Shown: one piece after another, positions 1-64,000 of the stretch
How the letters are laid out: each line of letters begins with the position of its first letter
How positions within the stretch are numbered: position 1 is the first letter of the stretch
DNA from: Pseudomonadota bacterium
GTDB taxonomy: Bacteria > Chloroflexota > UBA5177
Direction of reading: 5' to 3'
DNA length: 64,000 nucleotides
Assembly: GCA_021324655.1 (NCBI GenBank)
Contig: JAJPIP010000035.1
Span: forward strand, 1 to 64,000
The notes under the pieces: generated by a model
Database searches by the model: none
What the model saw: only the letters and a program-made list of their open reading frames with translations
Told to the model about the DNA's origin: nothing
Made by a program: the position numbers and the translations under genes

Positions 1-468
1 GGCTCGCATGCCGTCCAGGTGCTCCACCGTGACCTCCTGGCGCAGACCTGCAACATGGCGTATCGCCGTGATGCGCTGGAGAAAGCCGGGGGGGTGGATC
101 CGGCCTTTCAGCGCTGGTTTGAAGACACCGCGCTGGCGGCGCGCGTGCTGCGGCAGGGTGAGATCGTCTTCGCGCCGGAGGCGGTCGTGGTCCACCAGGC
201 AAGGGAGCGTCGCCCGCTGACGAGAGAAGACTGGCGCCTGCTGGTCGCCGACGAGCGGCGGCTGGCACGCCTCTACCCGGCCTTCTACCGGCGGGTCCGG
301 GGACCGGCCGTGCTGCCGGTGATCATGGCGCGTTGGTTGGTGGGGGCTCCCATCAAGTCGCTGCTCTCCGCCCTGCGAGACGGCGCCTCCCTTTCCGACC
401 TGGCCCGGCTGGCGCACTTGCTCATCAGCGAGCGTCGCGACCTCCTGGCGGAGCTGTTGGGCCGGTAG
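1..468 (+). CDS. Glycosyltransferase family 2, C-terminal part (5' end outside window)
   Basis: The frame is open from the first base to the TAG at 466-468, so the N-terminus lies off the left edge; the ORF-track start at 19 is only an internal GTG. The visible 155 residues read HRDLLAQTCNMAYRRDALEKAGG.DPAFQRWFEDTALAARVLRQG, which is the acceptor-side segment of GT-A (family 2) glycosyltransferases, in which a conserved acidic pair (here FEDTALAARV) follows the 'xGGFDP' loop. The catalytic DXD region is not in view. It probably transfers a sugar to a surface polysaccharide or glycolipid; donor and acceptor cannot be told. It is followed by a convergent minus-strand operon. Confidence 0.8.
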   Translation, partial: GSHAVQVLHRDLLAQTCNMAYRRDALEKAGGVDPAFQRWFEDTALAARVLRQGEIVFAPEAVVVHQARERRPLTREDWRLLVADERRLARLYPAFYRRVRGPAVLPVIMARWLVGAPIKSLLSALRDGASLSDLARLAHLLISERRDLLAELLGR

Positions 469-524
469 CAGACCACGGAATCGTCGGGCGGGGCTCCCAT
501 CACGATCCGGCGGGTCAGGGCAAC

Positions 525-551
525 AAAAAAGGGGCGCCGTCGAGGCGCCCC
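525..551 (-). terminator. Rho-independent terminator of the small-membrane-protein operon
   Basis: An 8-bp perfect stem GGGGCGCC/GGCGCCCC (531-538 with 544-551) with a 5-nt loop is followed, on the minus strand, by six U residues (the AAAAAA at 525-530). It lies 18 bp past the stop of the last small membrane gene, and could also stop plus-strand transcripts less efficiently. Confidence 0.85.
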
Positions 552-569
552 TTCTGCTCTGTCTCCCGG

Positions 570-731
570 TTAGCCGAGATAGCCGCCGGTGAGGAAGGCG
601 ATCACTGCCAGGATGACGGCGATCACCAGAATGATCCAGATGATGCTGAGGGCCAGGTGGAAAATGCCACCGAGGCCGAGCAGCCAGGCAATGATCAGGA
701 TCACCACGAGAACCCAGAGTAGATTAGCCAT
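570..731 (-). CDS. Small two-helix membrane protein, lmo0937/DUF5670-like
   Basis: Too short for the ORF track. ATG at 731 is preceded by a consensus AGGAGG (740-745) at 8-nt spacing, which overlaps the stop codon of the upstream gene. The 53-residue product begins MANLLWVLVVILIIAWLLGLGG and ends FLTGGYLG. It has two hydrophobic segments separated by GLGGIFHLA, the pattern of the widespread lmo0937/DUF5670 family of tiny membrane proteins of unknown function, often stress-induced. It is the last gene of a run of co-directional small membrane genes and is directly followed by a strong terminator. The family assignment rests on pattern only. Confidence 0.8.
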   Translation of the reverse strand: MANLLWVLVVILIIAWLLGLGGIFHLALSIIWIILVIAVILAVIAFLTGGYLG

Positions 732-743
732 TGCGAAATCCTC

Positions 744-1004
744 CTAGAAAATCCCTGTGTAGACGTGAAGCAACCAGAGTGCGACGACAAGCAGGACGAG
801 CACGACGACGGACCACACGATGGTCTGGATCAGCTGACTGGCGGCAAAAGCGTTGCCGACCGGATCGGAGTGCTGGACTACCGTGCGGCTGACGGGACGC
901 CGTTCCACCACGGTGTTTGGCGTCGTGTCCACAACCTCAGTGGCCGGAGTTTCCTGAACCACCTCAGTATCCGGGGTCGTTCGAGTGACATACTCTTCAG
1001 GCAT
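744..1004 (-). CDS. Small C-tail-anchored membrane protein
   Basis: An 86-residue protein with ATG at 1004 and a purine-rich AAGGGAA upstream. The first 55 residues are hydrophilic and Thr/Val/Glu-rich (TPDTEVVQETPATEVVDTTPN). A single C-terminal transmembrane helix, QLIQTIVWSVVVLVLLVVALWLLHVYTGIF, ends the protein. That helix is nearly identical to the one in the gene at 1163-1318 (TLIQTIVWSVVVLVLLAVALWLLHVYLHIF), so these are paralogs differing in the cytoplasmic or exposed part. Stop TAG overlaps the Shine-Dalgarno of the next gene. Function unknown. Confidence 0.8.
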   Translation of the reverse strand: MPEEYVTRTTPDTEVVQETPATEVVDTTPNTVVERRPVSRTVVQHSDPVGNAFAASQLIQTIVWSVVVLVLLVVALWLLHVYTGIF

Positions 1005-1019
1005 AATTCCCTTCCCTTT

Positions 1020-1148
1020 CTAGAAGATGTGCAGCACACCGTGGAGGATCACCACCACGGCAATGACGACGATCAGGAGACCGATGAGGAAGGTGAGCAG
1101 CATCGTTGTGCTCGAGCCACCTCCGCTCGTCTCTTCCACAACGGGCAT
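1020..1148 (-). CDS. Tiny single-helix membrane protein (42 aa)
   Basis: Not in the ORF track. ATG at 1148 has GAGGAGTTG upstream on the minus strand, a good ribosome binding site. The product starts MPVVEETSGGGSSTTM, followed by one transmembrane helix (LLTFLIGLLIVVIAVVVILHGVLHIF). The C-terminal ...LHIF matches the endings of its two neighbours, suggesting a shared anchor or partner. Sits between two paralogous tail-anchored genes with 14-15 bp gaps, so it is almost surely co-transcribed. Function unknown. Confidence 0.75.
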   Translation of the reverse strand: MPVVEETSGGGSSTTMLLTFLIGLLIVVIAVVVILHGVLHIF

Positions 1149-1162
1149 GGAACAACTCCTCT

Positions 1163-1318
1163 TTAGAAGATGTGGAGATACACGTGCAGTAACCAGAGCG
1201 CGACCGCCAGGAGGACCAGCACGACGACCGACCAGACGATCGTCTGGATAAGGGTTGCTGCCCCCGCTGCCGAACTACCCGCGTCGCTGTCAGTCCGAAC
1301 TATGCGCTCTTCCGGCAT
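1163..1318 (-). CDS. Tiny C-tail-anchored membrane protein (51 aa), paralog of 744-1004
   Basis: Not in the ORF track. ATG at 1318 with AAGGAGC about 8 nt upstream. The product starts MPEERIVRTDSDAGSSAAGAA and ends in a single membrane helix, IQTIVWSVVVLVLLAVALWLLHVYLHIF, almost identical to that of the 86-residue neighbour. The start overlaps the 3' end of the ribbon-helix-helix gene by 29 bp, implying translational coupling. The conserved helix with a variable soluble head suggests gene duplication inside the operon. Function unknown. Confidence 0.78.
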   Translation of the reverse strand: MPEERIVRTDSDAGSSAAGAATLIQTIVWSVVVLVLLAVALWLLHVYLHIF

Positions 1319-1508
1319 GTTGCCTGCTCCTTTCCGGATCGCGTGAAACCTCTTCGATCTCCAACATCCCCGGCTCGATCCGGAAACCCGAGAGATGCGT
1401 TTGTAGTGCCTCGATGATGATGTCGTTCATGCTGCGATCGTCCAGGGCGGCTTTGACCCGCAGTGTCCGATGCAGTCCGTCCGGTAACTCGACCGTTGTC
1501 TTTGCCAC
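1290..1508 (-). CDS. Ribbon-helix-helix (CopG/Arc-type) DNA-binding protein
   Basis: The ORF track starts at a TTG (1520), but GGAGGAAC stands directly before a GTG at 1508, which gives MAKTTVELPDGLHRTLRVKAALDDRSMNDIIIEALQTHLSG, 72 residues. The N-terminal beta-strand (TTVELPD), a first helix (LHRTLRVKAAL) and a second helix starting SMNDIIIEALQ match the RHH fold of CopG/Arc repressors and antitoxins. The 30-residue tail is acidic and Arg-rich. It is the first gene of the small-membrane-protein operon and could repress it; no conventional toxin gene is adjacent. Fold assignment is good, role inferred. Confidence 0.7.
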   Translation of the reverse strand: MAKTTVELPDGLHRTLRVKAALDDRSMNDIIIEALQTHLSGFRIEPGMLEIEEVSRDPERSRQHAGRAHSSD

Positions 1509-1682
1509 CGGTTCCTCCAATAGCTGTCATTCCGTCTTTCCGTTTTCATGTATGGCAAGTAGCGTGCCACGTCCCATGACGATGGGTTTATGTGTGAAGA
1601 ATGGACACGACCCCCTACCGATGCCGCATGAGGGGATCCCGCCCGGACACAGATGTCGTGAGGCTGCCGGATTCGGCTCGTC

Positions 1683-1688
1683 TAGCAT
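1683..1688 (+). promoter_or_regulatory. Putative -10 box (TAGCAT) of a leaderless gene
   Basis: TAGCAT ends 5 nt before a GTG (1694). The same hexamer precedes the NUDIX gene at 27470. No convincing -35 seen. Confidence 0.4.
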
Positions 1689-1693
1689 GGGGA

Positions 1694-1864
1694 GTGACGG
1701 ACCAACCCTCTGCCCAGGACATCGAGCGCCGCGTCTTCGAGATGCGCGGGAAGGGTGCGCCCTGGGTCGAGATTCAGCGTGATCTGGGACTAACGCGCCA
1801 GCAGGCGCGGTACGCCTACCAGCGCGCCCTTCGAGCGGAACGTCGCAAAGCCAAACGCAGCTGA
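1694..1864 (+). CDS. Small helix-turn-helix-like basic protein
   Basis: The track gives an ATG at 1601, but the leaderless pattern (TAGCAT then GTG at 1694) and the start of protein-like sequence favour GTG 1694, giving 56 residues. The sequence DIERRVFEMRGKGAPWVEIQRDLGLTRQQARYAYQRALRAERRKAKRS contains a probable helix-turn-helix (WVEIQRDLGLTRQQARYAYQRA) and a basic tail, so DNA binding is likely. It is divergent from the RHH-led operon, about 185 bp away. No family was recognised. Confidence 0.55.
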   Translation: MTDQPSAQDIERRVFEMRGKGAPWVEIQRDLGLTRQQARYAYQRALRAERRKAKRS

Positions 1865-1869
1865 TTTCC

Positions 1870-1896
1870 GCCTGCCAGGCCCACCTCAAGGCAGGC
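1870..1896 (+). terminator. Weak hairpin after the HTH-like gene
   Basis: GCCTGCC (1870-1876) pairs with GGCAGGC (1890-1896) across a 13-nt loop, 6 bp past the stop. No U-tract follows, so termination is uncertain. Confidence 0.3.
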
Positions 1897-1944
1897 CCAT
1901 GGTCCTCGACCCGGCATGTCCTGCCGATATCGTCGTGAAATTTA

Positions 1945-1957
1945 GGAATTTAATTCC
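1945..1957. promoter_or_regulatory. AT-rich perfect palindrome upstream of zinc-ribbon gene
   Basis: GGAATTTAATTCC is a perfect 13-nt palindrome in an AT-rich patch (AAATTTAGGAATTTAATTCC) that stands out in GC-rich surroundings, followed by a GCTAAC direct repeat. It lies 88 bp before the GTG at 2045 and may be promoter/operator DNA. Confidence 0.3.
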
Positions 1958-2044
1958 CAGCTAACAGCGGGCTAACTCCTCCCTAATGACCCGGCGGTAT
2001 GGTGCCTATGACGACCAAACACCGGCGATTCAAGGGAGGCTATC

Positions 2045-2227
2045 GTGGCGCAACCGGTCTGCAAGAAGTGTGGCGGCAAACTCGTGTACGAATCGTATCC
2101 GCTGGAAGAGATGCTCGTGATGAAGTGCTTCATGTGCGGGAAGATCGACTCGTACCGAGAGCTGTCCCGGCAGGAGTCTCGCACCCTCTTCCGCAGGGTT
2201 GATCAGCCCGTCCGTCTCGCCTCCTAA
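2045..2227 (+). CDS. Small zinc-ribbon protein (two CxxC)
   Basis: GTG at 2045 has GGGAGG about 5 nt upstream, a clear ribosome binding site. The 60-residue product MAQPVCKKCGGKLVYESYPLEEMLVMKCFMCGKIDSYREL has two CxxC knuckles (C6KKC9 and C28FMC31) spaced as in a rubredoxin-like zinc ribbon. The tail is basic (RTLFRRVDQPVRLAS). Such small proteins bind zinc and often nucleic acids or act as regulators in Chloroflexi and Firmicutes; no specific function can be given. Followed by a strong hairpin. Confidence 0.7.
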   Translation: MAQPVCKKCGGKLVYESYPLEEMLVMKCFMCGKIDSYRELSRQESRTLFRRVDQPVRLAS

Positions 2228-2244
2228 TCGGATCTAACACCTAT

Positions 2245-2269
2245 CGAGCCGGCTCTTGGAGCCGGCTCG
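2245..2269 (+). terminator. Strong hairpin terminator, possibly bidirectional
   Basis: An 11-bp perfect stem CGAGCCGGCTC/GAGCCGGCTCG with a TTG loop (2245-2255 with 2259-2269), then TTCCGTTT. It lies between the convergent zinc-ribbon and DUF1643 genes. Confidence 0.75.
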
Positions 2270-2275
2270 TTCCGT

Positions 2276-2749
2276 TTAACCGCCCGGCGGTCCGCTCCAC
2301 GGCTGCGGCTGGGTCTGGACAGGCAGATACAGAGGGTGCCGTGGCTGCCCCACTGCGGTGAGGCCCAGACAGAAGGCGCCACGGAATAATCGGCCGGCGT
2401 CCGCGGCTCGTCCCCGCAGTGAGCCGTGATTGCCCCAGGCGACGACCAGGAGATCGGAGCGGATGGATGCGGCCAGGTAGCGATCGTTCTCCGGCCCGAC
2501 CGGGTCGTCCGCTCGAGCCAGCACCGACGGTTCCGCCGTCCGGTAGGCGAAGAGATTGAGCACGCGCAGCCGCCCGAAGCCCCAGGCACGGGCGAAGGCG
2601 ATGCAGCGCCGGATGGTGGGGTCGTCGCGCTCGGCGTCGGCCGCGCTGGGATTGAGCATGACCATCGTGACCTCGGGGCCCTCATCCCAGGTCCGCGTCA
2701 GCGCATAGCGATACGTACCGGATGGATCGAAGATCGCCCCGCGTTTCAT
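2276..2749 (-). CDS. DUF1643 family protein
   Basis: The track start at 2824 runs into the divergent SIS gene; the ATG at 2749 gives 157 residues beginning MKRGAIFDPSGTYRYALTRTWDEGPEVTMVMLNPSAADAERDDPTIRRC, the signature of DUF1643 (opening FDPSGxYRYxLxRxW and the TMVMLNPSxADAxxDDPTIRR block). Later conserved pieces NLFAYR and NDRYL...VVAWGNHG are present, so the protein is complete. The molecular function of this family is unknown. Its start is only 15 bp from the divergent SIS gene start, so the promoters must overlap. Confidence 0.88.
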   Translation of the reverse strand: MKRGAIFDPSGTYRYALTRTWDEGPEVTMVMLNPSAADAERDDPTIRRCIAFARAWGFGRLRVLNLFAYRTAEPSVLARADDPVGPENDRYLAASIRSDLLVVAWGNHGSLRGRAADAGRLFRGAFCLGLTAVGQPRHPLYLPVQTQPQPWSGPPGG

Positions 2750-2752
2750 CCC

Positions 2753-2758
2753 TACAAT
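2753..2758 (+). promoter_or_regulatory. -10 box (TACAAT) of leaderless SIS-domain gene
   Basis: TACAAT lies 6 nt before the ATG at 2765, so transcription should begin at or next to the start codon. Identical hexamers stand before the genes at 15377, 34137 and 44847. Confidence 0.6.
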
Positions 2759-2764
2759 GGTGCC

Positions 2765-3856
2765 ATGCCGCCGGAGCGCCGCGACCGCCATCCCTATCTG
2801 ATGTATGAGGAGATCCATCTCCAACCGGAGACCGTCGCCCGCTCGCTGCAGATCGTCGCGGAGAGCGGTGCCGACACCATTCGCGTCCTATCCCGCGCCC
2901 GGCGCGTCCTCCTCACCGGCGCCGGGACCTCCTTCAACGCCGCTATGGTCGGGGCGCAGGCTCTGCGCCGCTTCACCCGCGGCCGCGTGGAGGCACAGGC
3001 CATCGAGGCGTACGAGCTCGTCACCTACTTTCCGGCTCTCCGCCCCGACGATGTGGTGGTGGCGCTGACGCACTCGGGCGAGACACACATGACCTTGCGC
3101 GCCCTGGAACGAGCCCGCCGTGCCGGCGCTGAGAGCGTCGTCATCACCGGCTTCCCGGGCAAGGAGGCATCCTCCCTGGCCGCTCTCACCCTCCCCACCG
3201 GTCACGCCGAAGAGCGCTCCTGGGCGCACACCGCCGGCTACACCGCCGCCCTGACTACCCTCATCGCCCTCGCCAACGCCCTCGCCGATCCCGCCGAGCA
3301 CCTGGATCTTTCCCCGCTGCCCGAGGTCGTGCGTGACACTCTCGGCCTGGAGGACCTGGCGCACCGACTGGCGGCGCAGATCGCCCTCTATCTCCACGAG
3401 AACGCTCGTGCCGATCTCTGGCTGACCGGCGCCGGGCCCAACGAGGCTACAGCCGGCGAGGGCAAGCTGAAGCTGCTGGAAACGACCTATCTGCCGGCCG
3501 CTGCCTTCGAGCTGGAGGAGATGCTGCACGGGCCGCTGGCCGCCGCCTCGCCCGCGACCCTGCTCATCGTGCTGGCGCCGACCGGCCCCTCCATCCGCCG
3601 CGCGACCGACCTGGTCCATGCTGCCGAGGCCATCGGGATCGCCCCCCATGTCGTGACGGGAGAGGACAGCGAGACCCTCTTCCCCGGCGCCCATCGCCTC
3701 CTCATGCCGGAAATCCCCGAGATCCTGACGCCGATCCCCTACGTGATTCCCCTGCAGCTGTTTGCTTACTTCCTCTCCGTCGCCCTCGGCCGCAACCCCG
3801 ATCTCCTGCGGAGAGAGGAAGACTCCTACCGACTGGCCCGCGAGCGCTACGCGTAA
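2765..3856 (+). CDS. SIS-domain (sugar isomerase-like) protein
   Basis: The track ORF (from 2426) is N-terminally over-extended through the antisense DUF1643 gene. The ATG at 2765 follows a TACAAT box by 6 nt and gives 363 residues. Two SIS domains are visible: the first with VLLTGAGTSFNAAMVGAQALRRF and later THSGETHMTLRALERARRAGAESVVITG; the second with LTGAGPNEATAGEGKLKLLETTYLPAAAFELEEMLHGPLA, as in the isomerase half of GlmS and in AgaS-type aldose-ketose isomerases. No glutaminase domain is attached. It probably isomerises or deaminates an amino-sugar phosphate; the substrate is not deducible. Confidence 0.85.
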   Translation: MPPERRDRHPYLMYEEIHLQPETVARSLQIVAESGADTIRVLSRARRVLLTGAGTSFNAAMVGAQALRRFTRGRVEAQAIEAYELVTYFPALRPDDVVVALTHSGETHMTLRALERARRAGAESVVITGFPGKEASSLAALTLPTGHAEERSWAHTAGYTAALTTLIALANALADPAEHLDLSPLPEVVRDTLGLEDLAHRLAAQIALYLHENARADLWLTGAGPNEATAGEGKLKLLETTYLPAAAFELEEMLHGPLAAASPATLLIVLAPTGPSIRRATDLVHAAEAIGIAPHVVTGEDSETLFPGAHRLLMPEIPEILTPIPYVIPLQLFAYFLSVALGRNPDLLRREEDSYRLARERYA

Positions 3857-3934
3857 CGGCAACCGGATCCGCTTATCGTCGGGGCGAATCCGCTCCACTC
3901 GGCAGCGGCCATCCCTGTGCCGCGCTATCGAGAA

Positions 3935-5767
3935 TCAGGCAGTTCGGCCGGCGATATTCTGTGCGACGAGATCGGAGGTTCTGGCCGCGGTGCGCGGAAT
4001 TGTTGCCACGATCCGCGTCCCGCTCTGCGGTGCCGTCGTAATTTCGAGCGCCCCGCCCAGTAAGCCGGCGCGCTCGCGCATGCCGTACAGGCCGAGGCGT
4101 CCCTGGCGGCTGGGCGCGGGGACATTGACCGGGTTGAATCCCGCACCGTCGTCTTCGACGACGAGTTGGGCCGCCGAGCCGGAAACGGACAGCGAGAGAT
4201 GGACCTCCGAGGCGTGCGCGTGCTTCCCGCAGTTGGTGAGCGCCTCCTGGGCAATGCGGAAGAGCGCGACTTCCTCCTCGGGCGACAGCATGCCGTCGAG
4301 ATCCGGCGCGGCCACGTCGACGTGACCGCCGTAGCTCAGCTCGTACTCGCCGGCGAGCCACTGGAGAGCCGCGGCGAGGCCGACGTCGTCCAGGATCGAG
4401 GGGCGAAGGTTGTGGGAGAGGGCACGCGTCCCATCCAGCACGCGGCGGGCGAGCATGTAGACGCGCTCGAAGCCGGATCGCAGTACCGGGTCGTCCGTCG
4501 GAATGCGCGGTTCGAGGACATCGAGGCCCGCCAGCAGGATAGAGAGGGACTGCGCGGTCTCATCGTGGAGCTCGCGGGCGATGCGCTTGCGTTCTTCTTC
4601 CTGCGCTTCCAGGACGCGCGCCGCAAGGTCGCGTGCGTGCTGCATGCGGGTCATCTCCGCGCGGCGTCGCTCGGTGACGTCGCGGGCGATCCCCTGCACG
4701 CCGACAGGCTGCCCGCCTGCGTACAGCAGTTGGGCATTGACGTCGATATTGACGCGCCGGCCGTCCTTCGTCTTGACATCGAACTCGCCGGATCCCGGCG
4801 TGCCGTGTTGGAGACTGTCGAGCACACTCTGGATACCCTGCAGCTTGTCCGGGGGCACCAGGTCCGCGATGTTCATTGTCAGGAGCTCACTGGACTCATA
4901 GCCGAGCAGGTCTGCGCCGGCGCGGTTGATGGACGTGAAGTTGCCGGTCAGATCGTGGGTGTAGACGATATCGCTGGCGTTCTCGAAGAGGGTGCGATAG
5001 CGGGCCTCACTCTCGCGGAGAGCCTCGGCAGCGCTCTCTGCCGCCGCGCGCGCCTCTTCCGCCTCACCTTTCGCCCGGAAAGCCAGGTAGACGAGCACCA
5101 TGGCGGGTGCGAGGAAGGCGACGGTCGAGAAGTTATGCGCTCCAATGAGCCCGCCGATCAAACCGAGCAAATACTGGGCGCCTTCAAGCAGGTACGACTG
5201 GCGGGCAGCCGAGACCACGATGCGGACCGGCGGTTGACCGACCAGCCGCCGAACGAGAAGGGGGAAAGTGACGATATCGCCAACCCACAACACAAGGGCC
5301 GTGAGAATCAGAAGCACGCTGTAGACCGCACCATGGCCGGGCAGATGCGCGACCGCGCACGCCGCGAGCACAACCAGGCTCCGGCGCGATGTCTGCACGA
5401 CAATGTCCGGCAGCAGGGTGCCGCGTCTTTTCTGAACGGAGATCTCGCCGACGAGTGATCCGATCACCGCGCCCGTCGCCGCGAGTGGCGGGACGAGGAG
5501 AACCGCGAGCAGGTAATAGGCCGTGCTCGAAAGATAGATCTTGCTCTTCGGACTGACCTGCAGCGGGAATTGATACGCTCCGACAACCGCCAGGACGAGC
5601 AAACCGGCGAGGAGCCAGGTTCCCCACCAACCGGCCGGAATCACCGCGAGATAGGTGCGCCACCAGCAGAGCGCAAGGGCAAACAGAGCAGCGCAGCCCG
5701 CGACGGCAGCCTCGGACGGTTGCACATGGAGTCGCATCGGATCTGCCGGCAGTTTACGGAGTGACAT
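3935..5767 (-). CDS. PAS-domain sensor histidine kinase, NarL/LuxR-partner type (HisKA_3)
   Basis: 610 residues. About residues 15-230 are hydrophobic with several membrane helices; a short coiled segment (RAKGEAEEARAAAESAAEALRE) leads to a PAS domain (about 250-370, ARYRTLFENASDIVYTHDLTGN). The HisKA_3 dimerisation domain has the phospho-acceptor in RIARELHDETAQSLS (H401), and the ATPase domain shows EALTNCGKHAHAS and VEDDGAGFN. This class phosphorylates NarL/LuxR-type response regulators; none is in the window. The start overlaps the end of the secreted-protein gene by 14 bp (ATGTCACTCCGTAA), so the two are coupled. Confidence 0.92.
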   Translation of the reverse strand: MSLRKLPADPMRLHVQPSEAAVAGCAALFALALCWWRTYLAVIPAGWWGTWLLAGLLVLAVVGAYQFPLQVSPKSKIYLSSTAYYLLAVLLVPPLAATGAVIGSLVGEISVQKRRGTLLPDIVVQTSRRSLVVLAACAVAHLPGHGAVYSVLLILTALVLWVGDIVTFPLLVRRLVGQPPVRIVVSAARQSYLLEGAQYLLGLIGGLIGAHNFSTVAFLAPAMVLVYLAFRAKGEAEEARAAAESAAEALRESEARYRTLFENASDIVYTHDLTGNFTSINRAGADLLGYESSELLTMNIADLVPPDKLQGIQSVLDSLQHGTPGSGEFDVKTKDGRRVNIDVNAQLLYAGGQPVGVQGIARDVTERRRAEMTRMQHARDLAARVLEAQEEERKRIARELHDETAQSLSILLAGLDVLEPRIPTDDPVLRSGFERVYMLARRVLDGTRALSHNLRPSILDDVGLAAALQWLAGEYELSYGGHVDVAAPDLDGMLSPEEEVALFRIAQEALTNCGKHAHASEVHLSLSVSGSAAQLVVEDDGAGFNPVNVPAPSRQGRLGLYGMRERAGLLGGALEITTAPQSGTRIVATIPRTAARTSDLVAQNIAGRTA

Positions 5768-6224
5768 CCACCACGATTTGCTGGTTGCTGTTGCCCGACA
5801 TCGAGACGAGGGTGGCGCTGTTCGCGGTCACCGCATCGACGGACGCATCAACCGGGACGGTGGTGCCGGTGCTGACCAGCGTCGCGACACGATAGGTGGT
5901 GGAGGTACCGCTGGAGACCAGACGAAAGACCTCTTTCGGACCGAGCGGGCCAGACGTGTAGGTGATGCTGTTCACGCTGATCCCGGCGGGCGCGTGGATG
6001 CTATAGGCGACCTGGCTGATGTCGCTCTCCGAGTCGTTGATCGTGGCGCTGAGATCCAGGGTCACGCCATTGGAGAGGACGACAACCGGATCGCTGTAGC
6101 AGGCGCCCAGCTCGGCGTTGGCGCGCGGGGCAAGCAGGGGGCTCCCCACCAGCGCGAATGCGAGAGCGACGGCGCCAAGCAGAAGGCGAGTCACGGGGAT
6201 TCCACGGAGCACATTACTTCCCAT
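5754..6224 (-). CDS. Secreted protein of unknown function, upstream partner of sensor kinase
   Basis: 156 residues with a clear signal peptide (positive start, LLLGAVALAFALVGSPLLAPRANA, cleavage probably after ANA). The mature part begins ELGACYSDPVVVLSNGVTLDLSATINDSESDISQVAYSIHAPAGIS and is rich in Ser/Thr/Val, with a single cysteine, a composition typical of extracytoplasmic beta proteins. AGGAAATG precedes the ATG. The gene overlaps the sensor-kinase start by 14 bp and has, upstream, an element shared with the cellulase gene. It might sense or modulate an extracellular signal for the kinase; this is inference. Confidence 0.75.
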   Translation of the reverse strand: MGSNVLRGIPVTRLLLGAVALAFALVGSPLLAPRANAELGACYSDPVVVLSNGVTLDLSATINDSESDISQVAYSIHAPAGISVNSITYTSGPLGPKEVFRLVSSGTSTTYRVATLVSTGTTVPVDASVDAVTANSATLVSMSGNSNQQIVVDVTP

Positions 6225-6333
6225 TTCCTGACCTCATGGTGTAGGTGGTCCCACCGTCATCTGCCCGGCTGCACGGAGATGCATCTGCGGCAAACCAAAG
6301 CCGGAACAAACGCTATGCCCATCCACGGGGGGC

Positions 6334-6350
6334 ATACGCCCTAAGGGTAT
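6334..6350. promoter_or_regulatory. CCCTA/TAGGG near-palindrome upstream of secreted-protein gene
   Basis: ATACGCCCTAAGGGTAT is a near-perfect 17-nt palindrome. Such two-fold CCCTA-AGGG sites fit dimeric regulators. It lies between the shared element at 6371-6403 and the gene start at 6224. Confidence 0.45.
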
Positions 6351-6370
6351 CGCCCGTCACGTCGTATTTG

Positions 6371-6403
6371 TATAGGGTCTGCACCCTATTTTTCGTCTAG
6401 GGC
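6371..6403 (-). promoter_or_regulatory. Shared regulatory element, copy 1
   Basis: TATAGGGTCTGCACCCTA then, after 6 nt, GTCTAGGGC. The same arrangement stands upstream of the cellulase gene (8108-8139) with a 5-nt spacer. The first part is an inverted repeat (TAGGGT...ACCCTA); GTCTAGGGC adds a third half-site. It lies in the intergenic region between the cellulase stop and the secreted-protein start and should serve the latter. Confidence 0.6.
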
Positions 6404-6425
6404 GTGTCCTAGAGATCTCCTTCTC

Positions 6426-8027
6426 TCAGCTTGGCCCGGGCAGCGCGCCCGTGTTCCCACATTGATTGGAGGCCGTTCCGTGAGGCACGGCCAGTGGACC
6501 CCACTGCACGAAGCAGAGGAACGAGTATTCCTTCGGGGCGTAGGCGAGACCGGTCCAGCTGGTGCCCAATAGGGCGTAGCTGTCTTCCGTGTTGAGCGCC
6601 CAGTAGGTGAAATTGAGGTTGCTCACGGCATAGCCGGAGCTGTTGGTGGAGGTCGGGCTCTCGCTGCTCTGAATGAAGTTGATCAGGTCGGTAAACCACT
6701 GCCCCTGCGAGCCGGCGCCCGAGGTGTCGACAGCGCTGCTGGTGTTCCCGGTCCCGAACTCGCCGATCCACACGGGTGCCTGGGTATAGGCCGTCGCTCC
6801 CGTGTTGCTCCAGGGGTAGCTGCTGTGTCCAGGCCAGACCGGGTTGATGCCGCCGGAGAGGTTGAGATAGGCCCAGTGGTTCACCCAGAGATCGGAGAGA
6901 CTGGAGGCGGAGCAGCCCTTGGTGTAGCACGTGCTGCTGTTGAACCAGGACTGCGCGTACTCGGCCGGACCGTAGTCATGGGCGGAGTACACGAGCTGAT
7001 TGGAGACCGCGGGACCGAGACTGGAGGCGCTGCCCCCAGCGTTGAAGACAACGGGAGCGCCGGGATTGCCGGCATTGCCGTTGACGCCCTGCAGCTGGCC
7101 GCCCCACCAGTAGTAGTCGTAGGGACCGCCGCCGGCGGTCCCGGAGGCCGTGGGGTACTGGCTGATGCCCTCGACGAAGATCAGCGGATAGCTCCAGCCG
7201 TGGCTGGAGGCATCGCCGAGGATGGAGTCACCGGCGCGCTCGGCGGCCAGGCGCCAGTCGACACAGGTGCTACTGGAGGCGCAGGCCGGCGCGAACGGAT
7301 TCGGATTGGGGTTGGAGGCCGGGGAGATGCCGTCGCCGGTGCCCCAGGTGGCGCCGGCCGTGTAGGCCGTCCGTGAGGGGGTGTGCGGCTCATTGCGCAG
7401 GTCGTACCCGATCACGGTCGGGTAGCCGTCGGAGGCCGTGTCGTTCACCGTCACGGTGTCGGTTGAGCCCTGCGTCATCTGCTGGCCATGGACCCAGCGC
7501 TGCATATTCACCCAGTCGTTGATCCAGCTTTGCTCGGAGTAGCTGGAGGTGTACCAGAGGCCGTTCCCCTCCGCCGAGTTGCCCGCCTCGGACCGATGGT
7601 TATCCAGGATCACGTGGAGGCCGATGGAGCCGGCATAGTTGATGATGAGCGCCAGGATGTCGCGGGAGTGCTTGCCCTTGCAGGCCGAGCAGGCGCTGAT
7701 GGTGTTCGAGCCGGGCGTCGGATCCGACTCCCACATCTGGTTGGAGAACGGGATCCGGATCGTGTTGTACCCGTCTTGCTTGACCTCATTCAGGATGTAC
7801 GTATAGTCCTGGCAGCACATCCCGTGCGCCACGTACGACTTGGTTTCGAAGCCATACCAGTTGATGCCGGTGATCAAGTAGGGTGTCCCGGCCGGAGTCA
7901 GAATTTGGGTTCCGCTGGTGGTCCACCCGCCGGCGGCGGCCACGCCGGATGGCGGAAATGCTCGTGAGATGCTCAGAACCGACAGGGCAAAGCAGAGAGA
8001 GACCAGCACACGAGCAATCCGAGACAT
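6426..8027 (-). CDS. Secreted cellulase / endoglucanase, glycoside hydrolase family 5
   Basis: The track start (8060) is replaced by the ATG at 8027, which has GGGAGGAAGCT just upstream; this gives 533 residues with a signal peptide (VLVSLCFALSVLSISRAFPPSGVAAAG). The catalytic domain has the GH5 landmarks: RIPFSNQMW, LHVILDNHR, acid/base Glu in YDLRNEPH (E213) and the nucleophile in VWIGEFGTG (E423). GH5 enzymes hydrolyse beta-1,4-glucans with retention of configuration. No carbohydrate-binding module is visible; cysteines (CC71-72, C112/C115, C249/C255, C367/C372) may form disulfides. Upstream lies the CCCTA element shared with the sensor-kinase operon. Confidence 0.92.
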   Translation of the reverse strand: MSRIARVLVSLCFALSVLSISRAFPPSGVAAAGGWTTSGTQILTPAGTPYLITGINWYGFETKSYVAHGMCCQDYTYILNEVKQDGYNTIRIPFSNQMWESDPTPGSNTISACSACKGKHSRDILALIINYAGSIGLHVILDNHRSEAGNSAEGNGLWYTSSYSEQSWINDWVNMQRWVHGQQMTQGSTDTVTVNDTASDGYPTVIGYDLRNEPHTPSRTAYTAGATWGTGDGISPASNPNPNPFAPACASSSTCVDWRLAAERAGDSILGDASSHGWSYPLIFVEGISQYPTASGTAGGGPYDYYWWGGQLQGVNGNAGNPGAPVVFNAGGSASSLGPAVSNQLVYSAHDYGPAEYAQSWFNSSTCYTKGCSASSLSDLWVNHWAYLNLSGGINPVWPGHSSYPWSNTGATAYTQAPVWIGEFGTGNTSSAVDTSGAGSQGQWFTDLINFIQSSESPTSTNSSGYAVSNLNFTYWALNTEDSYALLGTSWTGLAYAPKEYSFLCFVQWGPLAVPHGTASNQCGNTGALPGPS

Positions 8028-8107
8028 AGCTTCCTCCCACAGTGACCGTTGTGACGTCAAGAACGTGATCCCTACAATCCACTCTATGTCCCGGCTCGTG
8101 GCCTGCC

Positions 8108-8139
8108 TATAGGGTCAAGACCCTAATTCTGTCTAGGGC
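8108..8139 (-). promoter_or_regulatory. Shared regulatory element, copy 2, upstream of cellulase
   Basis: TATAGGGTCAAGACCCTA-ATTCT-GTCTAGGGC, nearly identical to 6371-6403. It ends about 80 bp before the cellulase start codon on the minus strand. Probably an operator or activator site; the cognate regulator is unknown, a NarL/LuxR-type regulator paired with the adjacent kinase being the obvious guess. Confidence 0.6.
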
Positions 8140-8164
8140 ATCGCCCAGGCCTGTTCTCGCCACC

Positions 8165-8335
8165 GTGCCTGTCTTCTCGCCCGGTCACTCTTCCCTGCCG
8201 CTCATTCATGAGGAGAGCGAAGGCCCCGCTGCGGAACCCTCGCTCCCCTCACGACCGGAGACGGCGTTCGAGAGCGTCATGGCCACCGACCCGATCGCGC
8301 CGGACGCGGCGGTCACGGCCGCACGCGACCGGTAG
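8165..8335 (+). CDS. Possible 56-residue ORF, divergent from cellulase
   Basis: A GTG-started frame (MPVFSPGHSSLPLIHEESEGPAAEPSLPSRPETAFESVMATDPIAPDAAVTAARDR) has codon use like the surrounding genes, but there is no ribosome binding site and no recognisable domain. It may be a genuine small protein or chance. The rest of 8140-8405 shows nothing else. Confidence 0.2.
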   Translation: MPVFSPGHSSLPLIHEESEGPAAEPSLPSRPETAFESVMATDPIAPDAAVTAARDR

Positions 8336-8405
8336 CGAGACTGGAGATCCCCCGACCGAATCTGTGATAGCGGCGTGCGCCCCCAGTGATCCCCGGGCTA
8401 CCAGG

Positions 8406-8751
8406 GAGGGGCGGCCTCCCGCCGTATCGGCTTGAGTGGGGCCACCATCCTGTGGTCGTGGCGGCCCCGTGGCGTCTTGGCATCAGAGGGGCCACTATCC
8501 ACCTGCCGGGGCCGCCTCCTACCGTATTGGCATTAGAAGGGCCACCATGCCCGGTAGGGGCCGGCTCCTACCCTACCGGGTCAAACGGGTCAACACCCTC
8601 TGGCCGGGCTCGGCCACGATCAGGCGCGGCGTGGGACCAGCCAACACCCGCTGGTTGGGGCCGACTCCTGCCGCATTGGTGTCAGGTAGGCCACAACCCT
8701 CCGGTCGCGGCCGGCTCCTGCCACGCCGGGTCGGATAGGCCACCCTGCCTG
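8406..8751 (+). repeat. Composite repeat A, left array of ~50-bp degenerate tandem units
   Basis: About seven successive units of roughly 48-52 bp following the pattern GGGGCCGgCTCCTgCCGta..., then ...GGcaTcAGa.gGGCCACCATcC...GGTc. Individual units diverge by 20-40 percent, but the start (GGGGCCG-CTCC) and the GGCCACCAT block recur. Same orientation and unit type as the array at 18557-18904. No coding potential is credible; track ORFs here are artefacts of the repeat. Confidence 0.75.
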
Positions 8752-8895
8752 GTAGGGGCCGGCTCCTGCCGTGCCCGCCTTCTCCCTCGTGCCAATCCCT
8801 CTCGAGGATTCCCGCCCTCTGTCTTCCGCACGTCGGCCAATCCCACCATGAGGGAACGAGGGGCCAGGGCGGGCACGGCAGGAGCCGGCCCCTAC
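8752..8895. repeat. 144-bp core element A with perfect 28-bp terminal inverted repeats
   Basis: The left end GTAGGGGCCGGCTCCTGCCG... (8752-8779) is an exact inverted copy of the right end (8868-8895), enclosing 88 bp. The loop has a second complementary pair (CCCTCGT and ACGAGGG). The same 144-bp unit recurs at 18905-19048 with about ten differences. This is MITE-like or a long RNA hairpin; no target-site duplication could be assigned. Confidence 0.8.
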
Positions 8896-9044
8896 GGCAT
8901 GTCGTTGGGAAGGCACTGGTTGTGGCGCCGTGAGAGGATCGGCGGGACGGGCGAGGCAGGAGGCGGCCCGGCATATCGTCATGATGCCAATAACCGTGTG
9001 CGCCGTGAGACGATTGTTGGGGAGGGTGCGGCAAGAGGCGGCCC
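8896..9044 (-). repeat. Composite repeat A, right array
   Basis: Two units containing ATGCCAATAACCGTG-GCGCCGTGAGACGATTGTTGGG and ending GGCAGGAGGCGGCCC or GGCAAGAGGCGGCCCCTACC. The unit ends are the reverse complement of the left-array unit starts, so the locus is roughly mirror-symmetric around the 144-bp core. The matching array in copy B is 19049-19266. Confidence 0.65.
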
Positions 9045-10017
9045 CTACCGGTCCCATGCGCTCGCCCCGCCGCCCTGGAGTGACGCTTCCACCTCCTGCC
9101 AGGTCGGCAGAGCCGGCATCGCGCCCAGCCGGGTGCAGGCGAGGGCGCCGGCGGTGCAGGCGATACGGACGGCGTCGGCGACATCCCCGAGTGACAGGCG
9201 GCTCAGATCAGTACCGGCGCGGCGCGCGATGCAGAAAAGGAGCGCCGCCATAAAGGCGTCGCCGGCGCCGGTGGTCTCGATCACCTCGACCCGTGGTGAC
9301 GGCGCCGACCCGGTTTCTCCCCGAAAGCGCCAGATCGCTCCCCGCTCGCCCTGCGTGATCACGACCAGTGGCGGGGCCGACAGCGCCTCCAGTGACCGCC
9401 GCACATCCTCCTCGCCGGTCAGCAGCCGCGCCTCGTCCTCGCTGACCTTCAGAATGTCTGCCTCCAGTAAAGGCGCGATCACCCGCCGCGCTGTGGCGAG
9501 ATCCGGCCAGCTGGAGAGGCGGAGATTGGGATCGGCGGCAATGGGAGTGCCGGCGGCGCGCGCCAGATCAATGGCGTGCAGGGTCGCCTCGCGGGCCGGC
9601 GAATCGAGGAACGGCATCGAGGTCACGTAGAGGATGGACGCCCGCCCGGGCAGGACGTCGGGGATGTCACCGGGACGGAGGGTGGCATCGGCGCCGCGGT
9701 AGAAGAGGAAGTCGGGAATCCCATCGATGCTGGGAGCCACGAAGGCGAGGGAAGTGCGGTCCGTCACGCGACGAACCGCGCCTGTCTCCACACCGTGTCC
9801 TCGCAGCGTCGCCAGGAGGGAGTCGCCGAAGGGGTCGTCGCCGACCGCGCTCACCAGGGCGGCTCGTCCGCCCAGTCGAGCGACCCCCGCGGCGACGTTG
9901 CCGGGAGCGCCGCCGGGGTACCGGAAGGAACTGCCGGGCGGAGGCGAGATCGCCGGCATCCGGCGCCACCATGTCCAGCAGCACCTCGCCGACGGCCACC
10001 ACATCGAGGTCACGCAT
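9045..10017 (-). pseudogene. PfkB-family sugar kinase, apparent frameshift near the 5' end
   Basis: The C-terminal 290 residues (from YPGGAPGNVAAGVARLGG through IETTGAGDAFMAALLF) are a normal PfkB/ribokinase fold, with the GAGD catalytic motif and ADPNLR. The expected N-terminus MRDLDVVAVGEVLLDMVAPDAGDLASARQF is encoded from an ATG at 10017 but in another frame; removing one base in TTCCTTCC (about 9923-9932) would join them as ARQFFRYPGG. The track ORF from 10013 reads the wrong frame (MTSMWWPSARCC). Either a true inactivating mutation or a sequencing error. An intact enzyme would phosphorylate fructose or a related sugar. Confidence 0.8.
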
Positions 10018-10049
10018 GGATCATCCGGCGCTGTGAGACGGCAGGCATG

Positions 10050-10247
10050 CTAGGGCGGGCTGCGCTCCTCTTCGGTCTCCCCAAATCCGGGGTTCACGCT
10101 CGGCGGCAGCGGGTCACCAAAGCGGTCAAACGTGGGCGTCTTGGGGCGCCGGCCGCCCGGAAGGCGCAAGAGCGCGTAGACGTACAGCAGGAAAAAGAAG
10201 ACGGAGAGGACCGACGCCACCGCGATCACGATTTCAACGATCGTCAT
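10050..10247 (-). CDS. Small single-helix membrane protein, last gene of Nramp operon
   Basis: The long track ORF (10050-10607) is mostly antisense artefact; the real gene starts at the ATG at 10247, which overlaps the TGA of the upstream PRC gene (ATGA). The 65-residue product MTIVEIVIAVASVLSVFFFLLYVYALLRLPGGRRPKTPTF has one N-terminal membrane helix and a charged, Pro-rich cytoplasmic tail (FGDPLPPSVNPGFGETEEERSPP). It belongs to the transporter operon by overlap. Function unknown; an accessory subunit is possible. Confidence 0.75.
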   Translation of the reverse strand: MTIVEIVIAVASVLSVFFFLLYVYALLRLPGGRRPKTPTFDRFGDPLPPSVNPGFGETEEERSPP

Positions 10248-10522
10248 CCTGAGCCCTTCCTCGATCCCCGAATCGTGATGTCGGGCGCGAGGGAGACGAT
10301 GTCGTCCCAGGGGATGCGCTGTCCGTGCTCTCGCTCCGACCAGCCGAAGCGGGTAATCCAGCTCCGCGCCCCTATCAGGAGGCTCTCGACCCGTAGCTCG
10401 TCCCCGGCTCGCGCCACGGCGAGATCGTACACGCGACCCAGGTCGTGGCCGTCGGCGTCGCGGACCTTTCGTCCGATGAGCTCCTGGGCGCGGATTATCC
10501 GGTCCTGAGACGAGTGGGTCAT
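10244..10522 (-). CDS. PRC-barrel domain protein
   Basis: ATG at 10522 overlaps the previous gene's stop (ATGA), so it is preferred to the track start at 10534. The 92 residues begin MTHSSQDRIIRAQELIGRKVRDADGHDLGRVYDLAVARAGDELRVESLLIG. RAQELIGRKVRDADGHDLGRVYDL is the classical PRC-barrel opening, seen in RimM and photosynthetic reaction-centre H subunits. Single PRC-barrels mediate protein-protein contact and are found fused or linked to divalent-cation transporters of the MgtE and Nramp groups. Lies between a second PRC-like gene and a small membrane gene. Confidence 0.85.
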   Translation of the reverse strand: MTHSSQDRIIRAQELIGRKVRDADGHDLGRVYDLAVARAGDELRVESLLIGARSWITRFGWSEREHGQRIPWDDIVSLAPDITIRGSRKGSG

Positions 10523-10884
10523 CGTCGGGACCACGGCAGGGGTGAGATGAAACGGTCCCAGAGCGCCTCTTCGGTGTGGGTGGCACCGACCTGGTGTCGA
10601 TCGACATCGACCTTCACCACCACGTCGATGCTCATCACCTTCTCCCAGGGGATCTCGATGGGTTGGTCCGCCGCGCTTCCCAGCAGGCGTTCCTCAATCC
10701 ACCGGCCGAGCCGGGCCAGGAACGACGGCAGCATGGGAGAGAGGGAGCCCGGTCCCATGACGATCGCCCGCACGACCGCGGCGCCATCCGGCCGTAGCTC
10801 GAGCAGAATATCATCCACTTTGCCCATCTTGTCTCCATCGCAGTCATCCAGTTCCTTGTCCATCACGTCACGGAAGAGATTCAT
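10519..10884 (-). CDS. PRC-barrel-like protein associated with Nramp transporter
   Basis: The track start (10932) extends into the transporter gene; ATG at 10884 is preceded by GGAGGTGG inside the transporter's last codons and gives 121 residues: MNLFRDVMDKELDDCDGDKMGKVDDILLELRPDGAAVVRAIVMGPGSL. The KELDDCDGDKMGKVDDILLEL segment is PRC-barrel-like, and the C-terminal PIEIPWEKVMSIDVVVKVDVDR forms the closing strand. One base separates it from the transporter stop. Probably a cytosolic regulatory or scaffolding partner of the transporter. Confidence 0.8.
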   Translation of the reverse strand: MNLFRDVMDKELDDCDGDKMGKVDDILLELRPDGAAVVRAIVMGPGSLSPMLPSFLARLGRWIEERLLGSAADQPIEIPWEKVMSIDVVVKVDVDRHQVGATHTEEALWDRFISPLPWSRR

Positions 10885-10885
10885 C

Positions 10886-12118
10886 TCATCCACCTCCGCC
10901 GCCGCTGAGAATGAAGAGCGGAATGGTCGCAATCGTCACGATCGTGAGGATGATCAGAAAGAATCCGCTGGAGATGTTGGCCAGGAAACCGTTCCGCATA
11001 TCTCCCATATACACCTCATCGTTGGCGACGATGAGCAAGGGGATGAAAGTGAAGGGGAGGGAGAAGGCGGCCAGAGCCGTGGTGTAGATCGTGAGCTGGA
11101 TGGGATCGACCCCGGTGAGTCCAATGATCACCGCCACGAGGATCGCGACGAGGTAGGTGAAGACAAAAGCCGGCGCCTGCCGTGGGTTATGTTCCTGGCC
11201 CCAATCCCAACCGAAGAACTGGGCGATGCTGTACCCGGTGCTGAGGGACGCCTCGAGGGCTGCGCCGCCGGTATCGGCGAAGGCGCCGAAGGCAAAGACG
11301 GCAAGTCCGCCGATGCCGAGGGCGGACACCACGGGAACCGGAATGCTGCCGAAGCTCGCCGACTTCAACCCGTGCAGGAAGAACGTCTGCGCGGCCACCA
11401 CCATCATGCTGATCACGATCAGCGACCCGAATGTGAAGCCGATAATCGTGGTCATGCGGTTGGTGACGAAGTCCTTGCCCGTCCACTCCTCCTCGATGGC
11501 TCCCGATGAATAGAAGTAGATCTCGTAGGGGGTCATGAAGGCGCCGATCAGGCTGACCGCGGAGAAGGCATAGGCGGAGAGGCCCGTGCCGCCGGGAATG
11601 CTGGGGATGATGAGCTGGCGGCCGACCTCCGACCATGGCGGATTCATTTTGACGGCGGCGACAACGAAGATGAGAATCCCCAGACCGAGGAGCGAGGCAC
11701 CGTTCTCAATGAGTTTGAATGAGGAGAACCAGAGGATGCCGGCAATGAGGAGAGCCGTCACCGGCAGCCACCAGAGGTAGCTGATGCCGGTGACGATCTG
11801 CAGGACGAGCGCCATGCCCGAGATTTCGATGACGATGGTCAGGACGTTGACCAGCGTGGCCACGACCATGGAGATCGACGCGATGCGCCAGCCGAGCCGC
11901 TCCCGGATCACGTCGATCAGGGTGCGGCCCGACGTGATGGCGACGCGGCCGGCCATCTCCGCGTAGACCATGATCCCGAGCACGCCGACGACGACGGTCC
12001 AGAGCAAGGCAAAGTGGTACTGCGCGCCCGCCTGGGAGCAGGTCACGAGCTCGCCCATATCGACGAATCCGCCGATCGCCGTAATGATGCCCAGTGTCAG
12101 ACTGCCTATCCGCCCCAT
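10886..12118 (-). CDS. Nramp/SLC11-type metal transporter with non-canonical metal-site motifs
   Basis: 410 residues and about 11 predicted membrane helices. TM1 reads ITAIGGFVDMGELVTCSQAGAQY, aligning with the Nramp DPGN motif as D20-M-G-E23. TM6 reads LIGAFMTPYEIYFYSS, where canonical Nramps have MPH; the metal-binding Met is Thr196 and His is Tyr198. Loss of the Met and Asn ligands has been described for Nramp-related magnesium and aluminium transporters, so a hard ion such as Mg2+ is more likely than Mn2+ or Fe2+. Heads an operon with two PRC-barrel-like proteins and a small membrane protein. Confidence 0.85.
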   Translation of the reverse strand: MGRIGSLTLGIITAIGGFVDMGELVTCSQAGAQYHFALLWTVVVGVLGIMVYAEMAGRVAITSGRTLIDVIRERLGWRIASISMVVATLVNVLTIVIEISGMALVLQIVTGISYLWWLPVTALLIAGILWFSSFKLIENGASLLGLGILIFVVAAVKMNPPWSEVGRQLIIPSIPGGTGLSAYAFSAVSLIGAFMTPYEIYFYSSGAIEEEWTGKDFVTNRMTTIIGFTFGSLIVISMMVVAAQTFFLHGLKSASFGSIPVPVVSALGIGGLAVFAFGAFADTGGAALEASLSTGYSIAQFFGWDWGQEHNPRQAPAFVFTYLVAILVAVIIGLTGVDPIQLTIYTTALAAFSLPFTFIPLLIVANDEVYMGDMRNGFLANISSGFFLIILTIVTIATIPLFILSGGGGG

Positions 12119-12137
12119 AGGCTTGCCGCCGGACCTC

Positions 12138-12290
12138 CTAGGGAGTAGCGGTGGGCGTCGGCCGAGCGACCGCCGTCTGCTCCGCCTGAACCGTCGCCAC
12201 CTGCTGATGAACGCTGCTCTGGCCGGTCAGGCCGCTGAACACCCACAACCCGGCGACGACCACCAGCACAGCCACCAGGACCTTCCTCAC
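12138..12290 (-). CDS. Small membrane/secreted peptide upstream of Nramp
   Basis: Not in the ORF track. GTG at 12290 follows GGCGGA by 3 nt and encodes VRKVLVAVLVVVAGLWVFSGLTGQSSVHQQVATVQAEQTAVARPTPTATP, 50 residues: one membrane helix, then a Gln/Thr/Pro tail. The frame is also open upstream without a standard start. It ends 19 bp before the transporter start and is probably its operon leader or a small subunit. No homology recognised. Confidence 0.5.
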   Translation of the reverse strand: MRKVLVAVLVVVAGLWVFSGLTGQSSVHQQVATVQAEQTAVARPTPTATP

Positions 12291-12542
12291 ACGTCCGCCG
12301 TTAGCAGCTTTCAGGCCATCCCTAATGATGAACCTCTCCCTGCCCCTACGCCGGGTCGCGGGCCGGCCACAGTCCTGTATCTTCTGTTCCCGCGAGGGCC
12401 GGCCGATCCTTCTCGCCCCCCCTTCGGTGTTCGATCGAGCCGGCGCTGCCGTTATTTCTGCAACGGATGCTCGGTCCCGACTTCGAGACCAGGGGCACCG
12501 CGGTGGACGCGATGCGGCGGGAGAGCCACGCCGTCCAGCAAT

Positions 12543-12761
12543 TTACCCTTCGGCCGCCTTGCCCCCGGCGAGGTTGGCACGGATCTCGTCCGGCGTGAGT
12601 GGACCGCCGGCCTGCTCGACGAGATAGTCAGTCGCGGTGGAGAGCTGCCGGCAGACATGCAGCGGGATGGCGATGTCGTAGTCGGGGAATCTGAGGTGAA
12701 TCTGCACCTCATGCATATTGACGTCTACTTCCACCTGGTCGGGGACCTGGATGGATGTCAT
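12543..12761 (-). CDS. Small hypothetical protein (72 aa)
   Basis: ATG at 12761 is preceded by AAGGAGGGAG, an excellent ribosome binding site, which rejects the longer track start at 12917. The product MTSIQVPDQVEVDVNMHEVQIHLRFPDYDIAIPLHVCRQLSTATDYLVEQAGGPLTPDEIRANLAGGKAAEG has alternating beta pattern, then a helix, with one cysteine and no membrane segment. No family recognised. Codon use matches neighbours. The 250-bp stretch between it and 12290 has no convincing gene. Confidence 0.7.
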   Translation of the reverse strand: MTSIQVPDQVEVDVNMHEVQIHLRFPDYDIAIPLHVCRQLSTATDYLVEQAGGPLTPDEIRANLAGGKAAEG

Positions 12762-12817
12762 ACTATCTCCCTCCTTCACAGTCTGCCGGTGAGCCCGCAA
12801 GGGATATGCCATCCCTC

Positions 12818-13312
12818 TCACATGCCGGCCTCGTCCCGCTTCCGCCATTCCGGTGGCACCCGGATCGCCACCAGCCGCCCGCGTGCCCGCTCCTCCCCGT
12901 CGGAGACCAGCGAGCAAGTGAGCACCGTCTTCTTCCCTTTGCGCTCCTCGATCTGTGCCCGCAGCTCAAGCGGCTGATCCAGTGGCGTCGGCGCCAGATA
13001 GCCCACGTCGAGCCCGCCGGTGACGCACCAGATTCCCGGCTCGCTCGTCATCTCCCGCCCCTCTTCTCGATAGTGGTTGGCAATGGCCGTGCAGACACAG
13101 TGGCAATCGATGATAGTGGCGATGATGCCGCCATTGAGGATGTGCTCGGGCCCGGCGGCGAACCAGTCCCACGGCTGCCACCGGCAGACCGATTGCGCCC
13201 CGTCCCAGTAGCTCTTGATCTGCAGTCCGTGCTCATTGAGCGGTCCGCAGCCCCAGCAGTGGTTGCCCGGGATCTGGTCTTGAAAGGCGACGTGTGTCTC
13301 CTGAGGTGTCAC
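12818..13312 (-). CDS. PaaI/4HBT-type hotdog-fold thioesterase
   Basis: 164 residues. The opening NHCWGCGPLNEHGLQIKSY and the motif EHILNGGIIATIIDCHCVCTAIA (acyl-CoA thioesterase 'HxxxNGG..A..D' helix) are typical of the PaaI/4HBT superfamily; the sequence PTPLDQPLELRAQIEERKGKKTVLTCSL is the usual central beta-hairpin. Such enzymes hydrolyse acyl-CoA or aryl-CoA thioesters in the cytosol. The GTG start overlaps the stop of a 32-codon ORF (GTGA), so translation is coupled to it. Confidence 0.88.
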   Translation of the reverse strand: MTPQETHVAFQDQIPGNHCWGCGPLNEHGLQIKSYWDGAQSVCRWQPWDWFAAGPEHILNGGIIATIIDCHCVCTAIANHYREEGREMTSEPGIWCVTGGLDVGYLAPTPLDQPLELRAQIEERKGKKTVLTCSLVSDGEERARGRLVAIRVPPEWRKRDEAGM

Positions 13313-13407
13313 AGACCGGGCACTTCCTGCTCGATGATCTCGGCGGCCGCGCGCCGAATCTCGTCACGTTTGGCATATATGCGGCCGAGGGTCGGGGTCT
13401 CGCTCAC
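13309..13407 (-). CDS. 32-residue ORF resembling the N-terminal helix of MNT nucleotidyltransferases
   Basis: GTG at 13407 stands 6 nt after a TACTGT box and encodes VSETPTLGRIYAKRDEIRRAAAEIIEQEVPGL. TLGRIYAKRDEIRRAAAE resembles the start of the MntA protein in this same window (TLAQLRAHRDEILRIAAE), but the GSxxRG catalytic block never follows. Its stop overlaps the thioesterase start (GTGA). It may be a coupled leader peptide or a truncated gene. Confidence 0.45.
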   Translation of the reverse strand: MSETPTLGRIYAKRDEIRRAAAEIIEQEVPGL

Positions 13408-13413
13408 GCCACT

Positions 13414-13419
13414 ACAGTA
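13414..13419 (-). promoter_or_regulatory. -10 box (TACTGT) upstream of mini-ORF/thioesterase
   Basis: TACTGT on the minus strand, 6 nt before GTG 13407; matches the leaderless pattern seen elsewhere in the window. Confidence 0.45.
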
Positions 13420-13421
13420 CC

Positions 13422-14102
13422 TTACGTGAGTCTCATCGCCTGCTCGATCACTCGCACCCGCTCCGTCAGTCCCCGCTGCCGGCTTGTCTCGAACTGAAGG
13501 GAGAGAGGCGGGACCCGGATCCTGTGGCCGTGCCAGCGGATGACCTCGAGGGATGCGGCAGCGATGGGGCCCTGGTCGCTGGGATACTCGGCGTCGGCCA
13601 GCGGGACCACTCCGCCCACCCACTCCACACGCGCGTGGAGGAAGGCCCGGGCGAAGGAATTGTGGACCCATCCGGGTGAGGCGATCACCGGCTGCACGAG
13701 ATAGTCGAGCAAGAGGCGCTCCAGACGAGGCATATCCTCGTCCGCGACCACCAGGTCGATGTCGCGCGGGCCGACCGACAGCCCCCTCGCCGCCAGGGCC
13801 GCGCTTCCCAGCAGCCACCAGTCGATGCCTTGCCCTTCCACGAACCGAAGCAACTCCGCCAGTGCCGTCTCCCAGGGCACAGGAATCGCCCTGGCCGCCT
13901 GGAGGATCATCGGCTCGGCAAAGCGTGCGAAGTTCTCGCAGGCGCGCGGCACGTACGGATTGCCGGCCGCCGCCGGGCCGCCGAACGAACCGTCGGGAAG
14001 GTCCTGGTAGCCGAGGTCACGGACCGCGTCGTGGTATGCCGCCGGCACGTCCTCCACGACGATCCACGGCTCGCCATTGATGCGCTCCAAGTGGGTGTGC
14101 AT
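13422..14102 (-). CDS. Nucleotidyltransferase-fold protein
   Basis: 226 residues. ATG at 14102 (MHTHLERINGEPWIVVEDVPAAYHDAVRDLGYQ). The central block WWLLGSAALAARGLSVGPRDIDLVVADEDMPRLERLLLDY is the minimal nucleotidyltransferase signature (GSxxL...DxD, here GPRDIDLV), as in aminoglycoside and antitoxin-type NTP transferases. The remaining sequence (YPSDQGPIAAASLEVIRWHGHRIRVPPLSLQFETSRQRGLTERVRVI) is the usual C-terminal helper region. The N-terminal 90 residues are unfamiliar. Probably transfers a nucleotide to a protein or small molecule; no partner gene is recognisable. Confidence 0.75.
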   Translation of the reverse strand: MHTHLERINGEPWIVVEDVPAAYHDAVRDLGYQDLPDGSFGGPAAAGNPYVPRACENFARFAEPMILQAARAIPVPWETALAELLRFVEGQGIDWWLLGSAALAARGLSVGPRDIDLVVADEDMPRLERLLLDYLVQPVIASPGWVHNSFARAFLHARVEWVGGVVPLADAEYPSDQGPIAAASLEVIRWHGHRIRVPPLSLQFETSRQRGLTERVRVIEQAMRLT

Positions 14103-14277
14103 GCCGATGCCCCTCTCGGCTAACGCCTCGTTCAGGGCGGTCCGATTTCAGATAATTGTGGGCCAAGAAGGGAACGATCCTCCATTCCGAATCGATTGCC
14201 TCGGTCCACGGTCTTACCGCCTCCTACACTGACGATACGCGTGCCTTCGACCTCTCGCCCCTTCCCGGAGGAGACCT

Positions 14278-15351
14278 CTGGAATCATCACCCCGAAATAC
14301 TCTACCGATCGTTGACGGGCATCTCGATCTGGCCGAAAACGTGACGCTTTTTGGACGCGACCTGACCGCCCCGGTGACGGAGATTAGAGCCGCGGAGAAA
14401 CGGACCACCCGGCAGGCGACGGTCTCCCTCCCGGAGCTGGAGCGAGGCGGCATCGCCGTCGCCGGCGCGACGGTCACCCCCGGCTTCCTGGTCGCGGATG
14501 TCGGCCCCAACTTCGAGCCGCGATCGGCCCTCTACTCCACTCCGGAGCAAGCCGAGGCCCAGGCATTGCGCCAGATCGACCTATATGAGGCGTGGCAGAG
14601 CCAGGGACGCGTCCGAATTCTGCGGTCGGCGACCGACCTGGATCATCACCTGGAGCTGTGGCGTGACGATCGCAAGACCGGTCTGGTTCTCCTCATGGAA
14701 GGCGCCGACCCCATCGTGCATGTGCAGGACCTGCCCAGGTGGTGGCAACGGGGTCTGCGGATGATCGGGCTGACCTACGGCGATACCGTCTACGGCACGG
14801 GCGTGGCGTCGGGACGTGCCACACCGAGGCGCGGCGGCCTCACCCCGGCCGGCCTCGCTCTGCTGGATGCCATGGCCGAGCTCGGGTTCATCTGCGACAT
14901 TTCGCATCTCGCCGAGGACGGCATCCGGCAGGGGCTCGACAGCGGCTTCCCGCGTATCTGCGCCTCCCACGCCAACGCGCGGGCGCTCACCCCCACCGAC
15001 CGCCATCTTAGCGACGAGGTCATTCGGGCCGTCGCCGCCCGGAACGGCGTTATTGGCCTCGTTCTGTACAACGGATTCCTCGAGCCACGCTGGCGGCAGG
15101 ATCACTCGCTGCCGGTCTCACTGGCCGAGCATCTGCGCCGGCACGCGGAGCACATCGCCCAACTGGTTGGCTGGGACCACATCGGCATCGGGTCCGATCT
15201 CGACGGCGGTTTGGGGCGAGAGGAGAGCCCGTGTGAAATCGACACGATCGCCGACCTGTCCAGGGTCGGCGATGCGGTACCGCCCGAGGCGCGGGAGGCC
15301 GTCCTCAGCACGAACTGGCTGCGGTTTCTACGAGAGGCCTTGCCTCTCTGA
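14278..15351 (+). CDS. Membrane-dipeptidase-like peptidase M19 (renal dipeptidase family), probable CTG start
   Basis: The track start (GTG 14341) would remove the zinc site. In the same frame upstream is LESSPRNTLPIVDGHLDLAENV, whose HLD is the first metal-binding motif of M19 dipeptidases. Between the in-frame TGA at 14230 and this motif the only near-start codon is CTG at 14278, preceded by GGAGGAG at 4-nt spacing. The protein would be about 357 residues. Other family marks: LMEGADP, LRMIGLTYGD, DISHLAEDGIRQ, ICASHANARAL and HIGIGSDLDGG. The enzyme cleaves dipeptides or D-amino-acid conjugates, using two zinc ions. Confidence 0.85.
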   Translation: MESSPRNTLPIVDGHLDLAENVTLFGRDLTAPVTEIRAAEKRTTRQATVSLPELERGGIAVAGATVTPGFLVADVGPNFEPRSALYSTPEQAEAQALRQIDLYEAWQSQGRVRILRSATDLDHHLELWRDDRKTGLVLLMEGADPIVHVQDLPRWWQRGLRMIGLTYGDTVYGTGVASGRATPRRGGLTPAGLALLDAMAELGFICDISHLAEDGIRQGLDSGFPRICASHANARALTPTDRHLSDEVIRAVAARNGVIGLVLYNGFLEPRWRQDHSLPVSLAEHLRRHAEHIAQLVGWDHIGIGSDLDGGLGREESPCEIDTIADLSRVGDAVPPEAREAVLSTNWLRFLREALPL

Positions 15352-15365
15352 ATCCTCGTCCCGCT

Positions 15366-15371
15366 TACAAT
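15366..15371 (+). promoter_or_regulatory. -10 box (TACAAT) of leaderless gene pair
   Basis: TACAAT, 5 nt before ATG 15377. Confidence 0.55.
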
Positions 15372-15376
15372 CGGCC

Positions 15377-15580
15377 ATGCAGGAGGACCCCACCCACTGC
15401 ACCATCTGCGGGCAGCGCTTGCACCGGCTGAAACACCCGGTGGCACACAGCAACACCATGCGCTGGGATGCCGAGATTCGTACCTGCCCCCATAACATCC
15501 ACCGCACCGATCACTACGGCGACCCGCGCCATGATGAGTGGCATCTGTGCGATCACGGCTGGGTCCAGAGAGAGTCATGA
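15377..15580 (+). CDS. Small Cys/His-rich putative zinc-binding protein
   Basis: 67 residues from ATG 15377, directly after a TACAAT box; the track shows it only as the tail of a shadow ORF. Sequence MQEDPTHCTICGQRLHRLKHPVAHSNTMRWDAEIRTCPHNIHRTDHYGDPRHDEWHLCDHGWVQRES has C8xxC11, C37xH39 and WHLCDHG, enough ligands for one or two zinc ions. The TGA overlaps the aminotransferase ATG (ATGA), so the two proteins are made from one mRNA. Function unknown. Confidence 0.65.
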   Translation: MQEDPTHCTICGQRLHRLKHPVAHSNTMRWDAEIRTCPHNIHRTDHYGDPRHDEWHLCDHGWVQRES

Positions 15581-16755
15581 CCGACCTCGTCTCGCCCCGC
15601 ATCGCCGGCCTGCAACCCTCGCCGACGATCGCGGTCGGCAAGGCGGCCCAGGAGCTACGCCGGCAAGGCGTGGACGTGGTGGACTTCGGACCGGGCGAGC
15701 CGGACTTCGATACGCCCTGGCCGGTGCGCACCGAGGCGATCCGTGCCCTGGAAGAGGGCGAAACGCACTACGCGCCGAGCCGCGGGATTCCGGCGCTCCG
15801 CACGGCGATCACCGGCAAGCTGGCGCGTGAGAACGGTCTCCACTACGAGCCGGACGAGATACTGGTCACGCCCGGCGCCAAGCAGGCAGTGCTGGAAGCG
15901 GTCTTTGCCACCACCATGCCGGGCGACGAGGTGATCCTCTTCGACCCATCCTGGGGCTCGTACGACGCCATCGCCCGCCTGGCCGGCGCCGTTCCCGTTC
16001 ATGTGCCGCTGCGCGCCGACTTCACCATCGATCCGGAGCGCGTCCGCGCCGCGCTTACCCCCCGTAGCCGCCTCATGATCGTCGGCACGCCCAACAACCC
16101 GAGTGGGCATGTCCTGACTGCCCGAGAGCTCGATATCCTGGCCGGCGTCGCCGAGGAGCGGAACCTCGTCCTCATCTCCGATGAGATCTACGAGCGCATC
16201 GCCTATCCCGGCGTGCGTGTCGTCAGTCCGGCCTCCCTGCCGGCCCTACGCGGCCGCACCGTTACCATCAACGGCTTCTCCAAGGCTTACGCCATGACCG
16301 GCTGGCGTCTCGGCTACGCCGCTGCGCCGCTCCCTCTCGTCGAGGCCATGCTCAAAGTCCACGAGCACTCCGTGACGACCGCCACAACCTTCGTCCAGCT
16401 GGCCGGTATCGAGGCGCTGAACGGCTCGCAAGAGCCGATTCACGCCATGGTCGAGGAGTTCACTCGCCGCCGCGGCCTCATCGTCGAGGGATTGCAAGCT
16501 CTGCCCGGCGTCTCTATCGTTCCGCCCCAGGGCACCTTCTACGCCTTCCCCGACGTCTCCGGTACCGGCCTCACCGGCACCGAACTGGCGCACCACCTCC
16601 TCCAGGCCGGCGTGGCCGTCACCCCCGGAGCCGGTTTCGGCGAGGGGTGGGATACGCACATTCGTCTGTCCTTCGCCACATCAGAGGAGCGGATCAGAGA
16701 GGGATTGAAGCGAATGGCGGGGGTACTGCAGGGGGAGACCGCGGGAACCATATAG
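15577..16755 (+). CDS. PLP-dependent class I/II aminotransferase (aspartate aminotransferase-like)
   Basis: ATG at 15577 (overlap ATGA with the previous gene) gives 392 residues, standard for fold-type I aspartate aminotransferases. Motifs: DFGPGEPDFDTP, THYAPSRGIPALR, TPGAKQAV, GTPNNPSGHVL (substrate and PLP contact), LISDEIYERIAY (Asp and Tyr cofactor contacts), and the Schiff-base lysine in INGFSKAYAMTGWRLGY (K236). It transfers amino groups between aspartate or a related amino acid and 2-oxoglutarate in the cytosol. Exact substrate cannot be fixed from sequence. The track start at 15538 is over-extended. Confidence 0.92.
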   Translation: MTDLVSPRIAGLQPSPTIAVGKAAQELRRQGVDVVDFGPGEPDFDTPWPVRTEAIRALEEGETHYAPSRGIPALRTAITGKLARENGLHYEPDEILVTPGAKQAVLEAVFATTMPGDEVILFDPSWGSYDAIARLAGAVPVHVPLRADFTIDPERVRAALTPRSRLMIVGTPNNPSGHVLTARELDILAGVAEERNLVLISDEIYERIAYPGVRVVSPASLPALRGRTVTINGFSKAYAMTGWRLGYAAAPLPLVEAMLKVHEHSVTTATTFVQLAGIEALNGSQEPIHAMVEEFTRRRGLIVEGLQALPGVSIVPPQGTFYAFPDVSGTGLTGTELAHHLLQAGVAVTPGAGFGEGWDTHIRLSFATSEERIREGLKRMAGVLQGETAGTI

Positions 16756-16766
16756 GGTGGCGGGGT

Positions 16767-17000
16767 GGCCCTCACCCCCAACCCCTCTCCCATCGCAATG
16801 GGAGAGGGGAGATGTGATGCGAAGGGGGCGGGAGATATCCCGGTCTCGGTCGCCGTCGCGTATGAGGACAGCGCGACCTTCCCCTCCTACTTCCCCCTCG
16901 CCCACCGCAGCGGGAGAGCAGCGGGTGAGACCAGGGCCTGCCGCAGGGGTGACAGAGACAGCCCTGGGCGCACACGTTGTTGGGTTAGGGGGTGAGGGCC
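16767..17000. repeat. MITE-like palindromic repeat, copy 1 (234 bp)
   Basis: Begins GGCCCTCACCCCCAACCCCT and ends GGTTAGGGGGTGAGGGCC, i.e. terminal inverted repeats of GGCCCTCACCCCC. Inside is the hairpin ACCCCTCTCCCATCGCAATGGGAGAGGGGA and the block CGACCTTCCCCTCCTACTTCCCCCTCGCCCACCGCAG, also present at 42847-43017. Fills most of the 340-bp gap between the aminotransferase and carboxypeptidase genes; the track ORFs here are not real. Confidence 0.75.
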
Positions 17001-17082
17001 AGTCGGAAGATGAGGGCCACTGCCACCCTTCCGGTACCAACCATAGTCCTCCCCTCACTGGCCACCTCACTTTTCTCTTCGC

Positions 17083-17088
17083 TACACT
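17083..17088 (+). promoter_or_regulatory. -10 box (TACACT) of carboxypeptidase gene
   Basis: TACACT, 7 nt before the GTG at 17096; leaderless pattern. Confidence 0.5.
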
Positions 17089-17095
17089 ACCCTGC

Positions 17096-18541
17096 GTGCT
17101 ACGTCTGTTCTCCCTCCTCATCCTTCCACTGGCGGTTGCCTGGAGCAGCGGGGCGGCTGCTCCCTCGCCGGTGCCTCATCCTTTCCCGGCACCCCCGGTT
17201 CGCGCGCATGCCGCGGTGGTGATGGATGCCGCTACCGGTAAGGTGCTGATGGCGGTCAATCCTCATCTCCATCTGGCCATTGCCAGCACCACCAAGGTGA
17301 TGACGGCCGTACTGGCCCTGGAGCACGGCAAGCTCTCCGACCGCATCAAGGTTCCGGCCTCCGCCTTCAACTACGAGTGGGATGCCACCGTCATGGGCTT
17401 GAAAGCGGGTGAAACCGTCACCTTGCGTGATCTGCTCTACGGCCTGCTCTTGCCTTCCGGCGCTGATGCCGCGAACACCATCGCCATCCACTATGCCGGT
17501 AGCGAGTCGCGCTGGGTGAAATGGATGAATCAGAAGGCGGCGAGCCTCGGCATGCACGACACGCACTACCTCACCGCGCATGGGCTCGATACGCCCGGCC
17601 AGTACAGCTCCGCCGACGATCTGGCGCTCCTGGGCCGCTACGCCGCCGCGATCCCGCAGCTCGTCGCCATCACCGATACCCCGTCCTACACCTGGAACGG
17701 CCATGTCCTCCAGAATCTCAATCACGTCATCCGCTGGTATCCCGGCGCCGACGGCCTCAAGCCGGGCTATACCGATGCCGCCGGTATCTGCCAGCTCCTC
17801 GACGTGCACCGTGAGGGCAAGCACCTCATCGCCGCCATCCTCAATACGCCGGATGCCGTGATCGACGCGCGCGACGTCCTCAACTACGGCGTCGGCGATT
17901 TCACCTGGATCCAGACGGCCCTCGCCGGCGACAGTCCAACCCTCCAGATCAGTGGGACCGACGCGCGTGGTCCTTTCATCTACTTCCCCGCCTCCGGCCA
18001 CTATCTGCGCCCGCCCTTCCTGGCGGTCTACCAGAGCGACGGGTCGGTCCCGTCACTCGGCTTTCCGCGGACCGAGCCGGCCCGGCAGAACGGTGTCCTC
18101 ACGCAGTACTTCCAGAACGGTGCCCTTGCCGTCATCCACGGCGCCATCACGCGCCTGCCGCTCGGTCTCTCCGCCGTGACGGTGCCGACTCCGACGACCA
18201 CTCCTCCGGAAGGGACCGCCACGCCGCCGCGCGGCACGATCCACGCCCGCGGCAATGCCCGCAACACGACGGTCACGGCCGCCTTTCGGCACTACGCCGC
18301 TTCTCATCCCCGTCTCGGCGCGCCGGTCGGATCTCCCATCACCTTCGGACCGGATCCCGTTCAGGTCTACCGGTACGGCGCCCTGGTCTACGATCCCACC
18401 ACGCGCACCGTCTGGCTGCTGCCCCTCGGCGACCACGTCCTGGCGTCCGAGCACGTCCTTCCCAAAGGCAGCGGCAATGCCTACCCGCCGAATTTCGCGC
18501 CCCAGAAGCTCCTCAAGCAGATTGGCTGGCTGAGCGGATAG
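17096..18541 (+). CDS. D-alanyl-D-alanine carboxypeptidase (peptidase S11) with C-terminal LGFP-like modules
   Basis: GTG at 17096 follows a TACACT box and starts a signal peptide (VLRLFSLLILPLAVAWSSGAAA); the track start at 16757 runs through the MITE. 481 residues. S11 domain: VVMDAATGKVL, nucleophile in IASTTKVMTAVLALEHG (S64-T-T-K67), second motif LPSGADAA (SGA rather than the usual SGN) and third motif DGLKPGYTDAAG (KPG instead of KTG). After a Thr/Pro linker come two modules (PSLGFPRTEPARQNGVLTQYFQNGA; HPRLGAPVG...VQVYRYGALVYDP) common in Chloroflexota wall proteins. It trims peptidoglycan pentapeptides outside the membrane. Confidence 0.9.
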   Translation: MLRLFSLLILPLAVAWSSGAAAPSPVPHPFPAPPVRAHAAVVMDAATGKVLMAVNPHLHLAIASTTKVMTAVLALEHGKLSDRIKVPASAFNYEWDATVMGLKAGETVTLRDLLYGLLLPSGADAANTIAIHYAGSESRWVKWMNQKAASLGMHDTHYLTAHGLDTPGQYSSADDLALLGRYAAAIPQLVAITDTPSYTWNGHVLQNLNHVIRWYPGADGLKPGYTDAAGICQLLDVHREGKHLIAAILNTPDAVIDARDVLNYGVGDFTWIQTALAGDSPTLQISGTDARGPFIYFPASGHYLRPPFLAVYQSDGSVPSLGFPRTEPARQNGVLTQYFQNGALAVIHGAITRLPLGLSAVTVPTPTTTPPEGTATPPRGTIHARGNARNTTVTAAFRHYAASHPRLGAPVGSPITFGPDPVQVYRYGALVYDPTTRTVWLLPLGDHVLASEHVLPKGSGNAYPPNFAPQKLLKQIGWLSG

Positions 18542-18556
18542 CGCGTCGCAACATAC

Positions 18557-18904
18557 CGTCGGGGCCGCCTCCTGCCGTAGTGGGATCAGACAGGCCACCA
18601 TCCTCTGGTCGGGGCTGGCTCGTGGCGTCGTGGCATCGGACAGACCACCATCTCCCGGTCGGCACCGCCTCTTGTGTCTTGGCATCAGGGGGACCACCAT
18701 GCCTGGTCGGGACCGACTCCTGCCGCATTGACATCAGACGGGCCATCATCCACCTATCGGGACTGCCTCCTGACGTCTTGGCATCAGAGGGGTCACCATC
18801 CTCTGGTTGCGGCCGGCTCCCGACGTCTTGGCAGCAGAGGGACCACCATCCTCTGGTCATGGCCGCCTCGTGGCGTCTTGCCAGCAGAGGGACCACCCTG
18901 CCTG
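18557..18904 (+). repeat. Composite repeat B, left array of 50-bp tandem units
   Basis: Seven units close to exactly 50 bp, consensus GGGGCCGCCTCCTGCCGTCTTGGCATCAGAGGGACCACCATCCTCTGGTC, each 70-90 percent like the consensus. Better preserved than array A. Lies past the carboxypeptidase stop, in the same orientation as array A. Confidence 0.8.
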
Positions 18905-19048
18905 GTAGGGGCCGGCTCCTGCCGTGCCCGCCTTCTCCCTCGTGCCCATCCCTCGCGAGGCTTCCCGCCCTCTGTCTTCCGCCTGTCTGCCAATCCCGAC
19001 ATGAGGGAACGAGGGGCCAGGGCGGGCGCGGCAGGAGCCGGCCCCTAC
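18905..19048. repeat. 144-bp core element B with 28-bp inverted ends (one mismatch)
   Basis: Left end GTAGGGGCCGGCTCCTGCCG... (18905-18932) pairs with 19021-19048, with one G/T wobble; 88-bp interior as in copy A. About 94 percent identical to 8752-8895, so both copies were recently related or are under constraint. The interior pair CCCTCGT/ACGAGGG is conserved. Confidence 0.8.
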
Positions 19049-19266
19049 GGCATGTCGTTGGGAAGGCAATGATGGTGTGGGGGTGAGACGATCGTCGGTG
19101 CGGGCACACCACATGGTTCGGATGTCAATAACCGTGTACGCCGTGAGACGATCGTTGGGACAGGCGACGCCGGATCCGACCCCGACGGCATATGGATGGG
19201 ATGTCAATGATGGTGTCTGCCGTGAGAGGATCGGCGAGGAGGACACGGCAGGAGCCGGCCCCGACG
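19049..19266 (-). repeat. Composite repeat B, right array
   Basis: Three units of about 70 bp sharing GATGTCAATAACCGTGTACGCCGTGAGACGATCGTTGGGA, the last ending GGCAGGAGCCGGCCCCGAC, which is an inverted copy of the left-array unit start. Abuts the stop codon of the M20 peptidase gene. Confidence 0.65.
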
Positions 19267-20454
19267 TTATGTGGTGGCGGCATTGCCGGTCAGATGCCGG
19301 GCGATCGACGCATATCCCCGCGCGCCGGCCATCAGATCCTCCACGGTGATGTATTCGTCGACGCGGTGGGCCAGGGCCTCGTCACCCGGCCCGAAGCCGA
19401 TGGTCGGGATGCCGAGCCGACCGGCGGTGCCGCTCCCATTGGTGCAGAAGGCATAGTGGGTCAGCTCGCCCGGCAAGCCCACTGCCTGCAGTCCCTGGCG
19501 GCTCAGCCGTACGATTTGGGCATCCTCGCCGTAGAACCAGGCGGGAGCGAAGTTCGGCGCCACCACCCGGGCTCCGGTGTACGTCGTCAGATCGTCTTCG
19601 GCGATGCCGGCCTGTCCGGTAGCCGGGCTGCCCCGCAATGCATCCGCCATCGCCTCCTGGATCTCCCCCAGGACGCTCTCCGCGCTCTCGCCGGGTAGGG
19701 TGCGGCGATCGTAGGTGGCGACGGCGTAATCCGGCACGACGGAGAGCGCGGGATACGGGCGGGTCATGACGTCGGTCAGCACGAGGATGCCGGCGCCCAG
19801 GATCTGGTGGGTCGGGGGCCGAAACCGACGCAGCGCTGAGATGACGTCGACCAGAGCATCGGCCGCGTTCACTCCAAGTTCCGGGCGCGAGGAGTGGGTG
19901 GGCCGGCCGAAGGTCTCCACGCGGATCTCGGCGCGCCCGCGCTGTCCCCGGGCAACCTTGAGATTCGTGGCCTCGCCGATCACCACGTAATCCGGACGCA
20001 CGCGCCGGGCAATCTCTTCCAGGGCCGGGCCCTCGATCATCTCCTCGGCAATCGAGGCGGAAACGACCACCGTCCCGTTCTGCAGAGACGGCGCGAGGGC
20101 CGCGATGCCGTAGAGGGATGCGGCCAGCGGGCCCTTCATATCCATGGCGCCGCGGCCGTAGATGCGGTCTCCCACCCGTTCCCCGTCGGGATTCCGTGCC
20201 CAGGCAGCCGGATCGGTGACGCCGACCGTATCCATATGAGAGTCGATTAACACGGTTGGACCGGTGCCTGTTCCCACCCGTCCCGTCACATTGCCCAACC
20301 GGTCGACCTCGACCGCGAAGCCCAGCCGTTCCATCTCGGCCGTGACCAGGGAGGCGACTGCTCCCTCCTCACCGGACGGGCTGCGGGCGGCGAGGAGCCG
20401 CACCGTGAAGTCGACGAGCGCCACGGAGTCGATGACGTCAGGGGCGGCCGGCAT
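19267..20454 (-). CDS. M20 family zinc peptidase/deacylase (YgeY/ArgE/DapE-like)
   Basis: 395 residues. Metal ligands of the M20 family are in place: [12 protein letters not shown] (His-x-Asp), [15 protein letters not shown] (bridging Asp), [12 protein letters not shown] (catalytic and metal Glu pair), [18 protein letters not shown], a dimerisation lid with [17 protein letters not shown], and the last ligand in [17 protein letters not shown]. The layout most resembles the YgeY subgroup. It cleaves an acyl-amino-acid or dipeptide amide bond in the cytosol; the substrate is uncertain. Divergent from dihydroxy-acid dehydratase with a 61-bp gap. Confidence 0.9.
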
Positions 20455-20515
20455 GTCTCATCTTCTCGCACTATGGTGGGAGAACGGGAAACGATCCTTG
20501 GGGAGGAGGAGAACA

Positions 20516-22177
20516 ATGACCAGCTTGCCCAGCCGCACCATCGTGGAGGGGCTCGACCGGGCCGGTGCGCGCGCCATGCTGAAGGGAGCGGGCTACACAG
20601 ATGCCGATCTCGCTCGCCCTCTCATTGGCGTTGCCAACACCTGGATCGAGACCATGCCCTGCAACCTCGGTCTCCGTGGCCTCGCCCGCGATGCCAAGGC
20701 AGGGATCCGCGCTGCCGGCGGCACGCCGATGGAATTCAATACCGTCGCCATCTCGGACGGCGTGACGATGGGGACGGAAGGGATGAAGACCTCGCTGGTG
20801 AGCCGGGAGGTGATTGCCGACTCCATTGAGCTGGTGGCGCGGGGGCACATGTTCGACGCCCTCCTCTGCCTGGTGGGCTGCGACAAGACCATTCCCGCCG
20901 CCGCCATGGCACTGGCGCGTCTCGATCGTCCCGGCGTCATCCTCTACGGGGGATCCATCATGCCCGGCCGCTTCCATGGAACTGACGTCAGCATCGGCGA
21001 CGTGTACGAGGCGATCGGGAGCGCCGCGGCGGGACATATGACGCCCGAAGAGCTGGGTGAGCTGGAGAATGTGGCCTGTCCGGGTGCCGGTGCCTGCGGC
21101 GGGCAGTTTACCGCCAACACCATGGCAATGGTCATGGAAACGATCGGTCTCTCGCCGCTCGGCTTCAATGCCATTCCCGCCGTCGACGCCGCCAAGCAGC
21201 GCGTGGCGGAGGCGACCGGCACGCTCGTCATGCAGGTGCTGGAGGCCGATCGCCGCCCGCGGGAGATCCTCACCAAGCGCGCCTTCGAGAACGCGATTGC
21301 CGCCGTGGCGGCCAGCGGCGGCTCGACCAACGCCGTCCTCCACCTGCTGGCGCTCGCTCACGAGGCCGGCGTCGACCTGCACATCGACGAGATTGACGCC
21401 ATCAGCCGGCGCACGCCCCTGCTGGCCGATCTCAAGCCGGGCGGCCGCTTCATGGCGGTCGATCTCTACCGCGCCGGCGGCACCGGTGTGCTGCTTCGCC
21501 GGCTGATTGACGGGGGCTACGTGGATGGATCGGCTCTCACCGTCACCGGACAGACCCTGGCCGAGGAATGCGCCGCCGTGGCGGAGACGCCGGGGCAGGA
21601 AGTCGTGCTGCCGCTCGATCGGCCGCTGCGCGGCGAGGGTGGCCTGGTGATCCTGCGGGGGAACGTGGCGCCGGAGGGAGCGGTGGTAAAGGTGACGCAC
21701 CACACCCCGACCTTCCACCGCGGCCCGGCCCGTGTCTTTGATTGCGAGGAAGACGCCTTCCAGGCGGTGACCGGCGGGAGGATCCGTCCCGGCGATGTCG
21801 TCGTCATCCGCTATGAGGGGCCACGGGGCGGTCCGGGGATGCGCGAGATGCTGGCGGTCACCGGCGCCATCGTGGGCGAGGGGCTGGGCGAGTCGGTGGC
21901 GCTGGTCACCGACGGCCGGTTTAGCGGTGCCACCCGCGGCCTGATGATCGGGCACGTGGCGCCGGAAGCCGCCACGGGAGGACCGCTGGCCGCCCTCCGG
22001 GACGGCGACGTCATCACCATCGACGTCGAGCGACGGCAGCTGACGGCGGAGAACGTCGACCTCGCCGCCCGTTTGGCGGACTGGACGGCGCCGCCCCCGC
22101 ACTACATCCATGGAGTTCTGGCCAAGTACGCCGCGCTCGTCGGCTCGGCCTCGCAAGGGGCCGTCACTGCTCTGTGA
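20516..22177 (+). CDS. ilvD: Dihydroxy-acid dehydratase
   Basis: ATG at 20516 with GGGGAGGAGGAG upstream gives 553 residues, the family's usual size; the track start at 20264 lies antisense in the M20 gene. Three cysteines for the iron-sulfur cluster are in place: [13 protein letters not shown] (C49), [11 protein letters not shown] (C122) and [15 protein letters not shown] (C194). Other family marks: [37 protein letters not shown] and [12 protein letters not shown]. It dehydrates 2,3-dihydroxy-3-methylbutanoate or -pentanoate to the keto acids of valine and isoleucine synthesis. Other ilv genes are not nearby. Confidence 0.97.
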
Positions 22178-22268
22178 TCAGGTCCTGCGCCTTGATCACC
22201 ATGGAGGCGCCGGGCTTGTCCCCACGCGAAAACGGCGACATCCAGGACAGGCGGCAGGACTAGCGCTC

Positions 22269-22766
22269 CTACGCATCGACTTCACTCAACTTTCCCGTGT
22301 GCACGTCATAGGTGAATCCCCGGACGCGCACGCCCGGGGGAATGAAGGGGCTGCCCTTGATGCGCGCCACATCATCCCGCACGCTCTGTTCGAGGTCGGC
22401 GAAGGGGAGGAAGTCGATGTGAGAGGCGTCTTCGCCGGTCTCCAGCGACAGTTTCCGTTGGAGATCTTCATTGGTGATGCTGAGCATGCCGCAATCGGTG
22501 TGATGGATGACAAGGTACTCGTTGGTCCCCAGGAGATGCGAGGAGATGATGAGGGAGCGGAGGGCGTCATCCGAGGCACGCCCGCCGGCGTTCCGAATCA
22601 CGTGGGCATCGCCCAGGCCGAGGCCCAGGAACGACGCGGGATCCAGACGCGCGTCCATGCACGTCACCACGGCGACCCGTCTGGCGGGAGGCGCCGGGAG
22701 ATCGCCCTGATCAAACCCCTCCGCAAATGTTCGGTTCGCCTGCAGTAAGTCATCGGTCACGGTCAT
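22269..22766 (-). CDS. Beta-class carbonic anhydrase
   Basis: ATG at 22766 with AAGGAAAG upstream; the track start at 22961 overlaps the divergent promoter. 165 residues, like the short beta-class enzymes of actinobacteria. Zinc and active-site residues: VAVVTCMDARLDP (C36, D38-R40 dyad) and LVIHHTDCGM (H89, C92). It interconverts CO2 and bicarbonate in the cytosol, supplying carboxylases. Divergent from a small hypothetical gene with an intergenic promoter. Confidence 0.95.
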   Translation of the reverse strand: MTVTDDLLQANRTFAEGFDQGDLPAPPARRVAVVTCMDARLDPASFLGLGLGDAHVIRNAGGRASDDALRSLIISSHLLGTNEYLVIHHTDCGMLSITNEDLQRKLSLETGEDASHIDFLPFADLEQSVRDDVARIKGSPFIPPGVRVRGFTYDVHTGKLSEVDA

Positions 22767-22884
22767 TCTGCTTTCCTTCTCGCCGGCCCGCGATGGTGCC
22801 GATACCTGTGATGTTTTGCGCCTTCCCGGGTGAGCAGAGCGACGAAATCCGGGAGATCGGCCATCCGAGAATACCGCGAAACCC

Positions 22885-22913
22885 TTGACGTTTACCCATA
22901 CTCCTGCTACGGT
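22885..22913 (+). promoter_or_regulatory. Consensus sigma70-type promoter with leaderless start
   Basis: TTGACG (22885-22890), a 17-bp spacer, then TACGGT (22908-22913), followed 7 nt later by GTG 22921. Best -35/-10 pair seen in the window. Confidence 0.75.
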
Positions 22914-22920
22914 GCACGAC

Positions 22921-23268
22921 GTGATTGATATCGGTGCCGTGTGCGATCGGATGGCGCACAAGATCTATGACCAGCCCCTCAATCGCGCCCAGCTGGCCGA
23001 TGTGGCCACCGTGCTCCTCTTTGTCTGCCGAACCCTGCGCCACGACCTGAGTGATGATTCCTTCGGCCGCCTGGGTTGGCCGGATGCACGTCGCATGCTG
23101 GGACGTGTCGTGGCCTGCGAGCAGCGGCTCTTACATCTCGGGCGGCACTGGCAGACGTCCTCCGAGCCGGCCCTCGTGCGGACGGTCGATGACGTCATGC
23201 ACAAACTGGTCTCGGTGCTGGCCGTGCTGGAAGAGGGACAGACGCACGGCCATGACCGGGACGAGTAG
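22921..23268 (+). CDS. Small helical protein of unknown function
   Basis: The promoter places transcription start at the GTG at 22921, so the track ATG (22885) lies inside the -35 box and cannot be used. 115 residues, mostly helical: VIDIGAVCDRMAHKIYDQPLNRAQLADVATVLLFVCRTLRHDLSDDSFGRLGWPDARRMLGRVVACEQRLL. No membrane segment or signal peptide. No family was recognised. It is a single-gene transcript ended by a hairpin at 23314. Confidence 0.75.
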   Translation: MIDIGAVCDRMAHKIYDQPLNRAQLADVATVLLFVCRTLRHDLSDDSFGRLGWPDARRMLGRVVACEQRLLHLGRHWQTSSEPALVRTVDDVMHKLVSVLAVLEEGQTHGHDRDE

Positions 23269-23313
23269 GACGGCGCTCCGGCGCGGATCGCCGCCCTCGG
23301 GGCGACGTGAGAA

Positions 23314-23343
23314 ATGCCGCTGTCGGTTGACCGGCAGCGGCAT
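23314..23343 (+). terminator. Hairpin terminator after 22921-23268
   Basis: ATGCCGCTGTCGGT pairs with ACCGGCAGCGGCAT with one G-T wobble; a TTTTT run follows 13 nt later. Probably a terminator, though the U-tract is distant. Confidence 0.55.
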
Positions 23344-23511
23344 GATTCCCGGGAAGGTTTTTGCGTGCTGAGCCCTCCCTATTCAGTTGTCGCTACTTCT
23401 AGTGCAGGATCCGGTCCAGGCTTGGCTGCGGACAGGCAAGCCCTCGTCCCCTTTCACTATGTCCCGATGCGGGGATAGGGGCATCAGGGAAATTACTGAG
23501 ATGATCGTCCA

Positions 23512-24525
23512 TCACCCCTTCTTCCCCTTTTTCTTGCGCTTCTTCTTTTTCCCCTGCAGGACGGGGACGATGCCGTGCTCGAAAATCGCGCCGTCGTAGG
23601 TTTTCGGCACCAACACGTTGAGTCCGTGGGGGACGGCGGAGAAGGCATAGCTGATCGGCCCGTCCTTATCCAGGTCAAGAACGCTACCGTCCAACTGAAG
23701 GGGCAGGGGTGAATCGGCCTGCACGGTGATCCTCGCGGCCCGATAGCACTCTGACGAGGCCTCGCTGGGCTGTCTGTGAATCACCAGCGAGGTGAGCTGA
23801 CGCACGGTGCTCAGGACACCGTCCGTGGTGAAGATGCACAGATCGAGCAGGCCATCGTCGACGTAGGCGTTCCGGGTGATCTCGGTGAAGCCGCCATAGT
23901 CCCGGGTATTGCCGACGACGATCTCGGAGACGGCACCATCCCATCGCACGCCATCCATGTTGATCTGAACCGGGACGGTCTGCAGTGCCGGCAGCGCCTC
24001 CGCCGCGGCGACACCGACGGCCAGCGGGCCGATCCGGTTCTTCAGTCCGCGCGAGGTATGCTGCATGACCGTTCCATCGGCCCCCAATCCCGCCATCATC
24101 AGGAAATGGTGGGTATGCTTCCCGTCGATCTCCACCTTGCCCAGATCCACCCGGACGCGCTCCGACACCATAAGCTGCATGGCTGCCACCCGCGAGCGCT
24201 GAGAGATCCCGATCTGCTTCGACCACACGTTCTCGGTGCCGCCTGGAATCGTACCGACCGCGACGTCACTCCCGGCCAGCGCGTCCACGATCTCGTTGAG
24301 CGTCCCGTCGCCTCCGCAGTTGACGATCGGATCGAACCCGTCCTTCACCGCCGTGCGGGCGAGACGGGCGGCATCGCCCTTCTCGTGTTTCTCGCGGACC
24401 TCGACCTCCCAGCCCTGGGCCGTCAGGATCGGCAGCGCCTCCTCCAGGTTGAACGTGTCGTCCTTCGAGCGCGCGTTGACGATCAGGCAGGTGCGGATCT
24501 GCCGGTCCTTCTTCTTGCCTCCCAC
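23512..24525 (-). CDS. Diacylglycerol/lipid kinase-family protein (DAGK catalytic domain)
   Basis: 337 residues. Nucleotide-binding motif VNCGGDGTLNEIVDALAGSDVAVGTIPGGTENVWSKQIGI matches the YegS/DgkB family (GGDGTxxE, then the P-G-GTxN loop). The C-terminal half (VQINMDGVRWDGAVSEIVVGNTRDYGGF.....DDGLLDLCIFT) is the usual beta-sandwich. The last residues are strongly basic (GKKKKRKKKGKKG), probably for membrane-surface binding. It phosphorylates a lipid such as diacylglycerol or a sphingoid base. The start lies 2 bp past the stop of the PAP2 gene, suggesting paired lipid kinase and phosphatase. Confidence 0.9.
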   Translation of the reverse strand: MGGKKKDRQIRTCLIVNARSKDDTFNLEEALPILTAQGWEVEVREKHEKGDAARLARTAVKDGFDPIVNCGGDGTLNEIVDALAGSDVAVGTIPGGTENVWSKQIGISQRSRVAAMQLMVSERVRVDLGKVEIDGKHTHHFLMMAGLGADGTVMQHTSRGLKNRIGPLAVGVAAAEALPALQTVPVQINMDGVRWDGAVSEIVVGNTRDYGGFTEITRNAYVDDGLLDLCIFTTDGVLSTVRQLTSLVIHRQPSEASSECYRAARITVQADSPLPLQLDGSVLDLDKDGPISYAFSAVPHGLNVLVPKTYDGAIFEHGIVPVLQGKKKKRKKKGKKG

Positions 24526-24527
24526 GG

Positions 24528-25259
24528 CTACCGCTCATCCCGCGCCAGCAGGCGCGGCCAACGAGCGCGCGCCCAGAGATAGAGGTGAGCGAACAGCACC
24601 AACCAGAACGCCCCGTCCAGGGCGCCGCCGAGAGTATCACTCGGCCAGTGCTCGCCCTCCACGATCCGTGACAGGGGCATGAGCACGATGAGCGCGATCA
24701 AGACGATGCGAATCGCCCAGACCAGGGCGGGGTGGACGGCCCGGCGCACTTGAAATGTGAGGAAGAGAAACAGTCCGAAAACCGCCGTGGCATACGCGAC
24801 GTGTCCCGAGGGGAAGCTGTAGGACGATGTGATGTGCTGCAGAGGGTGCACACCGTAGCCCCATGGGCGTGGCCGATGATCCCACGCGCTCAAGAGATAC
24901 GTGGACACCGACTCCGCGGCCGCGGCGATCGGAATCACGATGGCATCGAGCCAGCGCCGGAGCAGCAGGAAGATGCCGATGATGAGCGCCAGCGTTATCA
25001 CGCTTGGGGTCGGCCAGTTGAGCGTGCTGATGCCCTCGAGCCCGGCCGTCAATAGGCCCTTGTGCAGGAGGGCATGCTGTACGTCGACCTCCATACCTAC
25101 ATCGCCAGGGAGCGGACCGGGATGCCCGCGGACGATCATTGACAGAGCCGCGAGAAGCGCGAGCAGCACGATCTCGAGGCCCAGGAACACAAACAGCGCC
25201 GGCCCTTGATGGCGGCTGGTGACGGTTACCTCCCCACGCCGGCTTGCCGGTGCGCTCAA
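24528..25259 (-). CDS. PAP2-family membrane phosphatase
   Basis: AAGGAG 8 nt before a TTG at 25259 sets the start (MSAPASRRGEVTVTSRHQGPALFVFLG), giving 243 residues with about six membrane helices. The three phosphatase motifs are visible: SAWDHRPRPWG, SYSFPSGHVAY (catalytic His in PSGH) and LSRIVEGEHWPSDTLGG. It removes phosphate from a lipid phosphate (phosphatidate, undecaprenyl-PP or similar) on the outer face of the membrane. Co-transcribed with the lipid-kinase-like gene. Confidence 0.9.
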   Translation of the reverse strand: MSAPASRRGEVTVTSRHQGPALFVFLGLEIVLLALLAALSMIVRGHPGPLPGDVGMEVDVQHALLHKGLLTAGLEGISTLNWPTPSVITLALIIGIFLLLRRWLDAIVIPIAAAAESVSTYLLSAWDHRPRPWGYGVHPLQHITSSYSFPSGHVAYATAVFGLFLFLTFQVRRAVHPALVWAIRIVLIALIVLMPLSRIVEGEHWPSDTLGGALDGAFWLVLFAHLYLWARARWPRLLARDER

Positions 25260-25454
25260 TCCTTTCGCTCCTTCTCGAGTTGATGAAAGTCGTGCTTCTG
25301 TGCAACTCCTGCTGGTGACCTTTCTGCCGGCAGGAAGAGGGCCAAGCAGGGCAGCGAAGCACCGGGTCGTCACCGGAGCAGATGTCGACCGGTTTCCGGC
25401 TTGATGTCCGGCACACGGATCTGAATGTGAGGAGGGAGGGAGGGATACCGTCCG

Positions 25455-26720
25455 CTACGACACGGCCCCTTGCACACACGTGGCAGCACGATCCCGCAAC
25501 AACGTGCGCTCGCGAGCATTTTGGGTGAGGGCGGCCGCCCGCTCGAACTCGTCGCGCGCCTCATCCAGACGCCCAAGCTTCACCAGGAGGTCGCCACGCA
25601 CGCTCGGCAGGAGATGATACGCTCCCAGCGCCGGCACGGTCATCAGCTCGTCGACGATCTCCAGGGCCGCTGCCGGACCGAATGCCATCCCTATTGCGAC
25701 CGCACGGTTCAGCTCGATAACGGGGGACGGAGCGATCTGAGCCAGCGCGTCGTAGAGCGCGACGATCCGCTCCCAGTCGGTCTCCTCCGGTGTCCATGCT
25801 TGTGCGTGACAGGCGGCAATGGCGGCCTGAAGAGTATATGGACCGGGTGGGGAGCCAAGCTCCGTCGCACGCCGGAGTGCGTCTAGACCGCGCTGGATGA
25901 GGAGACGGTCCCAGCGCGAGCGGTCCTGATCGAGCAGCAGGATCGGCTCTCCCGTCGGACCCACCCGCGCCCGCAGGCGCGACGCCTGGATCTCCATCAG
26001 CGCAACCAGGCCGTGGACCTCAGGTTCTTCCGGTATCAGTCCAGCCAGGATCCGGCCAAGCCGGAGCGCATCCTCGCAGAGCGCGGGCCGGATCCAATCC
26101 TTGCCGGTGGTCGCGCTGTAGCCCTCATTGAAGATGAGATAGATCACCTCCAGCACCGACGCCAGGCGAGCGGGCAGTTCGGCCGTGCTCGGCACCTCAA
26201 AGGGGACATGCGCCTCCGCGAGGGCCCGCTTGGCCCGGACGATGCGCTGGGCAACGGTCGCAGTCGGGGTGAGAAAGGCGCGGGCGATCTCCTCCGTCGT
26301 CAGGCCTCCGAGCAAACGGAGCGTGAGGGCGACCTTCGCCTCACGAGACAACACCGGATGGCAGGCGATGAAGACCAGCCGCAGCAGATCATCGCCGATA
26401 TGGTCGTCGATCGCGTCGATGTCCGGCACACCGGGCGCTTCCTGCATCTCCAGTCCGCGCCCCAGTTCCTCGACCTTCTGCCGGAATCGCTCGTTCCGGC
26501 GGAACAGGTCGATCGCCCGATGCTTCGCGGTGGTCATGAGCCAGGCGCCCGGTTTCTCCGGGACACCTGGCTCCGGCCATTGCTCCAGCGCGGCGACGAG
26601 CGCATCCTGCGCAAGCTCCTCGGCGAGATCCACGTCGCGCACGATCCGGACGAGCCCCGCGATGAGCCGCGGCGCCTCTATCCGCCAGACGGCCTCGATC
26701 GCGTTGTGGGTTTCCGACAC
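25455..26720 (-). CDS. ECF RNA polymerase sigma factor, ECF42-like with C-terminal TPR-type extension
   Basis: 421 residues. Sigma region 2 at the start (PRLIAGLVRIVRDVDLAEELAQDALVAALEQWPEPGVPEKPGAWLMTTAKHRAIDLFRR) and region 4 near residue 130 (LLGGLTTEEIARAFLTPTATVAQRIVRAKRAL). The long C-terminal half (ASVLEVIYLIFNEGYSATTG..., then helical repeats ending LDEARDEFERAAALTQN) is the extension typical of ECF42 sigma factors. These lack a classic anti-sigma and are encoded beside DGPF proteins, as here: the GTG start overlaps the TAG of the DGPF gene by one base. Confidence 0.92.
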   Translation of the reverse strand: MSETHNAIEAVWRIEAPRLIAGLVRIVRDVDLAEELAQDALVAALEQWPEPGVPEKPGAWLMTTAKHRAIDLFRRNERFRQKVEELGRGLEMQEAPGVPDIDAIDDHIGDDLLRLVFIACHPVLSREAKVALTLRLLGGLTTEEIARAFLTPTATVAQRIVRAKRALAEAHVPFEVPSTAELPARLASVLEVIYLIFNEGYSATTGKDWIRPALCEDALRLGRILAGLIPEEPEVHGLVALMEIQASRLRARVGPTGEPILLLDQDRSRWDRLLIQRGLDALRRATELGSPPGPYTLQAAIAACHAQAWTPEETDWERIVALYDALAQIAPSPVIELNRAVAIGMAFGPAAALEIVDELMTVPALGAYHLLPSVRGDLLVKLGRLDEARDEFERAAALTQNARERTLLRDRAATCVQGAVS

Positions 26721-27136
26721 TACTGCTGTGCCTCGACTTGCGCGCGCAGATGCTGCTCCTGCTCCAGGATCTCGGGCGGCAGCGCCTCGGCCAGATCTTC
26801 CGCCTCATAGATCGGGCGTATCTCGACCTCACCTCCCTGGAAGGGGATGCGCTTCGCCCACTCGATCGCCTCGTCCTTGGATCGCACTTGCCACAGCCAG
26901 AATCCCGCGACCAGCTCCTTGGCCTCCGTGAAGGGCCCATCAATCACGGTCCGGTCCTTACCGGAGTACGCGATGCGGACGCCCTTCGAGCTGGGCTGGA
27001 GGCCATCGGCCGCAAGTAGCATGCCCGCCTTCACCAGTTCTTCGTTGAATCTCCCCATCTCCTCAAACTCCTCGGGAGACGGCAGAACGCCTACTTCCGA
27101 CTCCTCGTTGCCTTTGACCATCACCATAACTCGCAT
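26720..27136 (-). CDS. DGPF (YCII-like) domain protein
   Basis: ATG at 27136 lies 8 nt after AAGGAG, giving 138 residues: MRVMVMVKGNEESEVGVLPSPEEFEEMGRFNEELVKAG. The name-giving motif is RTVIDGPFTEAKELVAGFWLWQVRSKDEAIEWAKRIPF. The fold is a ferredoxin-like barrel related to YCII. DGPF proteins occur with ECF42 sigma factors and are thought to take part in their regulation or be their main target; the mechanism is not settled. First gene of the pair. Confidence 0.92.
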   Translation of the reverse strand: MRVMVMVKGNEESEVGVLPSPEEFEEMGRFNEELVKAGMLLAADGLQPSSKGVRIAYSGKDRTVIDGPFTEAKELVAGFWLWQVRSKDEAIEWAKRIPFQGGEVEIRPIYEAEDLAEALPPEILEQEQHLRAQVEAQQ

Positions 27137-27455
27137 TGTCGTCACTCCTTGGAGAGTAATGTTGGATCTGGAGCGGATTTTCGGGCCGTCTGGATTGCCC
27201 GAACTCTCGCTCTATCAATACGTCGAACAAGTGGCGCGGAAATCGACATGCCCCGGATTCTCTCTTGAAGTTCGTGTCTCTGCCCAACGTGCCGGCCCCT
27301 GTCGACGGGAGACGGCTTCCTGTGCATCAGCTCCTTCTGCCGGGTCGAACCGCAAGCGCGCCATGGAGACGCGCGCTGTGTCGCGACGCGCGTCCTCGTG
27401 TCGCTCCTGAGCGTACCGGTTAGATGCGCGACGGAGCAGAGGTTTCGAGCGGTGC
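27137..27455. other. Intergenic region without a recognisable gene
   Basis: Between the divergent DGPF and NUDIX genes. Contains an Arg/Cys-rich shadow reading frame but no start with ribosome site, no hairpin with U-tract and no known RNA motif. Promoters for both flanking genes must lie here. Confidence 0.5.
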
Positions 27456-27461
27456 TAGCAT
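27456..27461 (+). promoter_or_regulatory. -10 box (TAGCAT) of NUDIX gene
   Basis: TAGCAT 8 nt before ATG 27470; leaderless pattern, no clear -35. Confidence 0.4.
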
Positions 27462-27469
27462 CTGGCGCT

Positions 27470-27961
27470 ATGGCCCCAGCCCATCCCAATACCCGTCCGG
27501 GTATCGATTACATCGGCGTCTCGGTGGGCGCTCTTCTGGTCAACGATGACGGCGCGGTCTTTCTCTCCCGCCGCGGTCGGCAGGCAAGCAACGAGCGCGG
27601 CTGCTGGGAGACGCCGGGCGGCAAGGTCGGCTTTGGTGAGACCCTGGAAGACGCCGTGCGGCGCGAGATGCGTGAGGAGTACGGCATCGACATCGAGATC
27701 GTGGCGCAGTTTCCGGCCGAGGATCACCTGCTGCCGGAGGAGGGGCAGCACTGGGTGGCCACCACCTTCCTGGCCCGCCTGGCTCCCGGCTCCGAGCCGC
27801 GCATCCTGGAACCCGATAAGTGCGACGGCATCGGCTGGTTCCCGCTGGATGCGCTCCCCTCGCCGCTCTCCGCCATCACCCAGCGTGATCTGGTGGCGTA
27901 TCGGACATGTGTTGCGCGACAATGTATTGGAGGGATCGACGCCCAGGAGGGGATGTCGTGA
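27470..27961 (+). CDS. NUDIX hydrolase
   Basis: ATG at 27470, after a TAGCAT box, gives 163 residues (MAPAHPNTRPGIDYIGVSVGALLVNDDGAVFLSRRG). The Nudix box is intact: GGKVGFGETLEDAVRREMREEYGI, matching Gx5Ex7REUxEExGU, which binds the divalent metal. It hydrolyses a nucleoside diphosphate linked to another group; the CWETPGGKV and LARLAPGSEPRILEPDKCDGIGWF context resembles MutT-like house-cleaning enzymes. The TGA overlaps the GTG of the propeller gene (GTGA). Confidence 0.92.
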   Translation: MAPAHPNTRPGIDYIGVSVGALLVNDDGAVFLSRRGRQASNERGCWETPGGKVGFGETLEDAVRREMREEYGIDIEIVAQFPAEDHLLPEEGQHWVATTFLARLAPGSEPRILEPDKCDGIGWFPLDALPSPLSAITQRDLVAYRTCVARQCIGGIDAQEGMS

Positions 27962-29283
27962 ATTTGGTCTCTCGGGTGGGCATGCAGTACCGCACGCTGC
28001 TGGTTCTGCTCCTCCTGGTACTTTCGCTTCCGCTGCAGGCAATTGGCCGACCGGACACGGCGGTCGCGTCTGGTCCGATAACGAATCCGGTGTTTCGGAT
28101 CCTCACTCGAACTCCCGTCGGGCTGGTGTATGTCGATGCGGGAACCGGCGACCTGTACGCCGTCACGGCCCGTGGCGTCATTGCCATTGATGCCCAGGGC
28201 CAGGTGCGCCAGGTCTATACGTCCGTCCCCAGCGAGTACATCTGCGGGCTTGCCATCGACGGGACGAACCACCACATGCTGCTCAGCACGGTGATCTTCG
28301 ATTCGTCGATCATGCCGTCACCTGCACCCCTGCCACTGGCAACCAGCATGGCCAGGGTCATCGACGCGGCGTCCGGTCAGATCCTCAACTCCTTGACGAT
28401 CTTCCGCGGCCAGACGGTCTGTAACCCTGCGGGGCGGTCTTTCGTCGCAATCGACCCCGACAACGGCCACGGGTTCGTATCGGATTACGCGAGCGGACAA
28501 TCGGCCATGATCGATGTGGGTTCGGGAGCGTTGCTGCACCGGTTTCAGATGGATCTTCCCTGGGTTTTTCCCCCAATCGTTAATAATGCTCTCCCGTGGG
28601 TCGTCGACTCGCAGCGTCACCGGCTGGTGGTCTCGACGGTGCATCGGTGCACATCATCGTGCTCCAGTTGGCCACACATCATCACCATCGACACGAATAG
28701 TGGACAGCTCATACGCTCCACGCCATCGCGGAGCGCACCCATAAGCGTTCTGGCGCTGGACGACGCGACGGGCCGGGTGTACTTCCTGCCGGAAGCCCTC
28801 GCTCCCGGCGATGTGTTCGCCCTCGACGATAGTTCGGGAAAAATCGCCGCACACGTGCACGTCACCCGCATGTACGGCGATGGTAATGTGACCGGAAACG
28901 TGACCGTCGACTCGAGCACTCACCATGTGTACCTGTACATCGGAGGGACGGCCCTTGCCGGCGCGTCGGGCTCCGGGAATGGCCCTGCTCACCTTATCGT
29001 TATGAATGGACGGGCCACCCGTGTGCTGCGTCGGCTCCGGATGCCAAACCCGCGGCACGATTACAGCGCGGGTGCGACGTTAGTCGATGCCGGTACCGGC
29101 CGGCTCTTCGTCCTGGTCGGCGCCCACTTCCTCGTGCTGGATCCCTCGACTCTTCGCCTTCTCCAGACCATCTCGTTAGCACCGCTCTTCCACGGGACAT
29201 ACATCGGCATCGATCTCGATACCATGACCCACCGCCTTCTCGCGTTCGGCCCGAGCGGCATCGTCGCGCTGAATGAGGGATAG
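27958..29283 (+). CDS. Secreted beta-propeller protein (YVTN/WD40-like)
   Basis: GTG at 27958 has CAGGAGGGG upstream and overlaps the NUDIX stop; 441 residues. Signal peptide LLVLLLLVLSLPLQAIGRPDTAVA. The mature part has repeated blade-like segments: LVYVDAGTGDLYAVTARGVIAID, FVAIDPDNGHGFVSDYASGQSAMIDVGSG, VLALDDATGRVYFLPE, VTVDSSTHHVYLYIGG, LVDAGTGRLFVLVG, about six to seven blades. Such proteins act outside the cell as scaffolds or binding proteins; no catalytic residues recognised. Confidence 0.8.
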   Translation: MNLVSRVGMQYRTLLVLLLLVLSLPLQAIGRPDTAVASGPITNPVFRILTRTPVGLVYVDAGTGDLYAVTARGVIAIDAQGQVRQVYTSVPSEYICGLAIDGTNHHMLLSTVIFDSSIMPSPAPLPLATSMARVIDAASGQILNSLTIFRGQTVCNPAGRSFVAIDPDNGHGFVSDYASGQSAMIDVGSGALLHRFQMDLPWVFPPIVNNALPWVVDSQRHRLVVSTVHRCTSSCSSWPHIITIDTNSGQLIRSTPSRSAPISVLALDDATGRVYFLPEALAPGDVFALDDSSGKIAAHVHVTRMYGDGNVTGNVTVDSSTHHVYLYIGGTALAGASGSGNGPAHLIVMNGRATRVLRRLRMPNPRHDYSAGATLVDAGTGRLFVLVGAHFLVLDPSTLRLLQTISLAPLFHGTYIGIDLDTMTHRLLAFGPSGIVALNEG

Positions 29284-29427
29284 GGGAATGTACACGCGGA
29301 TCCGGAATGAGAGAGGAGACCGGCGTGGAGCGCCAGGTGCCGGCCCAGGAAGTCGGTTGGTCCCCAGCATCTCGGCAACCGTCTGTCAGGAAGCCCCATC
29401 GTCTATCACAGGCATCGAGCGGGGAGC

Positions 29428-30327
29428 GTGACGGGGTCCTCGACGCCTGACGATGATGCGCTCCGCGAACTGGCAGTCCGGCTGCTCGCCTCGCCGTATC
29501 CGGATACAGTCGGTCCAGTGGATATCGAGGAGACATCGGTCCTAGTTGGACGCCTTCCGCCGGACCTACCCGTCGAGATCCCCCTGCTGCCGGACGCTCA
29601 GGTTGTCGGCAGCTTCACGCGTCCCCACCAGTGGACCATGGTGCTCGAGGTCGGGCAACCGGCTCAGTCAGTTCTGGACTTCTACCAGGCACGTCTCAGG
29701 GCGGCCGGCTGGAAGGATCTGTCCTTCGCCTCCCCCAGCGGAGGTTTCGTCAACGTCTCTTCTCCGGAGGAGAGCCCTCACACGTTCGTGGATGACGACG
29801 CCAACGCCCACCTCTCACTTGATCTGACCAGCAAAGCGGCGAGTGAGACGGAGATCCTCCTTGACCTCACTGTCGATCCGGAGGTCGTGCGCCGCTTCCA
29901 GACGTCTGGTCGCGATCTACTGCCCAGCCGACGCGTGAGGTTCGGGCCCATTCCCGATCTTCATCCGCCGTCTGGTGCCTTCCAGCAAGGTGGGAGCGGC
30001 GAAGCCGGCCCGACGAGTGCGAGGTCCACAGCGGAGTTGTGGACCGAGACTTCACTCGCAGCCATACTGGCCCACTATGGCCCTCAGATCGAAGCCGCAG
30101 GTTGGAGCAAGCGTGATGAGGATGTCGCCGACAAGGCGGCGTGGTCCACCTGGAGACGTCACGGTCCCACGGAGCCGGAGCAGGCGCTTTTCTATGCGGT
30201 GCGGCTCCCTGACGCGGCGGATCACTACCTACTCACGATTGAGCTCGGACTGGCGCGCCTGCCGCGAGAGGACGAGCGTTGGGGCGGCGCGAGTTGGGGC
30301 ACCATCTCGTTCCAGACTGACGGATGA
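29428..30327 (+). CDS. Hypothetical protein with repeated 'FY..xL..AGW' modules, paralog 1
   Basis: 299 residues. Start GTG 29428 (MTGSSTPDDDALRELAVRLL) is taken from the track; GGGGAG directly precedes it, so the exact start is unsure. LPPDLPVEIPLLPDAQVVGSF...VLEVGQPAQSVLDFYQARLRAAGWKD is followed by a second, weaker copy (SLAAILAHYGPQIEAAGWSKRDEDVADKAAWSTWRRHG). No signal peptide or membrane helix. The same design is in the next gene, which it overlaps by ATGA. Function unknown. Confidence 0.75.
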   Translation: MTGSSTPDDDALRELAVRLLASPYPDTVGPVDIEETSVLVGRLPPDLPVEIPLLPDAQVVGSFTRPHQWTMVLEVGQPAQSVLDFYQARLRAAGWKDLSFASPSGGFVNVSSPEESPHTFVDDDANAHLSLDLTSKAASETEILLDLTVDPEVVRRFQTSGRDLLPSRRVRFGPIPDLHPPSGAFQQGGSGEAGPTSARSTAELWTETSLAAILAHYGPQIEAAGWSKRDEDVADKAAWSTWRRHGPTEPEQALFYAVRLPDAADHYLLTIELGLARLPREDERWGGASWGTISFQTDG

Positions 30328-31217
30328 CCGACAATGATCCCCTCGCCGATACTGTGCTTCGACTCCTCGCCGCACGACAGGGGCGCCCAGCGGAGCGGCC
30401 GCGGTTGCTTCCGCAGTCCTTGCCTCCGGATCTGCCGTTCGATCTCCCGGTGCCGCCTGAGACGCGACTGGTGGGTAGCCTGGCGTCGGCTAACGGCGGG
30501 ACCGTCATTCTGGACACGAGTATGGAGCCGCGCGCCATCATGCTGTGGTATCGCGACGCCCTGGCCCACAGTGGGTGGAAGAGCTACTCGATGGAGGACC
30601 GTATCGGTGAGGGAGTGGACAAATCTGAGCAGGTCAGCGTTCGTCGAACCTTCTGGCACCCGCGGAAGCGTTACTCGGCCGCATTGCATGCACGGCGCAG
30701 TGACGCCGGGCGGGCCGACGTCGAGCTGACGGTAGATACGAGTGGTCGATCAGCCGAGAATGTGCAGCGGGCCGAACGCTGGAGACGGATTCACCGGGGC
30801 CATGTGGGCAACGGGCGCCTCGGCGTCATTCGGGCCATTGTCAGTGAACTTCGGGTCTGGTGGGAGAATCCGCTCTCCGGTATCAGGGCGCCGATAAGAA
30901 GCCAGTATCGGGAGGAAGGTGGTGGGAGCTCGAGCTCCGGGTACTACCACCGGCACGCAGAGCTGCGGACGTCTCTGGACATCACTGGGCTAGCGCGCCA
31001 CTACCATCGTCAATGGGCCCGCCGCGGGTGGCGCCTTCTCGATGAGGGGGTAGCCGGTCCAGTAGCGTGGAGCTTCTGGGAGAAGGAGATAGGTGGGAAA
31101 CGCCGGGAGGCCCGCTGGCTCGCCCATCATCTGCCCGACACGCCCGAGCAGTACTCGCTCTCCATGTCGGTCGCTCCCGGCGGGGCTCGATCTGGGGCAT
31201 CCATAGTGTCCAACTAG
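30324..31217 (+). CDS. Hypothetical protein with repeated modules, paralog 2
   Basis: 297 residues; ATG overlaps the previous stop (ATGA). Shares with its neighbour the order DTVLRLLAARQG, SLPPDLPFDLPVPPETRLVGSL, VILDTSMEPRAIMLWYRDALAHSGWKSYS and a second module LDITGLARHYHRQWARRGWRLLDEGVAGPVAWSFWEKE. Sequence identity between the paralogs is modest, so the duplication is old. Each module looks like a strand-helix unit in which a 10-15-residue helix ends in GW. Function unknown, probably a two-protein complex. Confidence 0.75.
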   Translation: MTDNDPLADTVLRLLAARQGRPAERPRLLPQSLPPDLPFDLPVPPETRLVGSLASANGGTVILDTSMEPRAIMLWYRDALAHSGWKSYSMEDRIGEGVDKSEQVSVRRTFWHPRKRYSAALHARRSDAGRADVELTVDTSGRSAENVQRAERWRRIHRGHVGNGRLGVIRAIVSELRVWWENPLSGIRAPIRSQYREEGGGSSSSGYYHRHAELRTSLDITGLARHYHRQWARRGWRLLDEGVAGPVAWSFWEKEIGGKRREARWLAHHLPDTPEQYSLSMSVAPGGARSGASIVSN

Positions 31218-31442
31218 CTGAGCCTAATCGCGAGCGCATATACATCCAACACCCCTGCGGCGCGTCGCGACACCGGGATCAAAAGACAGACGTCACTCCT
31301 CTCACACTTCGAGCCGTGCCTTCGCGATCCGCTCGCGCTCCTCTTCCTCGGCTCCCGGGCGGGCCATCCGTGCGTCTCTGAACCGGCTGTACTCGGGTGT
31401 GTGATGGAAGTCTGGCCGGTCTCTGTGTTGCCTCTGAAGCCT

Positions 31443-31775
31443 TCAGCTCTCCGCGAGTTCTTGATCGACCGCGGCTCGAAGAAGGGGAAGGTCGTGGACT
31501 ATTGCCTGCCAGACCTGGTCGAGGCGGATCTCTGTATATGCGTGAGCCAGTACATTGCGAAAGTCGCTGATCTGCCTCCACTAGATGTCCGGGTGACGGG
31601 CCTTCAGGTCGTTGGAGAGGCGCGCCGCAGCATCGGCCAGAGTCTCCATGCGGCGCAAAACCGCGTCCTGCGTCCGGAGGTCTGTGCGGAAGACCTCCTC
31701 ACCATCCCGCGTGTACAACTCGACCAGGTTGATACTCTCCCGAACGTACGCCAGGTAGACGAGATCACTCCTCAC
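31443..31775 (-). pseudogene. hepT: HepT-like RNase toxin, interrupted by an in-frame amber codon
   Basis: From GTG 31775 the frame reads MRSDLVYLAYVRESINLVELYTRDGEE...TQDAVLRRMETLADAAARLSNDLKARHPDI, then TAG (31581-31583), then continues without shift as WRQISDFRNVLAHAYTEIRLDQVWQAIVHDLPLLRAAVDQELAES to a TGA at 31443. The full frame is the standard 110-residue HepT length, and the piece after the stop holds the RX4HXY active-site motif (RNVLAHAY). Without read-through the toxin lacks its active site. The start overlaps the MntA stop (GTGA). Confidence 0.88.
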
Positions 31776-32104
31776 AGAGGCACGGCCTCTTGCAGGATCG
31801 ATTCACGTAACCGATTGAGCCCGGCGCTATCCACGACGTCAACATCGCGGTTGAGAGCGGACGCGAGAGATCGTCTCAGATCGCCGAGTAGCCCAAAGTA
31901 GGCGAAGCCGGTGGCGTCACTCTTGATGTCGACGAGGAAGTCGACGTCACTGCCGGCATCAGCGGTACCGCGTGCCACCGAACCGAAGACGCGAACGTTG
32001 CCGGCATCGTGCTCCGCGGCGATGCGCAGGATCTCATCCCGGTGCGCGCGTAGCTGCGCCAGAGTAATTCTGGGCCTCTCGTCCAGCCGAGACTCCGGTG
32101 GCAC
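31772..32104 (-). CDS. mntA: MntA-type minimal nucleotidyltransferase antitoxin
   Basis: GTG at 32104, with GGGGAG about 10 nt upstream, gives 110 residues; the track start (33034) is far inside an antisense gene. RITLAQLRAHRDEILRIAAEHDAGNVRVFGSVARGTADAGSDVDFLVDI carries the GSx10DxD catalytic motif. In MntA/HepT modules MntA neutralises HepT by adding AMP residues to the tyrosine of HepT's RX4HXY motif. Here the partner gene is interrupted (see HepT entry), so MntA may be a leftover antitoxin. Confidence 0.88.
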   Translation of the reverse strand: MPPESRLDERPRITLAQLRAHRDEILRIAAEHDAGNVRVFGSVARGTADAGSDVDFLVDIKSDATGFAYFGLLGDLRRSLASALNRDVDVVDSAGLNRLRESILQEAVPL

Positions 32105-32169
32105 CGTCGATGTTCTCCCCTGATCGCTATTGGTCGTCCTGCTTCGAGAACGCCCCAAGACCACAGACA

Positions 32170-32226
32170 CTATCGTGAGAGTCGCTCGATATCCGGGATG
32201 AACCTCACCTGAACTGATTCTGCCAT
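32170..32226 (-). pseudogene. Fragment resembling the 3' end of the HNH endonuclease gene
   Basis: The minus strand encodes MAESVQVRFIPDIERLSR*, which shares FIPDIERLS with the C-terminus of the HNH gene 1.4 kb away, and the underlying 21 bases (32183-32203 and 33564-33584) are identical. Probably a duplicated scrap; it could also be a short real ORF. Confidence 0.35.
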
Positions 32227-32356
32227 GCCCAGCCTGTAGCCCCTTCCTGATCGATGGGAATAGGGAAGAAGGAACACCGAAAACCTGACGATGATCTGTG
32301 GGGCCGGCTGTAACCTCACCCTCCCCTCTCGCGTTACCACAAATGAGAGGTGAGGT

Positions 32357-33532
32357 ATGGCCCGGTCCTCGCGCGTGCCGGCCTTGGTGGCCGTCGTTGG
32401 TTTGATATTCCTCTTCCCCGGGCCGGCTCGTGCTCATGTCGCGGCGGCGCGGGCATGGTCCACCGGGTTGGCAGTGCCGGCCAGCCAGGTCCGGACGAAC
32501 GGTCCGCGCGCCGATCAGTTTGTCGATGTCGATTGGCTGGATCCACGACACGGATGGGCACTGGTTAGATCCATCTGCGATCGGTCGGGCGACCGCTGTC
32601 CTGAAGTCGAGGCGACGGCCGATGCCGGCCGAACGTGGCGGCGGGTGGCGCCGGCGTCGGCTTTCGGCTGCGCCAAAACCGCGCTCTGTGTCCGCGCCAT
32701 TCGCTTTGTCACGCCCCGCATCGGGTATCTCTACGGCCCAGCCCTGTTCATGACGGCTAATGGCGGCCGGACATGGCGACGCGTCTCGGGTCTGCCGGTT
32801 GAGTCGCTGGCCGTCGCCGGGCGGCAGGTGTTCCGTCTCGTGACTCGCGGCACCGGCTGCCCTGGCCCATGCCGTCCCGTCCTTCAGACAGCGGAGGTGG
32901 GAGCACGTCAATGGGCCGCTGTCCCAACCTGGCACGACGAGTCCCTGGGCTTCGGGGAGCAGCTGGTGGTCGGCGGTCACACCCTGTACACCATCTTCAC
33001 CGGCCACCGAGCGGGAGGCGCGAGATCGGCGCACGCCACGCTCGAGATCTCACACGATCAGGGGCGCACCTGGACGACCCGGGGCGATCCCTGCGGCAGC
33101 GTCGCCGGACAGGAGGAGGATACCTCGGCGGTCGCCGCCCACGGTAAGTCGATCGCCATCCTCTGTGTTGCCAGGAACGGCCAGGGCCCAAACGTCACGG
33201 CGCTCTCTCTCGACGCGGGGACGACATTCACCCTCGGAGCACCTCTTCCCGTCGCAGCCCCCGAGCAGATCGCCGTCGGCCGTTCTCGCCTGGCAGTCGG
33301 GAACGGCGGGATCATCGGCGGGGGGAAGTTCACCTACGAACTCGCGCTCAGTAACGACGGCGGGAACACCTGGACCACTGCTGTTCACGAGCGCCGGACG
33401 GTCTACGACAACCTGGCGCACGGCTCGCTGCAACTCATCAACCCGTACACCATCGCCTGGGTCGGCTATCCCTACTACCTCTGGTGGAGCGCCGATGGGG
33501 GACGGACGTGGCAACACGACCCCGCACCGTGA
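32357..33532 (+). CDS. Secreted BNR/YCF48-like beta-propeller protein
   Basis: 391 residues. ATG at 32357 follows GAGAGGTGAGGT. A signal peptide ends near PGPARAHVAAA. BNR/sialidase-type repeats 'S.D.GRTW' occur at ATADAGRTWRRV, MTANGGRTWRRV, EISHDQGRTWTTRG, LSNDGGNTWTT and WSADGGRTWQHD, forming a six- or seven-bladed propeller as in YCF48 and sortilin-like proteins. No sialidase RIP motif or catalytic set was noticed, so enzymatic activity is unlikely. Several cysteines suggest extracellular disulfides. Convergent with the HNH gene. Confidence 0.85.
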   Translation: MARSSRVPALVAVVGLIFLFPGPARAHVAAARAWSTGLAVPASQVRTNGPRADQFVDVDWLDPRHGWALVRSICDRSGDRCPEVEATADAGRTWRRVAPASAFGCAKTALCVRAIRFVTPRIGYLYGPALFMTANGGRTWRRVSGLPVESLAVAGRQVFRLVTRGTGCPGPCRPVLQTAEVGARQWAAVPTWHDESLGFGEQLVVGGHTLYTIFTGHRAGGARSAHATLEISHDQGRTWTTRGDPCGSVAGQEEDTSAVAAHGKSIAILCVARNGQGPNVTALSLDAGTTFTLGAPLPVAAPEQIAVGRSRLAVGNGGIIGGGKFTYELALSNDGGNTWTTAVHERRTVYDNLAHGSLQLINPYTIAWVGYPYYLWWSADGGRTWQHDPAP

Positions 33533-33550
33533 TGGCGCGTGGGGCGTCGC

Positions 33551-34078
33551 TTACCCGCTCAGCCGCTCGATATCCGGGATGAACTTGTTCCACGACGGAT
33601 CATACGACCCGTGCAGGTGCTGGTGTACCCAGTAATACCGGCTCACGCGCGGCTGACGCGGCTCGCTGAGGAGCGCCATGTGGGCCTCCTTGGGCGAGCG
33701 GCCGCCCTTCCGGTGGTTGCACGTCTTGCAGGCGCTCACCAGGTTCTCCCAGCGGTGCGGGCCGCCCCGGTGGCGCGGAATCACGTGGTCGATCGTGAGA
33801 TCGCGCGACTGCTTACCGCAGTACTGGCAGGTGTAGTTGTCGCGCAGGAACAACTCACGCCGCGTCAGCTTGGCCACCGGATGGACCCGCTTGATCAGAT
33901 AGAGCAGGCGGATCACCGAGGGGCACGGGTAGAGCGCGCTCGAGGTATGGACGACCGCGGTGCCCGTCTCAATCACCTCCGCTTTGCCGTCTCCCACCAG
34001 AGAGAAGGCCCGGCGCACGGGACAGACGTTCAGCGGCTCAAAGTTCTGGTTGAGCACAAGGACGCGCGTGTTCATCAT
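33551..34078 (-). CDS. HNH endonuclease
   Basis: The track start (34966) is far too long; the ATG at 34078 gives 175 residues: MMNTRVLVLNQNFEPLNVCPVRRAFSLVGDGKAEVIE. The HNH core is DNYTCQYCGKQSRDLTIDHVIPRHRGGPHRWENLVSACKTCNHRKGGRSPKEA, with two zinc knuckles (C84/C87, C117/C120), catalytic His in IDH (H98) and the second N/H pair in CNHRK. This stand-alone HNH family is widespread in Actinobacteria, Cyanobacteria and Chloroflexota; its biological role is unclear. Start overlaps the stop of a 20-codon ORF (ATGA). Confidence 0.92.
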   Translation of the reverse strand: MMNTRVLVLNQNFEPLNVCPVRRAFSLVGDGKAEVIETGTAVVHTSSALYPCPSVIRLLYLIKRVHPVAKLTRRELFLRDNYTCQYCGKQSRDLTIDHVIPRHRGGPHRWENLVSACKTCNHRKGGRSPKEAHMALLSEPRQPRVSRYYWVHQHLHGSYDPSWNKFIPDIERLSG

Positions 34079-34137
34079 CGGCCTCGTGCATACACAAAGC
34101 CGATGCCGGCTGTGTCTGGGTCGGCATCTGCGTCCAT
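34075..34137 (-). CDS. Putative 20-residue leader peptide of the HNH gene
   Basis: ATG at 34137 lies 5 nt past a TACAAT box and reads MDADADPDTAGIGFVYARGR*, its TGA overlapping the HNH ATG. The HNH start has only a weak ribosome site (GAGGCCG), so coupling through this leaderless ORF would explain its translation. Confidence 0.45.
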   Translation of the reverse strand: MDADADPDTAGIGFVYARGR

Positions 34138-34142
34138 GGCGG

Positions 34143-34148
34143 ATTGTA
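34143..34148 (-). promoter_or_regulatory. -10 box (TACAAT) of HNH transcript
   Basis: TACAAT on the minus strand, 5 nt before ATG 34137. Confidence 0.55.
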
Positions 34149-34276
34149 CAACGAGAGACAGCCGCTGTGACGTCGAATTTCGGTTGCGCCCTGCGCGCTT
34201 TCGGGTCACAATGCCCTATGTCACACCTCGGCCCTCTTGCACGTTTTACGCCTGAAACCAGCGCAAGGGGGGAACT

Positions 34277-34801
34277 CTGGCAAGGAGCGCCACGCTGTCT
34301 CTGACCGGCACCTGGCCGCGTGAGGCGGAGGACTCGCGGGAAGAGCGTCTCATCGCGCTGATGGATCGCTATGAGCGTCCTCTCTATAACTTCCTGCTTG
34401 CCCTGGTGCGCGATGGCGATCTGGCCGCCGATTGCACACAGGATACCTTCCTCCGCGCCTACGAGAATCTCGGGAAAGGGAAGCCCGTCACTACCTCCTG
34501 GCTCTATACCGTGGCCCGCAATCGGGCCATGGATGAGTTCCGCCGCCGCCGCCGTCTCGAGCCCACCGACGAGGCGCTGGAGCACCAGTTCGTCGAGCAC
34601 CACGCCGATGAGACCTTTGCCGTGCAGGCGACCCTCGATCAGCTCGCTCCGCACGACCGCGAGGTGCTCTACCTGGTGGATGTCGCCGGGTTCAAGACCG
34701 ACGAGATTGCTGCCATGCTCGGCTTGCAGGCGGCTGCCGTCCGGCAACGTCTCTCTCGAGCTCGCGAGCGCTTCCGCGCCGTCTACCGGGGGCCGGCATG
34801 A
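34277..34801 (+). CDS. ECF RNA polymerase sigma factor, probable CTG start
   Basis: The track starts at ATG 34361, which cuts into sigma region 2. In frame upstream, after a TGA at 34253, the only near-start codon with a ribosome site is CTG 34277, with AAGGGGGGAACT before it, giving LARSATLSLTGTWPREAEDSREERLIALMDRYERPLYNFLLALVRDGDLAADCTQDTFLRAYENL. Region 4 is LDQLAPHDREVLYLVDVAGFKTDEIAAMLGLQAAAVRQRLSRARERFR. About 174 residues, normal for ECF. The TGA overlaps the anti-sigma ATG (ATGA), so it is probably held by that membrane partner. Confidence 0.9.
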   Translation: MARSATLSLTGTWPREAEDSREERLIALMDRYERPLYNFLLALVRDGDLAADCTQDTFLRAYENLGKGKPVTTSWLYTVARNRAMDEFRRRRRLEPTDEALEHQFVEHHADETFAVQATLDQLAPHDREVLYLVDVAGFKTDEIAAMLGLQAAAVRQRLSRARERFRAVYRGPA

Positions 34802-35559
34802 CGCACGACCAGATTCGTGACCTGCTGGCGCGGCGGACCGAGCTGACGCCTCTCGAGGACGCGACCGTGCAGGCCCATCTCGAGGGATGTCCCGAATGCC
34901 GCATTGCCGCTCGCGATTACGATCGCCAGATGGCCGCTCTGCGGTCGCTGCCGCTCGTTCCGCCACCTCCCGTGCTGCGTGATCGCATCATGGCGGAGAT
35001 CCAGCGGCCGCCGGCCCGCCGGTTTCGCATGGTCTACGGTCTCGGTCCGCTGGCGGCTGCGGCCGTGATTGCCCTTGGCGTCATGTCGTTCCACCACGCG
35101 CCGCATCCGACGGCGTCCAGCCGGCAGACCTTGGGTGCCACGCACACGCCGCTCCCGCCGACGGCTCGCCCCACGACGAAGGCGCACGTCTCGCGCCGGC
35201 ACATCTCCCGGCACACGGGGCGACGGGGCCGTTCGGCCGCTACGCCTCTTCCGGCGGTGCCGGGGAGCGGAGTTGCCCTGGGTGCGCCACCCACATCCGT
35301 TCCGCCGACGGCAGCGCTCCCGCCGGCACCCGCCCCGGTGACCACGGTCCGCCACGTCGGCATCGCCCGGACATCCCGACACGCCGCGGCGCCCACCGCC
35401 CCGCCGGCGGCTGGACATACCCCGTCTCCCGGGTCACCACCCACCACGGGAGCTCGTCCCACCGCCACCGCCTCTCCGGGACCGGCGGTCTCGCCCACGC
35501 CATCGCGAACAGCCATCATCGCTGCTCCCCTCCAACCCAGCCCAACGCCAACGCCCTAA
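34798..35559 (+). CDS. Zinc-finger anti-sigma factor with Pro/Thr-rich exterior
   Basis: 253 residues. N-terminus MTHDQIRDLLARRTELTPLEDATVQAHLEGCPECRIAARDYDRQMAAL contains the HxxxCxxC zinc anti-sigma motif (AHLEGCPEC). A single membrane helix (VYGLGPLAAAAVIALGVMSFHH, about 79-100) is followed by about 150 residues of low-complexity Pro/Thr/Ala/His sequence outside the cell. It should sequester the ECF sigma encoded upstream and release it after a surface or stress signal. Followed by a hairpin. Confidence 0.9.
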   Translation: MTHDQIRDLLARRTELTPLEDATVQAHLEGCPECRIAARDYDRQMAALRSLPLVPPPPVLRDRIMAEIQRPPARRFRMVYGLGPLAAAAVIALGVMSFHHAPHPTASSRQTLGATHTPLPPTARPTTKAHVSRRHISRHTGRRGRSAATPLPAVPGSGVALGAPPTSVPPTAALPPAPAPVTTVRHVGIARTSRHAAAPTAPPAAGHTPSPGSPPTTGARPTATASPGPAVSPTPSRTAIIAAPLQPSPTPTP

Positions 35560-35584
35560 ATCCGAGCGAATCACTCGGATTTAG
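35556..35584 (+). terminator. Perfect 11-bp hairpin after sigma/anti-sigma operon
   Basis: CTAAATCCGAG pairs with CTCGGATTTAG around CGAATCA. It includes the stop codon. No U-run follows, but the AAATCCGAG stem and position favour termination. Confidence 0.6.
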
Positions 35585-35650
35585 ACGGTCTCCTTTGCTA
35601 CATTCGGGCTGGAGACATCTGGTAGTGCGAAGGGACGGAGAGACGGTGCA

Positions 35651-36415
35651 ATGAGCACAGGCAACGTCTTGGTTTTGGGCGCCATCGCCGGGGCGACGAT
35701 CTTTCTCGGCTTGCCCATCGCTCGCCTCAAGAATCCCCCGCGTGTGTTGCAGGGCTTCCTCAACGCCGTCGCGACCGGGATCCTCTTCTTCCTGCTCTAC
35801 GATGTCCTCTCCGCGGCCAGCGCCCCGATTAACGCCGCGCTGGCCGGCCACCGGATGGACTCGTTCTCCTTCTACCTGCTGGCGCTGGTCGGCGGGTTGG
35901 CGATCGGCCTCCTCGGCCTTGTTCTCTTCGAGCGGCGCATCCTGCGGGGAAGTGACGGGGCGCCGATCTCGGGCATGCACCTGGGATACATGATCGCGGC
36001 CGGCATCGGCCTCCACAACTTCTCCGAGGGGCTGGCCATCGGTCAGTCCGCCTCGCAAGGCGCCATCCAGCTGGCCACGCTCCTCATCATCGGGTTCGGG
36101 CTCCACAACATGACCGAGGGTTTCGGCATCTCGGCGCCCCTCGCCGGGCGCGTGCCCTGGCGGTTCATCCTGGTCGCCGGCCTCATCGGCGGCGGACCGA
36201 CCTTTCTCGGCAGCGTGGTTGGAGTCGTCTTTCATGCCACCGTAATCTTTGTCCTCTTCCTCGCGCTGGCGGCCGGATCTATCATCTACGTGCTGTGCCA
36301 GCTCCTGCCTTTGCTGCGCCGTGTGCCGGCGCACGAGCTGGCCATGGCCGGGCTGGTCGTTGGTTTCGCCGTGGCCTACGGGACCGATCTCGTCCTCATC
36401 GCAGCCGGGGCGTGA
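35651..36415 (+). CDS. ZIP-family divalent metal transporter
   Basis: 254 residues and about eight membrane helices. TM4 and TM5 signatures: AAGIGLHNFSEGLAIGQSASQG and IGFGLHNMTEGFGISAPLAG, the HNxxEG motifs that form the binuclear metal site in ZIP proteins. The family moves zinc, iron or manganese into the cytosol. GGAGAG precedes the ATG by about 9 nt; TACATT at 35596 could be the -10. The TGA overlaps the GTG of the SDR gene (GTGA). Confidence 0.92.
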   Translation: MSTGNVLVLGAIAGATIFLGLPIARLKNPPRVLQGFLNAVATGILFFLLYDVLSAASAPINAALAGHRMDSFSFYLLALVGGLAIGLLGLVLFERRILRGSDGAPISGMHLGYMIAAGIGLHNFSEGLAIGQSASQGAIQLATLLIIGFGLHNMTEGFGISAPLAGRVPWRFILVAGLIGGGPTFLGSVVGVVFHATVIFVLFLALAAGSIIYVLCQLLPLLRRVPAHELAMAGLVVGFAVAYGTDLVLIAAGA

Positions 36416-37188
36416 GTCTCGACCTCAGCGGCCGCGTCGCCCTCGTCACGGGCGCCGGACGGGAACGGGGCATCGGAACCGCCACCGCCCGGCTACTGGC
36501 GGAGCGCGGAGCGGCTGTCTTCTTCACGTACTGGCATGCCTTCGATCGGGCTCAGCCATGGGGCGCGGAACCCCGGCATCCCGAGCGACTGCTGGCCGAT
36601 CTCCGTGACAGGGGAGTTCCGGCGGAGGCAATGGAGATCGATCTGAGCCGGCCGGAGGCACCGGAGCGCTTACTGGATCGCGTTGCGGAGACCCTCGGCT
36701 TCCCCGATATCGTCGTCAACAATGCGGCGTACTCGACGGCAACCGACTATGCCCACCTCCACGCAGCGGCCCTCGACCTGCACTACGCCGTCAATCTGCG
36801 CGCGCCCGCCCTCCTCAGCGTCCTGTTCGCCCGCCAGTATCAGGGCGGTCACGGGCGGATCATCAATCTTGTCACCGGCTCGGCGCTGGCGCCCATGCCG
36901 GGCGAGCTGGCGTACAGCGCGACCAAGGGCGCCTTGGAGACCTTCACCCGCGACCTGTCGGCCGGCGTCGCGGGTAAGGGTATCACCGTGAATGCCGTCC
37001 AGCCCGGTCCCACCGACACGGGCTGGATGACGGAAGAGCTACGGGCAGCGATCCTGGGACGATCCCCCTCCGGGCGGCTGGGGCAGCCGGAGGACGCGGC
37101 GCGCCTCATCGCCTTCCTCGCCGGCGACGAGGCGTGCTGGATCACCGGCCAGCTGATCCATTCGGAAGGTGGCTGGCAGCGGGGGTAG
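36412..37188 (+). CDS. Short-chain dehydrogenase/reductase (FabG-like)
   Basis: GTG 36412 overlaps the ZIP stop; 258 residues (VSLDLSGRVALVTGAGRERGIGTATARLLAERG). NAD(P) motif TGAGRERGIG, NNAAYST, catalytic Ser in LVTGSALAPMPG and the YxxxK motif in AYSATKGALE; C-terminal cofactor loop QPGPTDTGWM. It reduces or oxidises a hydroxyl/keto group in an unidentified substrate, with 3-oxoacyl-ACP reductase the nearest general type. Coupling with a metal transporter looks accidental. Confidence 0.9.
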   Translation: MSLDLSGRVALVTGAGRERGIGTATARLLAERGAAVFFTYWHAFDRAQPWGAEPRHPERLLADLRDRGVPAEAMEIDLSRPEAPERLLDRVAETLGFPDIVVNNAAYSTATDYAHLHAAALDLHYAVNLRAPALLSVLFARQYQGGHGRIINLVTGSALAPMPGELAYSATKGALETFTRDLSAGVAGKGITVNAVQPGPTDTGWMTEELRAAILGRSPSGRLGQPEDAARLIAFLAGDEACWITGQLIHSEGGWQRG

Positions 37189-37199
37189 GCTGTCTCCCT

Positions 37200-37820
37200 T
37201 CAGGATTCCGACGCTTTCTCCAGCGCCTTCACCTGGTTCTGATCCAGGTCCAGCTTCACCCGGTCCGCCTCGATCGCCGTGATGTGAGAGGCGGGAATCG
37301 CCGTATCGTGCGTAAAGATAAAGCCGTGCTTGACGACGATCTCGCCGACCTGATTGGTCGTGGGGTCCGTGACAACCGCGTCGATCGATCCCACCTTGTG
37401 CCCGTCGCTGCTCACGACATCCATGCCGTGCGTCACGCCCACCGTTCCCTGCGGTGTGTTGACGGTGACTTTCGTTTCCTCGGGATAGTAGATTCCAGCG
37501 GGCCAGAGGAGCGCTCCGGACGGATAGGAGAAGCCGGCGGTGGGGATCCAGCCGGCGGGGGGTGACTGGAACTGCACGTCGACATAATCGGGGAGCGCTT
37601 TCAACCCGTCCTCGTCAACGCTCAGCTGAATCCTCCCATCTTCCGTCCGCGCCACGTCGCTCTCCGGCACCACGATGTCGCGGCCCAGGAGCGTTCCGGT
37701 GCTGACCACCAGATCCGTCATCTTCATCGTCTCGGGGTTCACCACGATGAAAGCGACGGTGCCCAGTTTGTTCCCGTCCGGGCCGATGACATCCTCTCCA
37801 GGATTGATCACTGTGTCCAT
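37200..37820 (-). CDS. Protein with two PRC-barrel domains
   Basis: 206 residues; AAGGAGGTTTGC precedes the ATG. First barrel about 1-90 (GEDVIGPDGNKLGTVAFIVVNPETMKMTDLVVSTGTLLGRDIVVPESDV), second about 130-200 (GMDVVSSDGHKVGSIDAVVTDPTTNQVGEIVVKHGFIFTHDTAIPASHI). The linker is Tyr/Pro-rich (SYPSGALLWPAGIYYPEETKV). PRC-barrel pairs of this kind are common stress-related soluble proteins in soil bacteria, with no settled function. Single gene between convergent and divergent neighbours. Confidence 0.88.
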   Translation of the reverse strand: MDTVINPGEDVIGPDGNKLGTVAFIVVNPETMKMTDLVVSTGTLLGRDIVVPESDVARTEDGRIQLSVDEDGLKALPDYVDVQFQSPPAGWIPTAGFSYPSGALLWPAGIYYPEETKVTVNTPQGTVGVTHGMDVVSSDGHKVGSIDAVVTDPTTNQVGEIVVKHGFIFTHDTAIPASHITAIEADRVKLDLDQNQVKALEKASES

Positions 37821-37904
37821 GCAAACCTCCTTGGTCCGGACCGGTAGGTCAGAGAGACGCGAAGACGGCGCCGGGAGTCGCGCGGAGGGGCCGAACGCCC
37901 GGCG

Positions 37905-38156
37905 CTAGTCCCGGATAGTGATGCTGACGCAGTGGACTTCGCGTGGCGAATGGACGCACTCGAAGTAATGCACAAGCGTGCCGTTGCGGAGGCGAGCGAT
38001 GCCCCGGTACATCATGACGCAGTCACAATCGGGACAGCGCGCAACCACATGCGGCTCATCACGGGGGCCGGCGAGAATATCGGTCTCGTACTCGAAGACG
38101 CGCAGGTGCGTGCAGTCAAGCCGGCGGGGGCGATGACGGATGAGTTGTTGTTCCAC
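37905..38156 (-). CDS. Small cysteine-rich, putative zinc-binding protein
   Basis: The GTG at 38156 starts MEQQLIRHRPRRLDCTHLRVFEYETDILAGPRDEPHVVARCPDCDCVMMYRGIARLRNGTLVHYFECVHSPREVHCVSITIRD, 83 residues; the longer track start (38279) overlaps the divergent gene. RCPDCDC and ECVHSPREVHC could build a zinc site, giving a beta-rich zinc-ribbon-like protein. CATACT 8 nt upstream of the GTG suggests a leaderless message. No family recognised. Confidence 0.65.
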   Translation of the reverse strand: MEQQLIRHRPRRLDCTHLRVFEYETDILAGPRDEPHVVARCPDCDCVMMYRGIARLRNGTLVHYFECVHSPREVHCVSITIRD

Positions 38157-38166
38157 TGACCCAAGT

Positions 38167-38451
38167 ATGACCGATCGATTAGATTTTGGGTACCCTCTCA
38201 TGCTGCGCTTCCTGTTGCTGATCGTCGTCATCGCGGCCGCCCTCGGGCTCGCCCTTGCCCACGGCGTGCGTGGTATCACGATCGTTCTCGCCGTCGCGGT
38301 CCTGGCCGCGGCTATCCGCGCGCCACTCTTTCAGCGCGTAGCGGGGGCGTTGGTCCGCCTGACCGGCTCGCGCCGGCGGGCCGCTGCCCTTGTCATGGCG
38401 GTGCTGATCGGCGCTCTTCTCGCTGTCACGCTGTACAACCTCGTGCGTTAA
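38167..38451 (+). CDS. Small membrane protein
   Basis: 94 residues from ATG 38167 (MTDRLDFGYPLMLRFLLLIVVIAAALGLALAHG); an internal ATG at 38200 (MLRFLLLIV) is an alternative. Three hydrophobic segments: LLLIVVIAAALGLALA, ITIVLAVAVLAAAI and AAALVMAVLIGALLAVTLYNLV, with a basic patch (GSRRRA) between. No signature recognised. It is 10 bp from the divergent cysteine-rich gene and may share a promoter region with it. Confidence 0.65.
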   Translation: MTDRLDFGYPLMLRFLLLIVVIAAALGLALAHGVRGITIVLAVAVLAAAIRAPLFQRVAGALVRLTGSRRRAAALVMAVLIGALLAVTLYNLVR

Positions 38452-38486
38452 CACTCCGACCGGAAAGGTCGCCAGCAAGGAATCCC

Positions 38487-39692
38487 ATGACACGACATTC
38501 AGGCCGGCTCGCACTGAGCGTGCTCCTGGCCGCCACGGCCCTTCTGGGCATGGTGTCCCTGGCGTCAGGCGCCGGCCTCACGCCGCGCGCCACCTCCGCC
38601 GGCGGGAGCGCGGGCGGCTGGGCAGTCCAGACGAGCGGGACAGGCCAGGCCCTCTTTGCCGTCGCCTGCTTGAGCGCACAGCGCTGTATGGCGGTCGGCG
38701 CGGGAGGCACAATTGTCGCCACGACGAACGGCGGCAAGACCTGGCGGTCCCAGTCCAACCCGCTCGCCGGCACGTCGACCGTTCTCTACCGCATTGCCTG
38801 CGTGGCGAACAGCACCTGTTACGTCATTGGGCGTCCGAATATCATCCTGGTCACCCACAACAGCGGTGCGAGCTGGAGCGTTCATCGGATCACCCTCGCC
38901 GGCCTGGGCCCCGAGCTCATCGACGCCACCTGCGTGGGCGCGCAGGTCGCGTCCTTGCGCGGGCGGCCGGCCCTGTGCCGCCTCGGTCTCCTTGATCTGG
39001 CCTGCCCGAGCGCGAGCATGTGTCTTGTCGCCGGCACACGGCATGTGCCGGCACGGATCGGCGTCCTCGCCCCCGTCGTCTTCCTGACGGCCGACGGTGG
39101 AACGACCTGGACCCGGCAGCACATCCCCACCACGATCCCGTGCCAGGGCGACTGTACCCCGTCGAACGCGCGGGTTCCCTATCCGCTGGAGTGGATTGAC
39201 TGTGGACCCGGGGCGCAATGCCGGGCCGGCGGGGCCACTTTCCTCGGCTCTCATCCCGGATGGGCCACTCTCGTCATTCGGACGGCAAGCCCTGGGGCAC
39301 CCTGGACATCACTCAAGCCGATCACCAACGCGGGGTTTGGACCCGCTCCCGACTCGGCGGTCTGTCCCACGGCACTGCGGTGCTATGGTGTCTGGACGAC
39401 AAGCCCGTTCCAGTCCGGGAACGAGATCTGGCTCTCGACCGATGGCGGCTGGATCTGGCAGGGAATGAGCAGCGGGTCGACCCGGCTCCGGAACGCGATT
39501 ACCTGCGCGGCAGCCACGACCTGCTATTCCGTGGGAAACCGGGGCACGATCACCGCGTCGTCGAACGGCCTGCCGTTCCTCGCTCAGATCAGTCACACCA
39601 GCCAGGATCTCTACGGTGTGACCTGTGTTGCCCTCCGGATGTGCGTTGCCGTCGGCAACGCAGGGACGATCGTCGCCCGCAAGAACGCGTAG
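38487..39692 (+). CDS. Secreted BNR/YCF48-like beta-propeller protein
   Basis: 401 residues, ATG with CAAGGAAT upstream. Signal peptide LALSVLLAATALLGMVSLASG. Blades with CxxxxxCxAVGxxGTIVATTNGGKTW, CVANSTCYVIGRPNIILVTHNSGASW, CPSASMCLVAGT...VFLTADGGTTW, WLSTDGGWIW, CAAATTCYSVGNRGTITAS and CVALRMCVAVGNAGTIVARKN. Each repeat has a C-x5-C pair that could form a disulfide; this variant is frequent in Actinobacteria and Chloroflexota secreted proteins. Resembles the protein at 32357 in general plan only. Function unknown. Confidence 0.85.
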   Translation: MTRHSGRLALSVLLAATALLGMVSLASGAGLTPRATSAGGSAGGWAVQTSGTGQALFAVACLSAQRCMAVGAGGTIVATTNGGKTWRSQSNPLAGTSTVLYRIACVANSTCYVIGRPNIILVTHNSGASWSVHRITLAGLGPELIDATCVGAQVASLRGRPALCRLGLLDLACPSASMCLVAGTRHVPARIGVLAPVVFLTADGGTTWTRQHIPTTIPCQGDCTPSNARVPYPLEWIDCGPGAQCRAGGATFLGSHPGWATLVIRTASPGAPWTSLKPITNAGFGPAPDSAVCPTALRCYGVWTTSPFQSGNEIWLSTDGGWIWQGMSSGSTRLRNAITCAAATTCYSVGNRGTITASSNGLPFLAQISHTSQDLYGVTCVALRMCVAVGNAGTIVARKNA

Positions 39693-39699
39693 GGTTCGC

Positions 39700-41043
39700 T
39701 TAGTCCAGAATCACCTGGGGCTCGATCTGGCCTTCCGTCGCCGGCACGCCCCGGGCGACGCCGACATACTCGAAGCCCAGATCGGCGAGCTGCTCCGGCG
39801 CGTAGAGGTTGCGCCCGTCGATGAGAAGGGGACGCCGCAGCAGACTCCGCACCCGGGTCAGATCAAGGTTCTTGAACTCGTTCCACTGCGTCACAAGCAC
39901 GACGGCATCCGATCCGGTCACCGCCTCATAGGCATCAGGGGCAAAGCGCACATCCTGGGTGGTGACCGCGGCTGCGGTGGTCATGGCGGCCGGGTCATAG
40001 GCGACGACCGTCGCCCCCTCCGCCCGCAGGAGTTCGATGATCTCTAACGCCGGTGCCTCGCGCACATCGTCGGTATCCGGCTTGAAGGCCAGTCCCAGCA
40101 AGCTGATCTGACGGCCGGCGAGAGCGCCGAGGCGCTGCTTGAGCGTCTCCACGACCCAGCGGCGGCGGGAAGCATTGATCTCCATGACCGCGTCCAGGAG
40201 CTGAGGGTGGAGCTCGGCGTCGGCCGCCATGCTCATCAGTGCTTTGACGTCTTTCGGGAAGCAGGAGCCCCCGAAGCCCAGGCCCGCGTCGAGGAAGGCG
40301 GGACCGATACGGGCATCGTAGCCCATGCCCTGGGCGACCTGGGTCACATCCGCCCCCAGCCGCGCGCAGATGCCGGCGATCTCGTTGATAAAGGAGATCT
40401 TGGTGGCCAGGAAGGCGTTGGAGGCGTATTTGATCATCTCGGCGGTGCGCAAATCCGTGATGATGATCCGGCTGCGCAACGGCAGATAGAGGGCCGCGAC
40501 CTTGTCGGCGGCATCCCGGTCCGTCGCTCCCAGGACAACGCGATCGGGATTCATGCAGTCTTGCATGGCCGAGCCCTCCCGCAGGAACTCCGGGTTGGAG
40601 ACCACGGCAAAGGGGATGTCGGAGCGGCGGTGCTCGTTGATGATGCTGGTCACCAGATCGCCAGTGCCGATGGGGACGGTGCTCTTGTTGACCACCACAA
40701 TGGGATGGTCGAGGTGCGAGGCAATACTCTGCGCCGCCGCCCGGACCTGGGAGAGGTCGGCGCCGCCCCGGCCGTTATCCGGCGTGCCCACCGCGATGAA
40801 GACGAACTCGGCGTCCTGGAGGGCCTCACGATAGGAGGTGGTGAAGTGCAGACGGCCCGCGCCGAGATTCCGGATCACGACCTCCTGCAGTCCCGGCTCA
40901 TGGATCGGCATGATGCCTTGCCGTAGCCGGAGAATCTTCTCCTCGTCGATATCCAGACAGGTCACCTGGTTGCCCATATCGGCAAAGCAGGTTCCGGTCG
41001 TCAGACCGACGTACCCGGTTCCGATCACGGCAATGTTCTTCAT
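39700..41043 (-). CDS. UDP-glucose 6-dehydrogenase
   Basis: 447 residues. N-terminal NAD-binding [30 protein letters not shown], substrate loop [13 protein letters not shown], the active-site cysteine in [15 protein letters not shown] (C261) and the C-terminal UDP-binding region ([24 protein letters not shown]). It oxidises UDP-glucose to UDP-glucuronate with two NAD+ in the cytosol, supplying acidic sugars for surface polysaccharide. A sister enzyme for another UDP-hexose cannot be excluded. GGGGGATGAGC lies upstream of the ATG. Confidence 0.95.
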
Positions 41044-41126
41044 GCGCTGCTCATCCCCCTGGGGCCGATGGCGCCGGCCCGTCCGTAGTGTACCAAGCTC
41101 TCTTATGTCTTGTGTACGGTACTACG

Positions 41127-41132
41127 TACCAT
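41127..41132 (+). promoter_or_regulatory. -10 box (TACCAT) of alkyltransferase gene
   Basis: TACCAT 6 nt before GTG 41139; a possible -35 TTATGT lies 18 bp upstream. Confidence 0.45.
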
Positions 41133-41138
41133 AAGCGC

Positions 41139-41654
41139 GTGCACATTGCATACGCATCCTTTCCGAGTGCCCTCGGCGCCGTCTGCTGCGCACGCAGCGA
41201 ACGTGGGCTGGTCGCGCTCGACCTCGATGCCTCTCCCGCCGTATTCGCGCAGCGACTCCTCGCGCGGGGGTTCATCCCGGCGTTCGATGCCGATGCGCTC
41301 CCGGACGTAGCTGCCCAGATCGAAGAGTATGCGGCGGGCGAGCGGCGCGCCTTTGACATTCCCCTGGATCTGTCCCACCTCACGCCGTTCCGGCAGGAGG
41401 TGATCCGCGCTGTCTGCGCCATCCCGTATGGCGAGTGGCGTTCCTACGGCCGGATCGCGGAAGCGATCGGGCGCCCTCGGGCGGCCCGCGCTGCGGGGAC
41501 AGCGATGGCCACCTGTCCCATCTCCCTGATCGTGCCCTGCCACCGCGTGGTTCGTGCCGGTGTAACGCCCAAGACTGCATCCGGCGATGCGGGCGAACGG
41601 GCACGGCTGGCGCTGATCCGTTTCGAGCGACGCGTGGCAAGAGAATTGCTCTAA
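41139..41654 (+). CDS. ogt: Methylated-DNA--protein-cysteine methyltransferase
   Basis: The track GTG at 41088 lies upstream of a TACCAT box that points to the GTG at 41139, giving 171 residues: VHIAYASFPSALGAVCCARSERGLVALDL. The conserved C-terminal domain is FRQEVIRAVCAIPYGEWRSYGRIAEAIGRPRAARAAGTAMATCPISLIVPCHRVVRAG, with the acceptor cysteine in PCHRV (C134) and the preceding Asn replaced: NPI-L-I-PCHR is here CPISLIVPCHR. It takes the alkyl group from O6-alkylguanine in DNA and is then spent. Symbol is generic. Confidence 0.93.
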   Translation: MHIAYASFPSALGAVCCARSERGLVALDLDASPAVFAQRLLARGFIPAFDADALPDVAAQIEEYAAGERRAFDIPLDLSHLTPFRQEVIRAVCAIPYGEWRSYGRIAEAIGRPRAARAAGTAMATCPISLIVPCHRVVRAGVTPKTASGDAGERARLALIRFERRVARELL

Positions 41655-41709
41655 GCCCGTTCGCCTCTCGCCCGAGGCATAGCCACCTCCCGAGCTAGAA
41701 GGACAGCGC

Positions 41710-42822
41710 GTGTCAGTACTCGAGGCCATCCAAGACGTCGACCTGGAGATCCTCGAGGATCCCGTTGAGGCGGCCTCGGCCGCCGGTCTTCGCTATTACA
41801 CGGATCAGCGCCCTGGTATCCGTCGAGAATCACACGGCGACGGGTTCCGTTACGTCGGACCTGACGGAGGTGAGATCACCAGCGAGCGGACCCTCGGCCG
41901 GATCAAGTCGCTGGCCATTCCGCCCGCCTGGACCAACGTCTGGATTTGTCCGTCTCCCCGTGGCCATCTGCAGGCGACCGGCTACGATGCGCGCGGCCGC
42001 AAGCAGTATCGCTATCACCCGGATTGGCGGCAGGTGCGGGATGAGACCAAGTATTACCGCATGATCGCCTTCGCCGGCACCCTCCCCGACATTCGCCGCC
42101 GCACCGACGAGGACATTGCGGACCGGGCTCTCACGCGGAACAAGGTTCTGGCCACGATCGTCCAACTCCTCGACCGGACGGCGATCCGCGTCGGAAATGA
42201 AGAGTATGCCCGCGAGAATCACTCCTACGGACTGACCACCCTTCTCAACCGGCACGTGCGCGTGCAGGGCTCCGACGTGCGGTTCCACTTCCTGGGCAAG
42301 GGCGGCAAAGACCATGTCGTGACGCTGCATGACAGGCGTCTCGCGCGGGCCATCACGCGCCTGCACGACATCCCTGGCCAGGAGTTGTTCCAGTTTGTCG
42401 ATCACGACGGGATCCGTCACTCCATCGACTCGGGTGACGTCAACGCCTATCTCCAGGAGATCACCGGGGAGCACTTCACCGCCAAGGACTTCCGCACGTG
42501 GCACGGCACGGTCCGGGCGGCTCAAGCTCTCTACGAACTCGGGCCCTTTAGCACGCAGACCGAGGGGAAGCACAACGTCACGCTGGCCGTCACGCGTGCC
42601 GCCGAGCATCTGGGAAACACCCCCGCCATCGCGCGGAAGTCCTACGTCCACCCGGCCGTTATCGACACCTATCTCGCCGGGACGATGCTCGAGGCCTTCA
42701 CCGCGGGCCTGGAAGAGGCCACGGAAGAGACCGATCTCCATCCTGAGGAGATCGCCACCCTCGCCGTCCTGGAAGATGCCCTGGCCCGCGACCGCGAGCA
42801 GGCAGAGCAGAAGGCGGGGTAG
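41710..42822 (+). CDS. DNA topoisomerase IB, poxvirus/bacterial type
   Basis: GTG 41710 with GAAGGA upstream; 370 residues. Catalytic set: R in LLDRTAIRVGNEEYARENHSYGLTTL (R160), K in LGKGGKDH, R/H in AKDFRTWHGT (R262, H265), and the DNA-linking tyrosine in AIARKSYVHPAVI (Y312). It relaxes supercoils by nicking one strand through a 3'-phosphotyrosine, without ATP. Bacterial TopIB genes occur sporadically and are thought to be horizontally spread; composition here matches neighbours. Confidence 0.95.
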   Translation: MSVLEAIQDVDLEILEDPVEAASAAGLRYYTDQRPGIRRESHGDGFRYVGPDGGEITSERTLGRIKSLAIPPAWTNVWICPSPRGHLQATGYDARGRKQYRYHPDWRQVRDETKYYRMIAFAGTLPDIRRRTDEDIADRALTRNKVLATIVQLLDRTAIRVGNEEYARENHSYGLTTLLNRHVRVQGSDVRFHFLGKGGKDHVVTLHDRRLARAITRLHDIPGQELFQFVDHDGIRHSIDSGDVNAYLQEITGEHFTAKDFRTWHGTVRAAQALYELGPFSTQTEGKHNVTLAVTRAAEHLGNTPAIARKSYVHPAVIDTYLAGTMLEAFTAGLEEATEETDLHPEEIATLAVLEDALARDREQAEQKAG

Positions 42823-42846
42823 GGCCGGCGGCCCTCACGGCGGAGT

Positions 42847-43017
42847 GGCCCTCACCCCCGGCCCCTCTCCCATTGCGATGGGAGAGGGGAGATATGGATC
42901 GAGGCAGACTGGGGACGGCAGTGCCTTGAGCGTCCAAGGGAATGGGGACGGCGCGACCTTCCCCTCCTACTTCCCCCTCGCCCACCGCAGTGGGAGAGGG
43001 GGTTGGGGGTGAGGGCC
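42847..43017. repeat. MITE-like palindromic repeat, copy 2 (171 bp)
   Basis: Begins GGCCCTCACCCCCGGCCCCT and ends GGGGGTTGGGGGTGAGGGCC. Shares with 16767-17000 the hairpin CCCCTCTCCCATTGCGATGGGAGAGGGG and the block CGACCTTCCCCTCCTACTTCCCCCTCGCCCACCGCAG, but lacks about 60 bp of the interior. GTGAGGGCC repeats continue to 43033. No gene in 42823-43063. Confidence 0.75.
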
Positions 43018-43063
43018 ATCCGCGGGGTGAGGGCCGCCGGCGTGGGATCGGGGAAGTCCGGCC

Positions 43064-43612
43064 CTACGCTCCCTTATTCCCGGCCGGCACCAGCGCGAAC
43101 AGCTGCAGCATCTCGCGATTGAATGCCGGGATGTCGCTTGGCTGGCGGCTGGTGACGAGATTGCCGTCCACCACCACCTCGCGATCCACATAGGTCGCGC
43201 CCGCGTTCCGGATGTCGTCCTGGATCGTGTAATAGCCGGTCATGGTGCGGCCGCGAGCCAGGCCGGCCGAGATCAGCTCCCACGGCGCGTGGCAGATCGC
43301 GGCAAACGGCTTGCCCTCGCCGTTGGCGACCTTCAGGAAGCTCTGGACATCAAGGTTCATGCGGAGGTGGTCGGCGTTCGTCCCGCCGCCGGGCAGGAGA
43401 ACAGCACCGTAGTCTTCCGGCCTGGCCTCGCTCAGAACCCGATCTACCTGGACCGGGGTGCCCTTCTTGCCGGAGATCGTCCCGCTCTCCGGTGAGATGA
43501 TATCCACCTGGGCGCCGTTGTCGCGCAGCGCCTTGACCGGCTCGGTCAGCTCCGAATCCTCGAATCCGTTCGTCGCCAGACACGCGACGCGCAAACCATT
43601 GAGATCAGGCAT
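43064..43612 (-). CDS. DJ-1/PfpI family protein
   Basis: ATG at 43612 lies after GGAAGGAGAGAG; the track start is 10 codons too long. 182 residues. LRVACLATNGFEDSELTEPVKALRDNGAQVDIISPESG, then YGAVLLPGGGTNADHLRMN and the nucleophile elbow FAAICHAPWELISAG (C107) with its His next to it, as in PfpI peptidases and stress protein 18-type deglycases. It probably protects against reactive carbonyls or acts as a chaperone; true proteolysis is disputed in the family. Confidence 0.92.
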   Translation of the reverse strand: MPDLNGLRVACLATNGFEDSELTEPVKALRDNGAQVDIISPESGTISGKKGTPVQVDRVLSEARPEDYGAVLLPGGGTNADHLRMNLDVQSFLKVANGEGKPFAAICHAPWELISAGLARGRTMTGYYTIQDDIRNAGATYVDREVVVDGNLVTSRQPSDIPAFNREMLQLFALVPAGNKGA

Positions 43613-43668
43613 CGTACTCTCTCCTTCCAGGGGTCTCCCCACGGATGCGGCAACATCCGGACCAGACT

Positions 43669-44847
43669 TTAGTCGTGAGGACGGCCCCGCAGCGTTTCCT
43701 GGTGCTCGCGCTGCGCCTGCAGATCTTGCTGCGCCTGGACCTTGGCCTGGACTTCCTGCGTCTGCACGATCGACTGCAGCACCTCATCCGGATGGGCGCC
43801 GTGGAACTCGCGCCAGGCGGCCGTCCCGATCGCCTGCAGGAGACCGGCGAGCGGCGCCCCGAAGAGCGCGCCCCAGATACCGAAGAGCTCGGTGCCGGCG
43901 ACGAGGGCGACCAGGGCAGTGGCGGGATGGATGCCGACGGCCCGCCCCACGATGCGCGGCCCCAGCACATCACCCTCCAGAATGTGGACGAGGATGAAGT
44001 AGCCCAGCACCAGGACCGCCTTGAGCCAGCCGCCGAGGAGAGCGAACGCAACCGAGATCGCGCCGGAGACGATGACGCCCAGCACCGGCACGAACTCCAT
44101 GAAGAAGGCAAGGATGCCGAGCAGGACGGCGTACCGTACCTGCAGCAGCTCCATACCGGCGCCGACCAACACCCCGATGAGGATCGCCATCGTCAGTGTG
44201 CCGCGGATATAGCCGCCAACCACCTGGTTGATGATGGCGAAAAGCAGCGTGGTGTTGCGGCGCTGCCCGACCGGCGTCTGGCGCCGTAGCCACGTGGCGA
44301 GGCGTTCACCGTCAATGGCAAGGTAGACGGATAGAATCAGCACCAGAATCACGTCCACCACCGCGCTGACCACACCGGCGATGATGCTCAGTGACTGCGT
44401 CGCGACGACCTTGCCCACGCTCTGCAGCTGGGATGTGGCCTGCAGCAACGCCGCATTGAGCTTGACCTGGGTGACGCCGAGGGGATGCAGCACGTGGACC
44501 AGTTGAGGCTCGGCCCCTTCGAGGTGCCTGGCATAGGTCGGAAGGGAACTGGCCAGCGCGCTGACCTGGTCGGCCGCCGTCACGATGACGAAGGCGACGA
44601 GACCCAGGATGATAGTGAACCCAATCAGATATGACAGGGCGATGGCCAGGCCGCGCGGCATGAAGCGGTGCAGAAGCAGGGTCAGCGGCCGGAGAGCGAA
44701 GGCGATGATGGTGCTGAGGATGAGGGTCAGCAGCGTCGCCGTCACGTGCGACAGCAGCCAGACGGCCACGACCACCACGGCCAGCCAGGCCAGGATGGTG
44801 AGGGGAATAAAGAGGGCGCGTTGCCACTCGTCGGCGGTGTCCGGCAT
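43669..44847 (-). CDS. AI-2E family (PerM/TqsA-like) transporter
   Basis: 392 residues and seven to eight membrane helices, starting at ATG 44847, 6 nt past a TACAAT box. Typical features: IIAFALRPLTLLLHRFMPRGLAIALSYLIGF near the start, a helical periplasmic segment (about 85-140), then SVYLAIDGERLATWLRR, VVGGYIRGTLTMAILIGVLVGAGMELLQVRYAVLLGILAFFMEFVPVLGVIVSGAI. The Gln-rich C-terminal tail (QTQEVQAKVQAQQDLQAQREHQ) is coiled-coil-like. The family exports small molecules or ions such as Na+/AI-2; substrate here unknown. Confidence 0.9.
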   Translation of the reverse strand: MPDTADEWQRALFIPLTILAWLAVVVVAVWLLSHVTATLLTLILSTIIAFALRPLTLLLHRFMPRGLAIALSYLIGFTIILGLVAFVIVTAADQVSALASSLPTYARHLEGAEPQLVHVLHPLGVTQVKLNAALLQATSQLQSVGKVVATQSLSIIAGVVSAVVDVILVLILSVYLAIDGERLATWLRRQTPVGQRRNTTLLFAIINQVVGGYIRGTLTMAILIGVLVGAGMELLQVRYAVLLGILAFFMEFVPVLGVIVSGAISVAFALLGGWLKAVLVLGYFILVHILEGDVLGPRIVGRAVGIHPATALVALVAGTELFGIWGALFGAPLAGLLQAIGTAAWREFHGAHPDEVLQSIVQTQEVQAKVQAQQDLQAQREHQETLRGRPHD

Positions 44848-44853
44848 AAGTTC

Positions 44854-44859
44854 ATTGTA
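44854..44859 (-). promoter_or_regulatory. -10 box (TACAAT) of transporter gene
   Basis: TACAAT on the minus strand, 6 nt before ATG 44847; leaderless pattern. Confidence 0.6.
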
Positions 44860-44907
44860 CGGGCGTCCGGGGTAGATACTGGGTCAAGGACGTGATCGGA
44901 GAGATCA

Positions 44908-45300
44908 ATGCAGAAAGTGGAGAAGACCGACAAGGAATGGCGCGAGCAGCTGGCGCCGGAACAGTACGCCGTGCTGCGGCAGGCCGCCACCGAGCGCCCC
45001 TTTACCGGGAAGTACACCTACAGCACCGAGACCGGCATGTATCACTGCGCCGGATGCAACGCCCCGCTCTTTCGCTCGGACGCCAAGTTCGAGTCACACT
45101 GCGGCTGGCCCAGCTTCACCAACCCCGCCGATAACGAGAACGTGGAGCTCCGCCCGGATACCAGCTTCGGCATGCTCCGCACCGAGGTGCTCTGCCGCGC
45201 CTGTGGGGGCCATCTCGGGCACGTCTTTGACGACGGTCCCGGCCCCACCGGCCTGCGCTACTGCATCAACAGTGCAGCACTGGATTTGAAGAAAGAGTGA
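44908..45300 (+). CDS. msrB: Peptide-methionine (R)-S-oxide reductase
   Basis: 130 residues, ATG with GGAGAGATCA upstream. Zinc site CAGC (C47/C50) and CRAC (C96/C99), substrate region [10 protein letters not shown] and catalytic cysteine in [13 protein letters not shown] (C119). C65 could serve as resolving cysteine. It reduces R-sulfoxides of methionine in proteins, using thioredoxin, and so repairs oxidative damage. The next gene starts 3 bp after its stop. Confidence 0.97.
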
Positions 45301-45303
45301 GGG

Positions 45304-46476
45304 GTGAGGGCCATCCCTCCTACCGCCGAGCTGGTCATCATCGGGGGCGGGGTGGTTGGAGCTGCCACCGCCTTCTATGCGGCTCGGGCCGGTCTGCGGC
45401 CGGTGATCCTGGAAGCGCGTCCCCGATTGTGTACGCTCACCACGCCGGCCTCCACCGGGGCCTTCCGCCTGCAATTCGACAACGAGGAGGAGACGCGCCT
45501 GGTGGGCCGCTCGGCCTACCTCTTCAACAACTTCGCCGAGATCACGGGTCAGACGGGCTACGATCTCGGGCTGCGCGTGCAGGGGTACCTCTGGTTGACG
45601 ACCGAGGAGGAGGGACGAGAGCGGCAGCGCCGGCTGGTGGCGCGTCAGCACGCCTGGGGGCAGACCGACATCGAGATGCTGGACGGTGACGAGGTTCGAC
45701 GCCGCTTTCCGTACGTGGGTCCCGATGTCATCGGCGGGCGCTTCCGCGCCGGGGATGGCTTCCTCGATCCCAAAGCGCTCACGCTGGGGCTGGCCCGCGC
45801 CTCGGGTGCCGTCATCTGCACGGACACTCAGGTCCTCGGATTCAAGATAGGCGCAGGCCGCGTGCGAGCCGTCGAGACGGCGCGAGGCCGCATCGAGACG
45901 GAGCGGGCCGTCATCGCCGCCGGGCCCCTGTCCGGTGTGGTGGCGGCTTTCGCCGGGCTCGATCTGCCGCTGCAGACCGTGGTGCGCCAGAAGGTCGTGA
46001 TGCCGGAGGTGCCGGAGGTGCCGGCACAGGCGCCAATGACGATCGACGACGACACCGGAGCCCACTGGCGCCCGGCGCTGCGCGGTGCCTATCTCCTCTA
46101 TACCGATCCGGAAACGCCGCCCACGCCGCCGGCCCAGGACGTCCCGACCGACCACCGCTTTGCCTTCCGTCTGCTCGATCCGGCGAGCCCGGTCTCGGTG
46201 GCGCGTGTCACCCCGTTCTGGCGCGATGTCTGGCAGCGCGCCTCGGCCCACTGGCTCCTGCAGGCGGGCCAGTACACCATGACACCCAACCGCCGGCCGT
46301 TGATCGGCGCGACGGCGGTCGAGGGGCTCTTCCTTAACACGGGCTACAGCGGCCATGGCATCATGGGCAGCCCGGCGGGCAGCGAGCTCTTGATCGACGT
46401 GATGACGGGCCGCCGGCGGGAGAATCCCTTCCGTCCGGGCCGGGCGTTCCTTCCTCGCGAGCACGACCGGCTGTAA
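45304..46476 (+). CDS. FAD-dependent DAO-type oxidoreductase (sarcosine/glycine oxidase-like)
   Basis: 390 residues. ELVIIGGGVVGAATAFYAARAGLRPVILEA is the FAD-binding Rossmann motif with the terminal acidic residue; late motif QYTMTPNRRPLIGATAVEGLFLNTGYSGHGIMGSPAGSELLIDVM is the conserved DAO C-terminal block. Such flavoenzymes oxidise secondary or primary amine bonds of N-methyl amino acids or glycine, releasing H2O2 when they act as oxidases. GTG 45304 lies within a GGGGTGAGGGCCATCC string also found at a MITE end, so the real start might be slightly different. Follows MsrB closely. Confidence 0.9.
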   Translation: MRAIPPTAELVIIGGGVVGAATAFYAARAGLRPVILEARPRLCTLTTPASTGAFRLQFDNEEETRLVGRSAYLFNNFAEITGQTGYDLGLRVQGYLWLTTEEEGRERQRRLVARQHAWGQTDIEMLDGDEVRRRFPYVGPDVIGGRFRAGDGFLDPKALTLGLARASGAVICTDTQVLGFKIGAGRVRAVETARGRIETERAVIAAGPLSGVVAAFAGLDLPLQTVVRQKVVMPEVPEVPAQAPMTIDDDTGAHWRPALRGAYLLYTDPETPPTPPAQDVPTDHRFAFRLLDPASPVSVARVTPFWRDVWQRASAHWLLQAGQYTMTPNRRPLIGATAVEGLFLNTGYSGHGIMGSPAGSELLIDVMTGRRRENPFRPGRAFLPREHDRL

Positions 46477-46507
46477 GAGCCCCCGTCTCTTCCCGGGGCG
46501 GTCCGGC

Positions 46508-46999
46508 TTACTTCTCTCCCAACTTGAAGGTGTCCAGCGCGTGCTGGAACTTCTGCTGGTACGACTTCACGATGCCGGTGGGGACGATCATCTCGATGTC
46601 ATAGCCGTGGCGTGCCGTGTTGAGATGGACGTACTCGTGATCGGGCGGTAATCCATTGGTTTTCTGCAGCACGAGAATGGCATGGTGACCGGCCATGGTG
46701 AGCCGGTAGAAGACGAGTGTGTTCGGCCCCTGATGGGTGACCTCGCCGTTGAAGATCGTCGAGTAGTCGGGCCGCCGATCGTTGACCACGACCCGCAGCT
46801 GGGCCGAGGATCCGGTGAAGCTCACGATGTAGCTGGGAACGCTGTCGGCAATGGAGCGGTCGGTCTTCTGCGTCCATCCCGTGGGGTATTGCAGGGAGAA
46901 GTGGTATGCCTTGTCGGTGTAGGTGGTATACGGGGCGGAGCCGCAACCGGCCAGGACGGCCGCGACGGCAAGGACGAGGGCGAAGCGCGTGCCGCGCAT
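46508..46999 (-). CDS. Lipoprotein of unknown function (PsbP-like core)
   Basis: 163 residues. Lipoprotein signal MRGTRFALVLAVAAVLAGC with lipobox LAGC (Cys19 acylated). The mature part YTTYTDKAYHFSLQYPTGWTQKTDRSIADSVPSYIVSFTGSSAQLRVVVND, ending TGIVKSYQQKFQHALDTFKLG, has the 'ysFslqYPxgW' pattern of PsbP/LpqN-like folds. It sits on the outer face of the membrane. Function unknown. Convergent with the DAO gene. Confidence 0.85.
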   Translation of the reverse strand: MRGTRFALVLAVAAVLAGCGSAPYTTYTDKAYHFSLQYPTGWTQKTDRSIADSVPSYIVSFTGSSAQLRVVVNDRRPDYSTIFNGEVTHQGPNTLVFYRLTMAGHHAILVLQKTNGLPPDHEYVHLNTARHGYDIEMIVPTGIVKSYQQKFQHALDTFKLGEK

Positions 47000-47294
47000 C
47001 CGGAGTCTTTCTAGTGTCGGGTTCTACCAGACGATGGTACGGGCAGCATGGGGTAGGGCGGCAAGGACACACGCGTCAGGCTGTGCATTTTCACCGGTTT
47101 GTCGCCATGGATGAGCCGTTCGTTGCTTTTCGATACGCTCACTCGTTTATTCTCATAACGACTGCCGTGCACGTATGACACGTACGGCGTGTCTGGTCGT
47201 GGGATAGATGGAGGAGGTGCGGGGAGAGAGTAGCGGATTCTGTGCCCAACGGCGATCCCAGAAATGACCAGAACCTCTGGAGGAGGGAAACTCG

Positions 47295-49061
47295 ATGCAG
47301 AAAAAGTGGAGCAAGCCGCTGCAAGCAGTGGCCAGCGCGCTCCTGGTGGCCGGCCTCTTTGTCCCGTCTGCGATGGCGCATGGCGTGGCGAAGCATTCGT
47401 CCGCGCCCAAAGGCACCATCATCTTCTCGGATAACCAATTCCCCGACACGCTGAATCCCTGGCAGACCGACGCCGCCGTCGATACCGAAGTCGAGGCGTT
47501 CGTCGCCCCGGGCGGAACGTTCCTTGATTACAATCCCCGCGGCGCGCTGATCCCAGAAATGCTGGTCAAGGTGCCGACGGTCAAGAACGGCGGTATCAGC
47601 AAGAACGGCAAGACCATCACCCTGACCCTGCACAAGGGACTGAGATGGTCGAACGGTGATCCGATTACCGCGCAGGATTTCAAGTTCTGGTGGCAGGTCG
47701 GCATGGATTCGACCACCGGCCCGTTCTGCGCCGGCACCTGCGATCACATCAAAAGCATCACCCTGCCGAACAAGTACACGGCCGTCCTGCACATGAGGGA
47801 CGTCTACGCGCCGGCCGTGCCGCTCGCCATTCCCGGCCTGCTGGATCACAACTGGAAGACGCTCGGCGGATCGGTCGCCTCGGCGGCCAAGGTGCTGATG
47901 AACACGGCATTCAACTATGAGGGCCCCTCGTACGTCGGTGCCGGTCCCTATAAAGTGACGCAGTTCGTCAACAACGTTCGCATCGAGCTGGCTCCCAATA
48001 AGTACTACAAGTCTCCCGCCCCCGGTGGCGCCCCCAAGGTTGCCAAGTACATCTTCCTGTTCTACTCCGACGTGGACACGGAGATCGCCGGCGCTGCCAA
48101 GCATGAGACGGACATCACGACCGACTACACGCTGGCCCAGCTGCCGGAGCTGCTCGCCAACAAGAGCAAGTTCACGACGAAGTTCGTCACCACGTTGAGC
48201 CCCGAGCACATGGAGCTCAACATGCTCGATAAGACCGTCAACGGCGCGCCCAACCCGCTGGTCAACCGGAACGTGCGCCTGGCGATCAACCTCGCGATCG
48301 ACCGCTTCGGTATTCAGAAGAGCGTCTTCGGCATCAGCAATCACAAGCAGGCCGCCAACCTCTTCACCTACGATGCGCCGCTCATCGAGACGCCCAGCAT
48401 CAAGCAGCCCTTCGCCGATCCGAAGATCACGGGTGCCTGGGATCCGCTCCGCAAGAAGTACGTCCCGTACGGTCCCCAGTCTGTGGCCGACGCGAAGAAG
48501 CTGCTGAAGGGGACGCCCTGCGCCCATGGGTGTGATCTCCAGATCACGTCCACGACGCTGCCGCAGCGCGCCGCCGAGGCGGCCGTTGTGACGTCCAACC
48601 TGGCGAAGATCGGGATCAAGTGCAGCTTCCAGGCCATTCCGTCGTCCACCTACTTCGCGACGTTCCCGAAGGGTGGGACACTCCAGACCGGCCACTTCGA
48701 GGCAGGCATCTTTGCCTACGTCGGCGTGATCCCCGATCCGGATCAGTGGAAGACCAGCGTGATGTCCACTTTCATCAACCGGCTCGATCCGAATCACTCT
48801 CCTGTCGACAAGAATGACTCGGGTCTGCGGGACGGCATCGTGGATAATGCCTTCAAGAAGGCGGCCGCCTCCTTCAACCCGGCCGTTCGTCGCCATTGGT
48901 ACTACGTCGCCCAGGAGGAGATCTCCAAGCAGGCGATCTGGATCGATCTCTCGATCCGGCCCGGCTTCTGCACCTGGGACTCCAAGGTCAGTGGCGTTGC
49001 CACCAACGGGTACCAGAACTCGTTCTGCACCTGGAACGGCTACGCTCTGCGCTACCGCTAG
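47295..49061 (+). CDS. Peptide/oligopeptide ABC transporter, substrate-binding protein (SBP family 5)
   Basis: 588 residues; GGAGGAGGGAAACTCG precedes the ATG. Signal peptide KKWSKPLQAVASALLVAGLFVPSAMAHG, notably without a lipobox Cys. Family 5 features: GTIIFSDNQFPDTLNPW, ITLTLHKGLRWSNGDPITAQDFKFWWQ, GAGPYKVTQF and NRNVRLAINLAIDR. Four-to-five extra cysteines (CAGTCDH, CAHGC, FCTW) suggest disulfides. It captures a peptide or similar solute outside and delivers it to the permeases encoded next. A strong hairpin separates it from them, keeping it more highly expressed. Confidence 0.93.
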   Translation: MQKKWSKPLQAVASALLVAGLFVPSAMAHGVAKHSSAPKGTIIFSDNQFPDTLNPWQTDAAVDTEVEAFVAPGGTFLDYNPRGALIPEMLVKVPTVKNGGISKNGKTITLTLHKGLRWSNGDPITAQDFKFWWQVGMDSTTGPFCAGTCDHIKSITLPNKYTAVLHMRDVYAPAVPLAIPGLLDHNWKTLGGSVASAAKVLMNTAFNYEGPSYVGAGPYKVTQFVNNVRIELAPNKYYKSPAPGGAPKVAKYIFLFYSDVDTEIAGAAKHETDITTDYTLAQLPELLANKSKFTTKFVTTLSPEHMELNMLDKTVNGAPNPLVNRNVRLAINLAIDRFGIQKSVFGISNHKQAANLFTYDAPLIETPSIKQPFADPKITGAWDPLRKKYVPYGPQSVADAKKLLKGTPCAHGCDLQITSTTLPQRAAEAAVVTSNLAKIGIKCSFQAIPSSTYFATFPKGGTLQTGHFEAGIFAYVGVIPDPDQWKTSVMSTFINRLDPNHSPVDKNDSGLRDGIVDNAFKKAAASFNPAVRRHWYYVAQEEISKQAIWIDLSIRPGFCTWDSKVSGVATNGYQNSFCTWNGYALRYR

Positions 49062-49076
49062 AGCCGAGCTAAGGAC

Positions 49077-49113
49077 GGAAGGGAAGGGCGTACGCGCCCT
49101 TCCCTTCCTCTTT
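49077..49113 (+). terminator. Strong intra-operon hairpin after the binding-protein gene
   Basis: 14-bp perfect stem GGAAGGGAAGGGCG/CGCCCTTCCCTTCC with a TACG tetraloop (49077-49090 with 49095-49108), followed by TCTTT. Probably a partial terminator or an mRNA-stabilising stem. Confidence 0.85.
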
Positions 49114-49162
49114 GCCGTTCCTTGACGTAAAATGAGCACACCGACCGCGGAGTAGCCTCACC

Positions 49163-50161
49163 ATGACCACCTACGTCATCCGCCGCCTGCTCCAGAGTTT
49201 CATCATTCTGATCGGCCTCTCGCTGGTCTTTTTCCTTATCCTGCACCTGACACCGGGCGGACCCTGTAACGCCGAGGAAGCGCAGAGCGCCCAGTCGGCG
49301 GCCATGGCGAAAGCCTGTGTCTTTCGTTTGGGCCTCAATCAGCCATTGCCGGTTCAGTACTTTAAGTGGATCGGCGGCTACCTCCACGGCGACTTCGGCA
49401 TGTCGTATCTCGGCATCCCGGTCTCATCGCTGATCCTGCAGAAGCTGCCGGCGACCGTCCTCCTCATGCTGACAAGCTATCTGCTGCAGCAGCTCATCGC
49501 GCTGCCGCTCGGGATGTTCTCGGCGCTGCGCCAGTACTCCTTCTTCGACCACGTCTTTACGTTCCTCTCCTATGTCGGACTCTCCATGCCGACCTTCTGG
49601 CTGGGCCTGATGTTGATCTACGGCTTCGCCGTCAACCTCAACTGGTTTCCGACGGCGGGGGTGCAGAGCGCGACCATGCCCATTTTCTGGACAGGCTCGT
49701 GGTTCCACCTCTTGGGCCACGATCCGGCCCTGGTGCTCGGGGACCTCGCCAAGCACCTCATTCTCCCCGCCATCACCCTCATGGTGATCGGCATCGCCGT
49801 GGACAGCCGCTTCATGCGCGCCTCCATGCTCGAGGTGCTGCATCAGGACTACATTCGCACCGCCAAAGCGAAGGGACTGAAGACACGCCGCATCATCCTG
49901 AAGCACGCGCTGCGCAACGCCATCTTGCCGATCGTCACCAATGTCGCGCTTTTCCTGCCGGCGCTGATCGGCGGCGCCATCATTACCGAAACGATCTTCT
50001 CCTGGGCCGGCCTCGGGTATGCGTTCTTCACCGCCATTCAGCAAAGCGACTACCCGTACCTGCAGAGCTTCCTCATGCTCACGGCGCTGGCTGTGCTCCT
50101 GGCCAACCTGCTGTCCGATCTGGCCTATGCCTGGGTCGACCCGCGCATCCGCTACGACTAA
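49163..50161 (+). CDS. ABC transporter permease, DppB/OppB type
   Basis: 332 residues with six membrane helices. TTYVIRRLLQSFIILIGLSLVFFLILHLTPGGPC is the DppB N-terminus; the extracellular loop holds a GLNQPLPVQYFKWIGGYLHGDFGMSYLG segment, and the EAA loop that touches the ATPases is FMRASMLEVLHQDYIRTAKAKGLKTRRIILKHALRNAILPIVTNVALFLPALIGGAIITETIFSWAGLG. Forms half of the membrane channel for the solute captured by the upstream binding protein. Ribosome site GGAG 11 nt before the ATG. Confidence 0.95.
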   Translation: MTTYVIRRLLQSFIILIGLSLVFFLILHLTPGGPCNAEEAQSAQSAAMAKACVFRLGLNQPLPVQYFKWIGGYLHGDFGMSYLGIPVSSLILQKLPATVLLMLTSYLLQQLIALPLGMFSALRQYSFFDHVFTFLSYVGLSMPTFWLGLMLIYGFAVNLNWFPTAGVQSATMPIFWTGSWFHLLGHDPALVLGDLAKHLILPAITLMVIGIAVDSRFMRASMLEVLHQDYIRTAKAKGLKTRRIILKHALRNAILPIVTNVALFLPALIGGAIITETIFSWAGLGYAFFTAIQQSDYPYLQSFLMLTALAVLLANLLSDLAYAWVDPRIRYD

Positions 50162-50178
50162 AGAGGAAGGCATGAGCG

Positions 50179-51156
50179 ATGCAAGAGCCCGATATTGAGG
50201 TAACCGGAGCGCTCTCCGATCAGGCGCCGTGGCCGATGAGCGCCGCTCACGCCGACGCGGTGATCCTGGACGAGACCGAGGATCAGGTCGTCGCCGAGCC
50301 CATCGGGCAGTGGACGCTCGTCTGGCGCCGGTTCATCCGGCACCGCATCGCGCTCATCGGCGGGGTCATGCTGATCCTGCTGATCTTGATGGCGATATTC
50401 GGGCCGCTGCTCTCGCCGGAGTCGCCGCTCAGCTTCAACTACTTCGCGGGGAACAAGGCGCCGGAGTTGAACTGGCGGTATCTCATGGGGACCGATGCGC
50501 AGGGCCACGCCATCATCATGTACATCCTGTACGGCGCCCGGATCTCCCTCGAGGTTGGCGTCTTCGCGACAGTGCTGACCTCCATCATCGGGGTGCTGGT
50601 GGGCTCGATCGGTGGGTTCTTCGGCGGCTGGGTCGACGCCGTCATGATGCGCCTCACCGATGTCTTCTTGACGCTGCCTTTCCTCCCGCTCCTCATCCTG
50701 CTCAGCGCCTATACCGGCGGCGGCAATATCACCTTTGTCATCCTCATCCTCGGCCTTCTCTCCTGGTCGCCGACGGCGCGTCTGGTGCGCAGCTACTTCC
50801 TCAGCCTGCGTAGTCAGGAGTTCGTCCAGGCCGCCCAGGCACTCGGCGTTTCCAGTCCGCGCATCATGTTCAAGCACATGCTGCCCAATGCCCTGAGTGT
50901 CGTCATCGTCTCGTCCACCTTGAACGTGGCCGGGTTCATCATCGCCGAGGCGGCGATCGACTTCCTGGGCGTCGGCATCCATACGCCGAACGTCAGCTGG
51001 GGGCTCGCCCTCGCCAACTCGGAGAGCTATATCGCCGACGGTAACTGGTGGTGGCCGCTCTTCCCGGGGCTCGCCTTGCTGATTACCGTTCTCTCCGTCA
51101 ACTTCCTGGGTGACGGCCTGCGCGATGCGCTGGACGTTCGCGCCAAGGTCGAATAA
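50179..51156 (+). CDS. ABC transporter permease, DppC/OppC type
   Basis: 325 residues; GAGGAAGG 8 nt before ATG 50179. After a hydrophilic N-terminus come six helices (RFIRHRIALIGGVMLILLILMAIFGPLL first). Family motif HLMGTDAQGH is here YLMGTDAQGHAIIMYILYGARISLEVG, and the EAA loop is SLRSQEFVQAAQALGVSSPRIMFKHMLPNALSVVIVSSTLNVAGFIIAEAAIDFLGVG. Partner of the DppB-like permease, 17 bp downstream of it, with the ATPase genes following. Confidence 0.95.
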   Translation: MQEPDIEVTGALSDQAPWPMSAAHADAVILDETEDQVVAEPIGQWTLVWRRFIRHRIALIGGVMLILLILMAIFGPLLSPESPLSFNYFAGNKAPELNWRYLMGTDAQGHAIIMYILYGARISLEVGVFATVLTSIIGVLVGSIGGFFGGWVDAVMMRLTDVFLTLPFLPLLILLSAYTGGGNITFVILILGLLSWSPTARLVRSYFLSLRSQEFVQAAQALGVSSPRIMFKHMLPNALSVVIVSSTLNVAGFIIAEAAIDFLGVGIHTPNVSWGLALANSESYIADGNWWWPLFPGLALLITVLSVNFLGDGLRDALDVRAKVE

Positions 51157-51173
51157 CACCAGGGGATGTATTT

Positions 51174-52181
51174 GTGGCATTAGAGACAGAGCAGGCGCAG
51201 CGCGCCCCCCGACAGGAGGGGACGCCCCTCCTGCAGGTCAAGGACCTGCACACCAACTTCCAGACCATGGACGGTGTGGTCAAAGCTGTCGACGGTGTCT
51301 CGTTCGATATCCAGCCCGGTGCCAGCGTCGGCATCGTCGGCGAATCCGGCTCGGGGAAGAGCGTCACCTCGCTCTCCATCATGCGGTTGGTCGAGCGTCC
51401 CGGCTGGATTCCAAGCGGGTCGATTATCTTCCAGGGCAAGGATCTCCTCAAGCTCGACGACGAGCAGATGCGGCGCATCCGCGGCGAAGACATCGCCATG
51501 GTTTTCCAGGAGCCGATGTCTGCCCTCAATCCGGTCTATACGGTGGGCGATCAGGTGGCGGAGATTGTTCGCGCTCATCACAGGGTGGGCAAGCGAGCGG
51601 CCTGGGCGCGGGCAGTCGAGCTGTTCAAGCTGGTCGGCATCCCGGCGGCGGATCGGCGGGTCCACGACTATCCGCACAACCTCTCTGGCGGCATGCGCCA
51701 GCGTGTCATGATCGCCATGGCGCTCGCCAACGATCCCGACCTCCTCATCCTCGACGAGCCCACCACCGCGCTCGACGTGACCATCCAGGCCCAGATCCTC
51801 GATCTGGTACGCAACCTCCGCGAGCGCGTCAACACCGCCGTCCTCCTTATCACGCACGATATCGGCGTGGTGGCGGAGATGTGCGACGAGATCATCGTCA
51901 TGTACGGCGGCAAGATCATGGAGCACGGCACCACACACCAGATCATCGACGACCCGAAGCACCCCTACACGCGTGGTCTGCTCGCCGCCATCCCCGCGAT
52001 GGGCATGAAGGGACAGCGTCTGACCGTCATCCCCGGGACCGTGCCGAGCCCCTTACGGATGCCGTCCGGTTGTCCTTTCCGCACTCGCTGCCCCAACGTC
52101 ATGGACGTCTGCAGCAACTACCCCACCTTGAAGACGCTGGACGACGGCCGCCAGGTGTACTGCTGGCTCTACGAGCGCTAG
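51174..52181 (+). CDS. ABC transporter ATP-binding protein, DppD/OppD type
   Basis: 335 residues from GTG 51174. Walker [20 protein letters not shown]-loop [19 protein letters not shown], signature [17 protein letters not shown], Walker [21 protein letters not shown] and switch His in [15 protein letters not shown]. The C-terminal oligopeptide domain ([14 protein letters not shown]...[17 protein letters not shown]) includes a cysteine cluster common in DppD/F proteins, which can hold an Fe-S cluster. It powers uptake by ATP hydrolysis, together with the next gene. Confidence 0.96.
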
Positions 52182-52191
52182 GAAGACAAGA

Positions 52192-53202
52192 ATGACCGAG
52201 GTATTGAGCGAGCAGCAGCCGGCCGCAACGGCCAGTGACGTCCTGCTCGATGTGCGCAATCTGAAGACGTACTATCCCGTCCTGGGCGGCGTCATGCGCC
52301 GGCGTATCGGCTGGGTCAAGGCCGTTGACGATGTCTCCTTCAGTATCAAGCAGGGCGAGACTCTCGGACTGGTGGGAGAGTCCGGTTGCGGCAAGACGAC
52401 GACCGGCCGCTCCATCGCTCGCCTGCTGAAGCCCCAATCCGGACAGATCATCTTTGAGGGGAAGGATCTGCTTGCCCTCAAGGGAAAAGAGCTAAAGCGC
52501 GTTCGCCGCGACCTTCAGATCATCTTCCAGGATCCGTATTCCTCCCTCAATCCGCGCATGCCGGTCGGGGAGATCATCGGGGAAGGGTTGATGGTCCACG
52601 GTATGAAGGATCGCCGCGAGCGCGAAAATACCGTCAAGTATTTCCTCGACGTCGTCGGCCTGCGGCCCGAGTACGCCCGCCGCTATCCGCACGAGTTTTC
52701 CGGCGGCCAGCGGCAGCGCATCGGCATCGCGCGCGCTCTGGCACTGCGCCCCAAGCTCATCGTCTGTGACGAGCCGGTCTCGGCACTCGACGTCTCGATC
52801 CAGTCCCAGGTGCTCAATCTCCTCAAGGATCTGCAGAAAGAGTTCGGCCTGACCTACCTCTTCATTGCCCACGATCTGAGCGTGGTCGAGTACATGAGCG
52901 ACCGTGTCGGCGTGATGTATCTCGGCAAGATGGTGGAGATGGCGGAAGCCATCGATCTCTACGCCAACCCGCGCATGCCGTACACACAGGCCCTCCTCTC
53001 CGCCATCCCCATGGCGAATCCCGCGATGCGGTCCCAGCGCCAGCGCATCGTTCTGCAGGGAGACGTGCCCAGCCCACTCAACCCGCCGTCGGGTTGCCCG
53101 TTCCGCACGCGGTGCTGGATGGCCCAGGAAGTCTGCGTCGAGGTCAACCCGCCCCTCCGCAACGTCGGCCCCGAACACGACGCCGCCTGTCACTTTGCGT
53201 AG
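52192..53202 (+). CDS. ABC transporter ATP-binding protein, DppF/OppF type
   Basis: 336 residues. [37 protein letters not shown] (Walker A), [23 protein letters not shown] (Q-loop), [49 protein letters not shown] (signature, Walker B) and [15 protein letters not shown] (H-loop). Oligopeptide C-terminus with [14 protein letters not shown] and [10 protein letters not shown]. Pairs with the DppD-like ATPase. Last gene of the importer operon; 11 bp after it. Confidence 0.96.
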
Positions 53203-53224
53203 GGGGTGAGGCGGCCCTCACCCC
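53203..53224 (+). repeat. GGGGTGAGG/CCTCACCCC hairpin, MITE-end relic or terminator
   Basis: A 9-bp perfect stem with CGGC loop directly after the importer operon. The sequence is the end motif of the GGCCCTCACCCC repeat family at 16767 and 42847. No U-run. Confidence 0.5.
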
Positions 53225-53256
53225 TCCACCCTCCCATGCGCCATTCCCCTCACTTC

Positions 53257-54618
53257 ATGTCCGCGGCCGGACCGTGGGATCTCGCTGCCCTCGCGCGGTC
53301 CATCGCCGACATTCACCACCGGCTTGAAACCATTCCCCCGCGCATGCCGATTGCCGTCGGCATGGCAGCCGACCCCGTCTCGGTCGCGGCGCTTCTGGCC
53401 GCCGAGGATGGACGGCGGCCGGTCCTGCTGCTTCCCCCCCAGGTCGAGGCGCGCGAACGGGAGAACCTCCTGGCGGCGGTTCGACCTGCCGCCCTCGTTG
53501 CCCCGGCGCGTGTCCCGTGGGTGCAGCGCCTTCCGGGCACCGGCTCCGACGTCGCCGGCGGCGTGATGATCTCCCTGCCGCTGCCGGACACGTCACACGA
53601 TCTCGGCGATGTGATCTGCCAGCGCACCTCCGGGTCAATGGGACCACCGCGCCTCGCCGTGCGATCCCGTATCGGCATCGAAGATGAAATACACGCTCTG
53701 GAGGGCCGAATCAGCTTTGCCGGGGAGCGGATCCTGTGCGCGTCCTCGCTTGCCCACTCCTACGGGCTGATCGCGGGACTGCTCGCTCCGGCCCGGCATG
53801 GTGCCGCCCACATTGCGTTTGCCGGCTCGGCGCAGGAAGCCTGCCGGCTTGCCGCTACAACGCGCCCGACCCTGATCGTCGGTCTTGCCTCGACCTATCA
53901 GGCCTTCCTCGACCACGATCTGCCGGGGGCCTTTCTCACCGATGCTCGTGTCCTGCTCAGCGCCGGCGCTCCGCTGCCCGCCGGCCTCTTCGACGCCTTT
54001 TGGCGGCGCTACCATCTGCCCATCCGGCAGGATTACGGCACGACGGAGACGGGTACCATCTCGCTCAACTATCCGGACGCTCCCGATCCCGAGAGCGTCG
54101 GTGTCCCATTACCGCATCTACACGTGCGGGTCGTTCCGGCCGGTGATGCCGGGGACGAAGTACAGGTCCGGGGACGTGCCGTGGCAGCGGGATATCTGGA
54201 TCGGGAAGAGATCCGCGCGGCGAGCGACGGCGACGGGTGGTACCAGACCGGTGATGGTGGAACCGTGCGGGAGGACGGAAGGCTTTGTCTCGGCAGTAGA
54301 CGGCGTGAACCGATCGTGGTGGGCGGTGTGCCCATCGCGCCCGATGCCATCGAGCGCGCCCTCCAGGATGTGTCGGGCGTGGTCGAGGCAGCGGTCGTTC
54401 CCGCGAGGCGGGGCGGGCAGACGGCGATCAAGGCAGTGCTGGTGGCTCCAAACGTCAGTGAAGACGAGATTCGCCGGGGCCTTGCTCGCTGCCTTCCTCC
54501 CGACGCCATCCCTAGCGTCATCATGCCGATCCCCGCCCTGCCGCGCAGCCCCGCCGGCAAGATCCTGTACAGCAAACTGGAGTCGGACGCCCCATACAGC
54601 GCCGACCAATCCGACTGA
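53257..54618 (+). CDS. AMP-dependent synthetase/ligase (ANL superfamily)
   Basis: The track start GTG (53206) lies in the hairpin; ATG 53257 (MSAAGPWDLAALARSIADIHH) or 53236 is more likely, giving about 453 residues, short for the family. Adenylation motifs: A3 DVICQRTSGSMGPPR, A5 RQDYGTTETGTISLN, A7 GWYQTGDGG, A8 SRRREPIVVGGVPIAPDAIERALQ, A10 with the catalytic lysine in LPRSPAGKILYSKL. It activates a carboxylic acid as an acyl-AMP, commonly for CoA ester formation. The N-terminal domain is shorter than in acetyl-CoA synthetases. Substrate unknown. Confidence 0.88.
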   Translation: MSAAGPWDLAALARSIADIHHRLETIPPRMPIAVGMAADPVSVAALLAAEDGRRPVLLLPPQVEARERENLLAAVRPAALVAPARVPWVQRLPGTGSDVAGGVMISLPLPDTSHDLGDVICQRTSGSMGPPRLAVRSRIGIEDEIHALEGRISFAGERILCASSLAHSYGLIAGLLAPARHGAAHIAFAGSAQEACRLAATTRPTLIVGLASTYQAFLDHDLPGAFLTDARVLLSAGAPLPAGLFDAFWRRYHLPIRQDYGTTETGTISLNYPDAPDPESVGVPLPHLHVRVVPAGDAGDEVQVRGRAVAAGYLDREEIRAASDGDGWYQTGDGGTVREDGRLCLGSRRREPIVVGGVPIAPDAIERALQDVSGVVEAAVVPARRGGQTAIKAVLVAPNVSEDEIRRGLARCLPPDAIPSVIMPIPALPRSPAGKILYSKLESDAPYSADQSD

Positions 54619-54659
54619 TCGCTGAGACCGACGTGTCGATGGGGGCGGCCTGACGCCTC

Positions 54660-55397
54660 TTACGGCCAGCTGGTCTCCGTCATGGGCGTGACGATCGCTT
54701 CCTGCAGCGCTGATTCTTTGGGCATCTCCAGCGCCAGCAGGATCACCTTCGCCACATTCGCCGGGTCCTGTAGGTTCTCCTCCTGCGGCATCGGGATGCC
54801 CTGCTCGGCGAAACGGTCGAAGAAGTGGGTGCGCATGCCACCGGGAATGATCGTCGTCACCCGGATGCCGTAAGGCCGTCCTTCCACGCCCAGCCCTCGT
54901 CCAAACCCGACCAGGCCCCACTTTGATGCGTGATACGCCGCCGCATTGGCCCAGGCTCGAGTGGCGGCGGTGGAGGCGATGTTGACGAAGTGACCGTCGC
55001 CGCGCTCGCGCATATGCGGGAAGGCGGCGCGGGCGAAGAGAAAAGGGGCGCGCAGGTTGACGTCGATCACCTGATCCCACTGATCGATCCGCATCTCTTC
55101 GACCGACACCGTGTGATCGACCGCCGCGTTGTTGACCACGATACCGAGTGAGCCCCATTCGCGCAGCACACGATCAACCGCTGCCTGGACCTGCTCTTCC
55201 CTGCTCACGTCGGCGCCGATTGCCATGCTCTTGCCGCCCTGCGCGATCAGTTCCTCGCAGGTCTGCCGGGCCCGGTCTTCGCAGATATCGACGCATGCCA
55301 CCGCCGCGCCGGCCCCGGCCAGGGCCCGAGCGGTGGCGGCTCCCAGGCCGCTGCCTGCTCCTGTCACGATCGCCGTTTGTCCGTCGAGAGTACCCAC
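54660..55397 (-). CDS. Short-chain dehydrogenase/reductase
   Basis: 245 residues from GTG 55397, with TAGGAGCGACT upstream. TGAGSGLGAATARAL cofactor motif, NNAAVDHT, catalytic Ser in VNIASTAATRAWANAAAYHASKWGL with YxxxK (YHASK) and a PGGMRTHFF loop. The aspartate in ACVDICEDRA after the second strand favours NAD over NADP. It lies 8 bp after the glycosyltransferase operon in the same direction, so it may be its last gene and act on a sugar or polyol; this is not certain. Confidence 0.9.
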   Translation of the reverse strand: MGTLDGQTAIVTGAGSGLGAATARALAGAGAAVACVDICEDRARQTCEELIAQGGKSMAIGADVSREEQVQAAVDRVLREWGSLGIVVNNAAVDHTVSVEEMRIDQWDQVIDVNLRAPFLFARAAFPHMRERGDGHFVNIASTAATRAWANAAAYHASKWGLVGFGRGLGVEGRPYGIRVTTIIPGGMRTHFFDRFAEQGIPMPQEENLQDPANVAKVILLALEMPKESALQEAIVTPMTETSWP

Positions 55398-55405
55398 AGT
55401 CGCTC

Positions 55406-56281
55406 CTATAAAGAGTGTGATGAGGCGAGCGCTTGCGGCGCGCCTAAGGTGGGGTGCACGTTGAACTCCTCGATCAGCTCCCCAAACAGCTCGGTGGCGT
55501 TACGAGTGCGATCCGGCACATTGGTGGGAAGGTCGAGGTGATAGGTTCCGGCGGGCAGAATGCCGCAGCCGCCGTACTTACGGATCAAAAGGAACTGCGC
55601 GACGACTTCCTCGCCGGAATGATTGGGCGGCAGGCGATCCCACCAGGAGAAGCCGCCGACATCCAGCAGCTTCGCCCGGTCGTAGAGCACGTTGGCGCCT
55701 CCGACCCAGGCCACCTTGTAGCGCACCGTTCGCTCGCCCCGGCAGAGCCGCTCCTCGAGGTGCAGCGGGTTGGCGGCGTTATTGACGAGATGCCGCTCAT
55801 AGGGAATCGCGTCCGGCGTGAACGGCTCGGGACGCACCGGACCGTCCCACAGCTCGATGTGCTGCTGGTGTGGCCGCACGTCATCCAGGTAGTGCAGGCC
55901 GGTCGCCGCGCAGCCGACGAAGCCGCACCTTTCGGCGCGGATCACGTCCAGCATGCGCTGCATCACCGGGGGATCGAGGATGACGTCGTCGTCGAGATAG
56001 TGGACGTACGGGGCGGTGCTCTGCGACAGCAGGAAGTGCCGCTGCTCCGCCTGCCCCCGCCGCGGCACGTGTCGGTGCAGCGCCACGTCATGTCCATGCC
56101 GCCGCAGCGCCCGGACCAGCATCTCGATCTCGAGGTCGTCCAGATAGTCGTCGTCGGGGTCGGCTTGCGAGGAGACGACGACGTTGAAGTCCCTAAAGGT
56201 CTGGCCGAGGAGGCTGGTCAGGACGATAGCCAGTCCCGTCTTGCGGCGGTAGGTCGGAATCAGGACGTCGACCAGGGCCAC
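55406..56281 (-). CDS. Glycosyltransferase family 2
   Basis: 291 residues from GTG 56281, immediately after the stop of the GT4 gene. GT-A start VDVLIPTYRRKTGLAIVLTSLLGQTFRDFNVVVSSQAD, metal-binding DXD in APYVHYLDDDVILDP, and VAWVGGANVLYDRAKLLDVGGFSWWD as the acceptor-side loop. It adds a sugar from a nucleotide donor to a surface glycan. Part of the heptose-glycan operon; donor not predictable. Confidence 0.9.
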   Translation of the reverse strand: MALVDVLIPTYRRKTGLAIVLTSLLGQTFRDFNVVVSSQADPDDDYLDDLEIEMLVRALRRHGHDVALHRHVPRRGQAEQRHFLLSQSTAPYVHYLDDDVILDPPVMQRMLDVIRAERCGFVGCAATGLHYLDDVRPHQQHIELWDGPVRPEPFTPDAIPYERHLVNNAANPLHLEERLCRGERTVRYKVAWVGGANVLYDRAKLLDVGGFSWWDRLPPNHSGEEVVAQFLLIRKYGGCGILPAGTYHLDLPTNVPDRTRNATELFGELIEEFNVHPTLGAPQALASSHSL

Positions 56282-57550
56282 CTACCCCACCTCCACGCCG
56301 CCGAGGGTGAGAGCCGGCGCCTCGTGCCCCGCGCTCACCAGGAGGTCGGCGTACAGCGAGGCGGTGCGCCACGCGCCGGTGGCCCAGGTGAAGTCGCGCT
56401 TTACCCGCTCGCGTGCTGCCCGTCCCATCTTGTCCCGGAGCATTCGATCGTCCAGGAGGCGTCGCAGCGCGTCCGCCAGCGCTTTCGGATCACGCGGCGG
56501 GACGAGGAGTCCCGTCTCGCCGTCGGAGATGGTGTACGTGATGCCGCCGACTGCCGAGCCGATCACCGGCCGGCCGCACGCCATCGCCTCCAGAGGGGTG
56601 AGCCCGAACTGCTCGTACCAGGGCGTGGTCACCACGGTGTCGGCTGCGCTGTAGTAGTAGCGCAGGACATCCGGCTGGCGCTTGCCGGTGAACCGGATGC
56701 GGTCGGTGACGCCCAGCTCAGCCGCCAGATCCTGCAGGACACCGATCTCCGGTGTCGCGTCACGGTCCGGCTCGACGCTTTCCCCGCCCACGATCAGGAG
56801 CATCACCGGGAGATCCTCGAGGTACGGAAGCGCCCGGACGACGTTGCGGATATCCTTGCGCGGCAGCAGACGCCCGATATAGCTGATCACCAGCTTGTCG
56901 CCCGGAATCTCGACGAGGGTACGCGCCTCGTGGCGCGGTACGGGAAAGTAGAGGGCCGGATTGACGGCGGAGGGAATGACCACGACCTTCGCCGGGTCCG
57001 CGCCGTACCGATCGATCAACTCATCCTGCTCCCAGGGACACTGGGCGATGATCCGGTCGGCCGCTTCGACGATCCCGAGCTCCACCGCGATCCGCTCGGG
57101 CGGGCTGGTGTCGTCCTTCCCCTGAAATTGCTGCTTCGTCTTGCCGGTCGCATGGAAGATCTGCACGAACGGGATCCCCAGCTCCTGCTTGGCCTCCGCG
57201 GCCGCCCAGCCCGACATCCAGAAGTTGCCGTGAATCAGGTCGTACCCGCCGGAGCGCGCCGCGAAGTGGAGGAAGTCGTCACGAAACTCCGGCATGTACG
57301 GCCAGATGTCGTCCTTGAAGAGCGGGACGGCCGGACCGGCCTTGAGGTGGATGACACGCACGCCGCGCGCCAGCGGAACGACGCGGCGCGCGTTCGGATC
57401 GTCGCGCCGGACGAAGACGTCGACCTCATAGCCGAGCCGGGCCAGGTTGCGGCTCATCTCGTCGACGTACACGTTCTGGCCGCCGCTGTCCACCCCGCCG
57501 CGTACTGCGAGCGGACTGGCGTGTTCGCTCAAAAAGGCAATTCTAGCCAC
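56282..57550 (-). CDS. Glycosyltransferase family 4
   Basis: GTG at 57550, after GGAGGGATGGCAGCCA, overlaps the previous gene by 8 bp; track start 57664 is too long. 422 residues. VARIAFLSEHASPLAVRGGVDSGGQNVYVDEMSRNLARLGYEVDVFVRR is the N-terminal acceptor domain of GT-B sucrose synthase/MshA-like enzymes; the donor site is VVTTPWYEQFGLTPLEAMACGRPVIGSAVGG (E-x7-E motif) after VISYIGRLLPRKDI. Retaining transferase acting at the cytosolic membrane face in surface glycan building. Confidence 0.93.
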   Translation of the reverse strand: MARIAFLSEHASPLAVRGGVDSGGQNVYVDEMSRNLARLGYEVDVFVRRDDPNARRVVPLARGVRVIHLKAGPAVPLFKDDIWPYMPEFRDDFLHFAARSGGYDLIHGNFWMSGWAAAEAKQELGIPFVQIFHATGKTKQQFQGKDDTSPPERIAVELGIVEAADRIIAQCPWEQDELIDRYGADPAKVVVIPSAVNPALYFPVPRHEARTLVEIPGDKLVISYIGRLLPRKDIRNVVRALPYLEDLPVMLLIVGGESVEPDRDATPEIGVLQDLAAELGVTDRIRFTGKRQPDVLRYYYSAADTVVTTPWYEQFGLTPLEAMACGRPVIGSAVGGITYTISDGETGLLVPPRDPKALADALRRLLDDRMLRDKMGRAARERVKRDFTWATGAWRTASLYADLLVSAGHEAPALTLGGVEVG

Positions 57551-58523
57551 TGGCTGCCATCCCTCCTGACGACCGCCGTAGCGCAATGGCACGCCCAAAC
57601 GCATCGTCCCAGGCTTGTCGGAATCGATCCAGACTGAAGCGCTCGCGCGCCAGAGCACGGGCATTCTCGCCGAGGGCGCGCGCTTCTTCCGGATGCGCGA
57701 TCAGGTAGCGCATCCGATCGATCAGGTAGTCAACATCGCAGGAGATAAATCCGTGCACACCATCCTGTAGAACGGAGGGGACCTCGGTGGTGGCGAGCGC
57801 GACGATCGGCATGCCGATTGTCATGCCCTCGATGACCGCCAGCGGCAGGCTGGTGTAGCGCATCGGGCTGAAGAGGAAGCGGTACTCGGCGACGCGGTGA
57901 TGGAGGTGACGGTAGGGAATATCGCCCAGGCCGCCGAACTCTTCCGTCTCCATGCCCGCGATGTCGAGAGGGATGTCCTCCCGGGCGCGCAGGAAGATGT
58001 CGTAGCCGGCGATGCGTGGCCGCCGTTGCATGCCGTTGACAATCGTGATGCCGGCCGGCCGTGTCCCTCGATACCGCGCATCCGGCGCGATGGCCACGCT
58101 GTGCTCGACCACCGCCGTCGGCGTCTGTCCGTTGTCCCACATCAGCCGGTTGAAGTGCGTCACATGGACCAGCAGCATGGTGGGATCGTCCACCGGGTGC
58201 CGGGCGTCATAGGGGCTGGCCTTCGGCGTGTTGTGCTCCAGATAGATGGAAGGTAGGGCACGCTGCCGGGCGGTGAGGATCTCCTCCGCGTCGGGATGGA
58301 GGTTCTGGGATGTTTGGTAGATGATGAGGTCGAGATCGAGGTCGCGTACCCGCTCCGCCGGCACCTCGTGGACGTTGTCCGGCGTGTCGAAGGTCGGCCC
58401 TTTGCCCATGTAGCCGGACGGCTTGCCGGGCTTGGTGGGGAGATACCAGTCGTGATCGGTGCGCGCTAGGGCATTGAGGTAGCTGCCGTGGATGTGCCAG
58501 ATCAGGATCTTCAGGCGTTGCAT
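57543..58523 (-). CDS. Glycosyltransferase, GT-B fold (group 1-like)
   Basis: ATG at 58523 overlaps the GT9 stop by 13 bp; 326 residues: MQRLKILIWHIHGSYLNALARTDHDWYLPTKPGKPSGYMGKGPTFDTPDNVHEVPAERVRD. The C-terminal donor domain AEYRFLFSPMRYTSLPLAVIEGMTIGMPIVALATTEVPSVLQDGVHGFIS has the glycogen-synthase-type E-x7 block. LPSIYLEHNTPKASPYDARHPVDD is distinctive and recurs in bacterial LPS/EPS glycosyltransferases adjacent to heptose genes. Sugar unknown. Confidence 0.85.
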   Translation of the reverse strand: MQRLKILIWHIHGSYLNALARTDHDWYLPTKPGKPSGYMGKGPTFDTPDNVHEVPAERVRDLDLDLIIYQTSQNLHPDAEEILTARQRALPSIYLEHNTPKASPYDARHPVDDPTMLLVHVTHFNRLMWDNGQTPTAVVEHSVAIAPDARYRGTRPAGITIVNGMQRRPRIAGYDIFLRAREDIPLDIAGMETEEFGGLGDIPYRHLHHRVAEYRFLFSPMRYTSLPLAVIEGMTIGMPIVALATTEVPSVLQDGVHGFISCDVDYLIDRMRYLIAHPEEARALGENARALARERFSLDRFRQAWDDAFGRAIALRRSSGGMAASG

Positions 58524-59542
58524 ACGGCGACTCCCGCGTCGAGGATCGTGTCGGCAGCGGCGGCCACCTGCGCGGGCTCCAGCAGGCGGAGGCAGGGATG
58601 GTCGATCGGACACACCCAGTGGCCGCACGGAGCACACCCGGTCGGGTAGCGCACAACCCGGTGCAGCGTCGTGTCGAGGGGAGCCCAGCGTTCGGGATCC
58701 GCCGCACCCCAGGCGATGACGCTCGGCGTGTGGACGGCATCGGCGATGTGGGCCGGCCCGGTGGAGTTGCTGAGGAAGAGATCGAGGCGCACGATGACGG
58801 CGGCCAGCCCACCGAGCGAGGTGCGGCCGGCCAGACTGACCGCCGGCCCCTCCAGGAGACGGGCGACGTGATCGACGAGTGACGCCTCCTCCTGCGTCCC
58901 GGTGAGGACCATCGTGCCGCCGTGCCGGCGGGCGAGGAGATTGGCGGCGGTGGCGAAGTGTTCGGCCGGCCAGCGTCGGGCGGGGGAGCGGGCACCGGGA
59001 TGGAGACCGATGAGCGGCCGGGGCAAACCGGTCAGAAGGGACGCCGCTTCGCGCTGATCGGCGGACGTCAGGGGGAACTCGAGGTCGATGCCTCGCTCCG
59101 GGCAGCCGAGGAGGCGTATCAAGCCAAGGTTGCGCCGCACCTCCGGACCGGAGGGATAGGGCGCCGCGATATCAAGCCAGTCGGGCCGCTCGCCCTCGTA
59201 ATAGCCGGCAGTACGGGCGCCGGCGAGGGCGCGGACGACGCGGTTGCTGACCGAGCCGTTGCCATGCATTTGGATCACGAGATCGTACTGCTCGGCCCGT
59301 TGTTCGGCCAGGAAACGCTCCGTGCCGCCGGGCTGTGGCCGGATTTCCGCCAGGCCGGGGAAACCGGGGAAGGGAACAAAGCGATCCACATAGCGCCCGA
59401 AGCGCCGGGCAAAGGTCGCCGCCCAGGGCAGGGAGATCAGCGTGATCTCGGCGTCCGGATAGCCGGCGCGCAGGGAGCGCAGGGCCGGTACCGCGACCAA
59501 CAGATCGCCCAGCTGCAAGGCACGGAAGACGGCGATGCGCAT
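58511..59542 (-). CDS. Glycosyltransferase family 9 (heptosyltransferase-like), copy 2
   Basis: ATG at 59542 after GGAGCGCGTGACG; 343 residues. GT9 marks: RIAVFRALQLGDLLVAVPALRSLRAGYPDAEITLIS, IGLHPGARSPARRWPAEHFATAANLLARR, VLTGTQEEASLVDHVARL and FLSNSTGPAHIADAVHTPSVIAWGAADPERWAPLD. GT9 enzymes transfer L-glycero-D-manno-heptose from ADP-heptose. A cysteine cluster (CAPCGHWVCPIDHPCL) near the C-terminus is shared with its neighbour. Located in the heptose operon, 2 bp after copy 1. Confidence 0.93.
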   Translation of the reverse strand: MRIAVFRALQLGDLLVAVPALRSLRAGYPDAEITLISLPWAATFARRFGRYVDRFVPFPGFPGLAEIRPQPGGTERFLAEQRAEQYDLVIQMHGNGSVSNRVVRALAGARTAGYYEGERPDWLDIAAPYPSGPEVRRNLGLIRLLGCPERGIDLEFPLTSADQREAASLLTGLPRPLIGLHPGARSPARRWPAEHFATAANLLARRHGGTMVLTGTQEEASLVDHVARLLEGPAVSLAGRTSLGGLAAVIVRLDLFLSNSTGPAHIADAVHTPSVIAWGAADPERWAPLDTTLHRVVRYPTGCAPCGHWVCPIDHPCLRLLEPAQVAAAADTILDAGVAVCNA

Positions 59543-59544
59543 CG

Positions 59545-60642
59545 TCACGCGCTCCGATCTCCCAGGGCGACAGGAACCGAAGACGGAGCCGGCGCGAGAA
59601 GCTCCTCCGCCGCGTCGACAATCATCTCCGCCGTGACCAGACGCAGGCACTCGTGCCCGTACGGGCAGATGCGGGCATAGCACAGGCGGCACGGTACCTC
59701 GTGGAAGAGTTGGCGATGCGGGACCTGCCAGGGGCCCCACTGCTCGGGCGGATTGGTGAGGGCAAAGAGAGCGACCACCGGCGTGCGGACCGCCGCCGCA
59801 ATGTGCATGGGGCCGGTGTTGTTGGTGACGGTCAGATCGGCAGCCTTGAGGAGCCCGCAGAAGACGGGAAAGGAGAGTTCTCCGGCGACGTTGAGGACCG
59901 GGAAGTGCATGCGCTGTGCGATCCGCTCCGTCAGCTCTCGTTCCTCTTTCGTGCCCGTCAGGATCACAGAGGCGCCGAGTCGCTCGATCAGTCGATCCGC
60001 TGCCTCCGCATACTGCTCCCAGGGATAGGTCCGTGCCGGCATGCTGCAGCCGGGATGGAGGGCGATCACCGGGTGGGGTAGGTGCCGCACGATGTGCTCT
60101 GCCTCAACCTGGGCCCCTCCCGGCACGTCGAGCACTAATTCCGTCTCCGCCGGTGCGATGCCGATCGCCCCGACCAGGTCGAGCCCGCGTTCCACCTCGT
60201 GCATCATGTGATCCGGGTGCTTGTGACGGGTGGTGAGTAATGAGCCGGGGCCGTCGATGGAGGCGGCAAGGCGCAGCGGGATGCCGGCGAGATAGCAGAG
60301 ATAGGCGGCCGGCAGCGAGCTCTGCCGGAAGGAGGTAAAGATAATGGCTCCGTCGAATCTCCCTTCCCGGACCCGCGCGATCATCGCCTGCTCTCGTTCC
60401 GGATCCTGTGGCAGGAGATGCCAGGGGTCCATCCAGGGCGCCTCATAGACGATGACGTCGTCGATGTCGGGATTGAGGCGTGCCACCTGCGCCCCGACAG
60501 GACTGGCCAGCAAGGTGAGTGAGGCATCGGGGAGGGCAGACTTGATGGCGTGGAGCGCCGGCGTCGTCACCAACACATCGCCGAGGTTATCGAGACGGAT
60601 CGCCAGAATCCGGCGCACTGCCTGCCAGCGCTCGTCGATCAT
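59545..60642 (-). CDS. Glycosyltransferase family 9 (heptosyltransferase-like), copy 1
   Basis: 365 residues; ATG overlaps the HldE stop (ATGA). RRILAIRLDNLGDVLVTTPALHAIKSALPDASLTLLAS, HPVIALHPGCSMPARTYPWEQYAEAADRLIERLGASVILTGTKEERELTERIA and LTVTNNTGPMHIAAAVRTPVVALFALTNPPEQWGPW match the GT9 family; the CRLCYARICPYGHECL motif near the end resembles its paralog. It should use the ADP-heptose made by the enzymes just upstream, adding it to a glycolipid or protein-linked glycan. Confidence 0.94.
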   Translation of the reverse strand: MIDERWQAVRRILAIRLDNLGDVLVTTPALHAIKSALPDASLTLLASPVGAQVARLNPDIDDVIVYEAPWMDPWHLLPQDPEREQAMIARVREGRFDGAIIFTSFRQSSLPAAYLCYLAGIPLRLAASIDGPGSLLTTRHKHPDHMMHEVERGLDLVGAIGIAPAETELVLDVPGGAQVEAEHIVRHLPHPVIALHPGCSMPARTYPWEQYAEAADRLIERLGASVILTGTKEERELTERIAQRMHFPVLNVAGELSFPVFCGLLKAADLTVTNNTGPMHIAAAVRTPVVALFALTNPPEQWGPWQVPHRQLFHEVPCRLCYARICPYGHECLRLVTAEMIVDAAEELLAPAPSSVPVALGDRSA

Positions 60643-62120
60643 GCCGGCACTCCGATTCCGCCCTCGCGCGCCAGGGCGACGATCCGTTCAATGACCGAAC
60701 TGGTCGAGAGACTCTCCATGAGCGGGATGATCATCACCCGACCGCCGACCGCGGCGACCGCCTCGGCTTCCGGCAGGTGGACGTCTGCGTAGTCGCCTCC
60801 CTTGACGTGAATGTCCGGGCGGAGGGTGCGAATCACCGATTCCGGCGTCGGCTCATCGAAGAGCAGGACGTGATCGACCGGATCGAGCGCGGCGACCAGG
60901 GCCAGGCGGTCACGCTCGCTGTTGATGGGGCGGTTCTGCCCCTTGAGAGCACGGGCACTCCGGTCGCTGTTGACGCCCACCACCAGGATGTCGCCCAGTT
61001 TCTTGGCCTCCCGCAGGAAGTGAACGTGACCGGCGTGGAGGATATCGAAGACGCCATTGGTGAAAACGACTGTCTGGCCGCCGCGCGCGGCGAGGGTGGC
61101 GGCCAGCGACGCGGCGGTGGGCGGTTCCTGCTGGTCACGGCTCACCCGCTGGAGGAGTTCTTGATGCTGGACGGAGGCGGTGCGCGGCTTGGTCACCGCG
61201 ATCCCGGCCGCATCCACCCCGATGCGCACCGCATCGGCAGCCGATGCGCCACCCCCCAGCCCGAGTGCCAGGGCGGCGGTGAAGGAGTCACCGGCCCCGA
61301 TGTCGTTGGCGTGGGCGACGGGATGCGCCGGCACGTGCACGACCTCGCCGTCGCGGCCAAGCAGCAGAACACCTTCCGCGGCGAGGGTGATCGCCGCGTA
61401 CTCGGTCTCGACGACCTCCAGCAGGCGCCGGCCAATGCGTTCCATCTCGTCCAGGGCGATCAGGCCGTCGGCATGGGCGGCGGGCTCGATGGCCAGCCGC
61501 GCTTCCAGGTGATTCGGGGTGATGATCGTGGCCCCGGCCGCCGCGACGCGGTGCAGATCCTTGGAATCCACGATGAGCGGACGGTTCACGTGGGCGCGCG
61601 TGGACCGCAACAAGTCCAGTAAGGCAGGCGTCACAACGCCGTAGCGATAGTCGGACAACACGATCAGATCGCACGCGGGGAGGGCTGCGTCCACCGCTGC
61701 CAGCAGTCGCGTCTGCGCTTCCGAGGAGGGCGTGGCCGTATCGCCGGCGTCGAAGCGCACGACGTACTGATCATCGGCAAGGATGCGCAGCTTGTGCAGG
61801 GTCGCCACACTCTCGTCTTCCACCAGCCGGCTGTCGTCCACATCGTGGGCTCGGAGCGCCTGCCGCAGCATCATGCCCGGCAAATCAGCGCCGACGAAGC
61901 CGACAAAGGTCACCGTGGCGCCCAGCGCCCGCAGGTTGACGGCGACATTGGCAGCGCCGCCCGGGGCCCGTTCCTCCGCCGTCTTGCGGACAACCGGTAC
62001 CGGCCCTTCCGTGCAGAGACGCGCGGCCGTCCCCTCCAGGTAGCTGTCCAGCATCGCGTCTCCGATGACCAGGGCATGGAGATGCCGGAAGTTGCGGACG
62101 ACGTCAACCGGCGATGGCAT
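60639..62120 (-). CDS. hldE: Bifunctional D-glycero-beta-D-manno-heptose-7-phosphate kinase / heptose-1-phosphate adenylyltransferase
   Basis: ATG at 62120, after GGGAGGAACCGC; 493 residues, normal for HldE. Kinase half is PfkB-like: HALVIGDAMLDSYLEG, ERAPGGAANVAVNLRALG, IVDSKDLHRV and the catalytic HANDIGAGDSFTAALAL (D278). The adenylyltransferase half has VVFTNGVFDILHAGHVHFLREAKKLGD (HxGH, 362-365) and DIHVKGGDY. It makes heptose-1,7-bisphosphate and later ADP-heptose, the two ATP-consuming steps of the pathway. Overlaps its neighbours on both sides. Confidence 0.96.
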   Translation of the reverse strand: MPSPVDVVRNFRHLHALVIGDAMLDSYLEGTAARLCTEGPVPVVRKTAEERAPGGAANVAVNLRALGATVTFVGFVGADLPGMMLRQALRAHDVDDSRLVEDESVATLHKLRILADDQYVVRFDAGDTATPSSEAQTRLLAAVDAALPACDLIVLSDYRYGVVTPALLDLLRSTRAHVNRPLIVDSKDLHRVAAAGATIITPNHLEARLAIEPAAHADGLIALDEMERIGRRLLEVVETEYAAITLAAEGVLLLGRDGEVVHVPAHPVAHANDIGAGDSFTAALALGLGGGASAADAVRIGVDAAGIAVTKPRTASVQHQELLQRVSRDQQEPPTAASLAATLAARGGQTVVFTNGVFDILHAGHVHFLREAKKLGDILVVGVNSDRSARALKGQNRPINSERDRLALVAALDPVDHVLLFDEPTPESVIRTLRPDIHVKGGDYADVHLPEAEAVAAVGGRVMIIPLMESLSTSSVIERIVALAREGGIGVPA

Positions 62121-62727
62121 GCGGTTCCTCCCAGGAGGCGGGGCGGTACGCCAGGTCGGTCGGTTCGCCCTCGCCCGTGAGAGCACGGACGATCTGCAAC
62201 GCGTGACGGGTGTCGCGCGCCACATAGGTCGGCGTGCGCAGCGGGGACGTTGGGGTGGATTCGGTGCCGACGTCGACCAGGATGGTCCGGCAGCCGGCGC
62301 GGTTTCCCGCCTCGATGTCGTCCAGGATATCGCCCAGCATCCAGCTCTGCTCCAGGTCGATTCCTAGATCCTCCGCCGCTCGCCGCAGCATGCCGGGCTC
62401 CGGTTTGCGGCACTCACACCGGTACGAAAGCTCAGGAATGACGCCATCCACGTGGTGCGGACAGTAATAGATGCCGTCCAGGGTGACGCCGTCCCGCGAG
62501 AGATGACGGCGCAGCGAGGCGTGCATCTCGTCAAGATCCTCTTTCGAGAAGAGGCCGCGGGCGATGCCGGACTGATTGGTGATGACGACCAGGGCGAAGC
62601 CTGCCGCGTGGAGGGCACGGAGATCCGGGGCGATCCCGTCATAAAGGACGAGATCCTCGGCGCGGCGTGGGTAATGGCGGGGATGGACCAGCGTTCCGTC
62701 GCGGTCCAGAAAGACGGCCCGCCTCAT
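62104..62727 (-). CDS. gmhB: D-glycero-D-manno-heptose 1,7-bisphosphate 7-phosphatase
   Basis: 207 residues. HAD motif I FLDRDGTLVHPRHYP, motif II ITNQSG, zinc ligands CPHH...CECRKPEPGML and motif IV WMLGDILDDIEAGNRAG; this combination is the HAD-IIIA GmhB/HisB-N family. It removes the 7-phosphate to give heptose-1-phosphate. The ATG overlaps the GmhA stop (ATGA) and the end overlaps HldE by 17 bp, tying the three enzymes together. Confidence 0.95.
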   Translation of the reverse strand: MRRAVFLDRDGTLVHPRHYPRRAEDLVLYDGIAPDLRALHAAGFALVVITNQSGIARGLFSKEDLDEMHASLRRHLSRDGVTLDGIYYCPHHVDGVIPELSYRCECRKPEPGMLRRAAEDLGIDLEQSWMLGDILDDIEAGNRAGCRTILVDVGTESTPTSPLRTPTYVARDTRHALQIVRALTGEGEPTDLAYRPASWEEPHAIAG

Positions 62728-63338
62728 TCCGCCCCCTCGGTCAGAGCGCGCTCGGCGGCGTCACAGAGCAGGTGCGTGACGATCACGTGGACCTCCTGGA
62801 CGAGGGGTGTGGCGGGCACCGGTGCCCGAATGGCGATGTCGGCAGCAGCGGTCAGGCTGCTGTCGCACGCGCCGGTCACCGCGACGACGGACAGACCGTG
62901 GTGTCGGGCCTCCAGCGCCGCCGCCAGCAGGTTGGGCGACTCGCCACTCGTCGAGTATGCCAGGAAAAGGTCGCCGGGCTGTCCGAGGGCGCCAACCTGC
63001 CGGGCAAACACCTGCTCGTATCCATAATCGTTGGCGACGGCGGTGAGGATGGAGGAATCCACGGTGAGGGCGATCGCGGCATAGGGGGCACGCTCGCGCT
63101 GGAAGCGCCCCACCAGCTCGGCGGCAAAATGCTGCGCCTCGGCCGCACTGCCCCCGTTCCCGGCCGCCAGCACCTTGTGTCCCCGCCGGAGGGTCGAGAT
63201 CAACAGGTCGGCGGCGGCGGGGAGTGCCGGATCCCGGCCGAGCATCTCCAGCGCAGCCGGCAAGGTATCCTGCCGGAGCAGGACGCCGTCACCCACCGAC
63301 GTCGGGGCCTGATACAGCCGAATAGGCTCGCTGGTCAT
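62724..63338 (-). CDS. gmhA: Phosphoheptose isomerase
   Basis: ATG at 63338 preceded by GGGGAGGG; the track start (63386) lies upstream. 204 residues. SIS-domain motif KVLAAGNGGSAAEAQHFAAELVGRFQRERAPYAAIAL, LTAVANDYGYEQVFARQVGALGQPGDLFLAYSTSGESPNLLAAALEAR, typical GmhA. It converts sedoheptulose 7-phosphate into D-glycero-D-manno-heptose 7-phosphate, the first pathway step. First gene of the heptose operon. Confidence 0.96.
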   Translation of the reverse strand: MTSEPIRLYQAPTSVGDGVLLRQDTLPAALEMLGRDPALPAAADLLISTLRRGHKVLAAGNGGSAAEAQHFAAELVGRFQRERAPYAAIALTVDSSILTAVANDYGYEQVFARQVGALGQPGDLFLAYSTSGESPNLLAAALEARHHGLSVVAVTGACDSSLTAAADIAIRAPVPATPLVQEVHVIVTHLLCDAAERALTEGAE

Positions 63339-63494
63339 AACCCTCCCCATGGCGTACCGTGTCTTGCGTTGTGGTGCACGCGGCACTGGACCACACTATC
63401 TAGTAGGCAGATCCTCTCCTTCCATGCTAGGAAGAAGAGATAGCCCCTTCATCGTGCAAGTGCACAAACCTGTGCTGATGACAGGAGATGTCAA

Positions 63495-64000
63495 TTAGGC
63501 AGTTGCACAGTCGCGTGGGTCGGTGGGGAGGGCACGCAGGACGAGAGCGAGGCGAATCTGGACGGCGTCGTCGAAGCGGCGTGGGTCGAGGCCGGTGAGG
63601 GACGCAATCTTGTCGAGGCGATAGGAGAGGGTGTTGCGGTGGATGGTAAGGGCGGCCGCCGTTGCGCAGGGGGAGCAGTCGTGGGCAAAGAACATCTCGA
63701 GCGTCTGGAGCAGCTCCGGCTCGTGGTCAAGTGGGCTGAGGAGAAAGGTGGCGAGATCAATCTTGGTCCGCTCGTCCGAGACGCCCACGAAGCCGGCTAT
63801 GCCGAGCCCGTCGAGGCAGTGCACCTGGTTCTGGCCGTGGAAGCGGCGTCCCAGAGACAGCGCGACGCGTGCATCCTGATAGGACCGTGCCAGACCGTCG
63901 ATGCCGGCGTGGTAGCGGCCGATCCCGATACTGATATCGGACCGCGTGTCGGCGCGGAGGCGGTGGAGGAGGGCGAAGCCGGCACGCTTGAGAGCGGCCA
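63495..64000 (-). CDS. PucR/CdaR-type transcriptional regulator, C-terminal part (5' end beyond window)
   Basis: The frame is open to the right edge. Visible residues ALKRAGFALLHRLRADTRSDISIGIGRYHAGIDGLARSYQDARVALSLGRRFHGQNQ are the CdaR GGDEF-like domain, and LLQTLEMFFAHDCSPCATAAALTIHRNTLSYRLDKIASLTGLDPRRFDDAVQIRLAL is the PucR C-terminal helix-turn-helix. The family controls purine, sugar-acid or amino-acid use. The track GTG at 63824 is internal. Its 3' end lies about 155 bp upstream of the heptose operon, in the same direction. Confidence 0.9.
   Translation of the reverse strand, partial: AALKRAGFALLHRLRADTRSDISIGIGRYHAGIDGLARSYQDARVALSLGRRFHGQNQVHCLDGLGIAGFVGVSDERTKIDLATFLLSPLDHEPELLQTLEMFFAHDCSPCATAAALTIHRNTLSYRLDKIASLTGLDPRRFDDAVQIRLALVLRALPTDPRDCATA

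What the first reader, a model, noticed from the sequence alone, without database searches (positions are those of the whole stretch)
6334..8139. Shared CCCTA/TAGGG element links a secreted cellulase to a sensor-kinase operon
TATAGGGTCnnnACCCTA-(5-6)-GTCTAGGGC occurs upstream of both the GH5 cellulase and the secreted-protein/HisKA_3 kinase operon, with a third related palindrome at 6334. HisKA_3 kinases pair with NarL/LuxR regulators, which bind two-fold sites. This suggests a cellulose- or surface-sensing regulon whose response regulator is encoded elsewhere.
Basis: partly seen in the sequence, partly recalled or inferred. Interest (0 to 1): 0.7.

Follow-up and report, generated by a model that had tools for sequence, protein, structure and literature searches.

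The report
Activator box of a secreted-protein regulon
Two near-identical DNA boxes in this uncultured Chloroflexota genome belong to a family-wide set of about a dozen per genome that sit at a fixed distance from the promoters of mostly secreted-protein genes, and sequence evidence points to one particular two-component regulator as the protein that reads them.

Summary
The two elements (window 6371-6411 and 8108-8147, minus strand) share a real motif. Genome-wide, exact TAGGGTNNNNACCCTA occurs at four places against none for the reversed control. A profile extends this to about 13 intergenic sites.

The full box is two tandem palindromes: a proximal TAGGGYnnnnRCCCTA and a weaker distal TAGGRCnnGYCCTA. 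Their TAGGG starts lie 22-23 bp apart, with an A-tract between. A -10-like hexamer begins 23-24 bp downstream and no -35 is evident. That is activator-box geometry, with the proximal palindrome centred near -43.

Nine of 13 box-led units in this genome begin with a signal-peptide gene (background 9-19%): GH5 cellulase, sedolisin, BNR-like propellers. Others are two-component genes. The box recurs in three related genera, including before orthologues of one 885-aa secreted protein in four genomes.

The likeliest reader is the NarL/LuxR-type regulator at contig C92. Its clade occurs in exactly the four genomes that carry boxes, and its operon carries the box in the three genomes where it can be seen. 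A paralogous regulator sits beside a TCGGG variant of the palindrome.

The "cellulose regulon" reading is not supported: five other GH5-like genes lack the box. The third palindrome overlaps the predicted -10. Binding and expression are untested.

The parts
6371..6411 (-). Element A: two tandem palindromes, TAGGACACGCCCTA (6398-6411, distal) and TAGGGTGCAGACCCTA (6373-6388, proximal), A-tract between
   Evidence: (E 5e-11)
6344..6349 (-). Predicted -10 hexamer TACCCT of the promoter served by element A, 23 bp from the proximal half-site
   Evidence: prediction
6334..6350 (-).
5754..6224 (-). 156-aa protein with signal peptide, no Pfam match; first gene of the unit led by element A
   Evidence: AF2 model poor
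3935..5767 (-). Membrane-anchored PAS / HisKA_3 / HATPase_c sensor kinase overlapping the 156-aa gene; no response regulator beside it
8108..8147 (-). Element B: proximal TAGGGTCTTGACCCTA (8110-8125), distal weak TGGGCGATGCCCTA (8134-8147)
   Evidence: (E 2.5e-8)
8081..8086 (-). Predicted -10 hexamer TAGAGT of the promoter served by element B, 23 bp from the proximal half-site
   Evidence: prediction
6426..8027 (-). Secreted GH5 cellulase (PF00150); ATG at 8027 preceded by GGAGGAAGCT

Best explanation
The element is the activator-binding box of a secreted-protein regulon in a family of uncultured Chloroflexota that includes MAG UBA5177. A NarL/LuxR-type response regulator, most likely the one at G000:C92:6629-7279 paired with the PAS-GAF-HisKA_3 kinase just before it, binds as two dimers: one on the proximal palindrome TAGGGYnnnnRCCCTA and one on the weaker distal palindrome one 23-bp step upstream. 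The proximal dimer stands in for the missing -35, centred near -43, and recruits RNA polymerase to a -10 that starts 23-24 bp downstream. The window kinase (3935-5767), itself in the regulon, would be a second, membrane-bound input to the same regulator, and the TMEM175-to-C92 gene run would be autoregulated. Shown by sequence: the box, its fixed spacings, its targets, its conservation and its co-distribution with the regulator clade. Inferred: binding, activation rather than repression, kinase-regulator pairing, and the signal.
For: Site reality: exact core 4 vs 0 control; profile hits down to E 5e-11. Conservation: same-family G002, G003 and G004 carry it; in the profile search only single weak hits (E above 0.1) appear outside the family. 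The 885-aa secreted gene keeps box and -10 in four genomes while flanking DNA diverges. Promoter geometry: TANNNT exactly 23 bp from the last half-site in 8 of 29 sites; the maximum in 20000 shuffles is 5. Targets: 9 of 13 units begin with a signal-peptide gene vs 5/56 other window genes and 41/221 in the site-centred sample. Regulator: the box precedes homologous kinase + NarL-type RR operons in G002 C91 and G004 C58 and the run ending in that operon in G000 C92. The RR clade {C92, C91, C51, C58} (support 93/94) matches the box-bearing genomes exactly; G001 and G005 lack clade and box. Paralogous C72-type RR loci carry TCGGG palindromes instead, including a perfect one in G005. C92-type recognition helix reads TVQAHR, the C72-type TVQTHR, at the position aligned with DosR N183, a DNA-contact residue (PMC5999986). 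Window kinase is 61% identical to the C92 kinase in its catalytic half and shares its PAS domain (43%); 57% and no PAS match for the C72 kinase.
Against: No binding or expression data. The own-genome C92 element is weak (E 0.9 with R2), a TAGGG/TCGGG hybrid, and four genes ahead of the regulator. In G004 C58 the A-tract points away from the kinase operon and toward a divergent gene. G003 C51 is cut by a contig end. G001 is only 82% complete, so its absences are soft. The recognition-helix difference rests on three readable C92-type proteins. The -10 was recognised after looking at the sequences. Gene calls and signal-peptide calls come from simple home-made scripts.
Confidence: 0.66

Rival explanations
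1. The box is an activator site but is read by a different protein: the C72-type paralogue, another of the 16 LuxR-type proteins, or a non-LuxR factor. The two-component operons would merely be regulon members.
For: 16 LuxR/GerE HTH matches in the genome; C72-type and C92-type recognition helices differ at few positions, and the C92 site is a TAGGG/TCGGG hybrid.
Against: TAGGG boxes are missing from G001 and G005, which have C72-type but no C92-type regulators; C72-type loci carry the TCGGG version.
Confidence: 0.2
2. The element marks a cellulose- or surface-sensing regulon.
For: One target is a secreted GH5 cellulase, and many targets are extracellular.
Against: Five other GH5-like places lack the element, the cellulase has no close orthologue in the family (best 46%), and targets include a protease and unknown secreted proteins.
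Confidence: 0.08
3. The box is a repressor operator: a bound regulator keeps the secretome off until a signal removes it.
For: Position alone does not exclude repression. The inside-out palindrome at 6334-6350 covers the -10 of promoter A.
Against: No -35 is evident and the last half-site is at a fixed 23-24 bp from the -10, the place where class II activators sit.
Confidence: 0.1
4. It is a dispersed repeat or hairpin (REP-like or terminator) with no regulatory role.
For: Another Chloroflexota family (f14) has many TTTTAGGGC-N4-GCCCTAAAA hairpins that match the bare core.
Against: The f14 copies lie also at gene 3' ends and between convergent genes and lack the distal palindrome, the one-sided A-tract and the -10. 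The sites here sit upstream of genes with fixed spacings and unrelated flanks.
Confidence: 0.03

Closest known systems
ComA of Bacillus subtilis (NarL/FixJ-type regulator; its kinase partner is ComP, from memory)
   Same: Hexamers in 6-4-6 inverted-repeat arrangement (TTGCGG-N4-CCGCAA) plus a second pair of recognition elements nearby; LuxR-type HTH (PMC4797271).
   Different: Different hexamer; ComA's second unit is a direct repeat with 5-nt spacer downstream, here a second, weaker palindrome upstream with an A-tract between; targets and phylum differ.
DosR/DevR of Mycobacterium (NarL-type regulator with DosS/DosT kinases)
   Same: Homologous regulator (DevR chain 3c3w matches at E 6e-36); G-rich half-sites; several kinases feed one regulator. 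The sister TCGGG motif lies near Hsp20, USP and cytochrome genes.
   Different: DosR consensus and spacing differ (from memory, GGGACT half-sites); recognition-helix contact residues differ (DosR K179/K182/N183, PMC5999986).
NarL of E. coli
   Same: Same family, binds inverted heptamers as a dimer (PMC4549865); aligned through the HTH.
   Different: 7-2-7 heptamers rather than a 6-4-6 TAGGGT palindrome; nitrate regulon.
GerE of Bacillus (from memory: consensus RWWTRGGYNNYY)
   Same: AAATAGGGT fits RWWTRGGY (recalled, not tested here).
   Different: GerE has no receiver domain and acts in sporulation.

Membership tests
NarL/FixJ (LuxR-type HTH) response-regulator regulon | Candidate regulator has receiver plus GerE/LuxR HTH | tested here: met
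   L130 6629-7279: PF00072 and PF00196 above cut-off
NarL/FixJ (LuxR-type HTH) response-regulator regulon | Cognate kinase of the HisKA_3 class | tested here: met
   C92 kinase and window kinase both PF07730 + PF02518
NarL/FixJ (LuxR-type HTH) response-regulator regulon | Two-fold symmetric operator shared by several promoters | tested here: met
NarL/FixJ (LuxR-type HTH) response-regulator regulon | Regulator physically binds the operator | not testable with these tools
   needs EMSA or footprinting
Class II activator-dependent promoter | Site at fixed distance from -10, overlapping the -35 position | tested here: met
   offset 23-24 bp
Class II activator-dependent promoter | Transcription start at the predicted place | not testable with these tools
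   no RNA data
ComA-type dual recognition unit (6-4-6 inverted repeat + 5-nt direct repeat downstream) | Second unit a direct repeat with 5-nt spacer, downstream of the inverted repeat | tested here: not met
   second unit is an upstream palindrome
Dispersed repeat / REP-like element | Copies at random intergenic or gene-end positions, conserved as a hairpin | tested here: not met
   sites lie upstream of gene starts with fixed spacings; contrast family f14
Cellulose regulon | Sites precede polysaccharide-degradation genes preferentially | tested here: not met
   1 of 6 GH5-like places has the site; other targets are proteases and unknown secreted proteins

The most novel reading that the evidence does not exclude
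Two paralogous NarL-type regulators in this Chloroflexota lineage have split one ancestral operator into two: TCGGG palindromes read by the C72-type and TAGGG double palindromes read by the C92-type. One recognition-helix residue (T to A in TVQ[T/A]HR) would account for the C-to-A change in the half-site, and the new specificity has been recruited to a secreted-protein regulon.
Probability: 0.35. Interest if true: 0.72.

Novelty: new member of a known kind. Interest (0 to 1): 0.52.

Why it matters
I found no described regulon or operator for this lineage of uncultured soil Chloroflexota in the held papers. If right, this gives a lineage with no cultured member a predicted activator, its binding box, promoter layout and target list, linking a pair of sensor kinases to a set of secreted proteins of mostly unknown function. 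The paired paralogue/operator divergence also makes a simple specificity-switch hypothesis directly testable in vitro with two purified proteins and two short DNA probes.

Tried and rejected
Three-mismatch search inside the window alone: not above chance. A 7-base spacer pattern for the outer half-site: my spacing error, below control level. The third palindrome at 6334 as a copy of the element: inside-out half-sites, overlaps the -10. Cellulose regulon: other GH5-like loci lack the box. Phylum-wide spread: matches to the bare core outside the family are at control level, except family f14, where they are a different hairpin repeat. AlphaFold model of the 156-aa secreted protein: pLDDT 45, useless. 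Literature search for a described Chloroflexota regulon of this kind: nothing found in the held library.

Full report
Observation. Read on the gene strand, element A is TAGGACACGCCCTAGACGAAAAATAGGGTGCAGACCCTATA (6411-6371) and element B TGGGCGATGCCCTAGACAGAATTAGGGTCTTGACCCTATA (8147-8108). Within the window alone the core allowing three mismatches is not above chance. Over the whole 3.8-Mb genome the exact core TAGGGTNNNNACCCTA occurs at four places, against none for the pattern read backwards, and TAGGGYNNNNRCCCTA at ten against none.

The whole element. The one-mismatch sites showed that most share the extra half-site and the A-tract. A sequence-only profile from nine sites finds those nine at E below 1e-6, and three weaker contigs. 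A 27-site profile gives the consensus TAGGGCnnGCCCTAGnnnAAAAATAGGGCnnnnACCCTATnG. TAGGG of the distal palindrome starts 23 bp (sometimes 22) before TAGGG of the proximal one. Reverse-direction controls score at most 13.3, against 22-54 for nearly all accepted sites.

Targets in the own genome. Element A leads a 156-aa signal-peptide protein overlapping a PAS/HisKA_3 kinase; B leads a GH5 cellulase. The other sites lead: a 733-aa (C62, reverse orientation), a 475-aa (C71) and an 885-aa (C33) BNR-like secreted protein; an 875-aa secreted protein (C60); a sedolisin-type protease with pro-kumamolisin domain (C105); a 323-aa secreted protein with a weak Phi_1 match (C21); two divergent secreted proteins (C13); a 57-aa membrane peptide (C39, read from the sequence); a single-domain NarL-type receiver (C49); a CheY-like receiver (C69); and a TMEM175 / PRC / small protein / PAS-GAF-HisKA_3 kinase / NarL regulator run (C92). 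A weaker pair at C52:159060-159122 precedes an 830-aa BNR-like secreted protein. Nine of 13 units start with a signal-peptide gene. By the same rule 5 of 56 other window genes do, and 41 of 221 in the site-centred sample, which includes the targets.

Promoter layout. Downstream of the proximal half-site, TANNNT begins exactly 23 bp away in 8 of 29 sites. The largest pile-up in 20000 shuffles is 5. Most others have nANAnT at 23-24. Across four orthologous 885-aa genes the promoter alignment keeps AAwTAGG......CCTAT and AnACT at the -10 position while the rest drifts. With the -10 starting at about -12, the proximal palindrome centres near -43 and the distal one about 24 bp further up. This is where activators that replace the -35 sit. 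The 'third palindrome' at 6334-6350 contains the predicted -10 of promoter A.

Conservation. Same-family genomes G002, G003 and G004 have 9, 3 and 7 first-profile hits; the rest of the phylum sample gives only single weak hits with E above 0.1. UBA5177 names a proposed class-level lineage of Chloroflexota (PMC10608941).

Which protein reads it. In G002 the box stands before a HisKA_3 kinase and NarL-type regulator operon, in G004 before a homologous one, and in the own genome before the run that ends with the orthologous pair. The regulators form a clade with support 93/94 found in exactly the four box-bearing genomes. G001 and G005 have only the sister type and no convincing boxes. The sister (C72-type) regulators often lie among cytochrome genes and have beside them palindromes of the form ATCGGGYnnnnRCCCGAT: 43 places against 5 controls in the family, with a perfect one in G005 just before the cytochrome run that leads to its regulator. 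The recognition helix reads TVQAHR in the three readable C92-type proteins and TVQTHR in the C72-type ones. That residue aligns with N183 of DosR, one of its three core DNA-binding residues (PMC5999986). The window kinase matches the C92 kinase over PAS and catalytic parts (43% and 61%) and the C72 kinase only over the catalytic part (57%). These are independent, circumstantial lines; none shows binding.

What is shown and what is inferred. Shown by computation: the box, its internal spacings, its distance to a -10-like hexamer, its targets, its conservation and its co-distribution with one regulator clade. Inferred: that this regulator binds it, that it activates, that the window kinase feeds it, and what the signal is. 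Cellulose as the signal is not supported, because five other GH5-like places lack the box.

Known relatives. ComA uses the same 6-4-6 layout with a second recognition unit, but that unit is a downstream direct repeat (PMC4797271). NarL uses 7-2-7 heptamers (PMC4549865). I therefore call it a new member of a known kind, a NarL-type two-component regulon with a new operator. The possible operator split between paralogues is its most novel aspect.

Noticed in passing
G002:C9:3014, G004:C261 (several), G004:C35/C223/C314, G000:C72:18891, L215:1755-1772 (G005:C27): A sister palindrome ATCGGGYnnnnRCCCGAT is enriched in the family (43 vs 5 controls) and lies at C72-type regulator loci, near cytochrome b, Hsp20, USP, phosphoketolase/acetate kinase genes; looks like a second regulon.
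   Followed up: partly
G017, G028, G061 (family f14), e.g. L262-L275: TTTTAGGGC-N4-GCCCTAAAA hairpins, 17-29 exact cores per genome, often at gene 3' ends or between convergent genes: a dispersed repeat or terminator family that mimics the bare core.
   Followed up: partly
G000:C49 (L070 6037-6441) and G000:C69 (L071 5860-6219): Two single-domain receivers with the box in front; possible phosphate sinks or relay partners of the regulon's kinases.
   Followed up: no
G000:C52:159060-159122 (L072 about 6060-6123): Weaker, rearranged pair of half-sites upstream of an 830-aa BNR-like secreted protein; not reached by the profile.
   Followed up: partly
window 5754-6224: 156-aa secreted protein of unknown fold encoded just before, and overlapping, the sensor kinase; possible periplasmic partner of the kinase.
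   Followed up: partly
window 8473-8572: 50-bp tandem repeat (2 copies, 80%) in the GC-rich intergenic stretch upstream of element B; similar repeats seem to continue to about 9100.
   Followed up: no
G004:C58 (L122 2572-3168): The NarL-type regulator gene is frameshifted inside the HTH; the MAG assembly may be in error.
   Followed up: no
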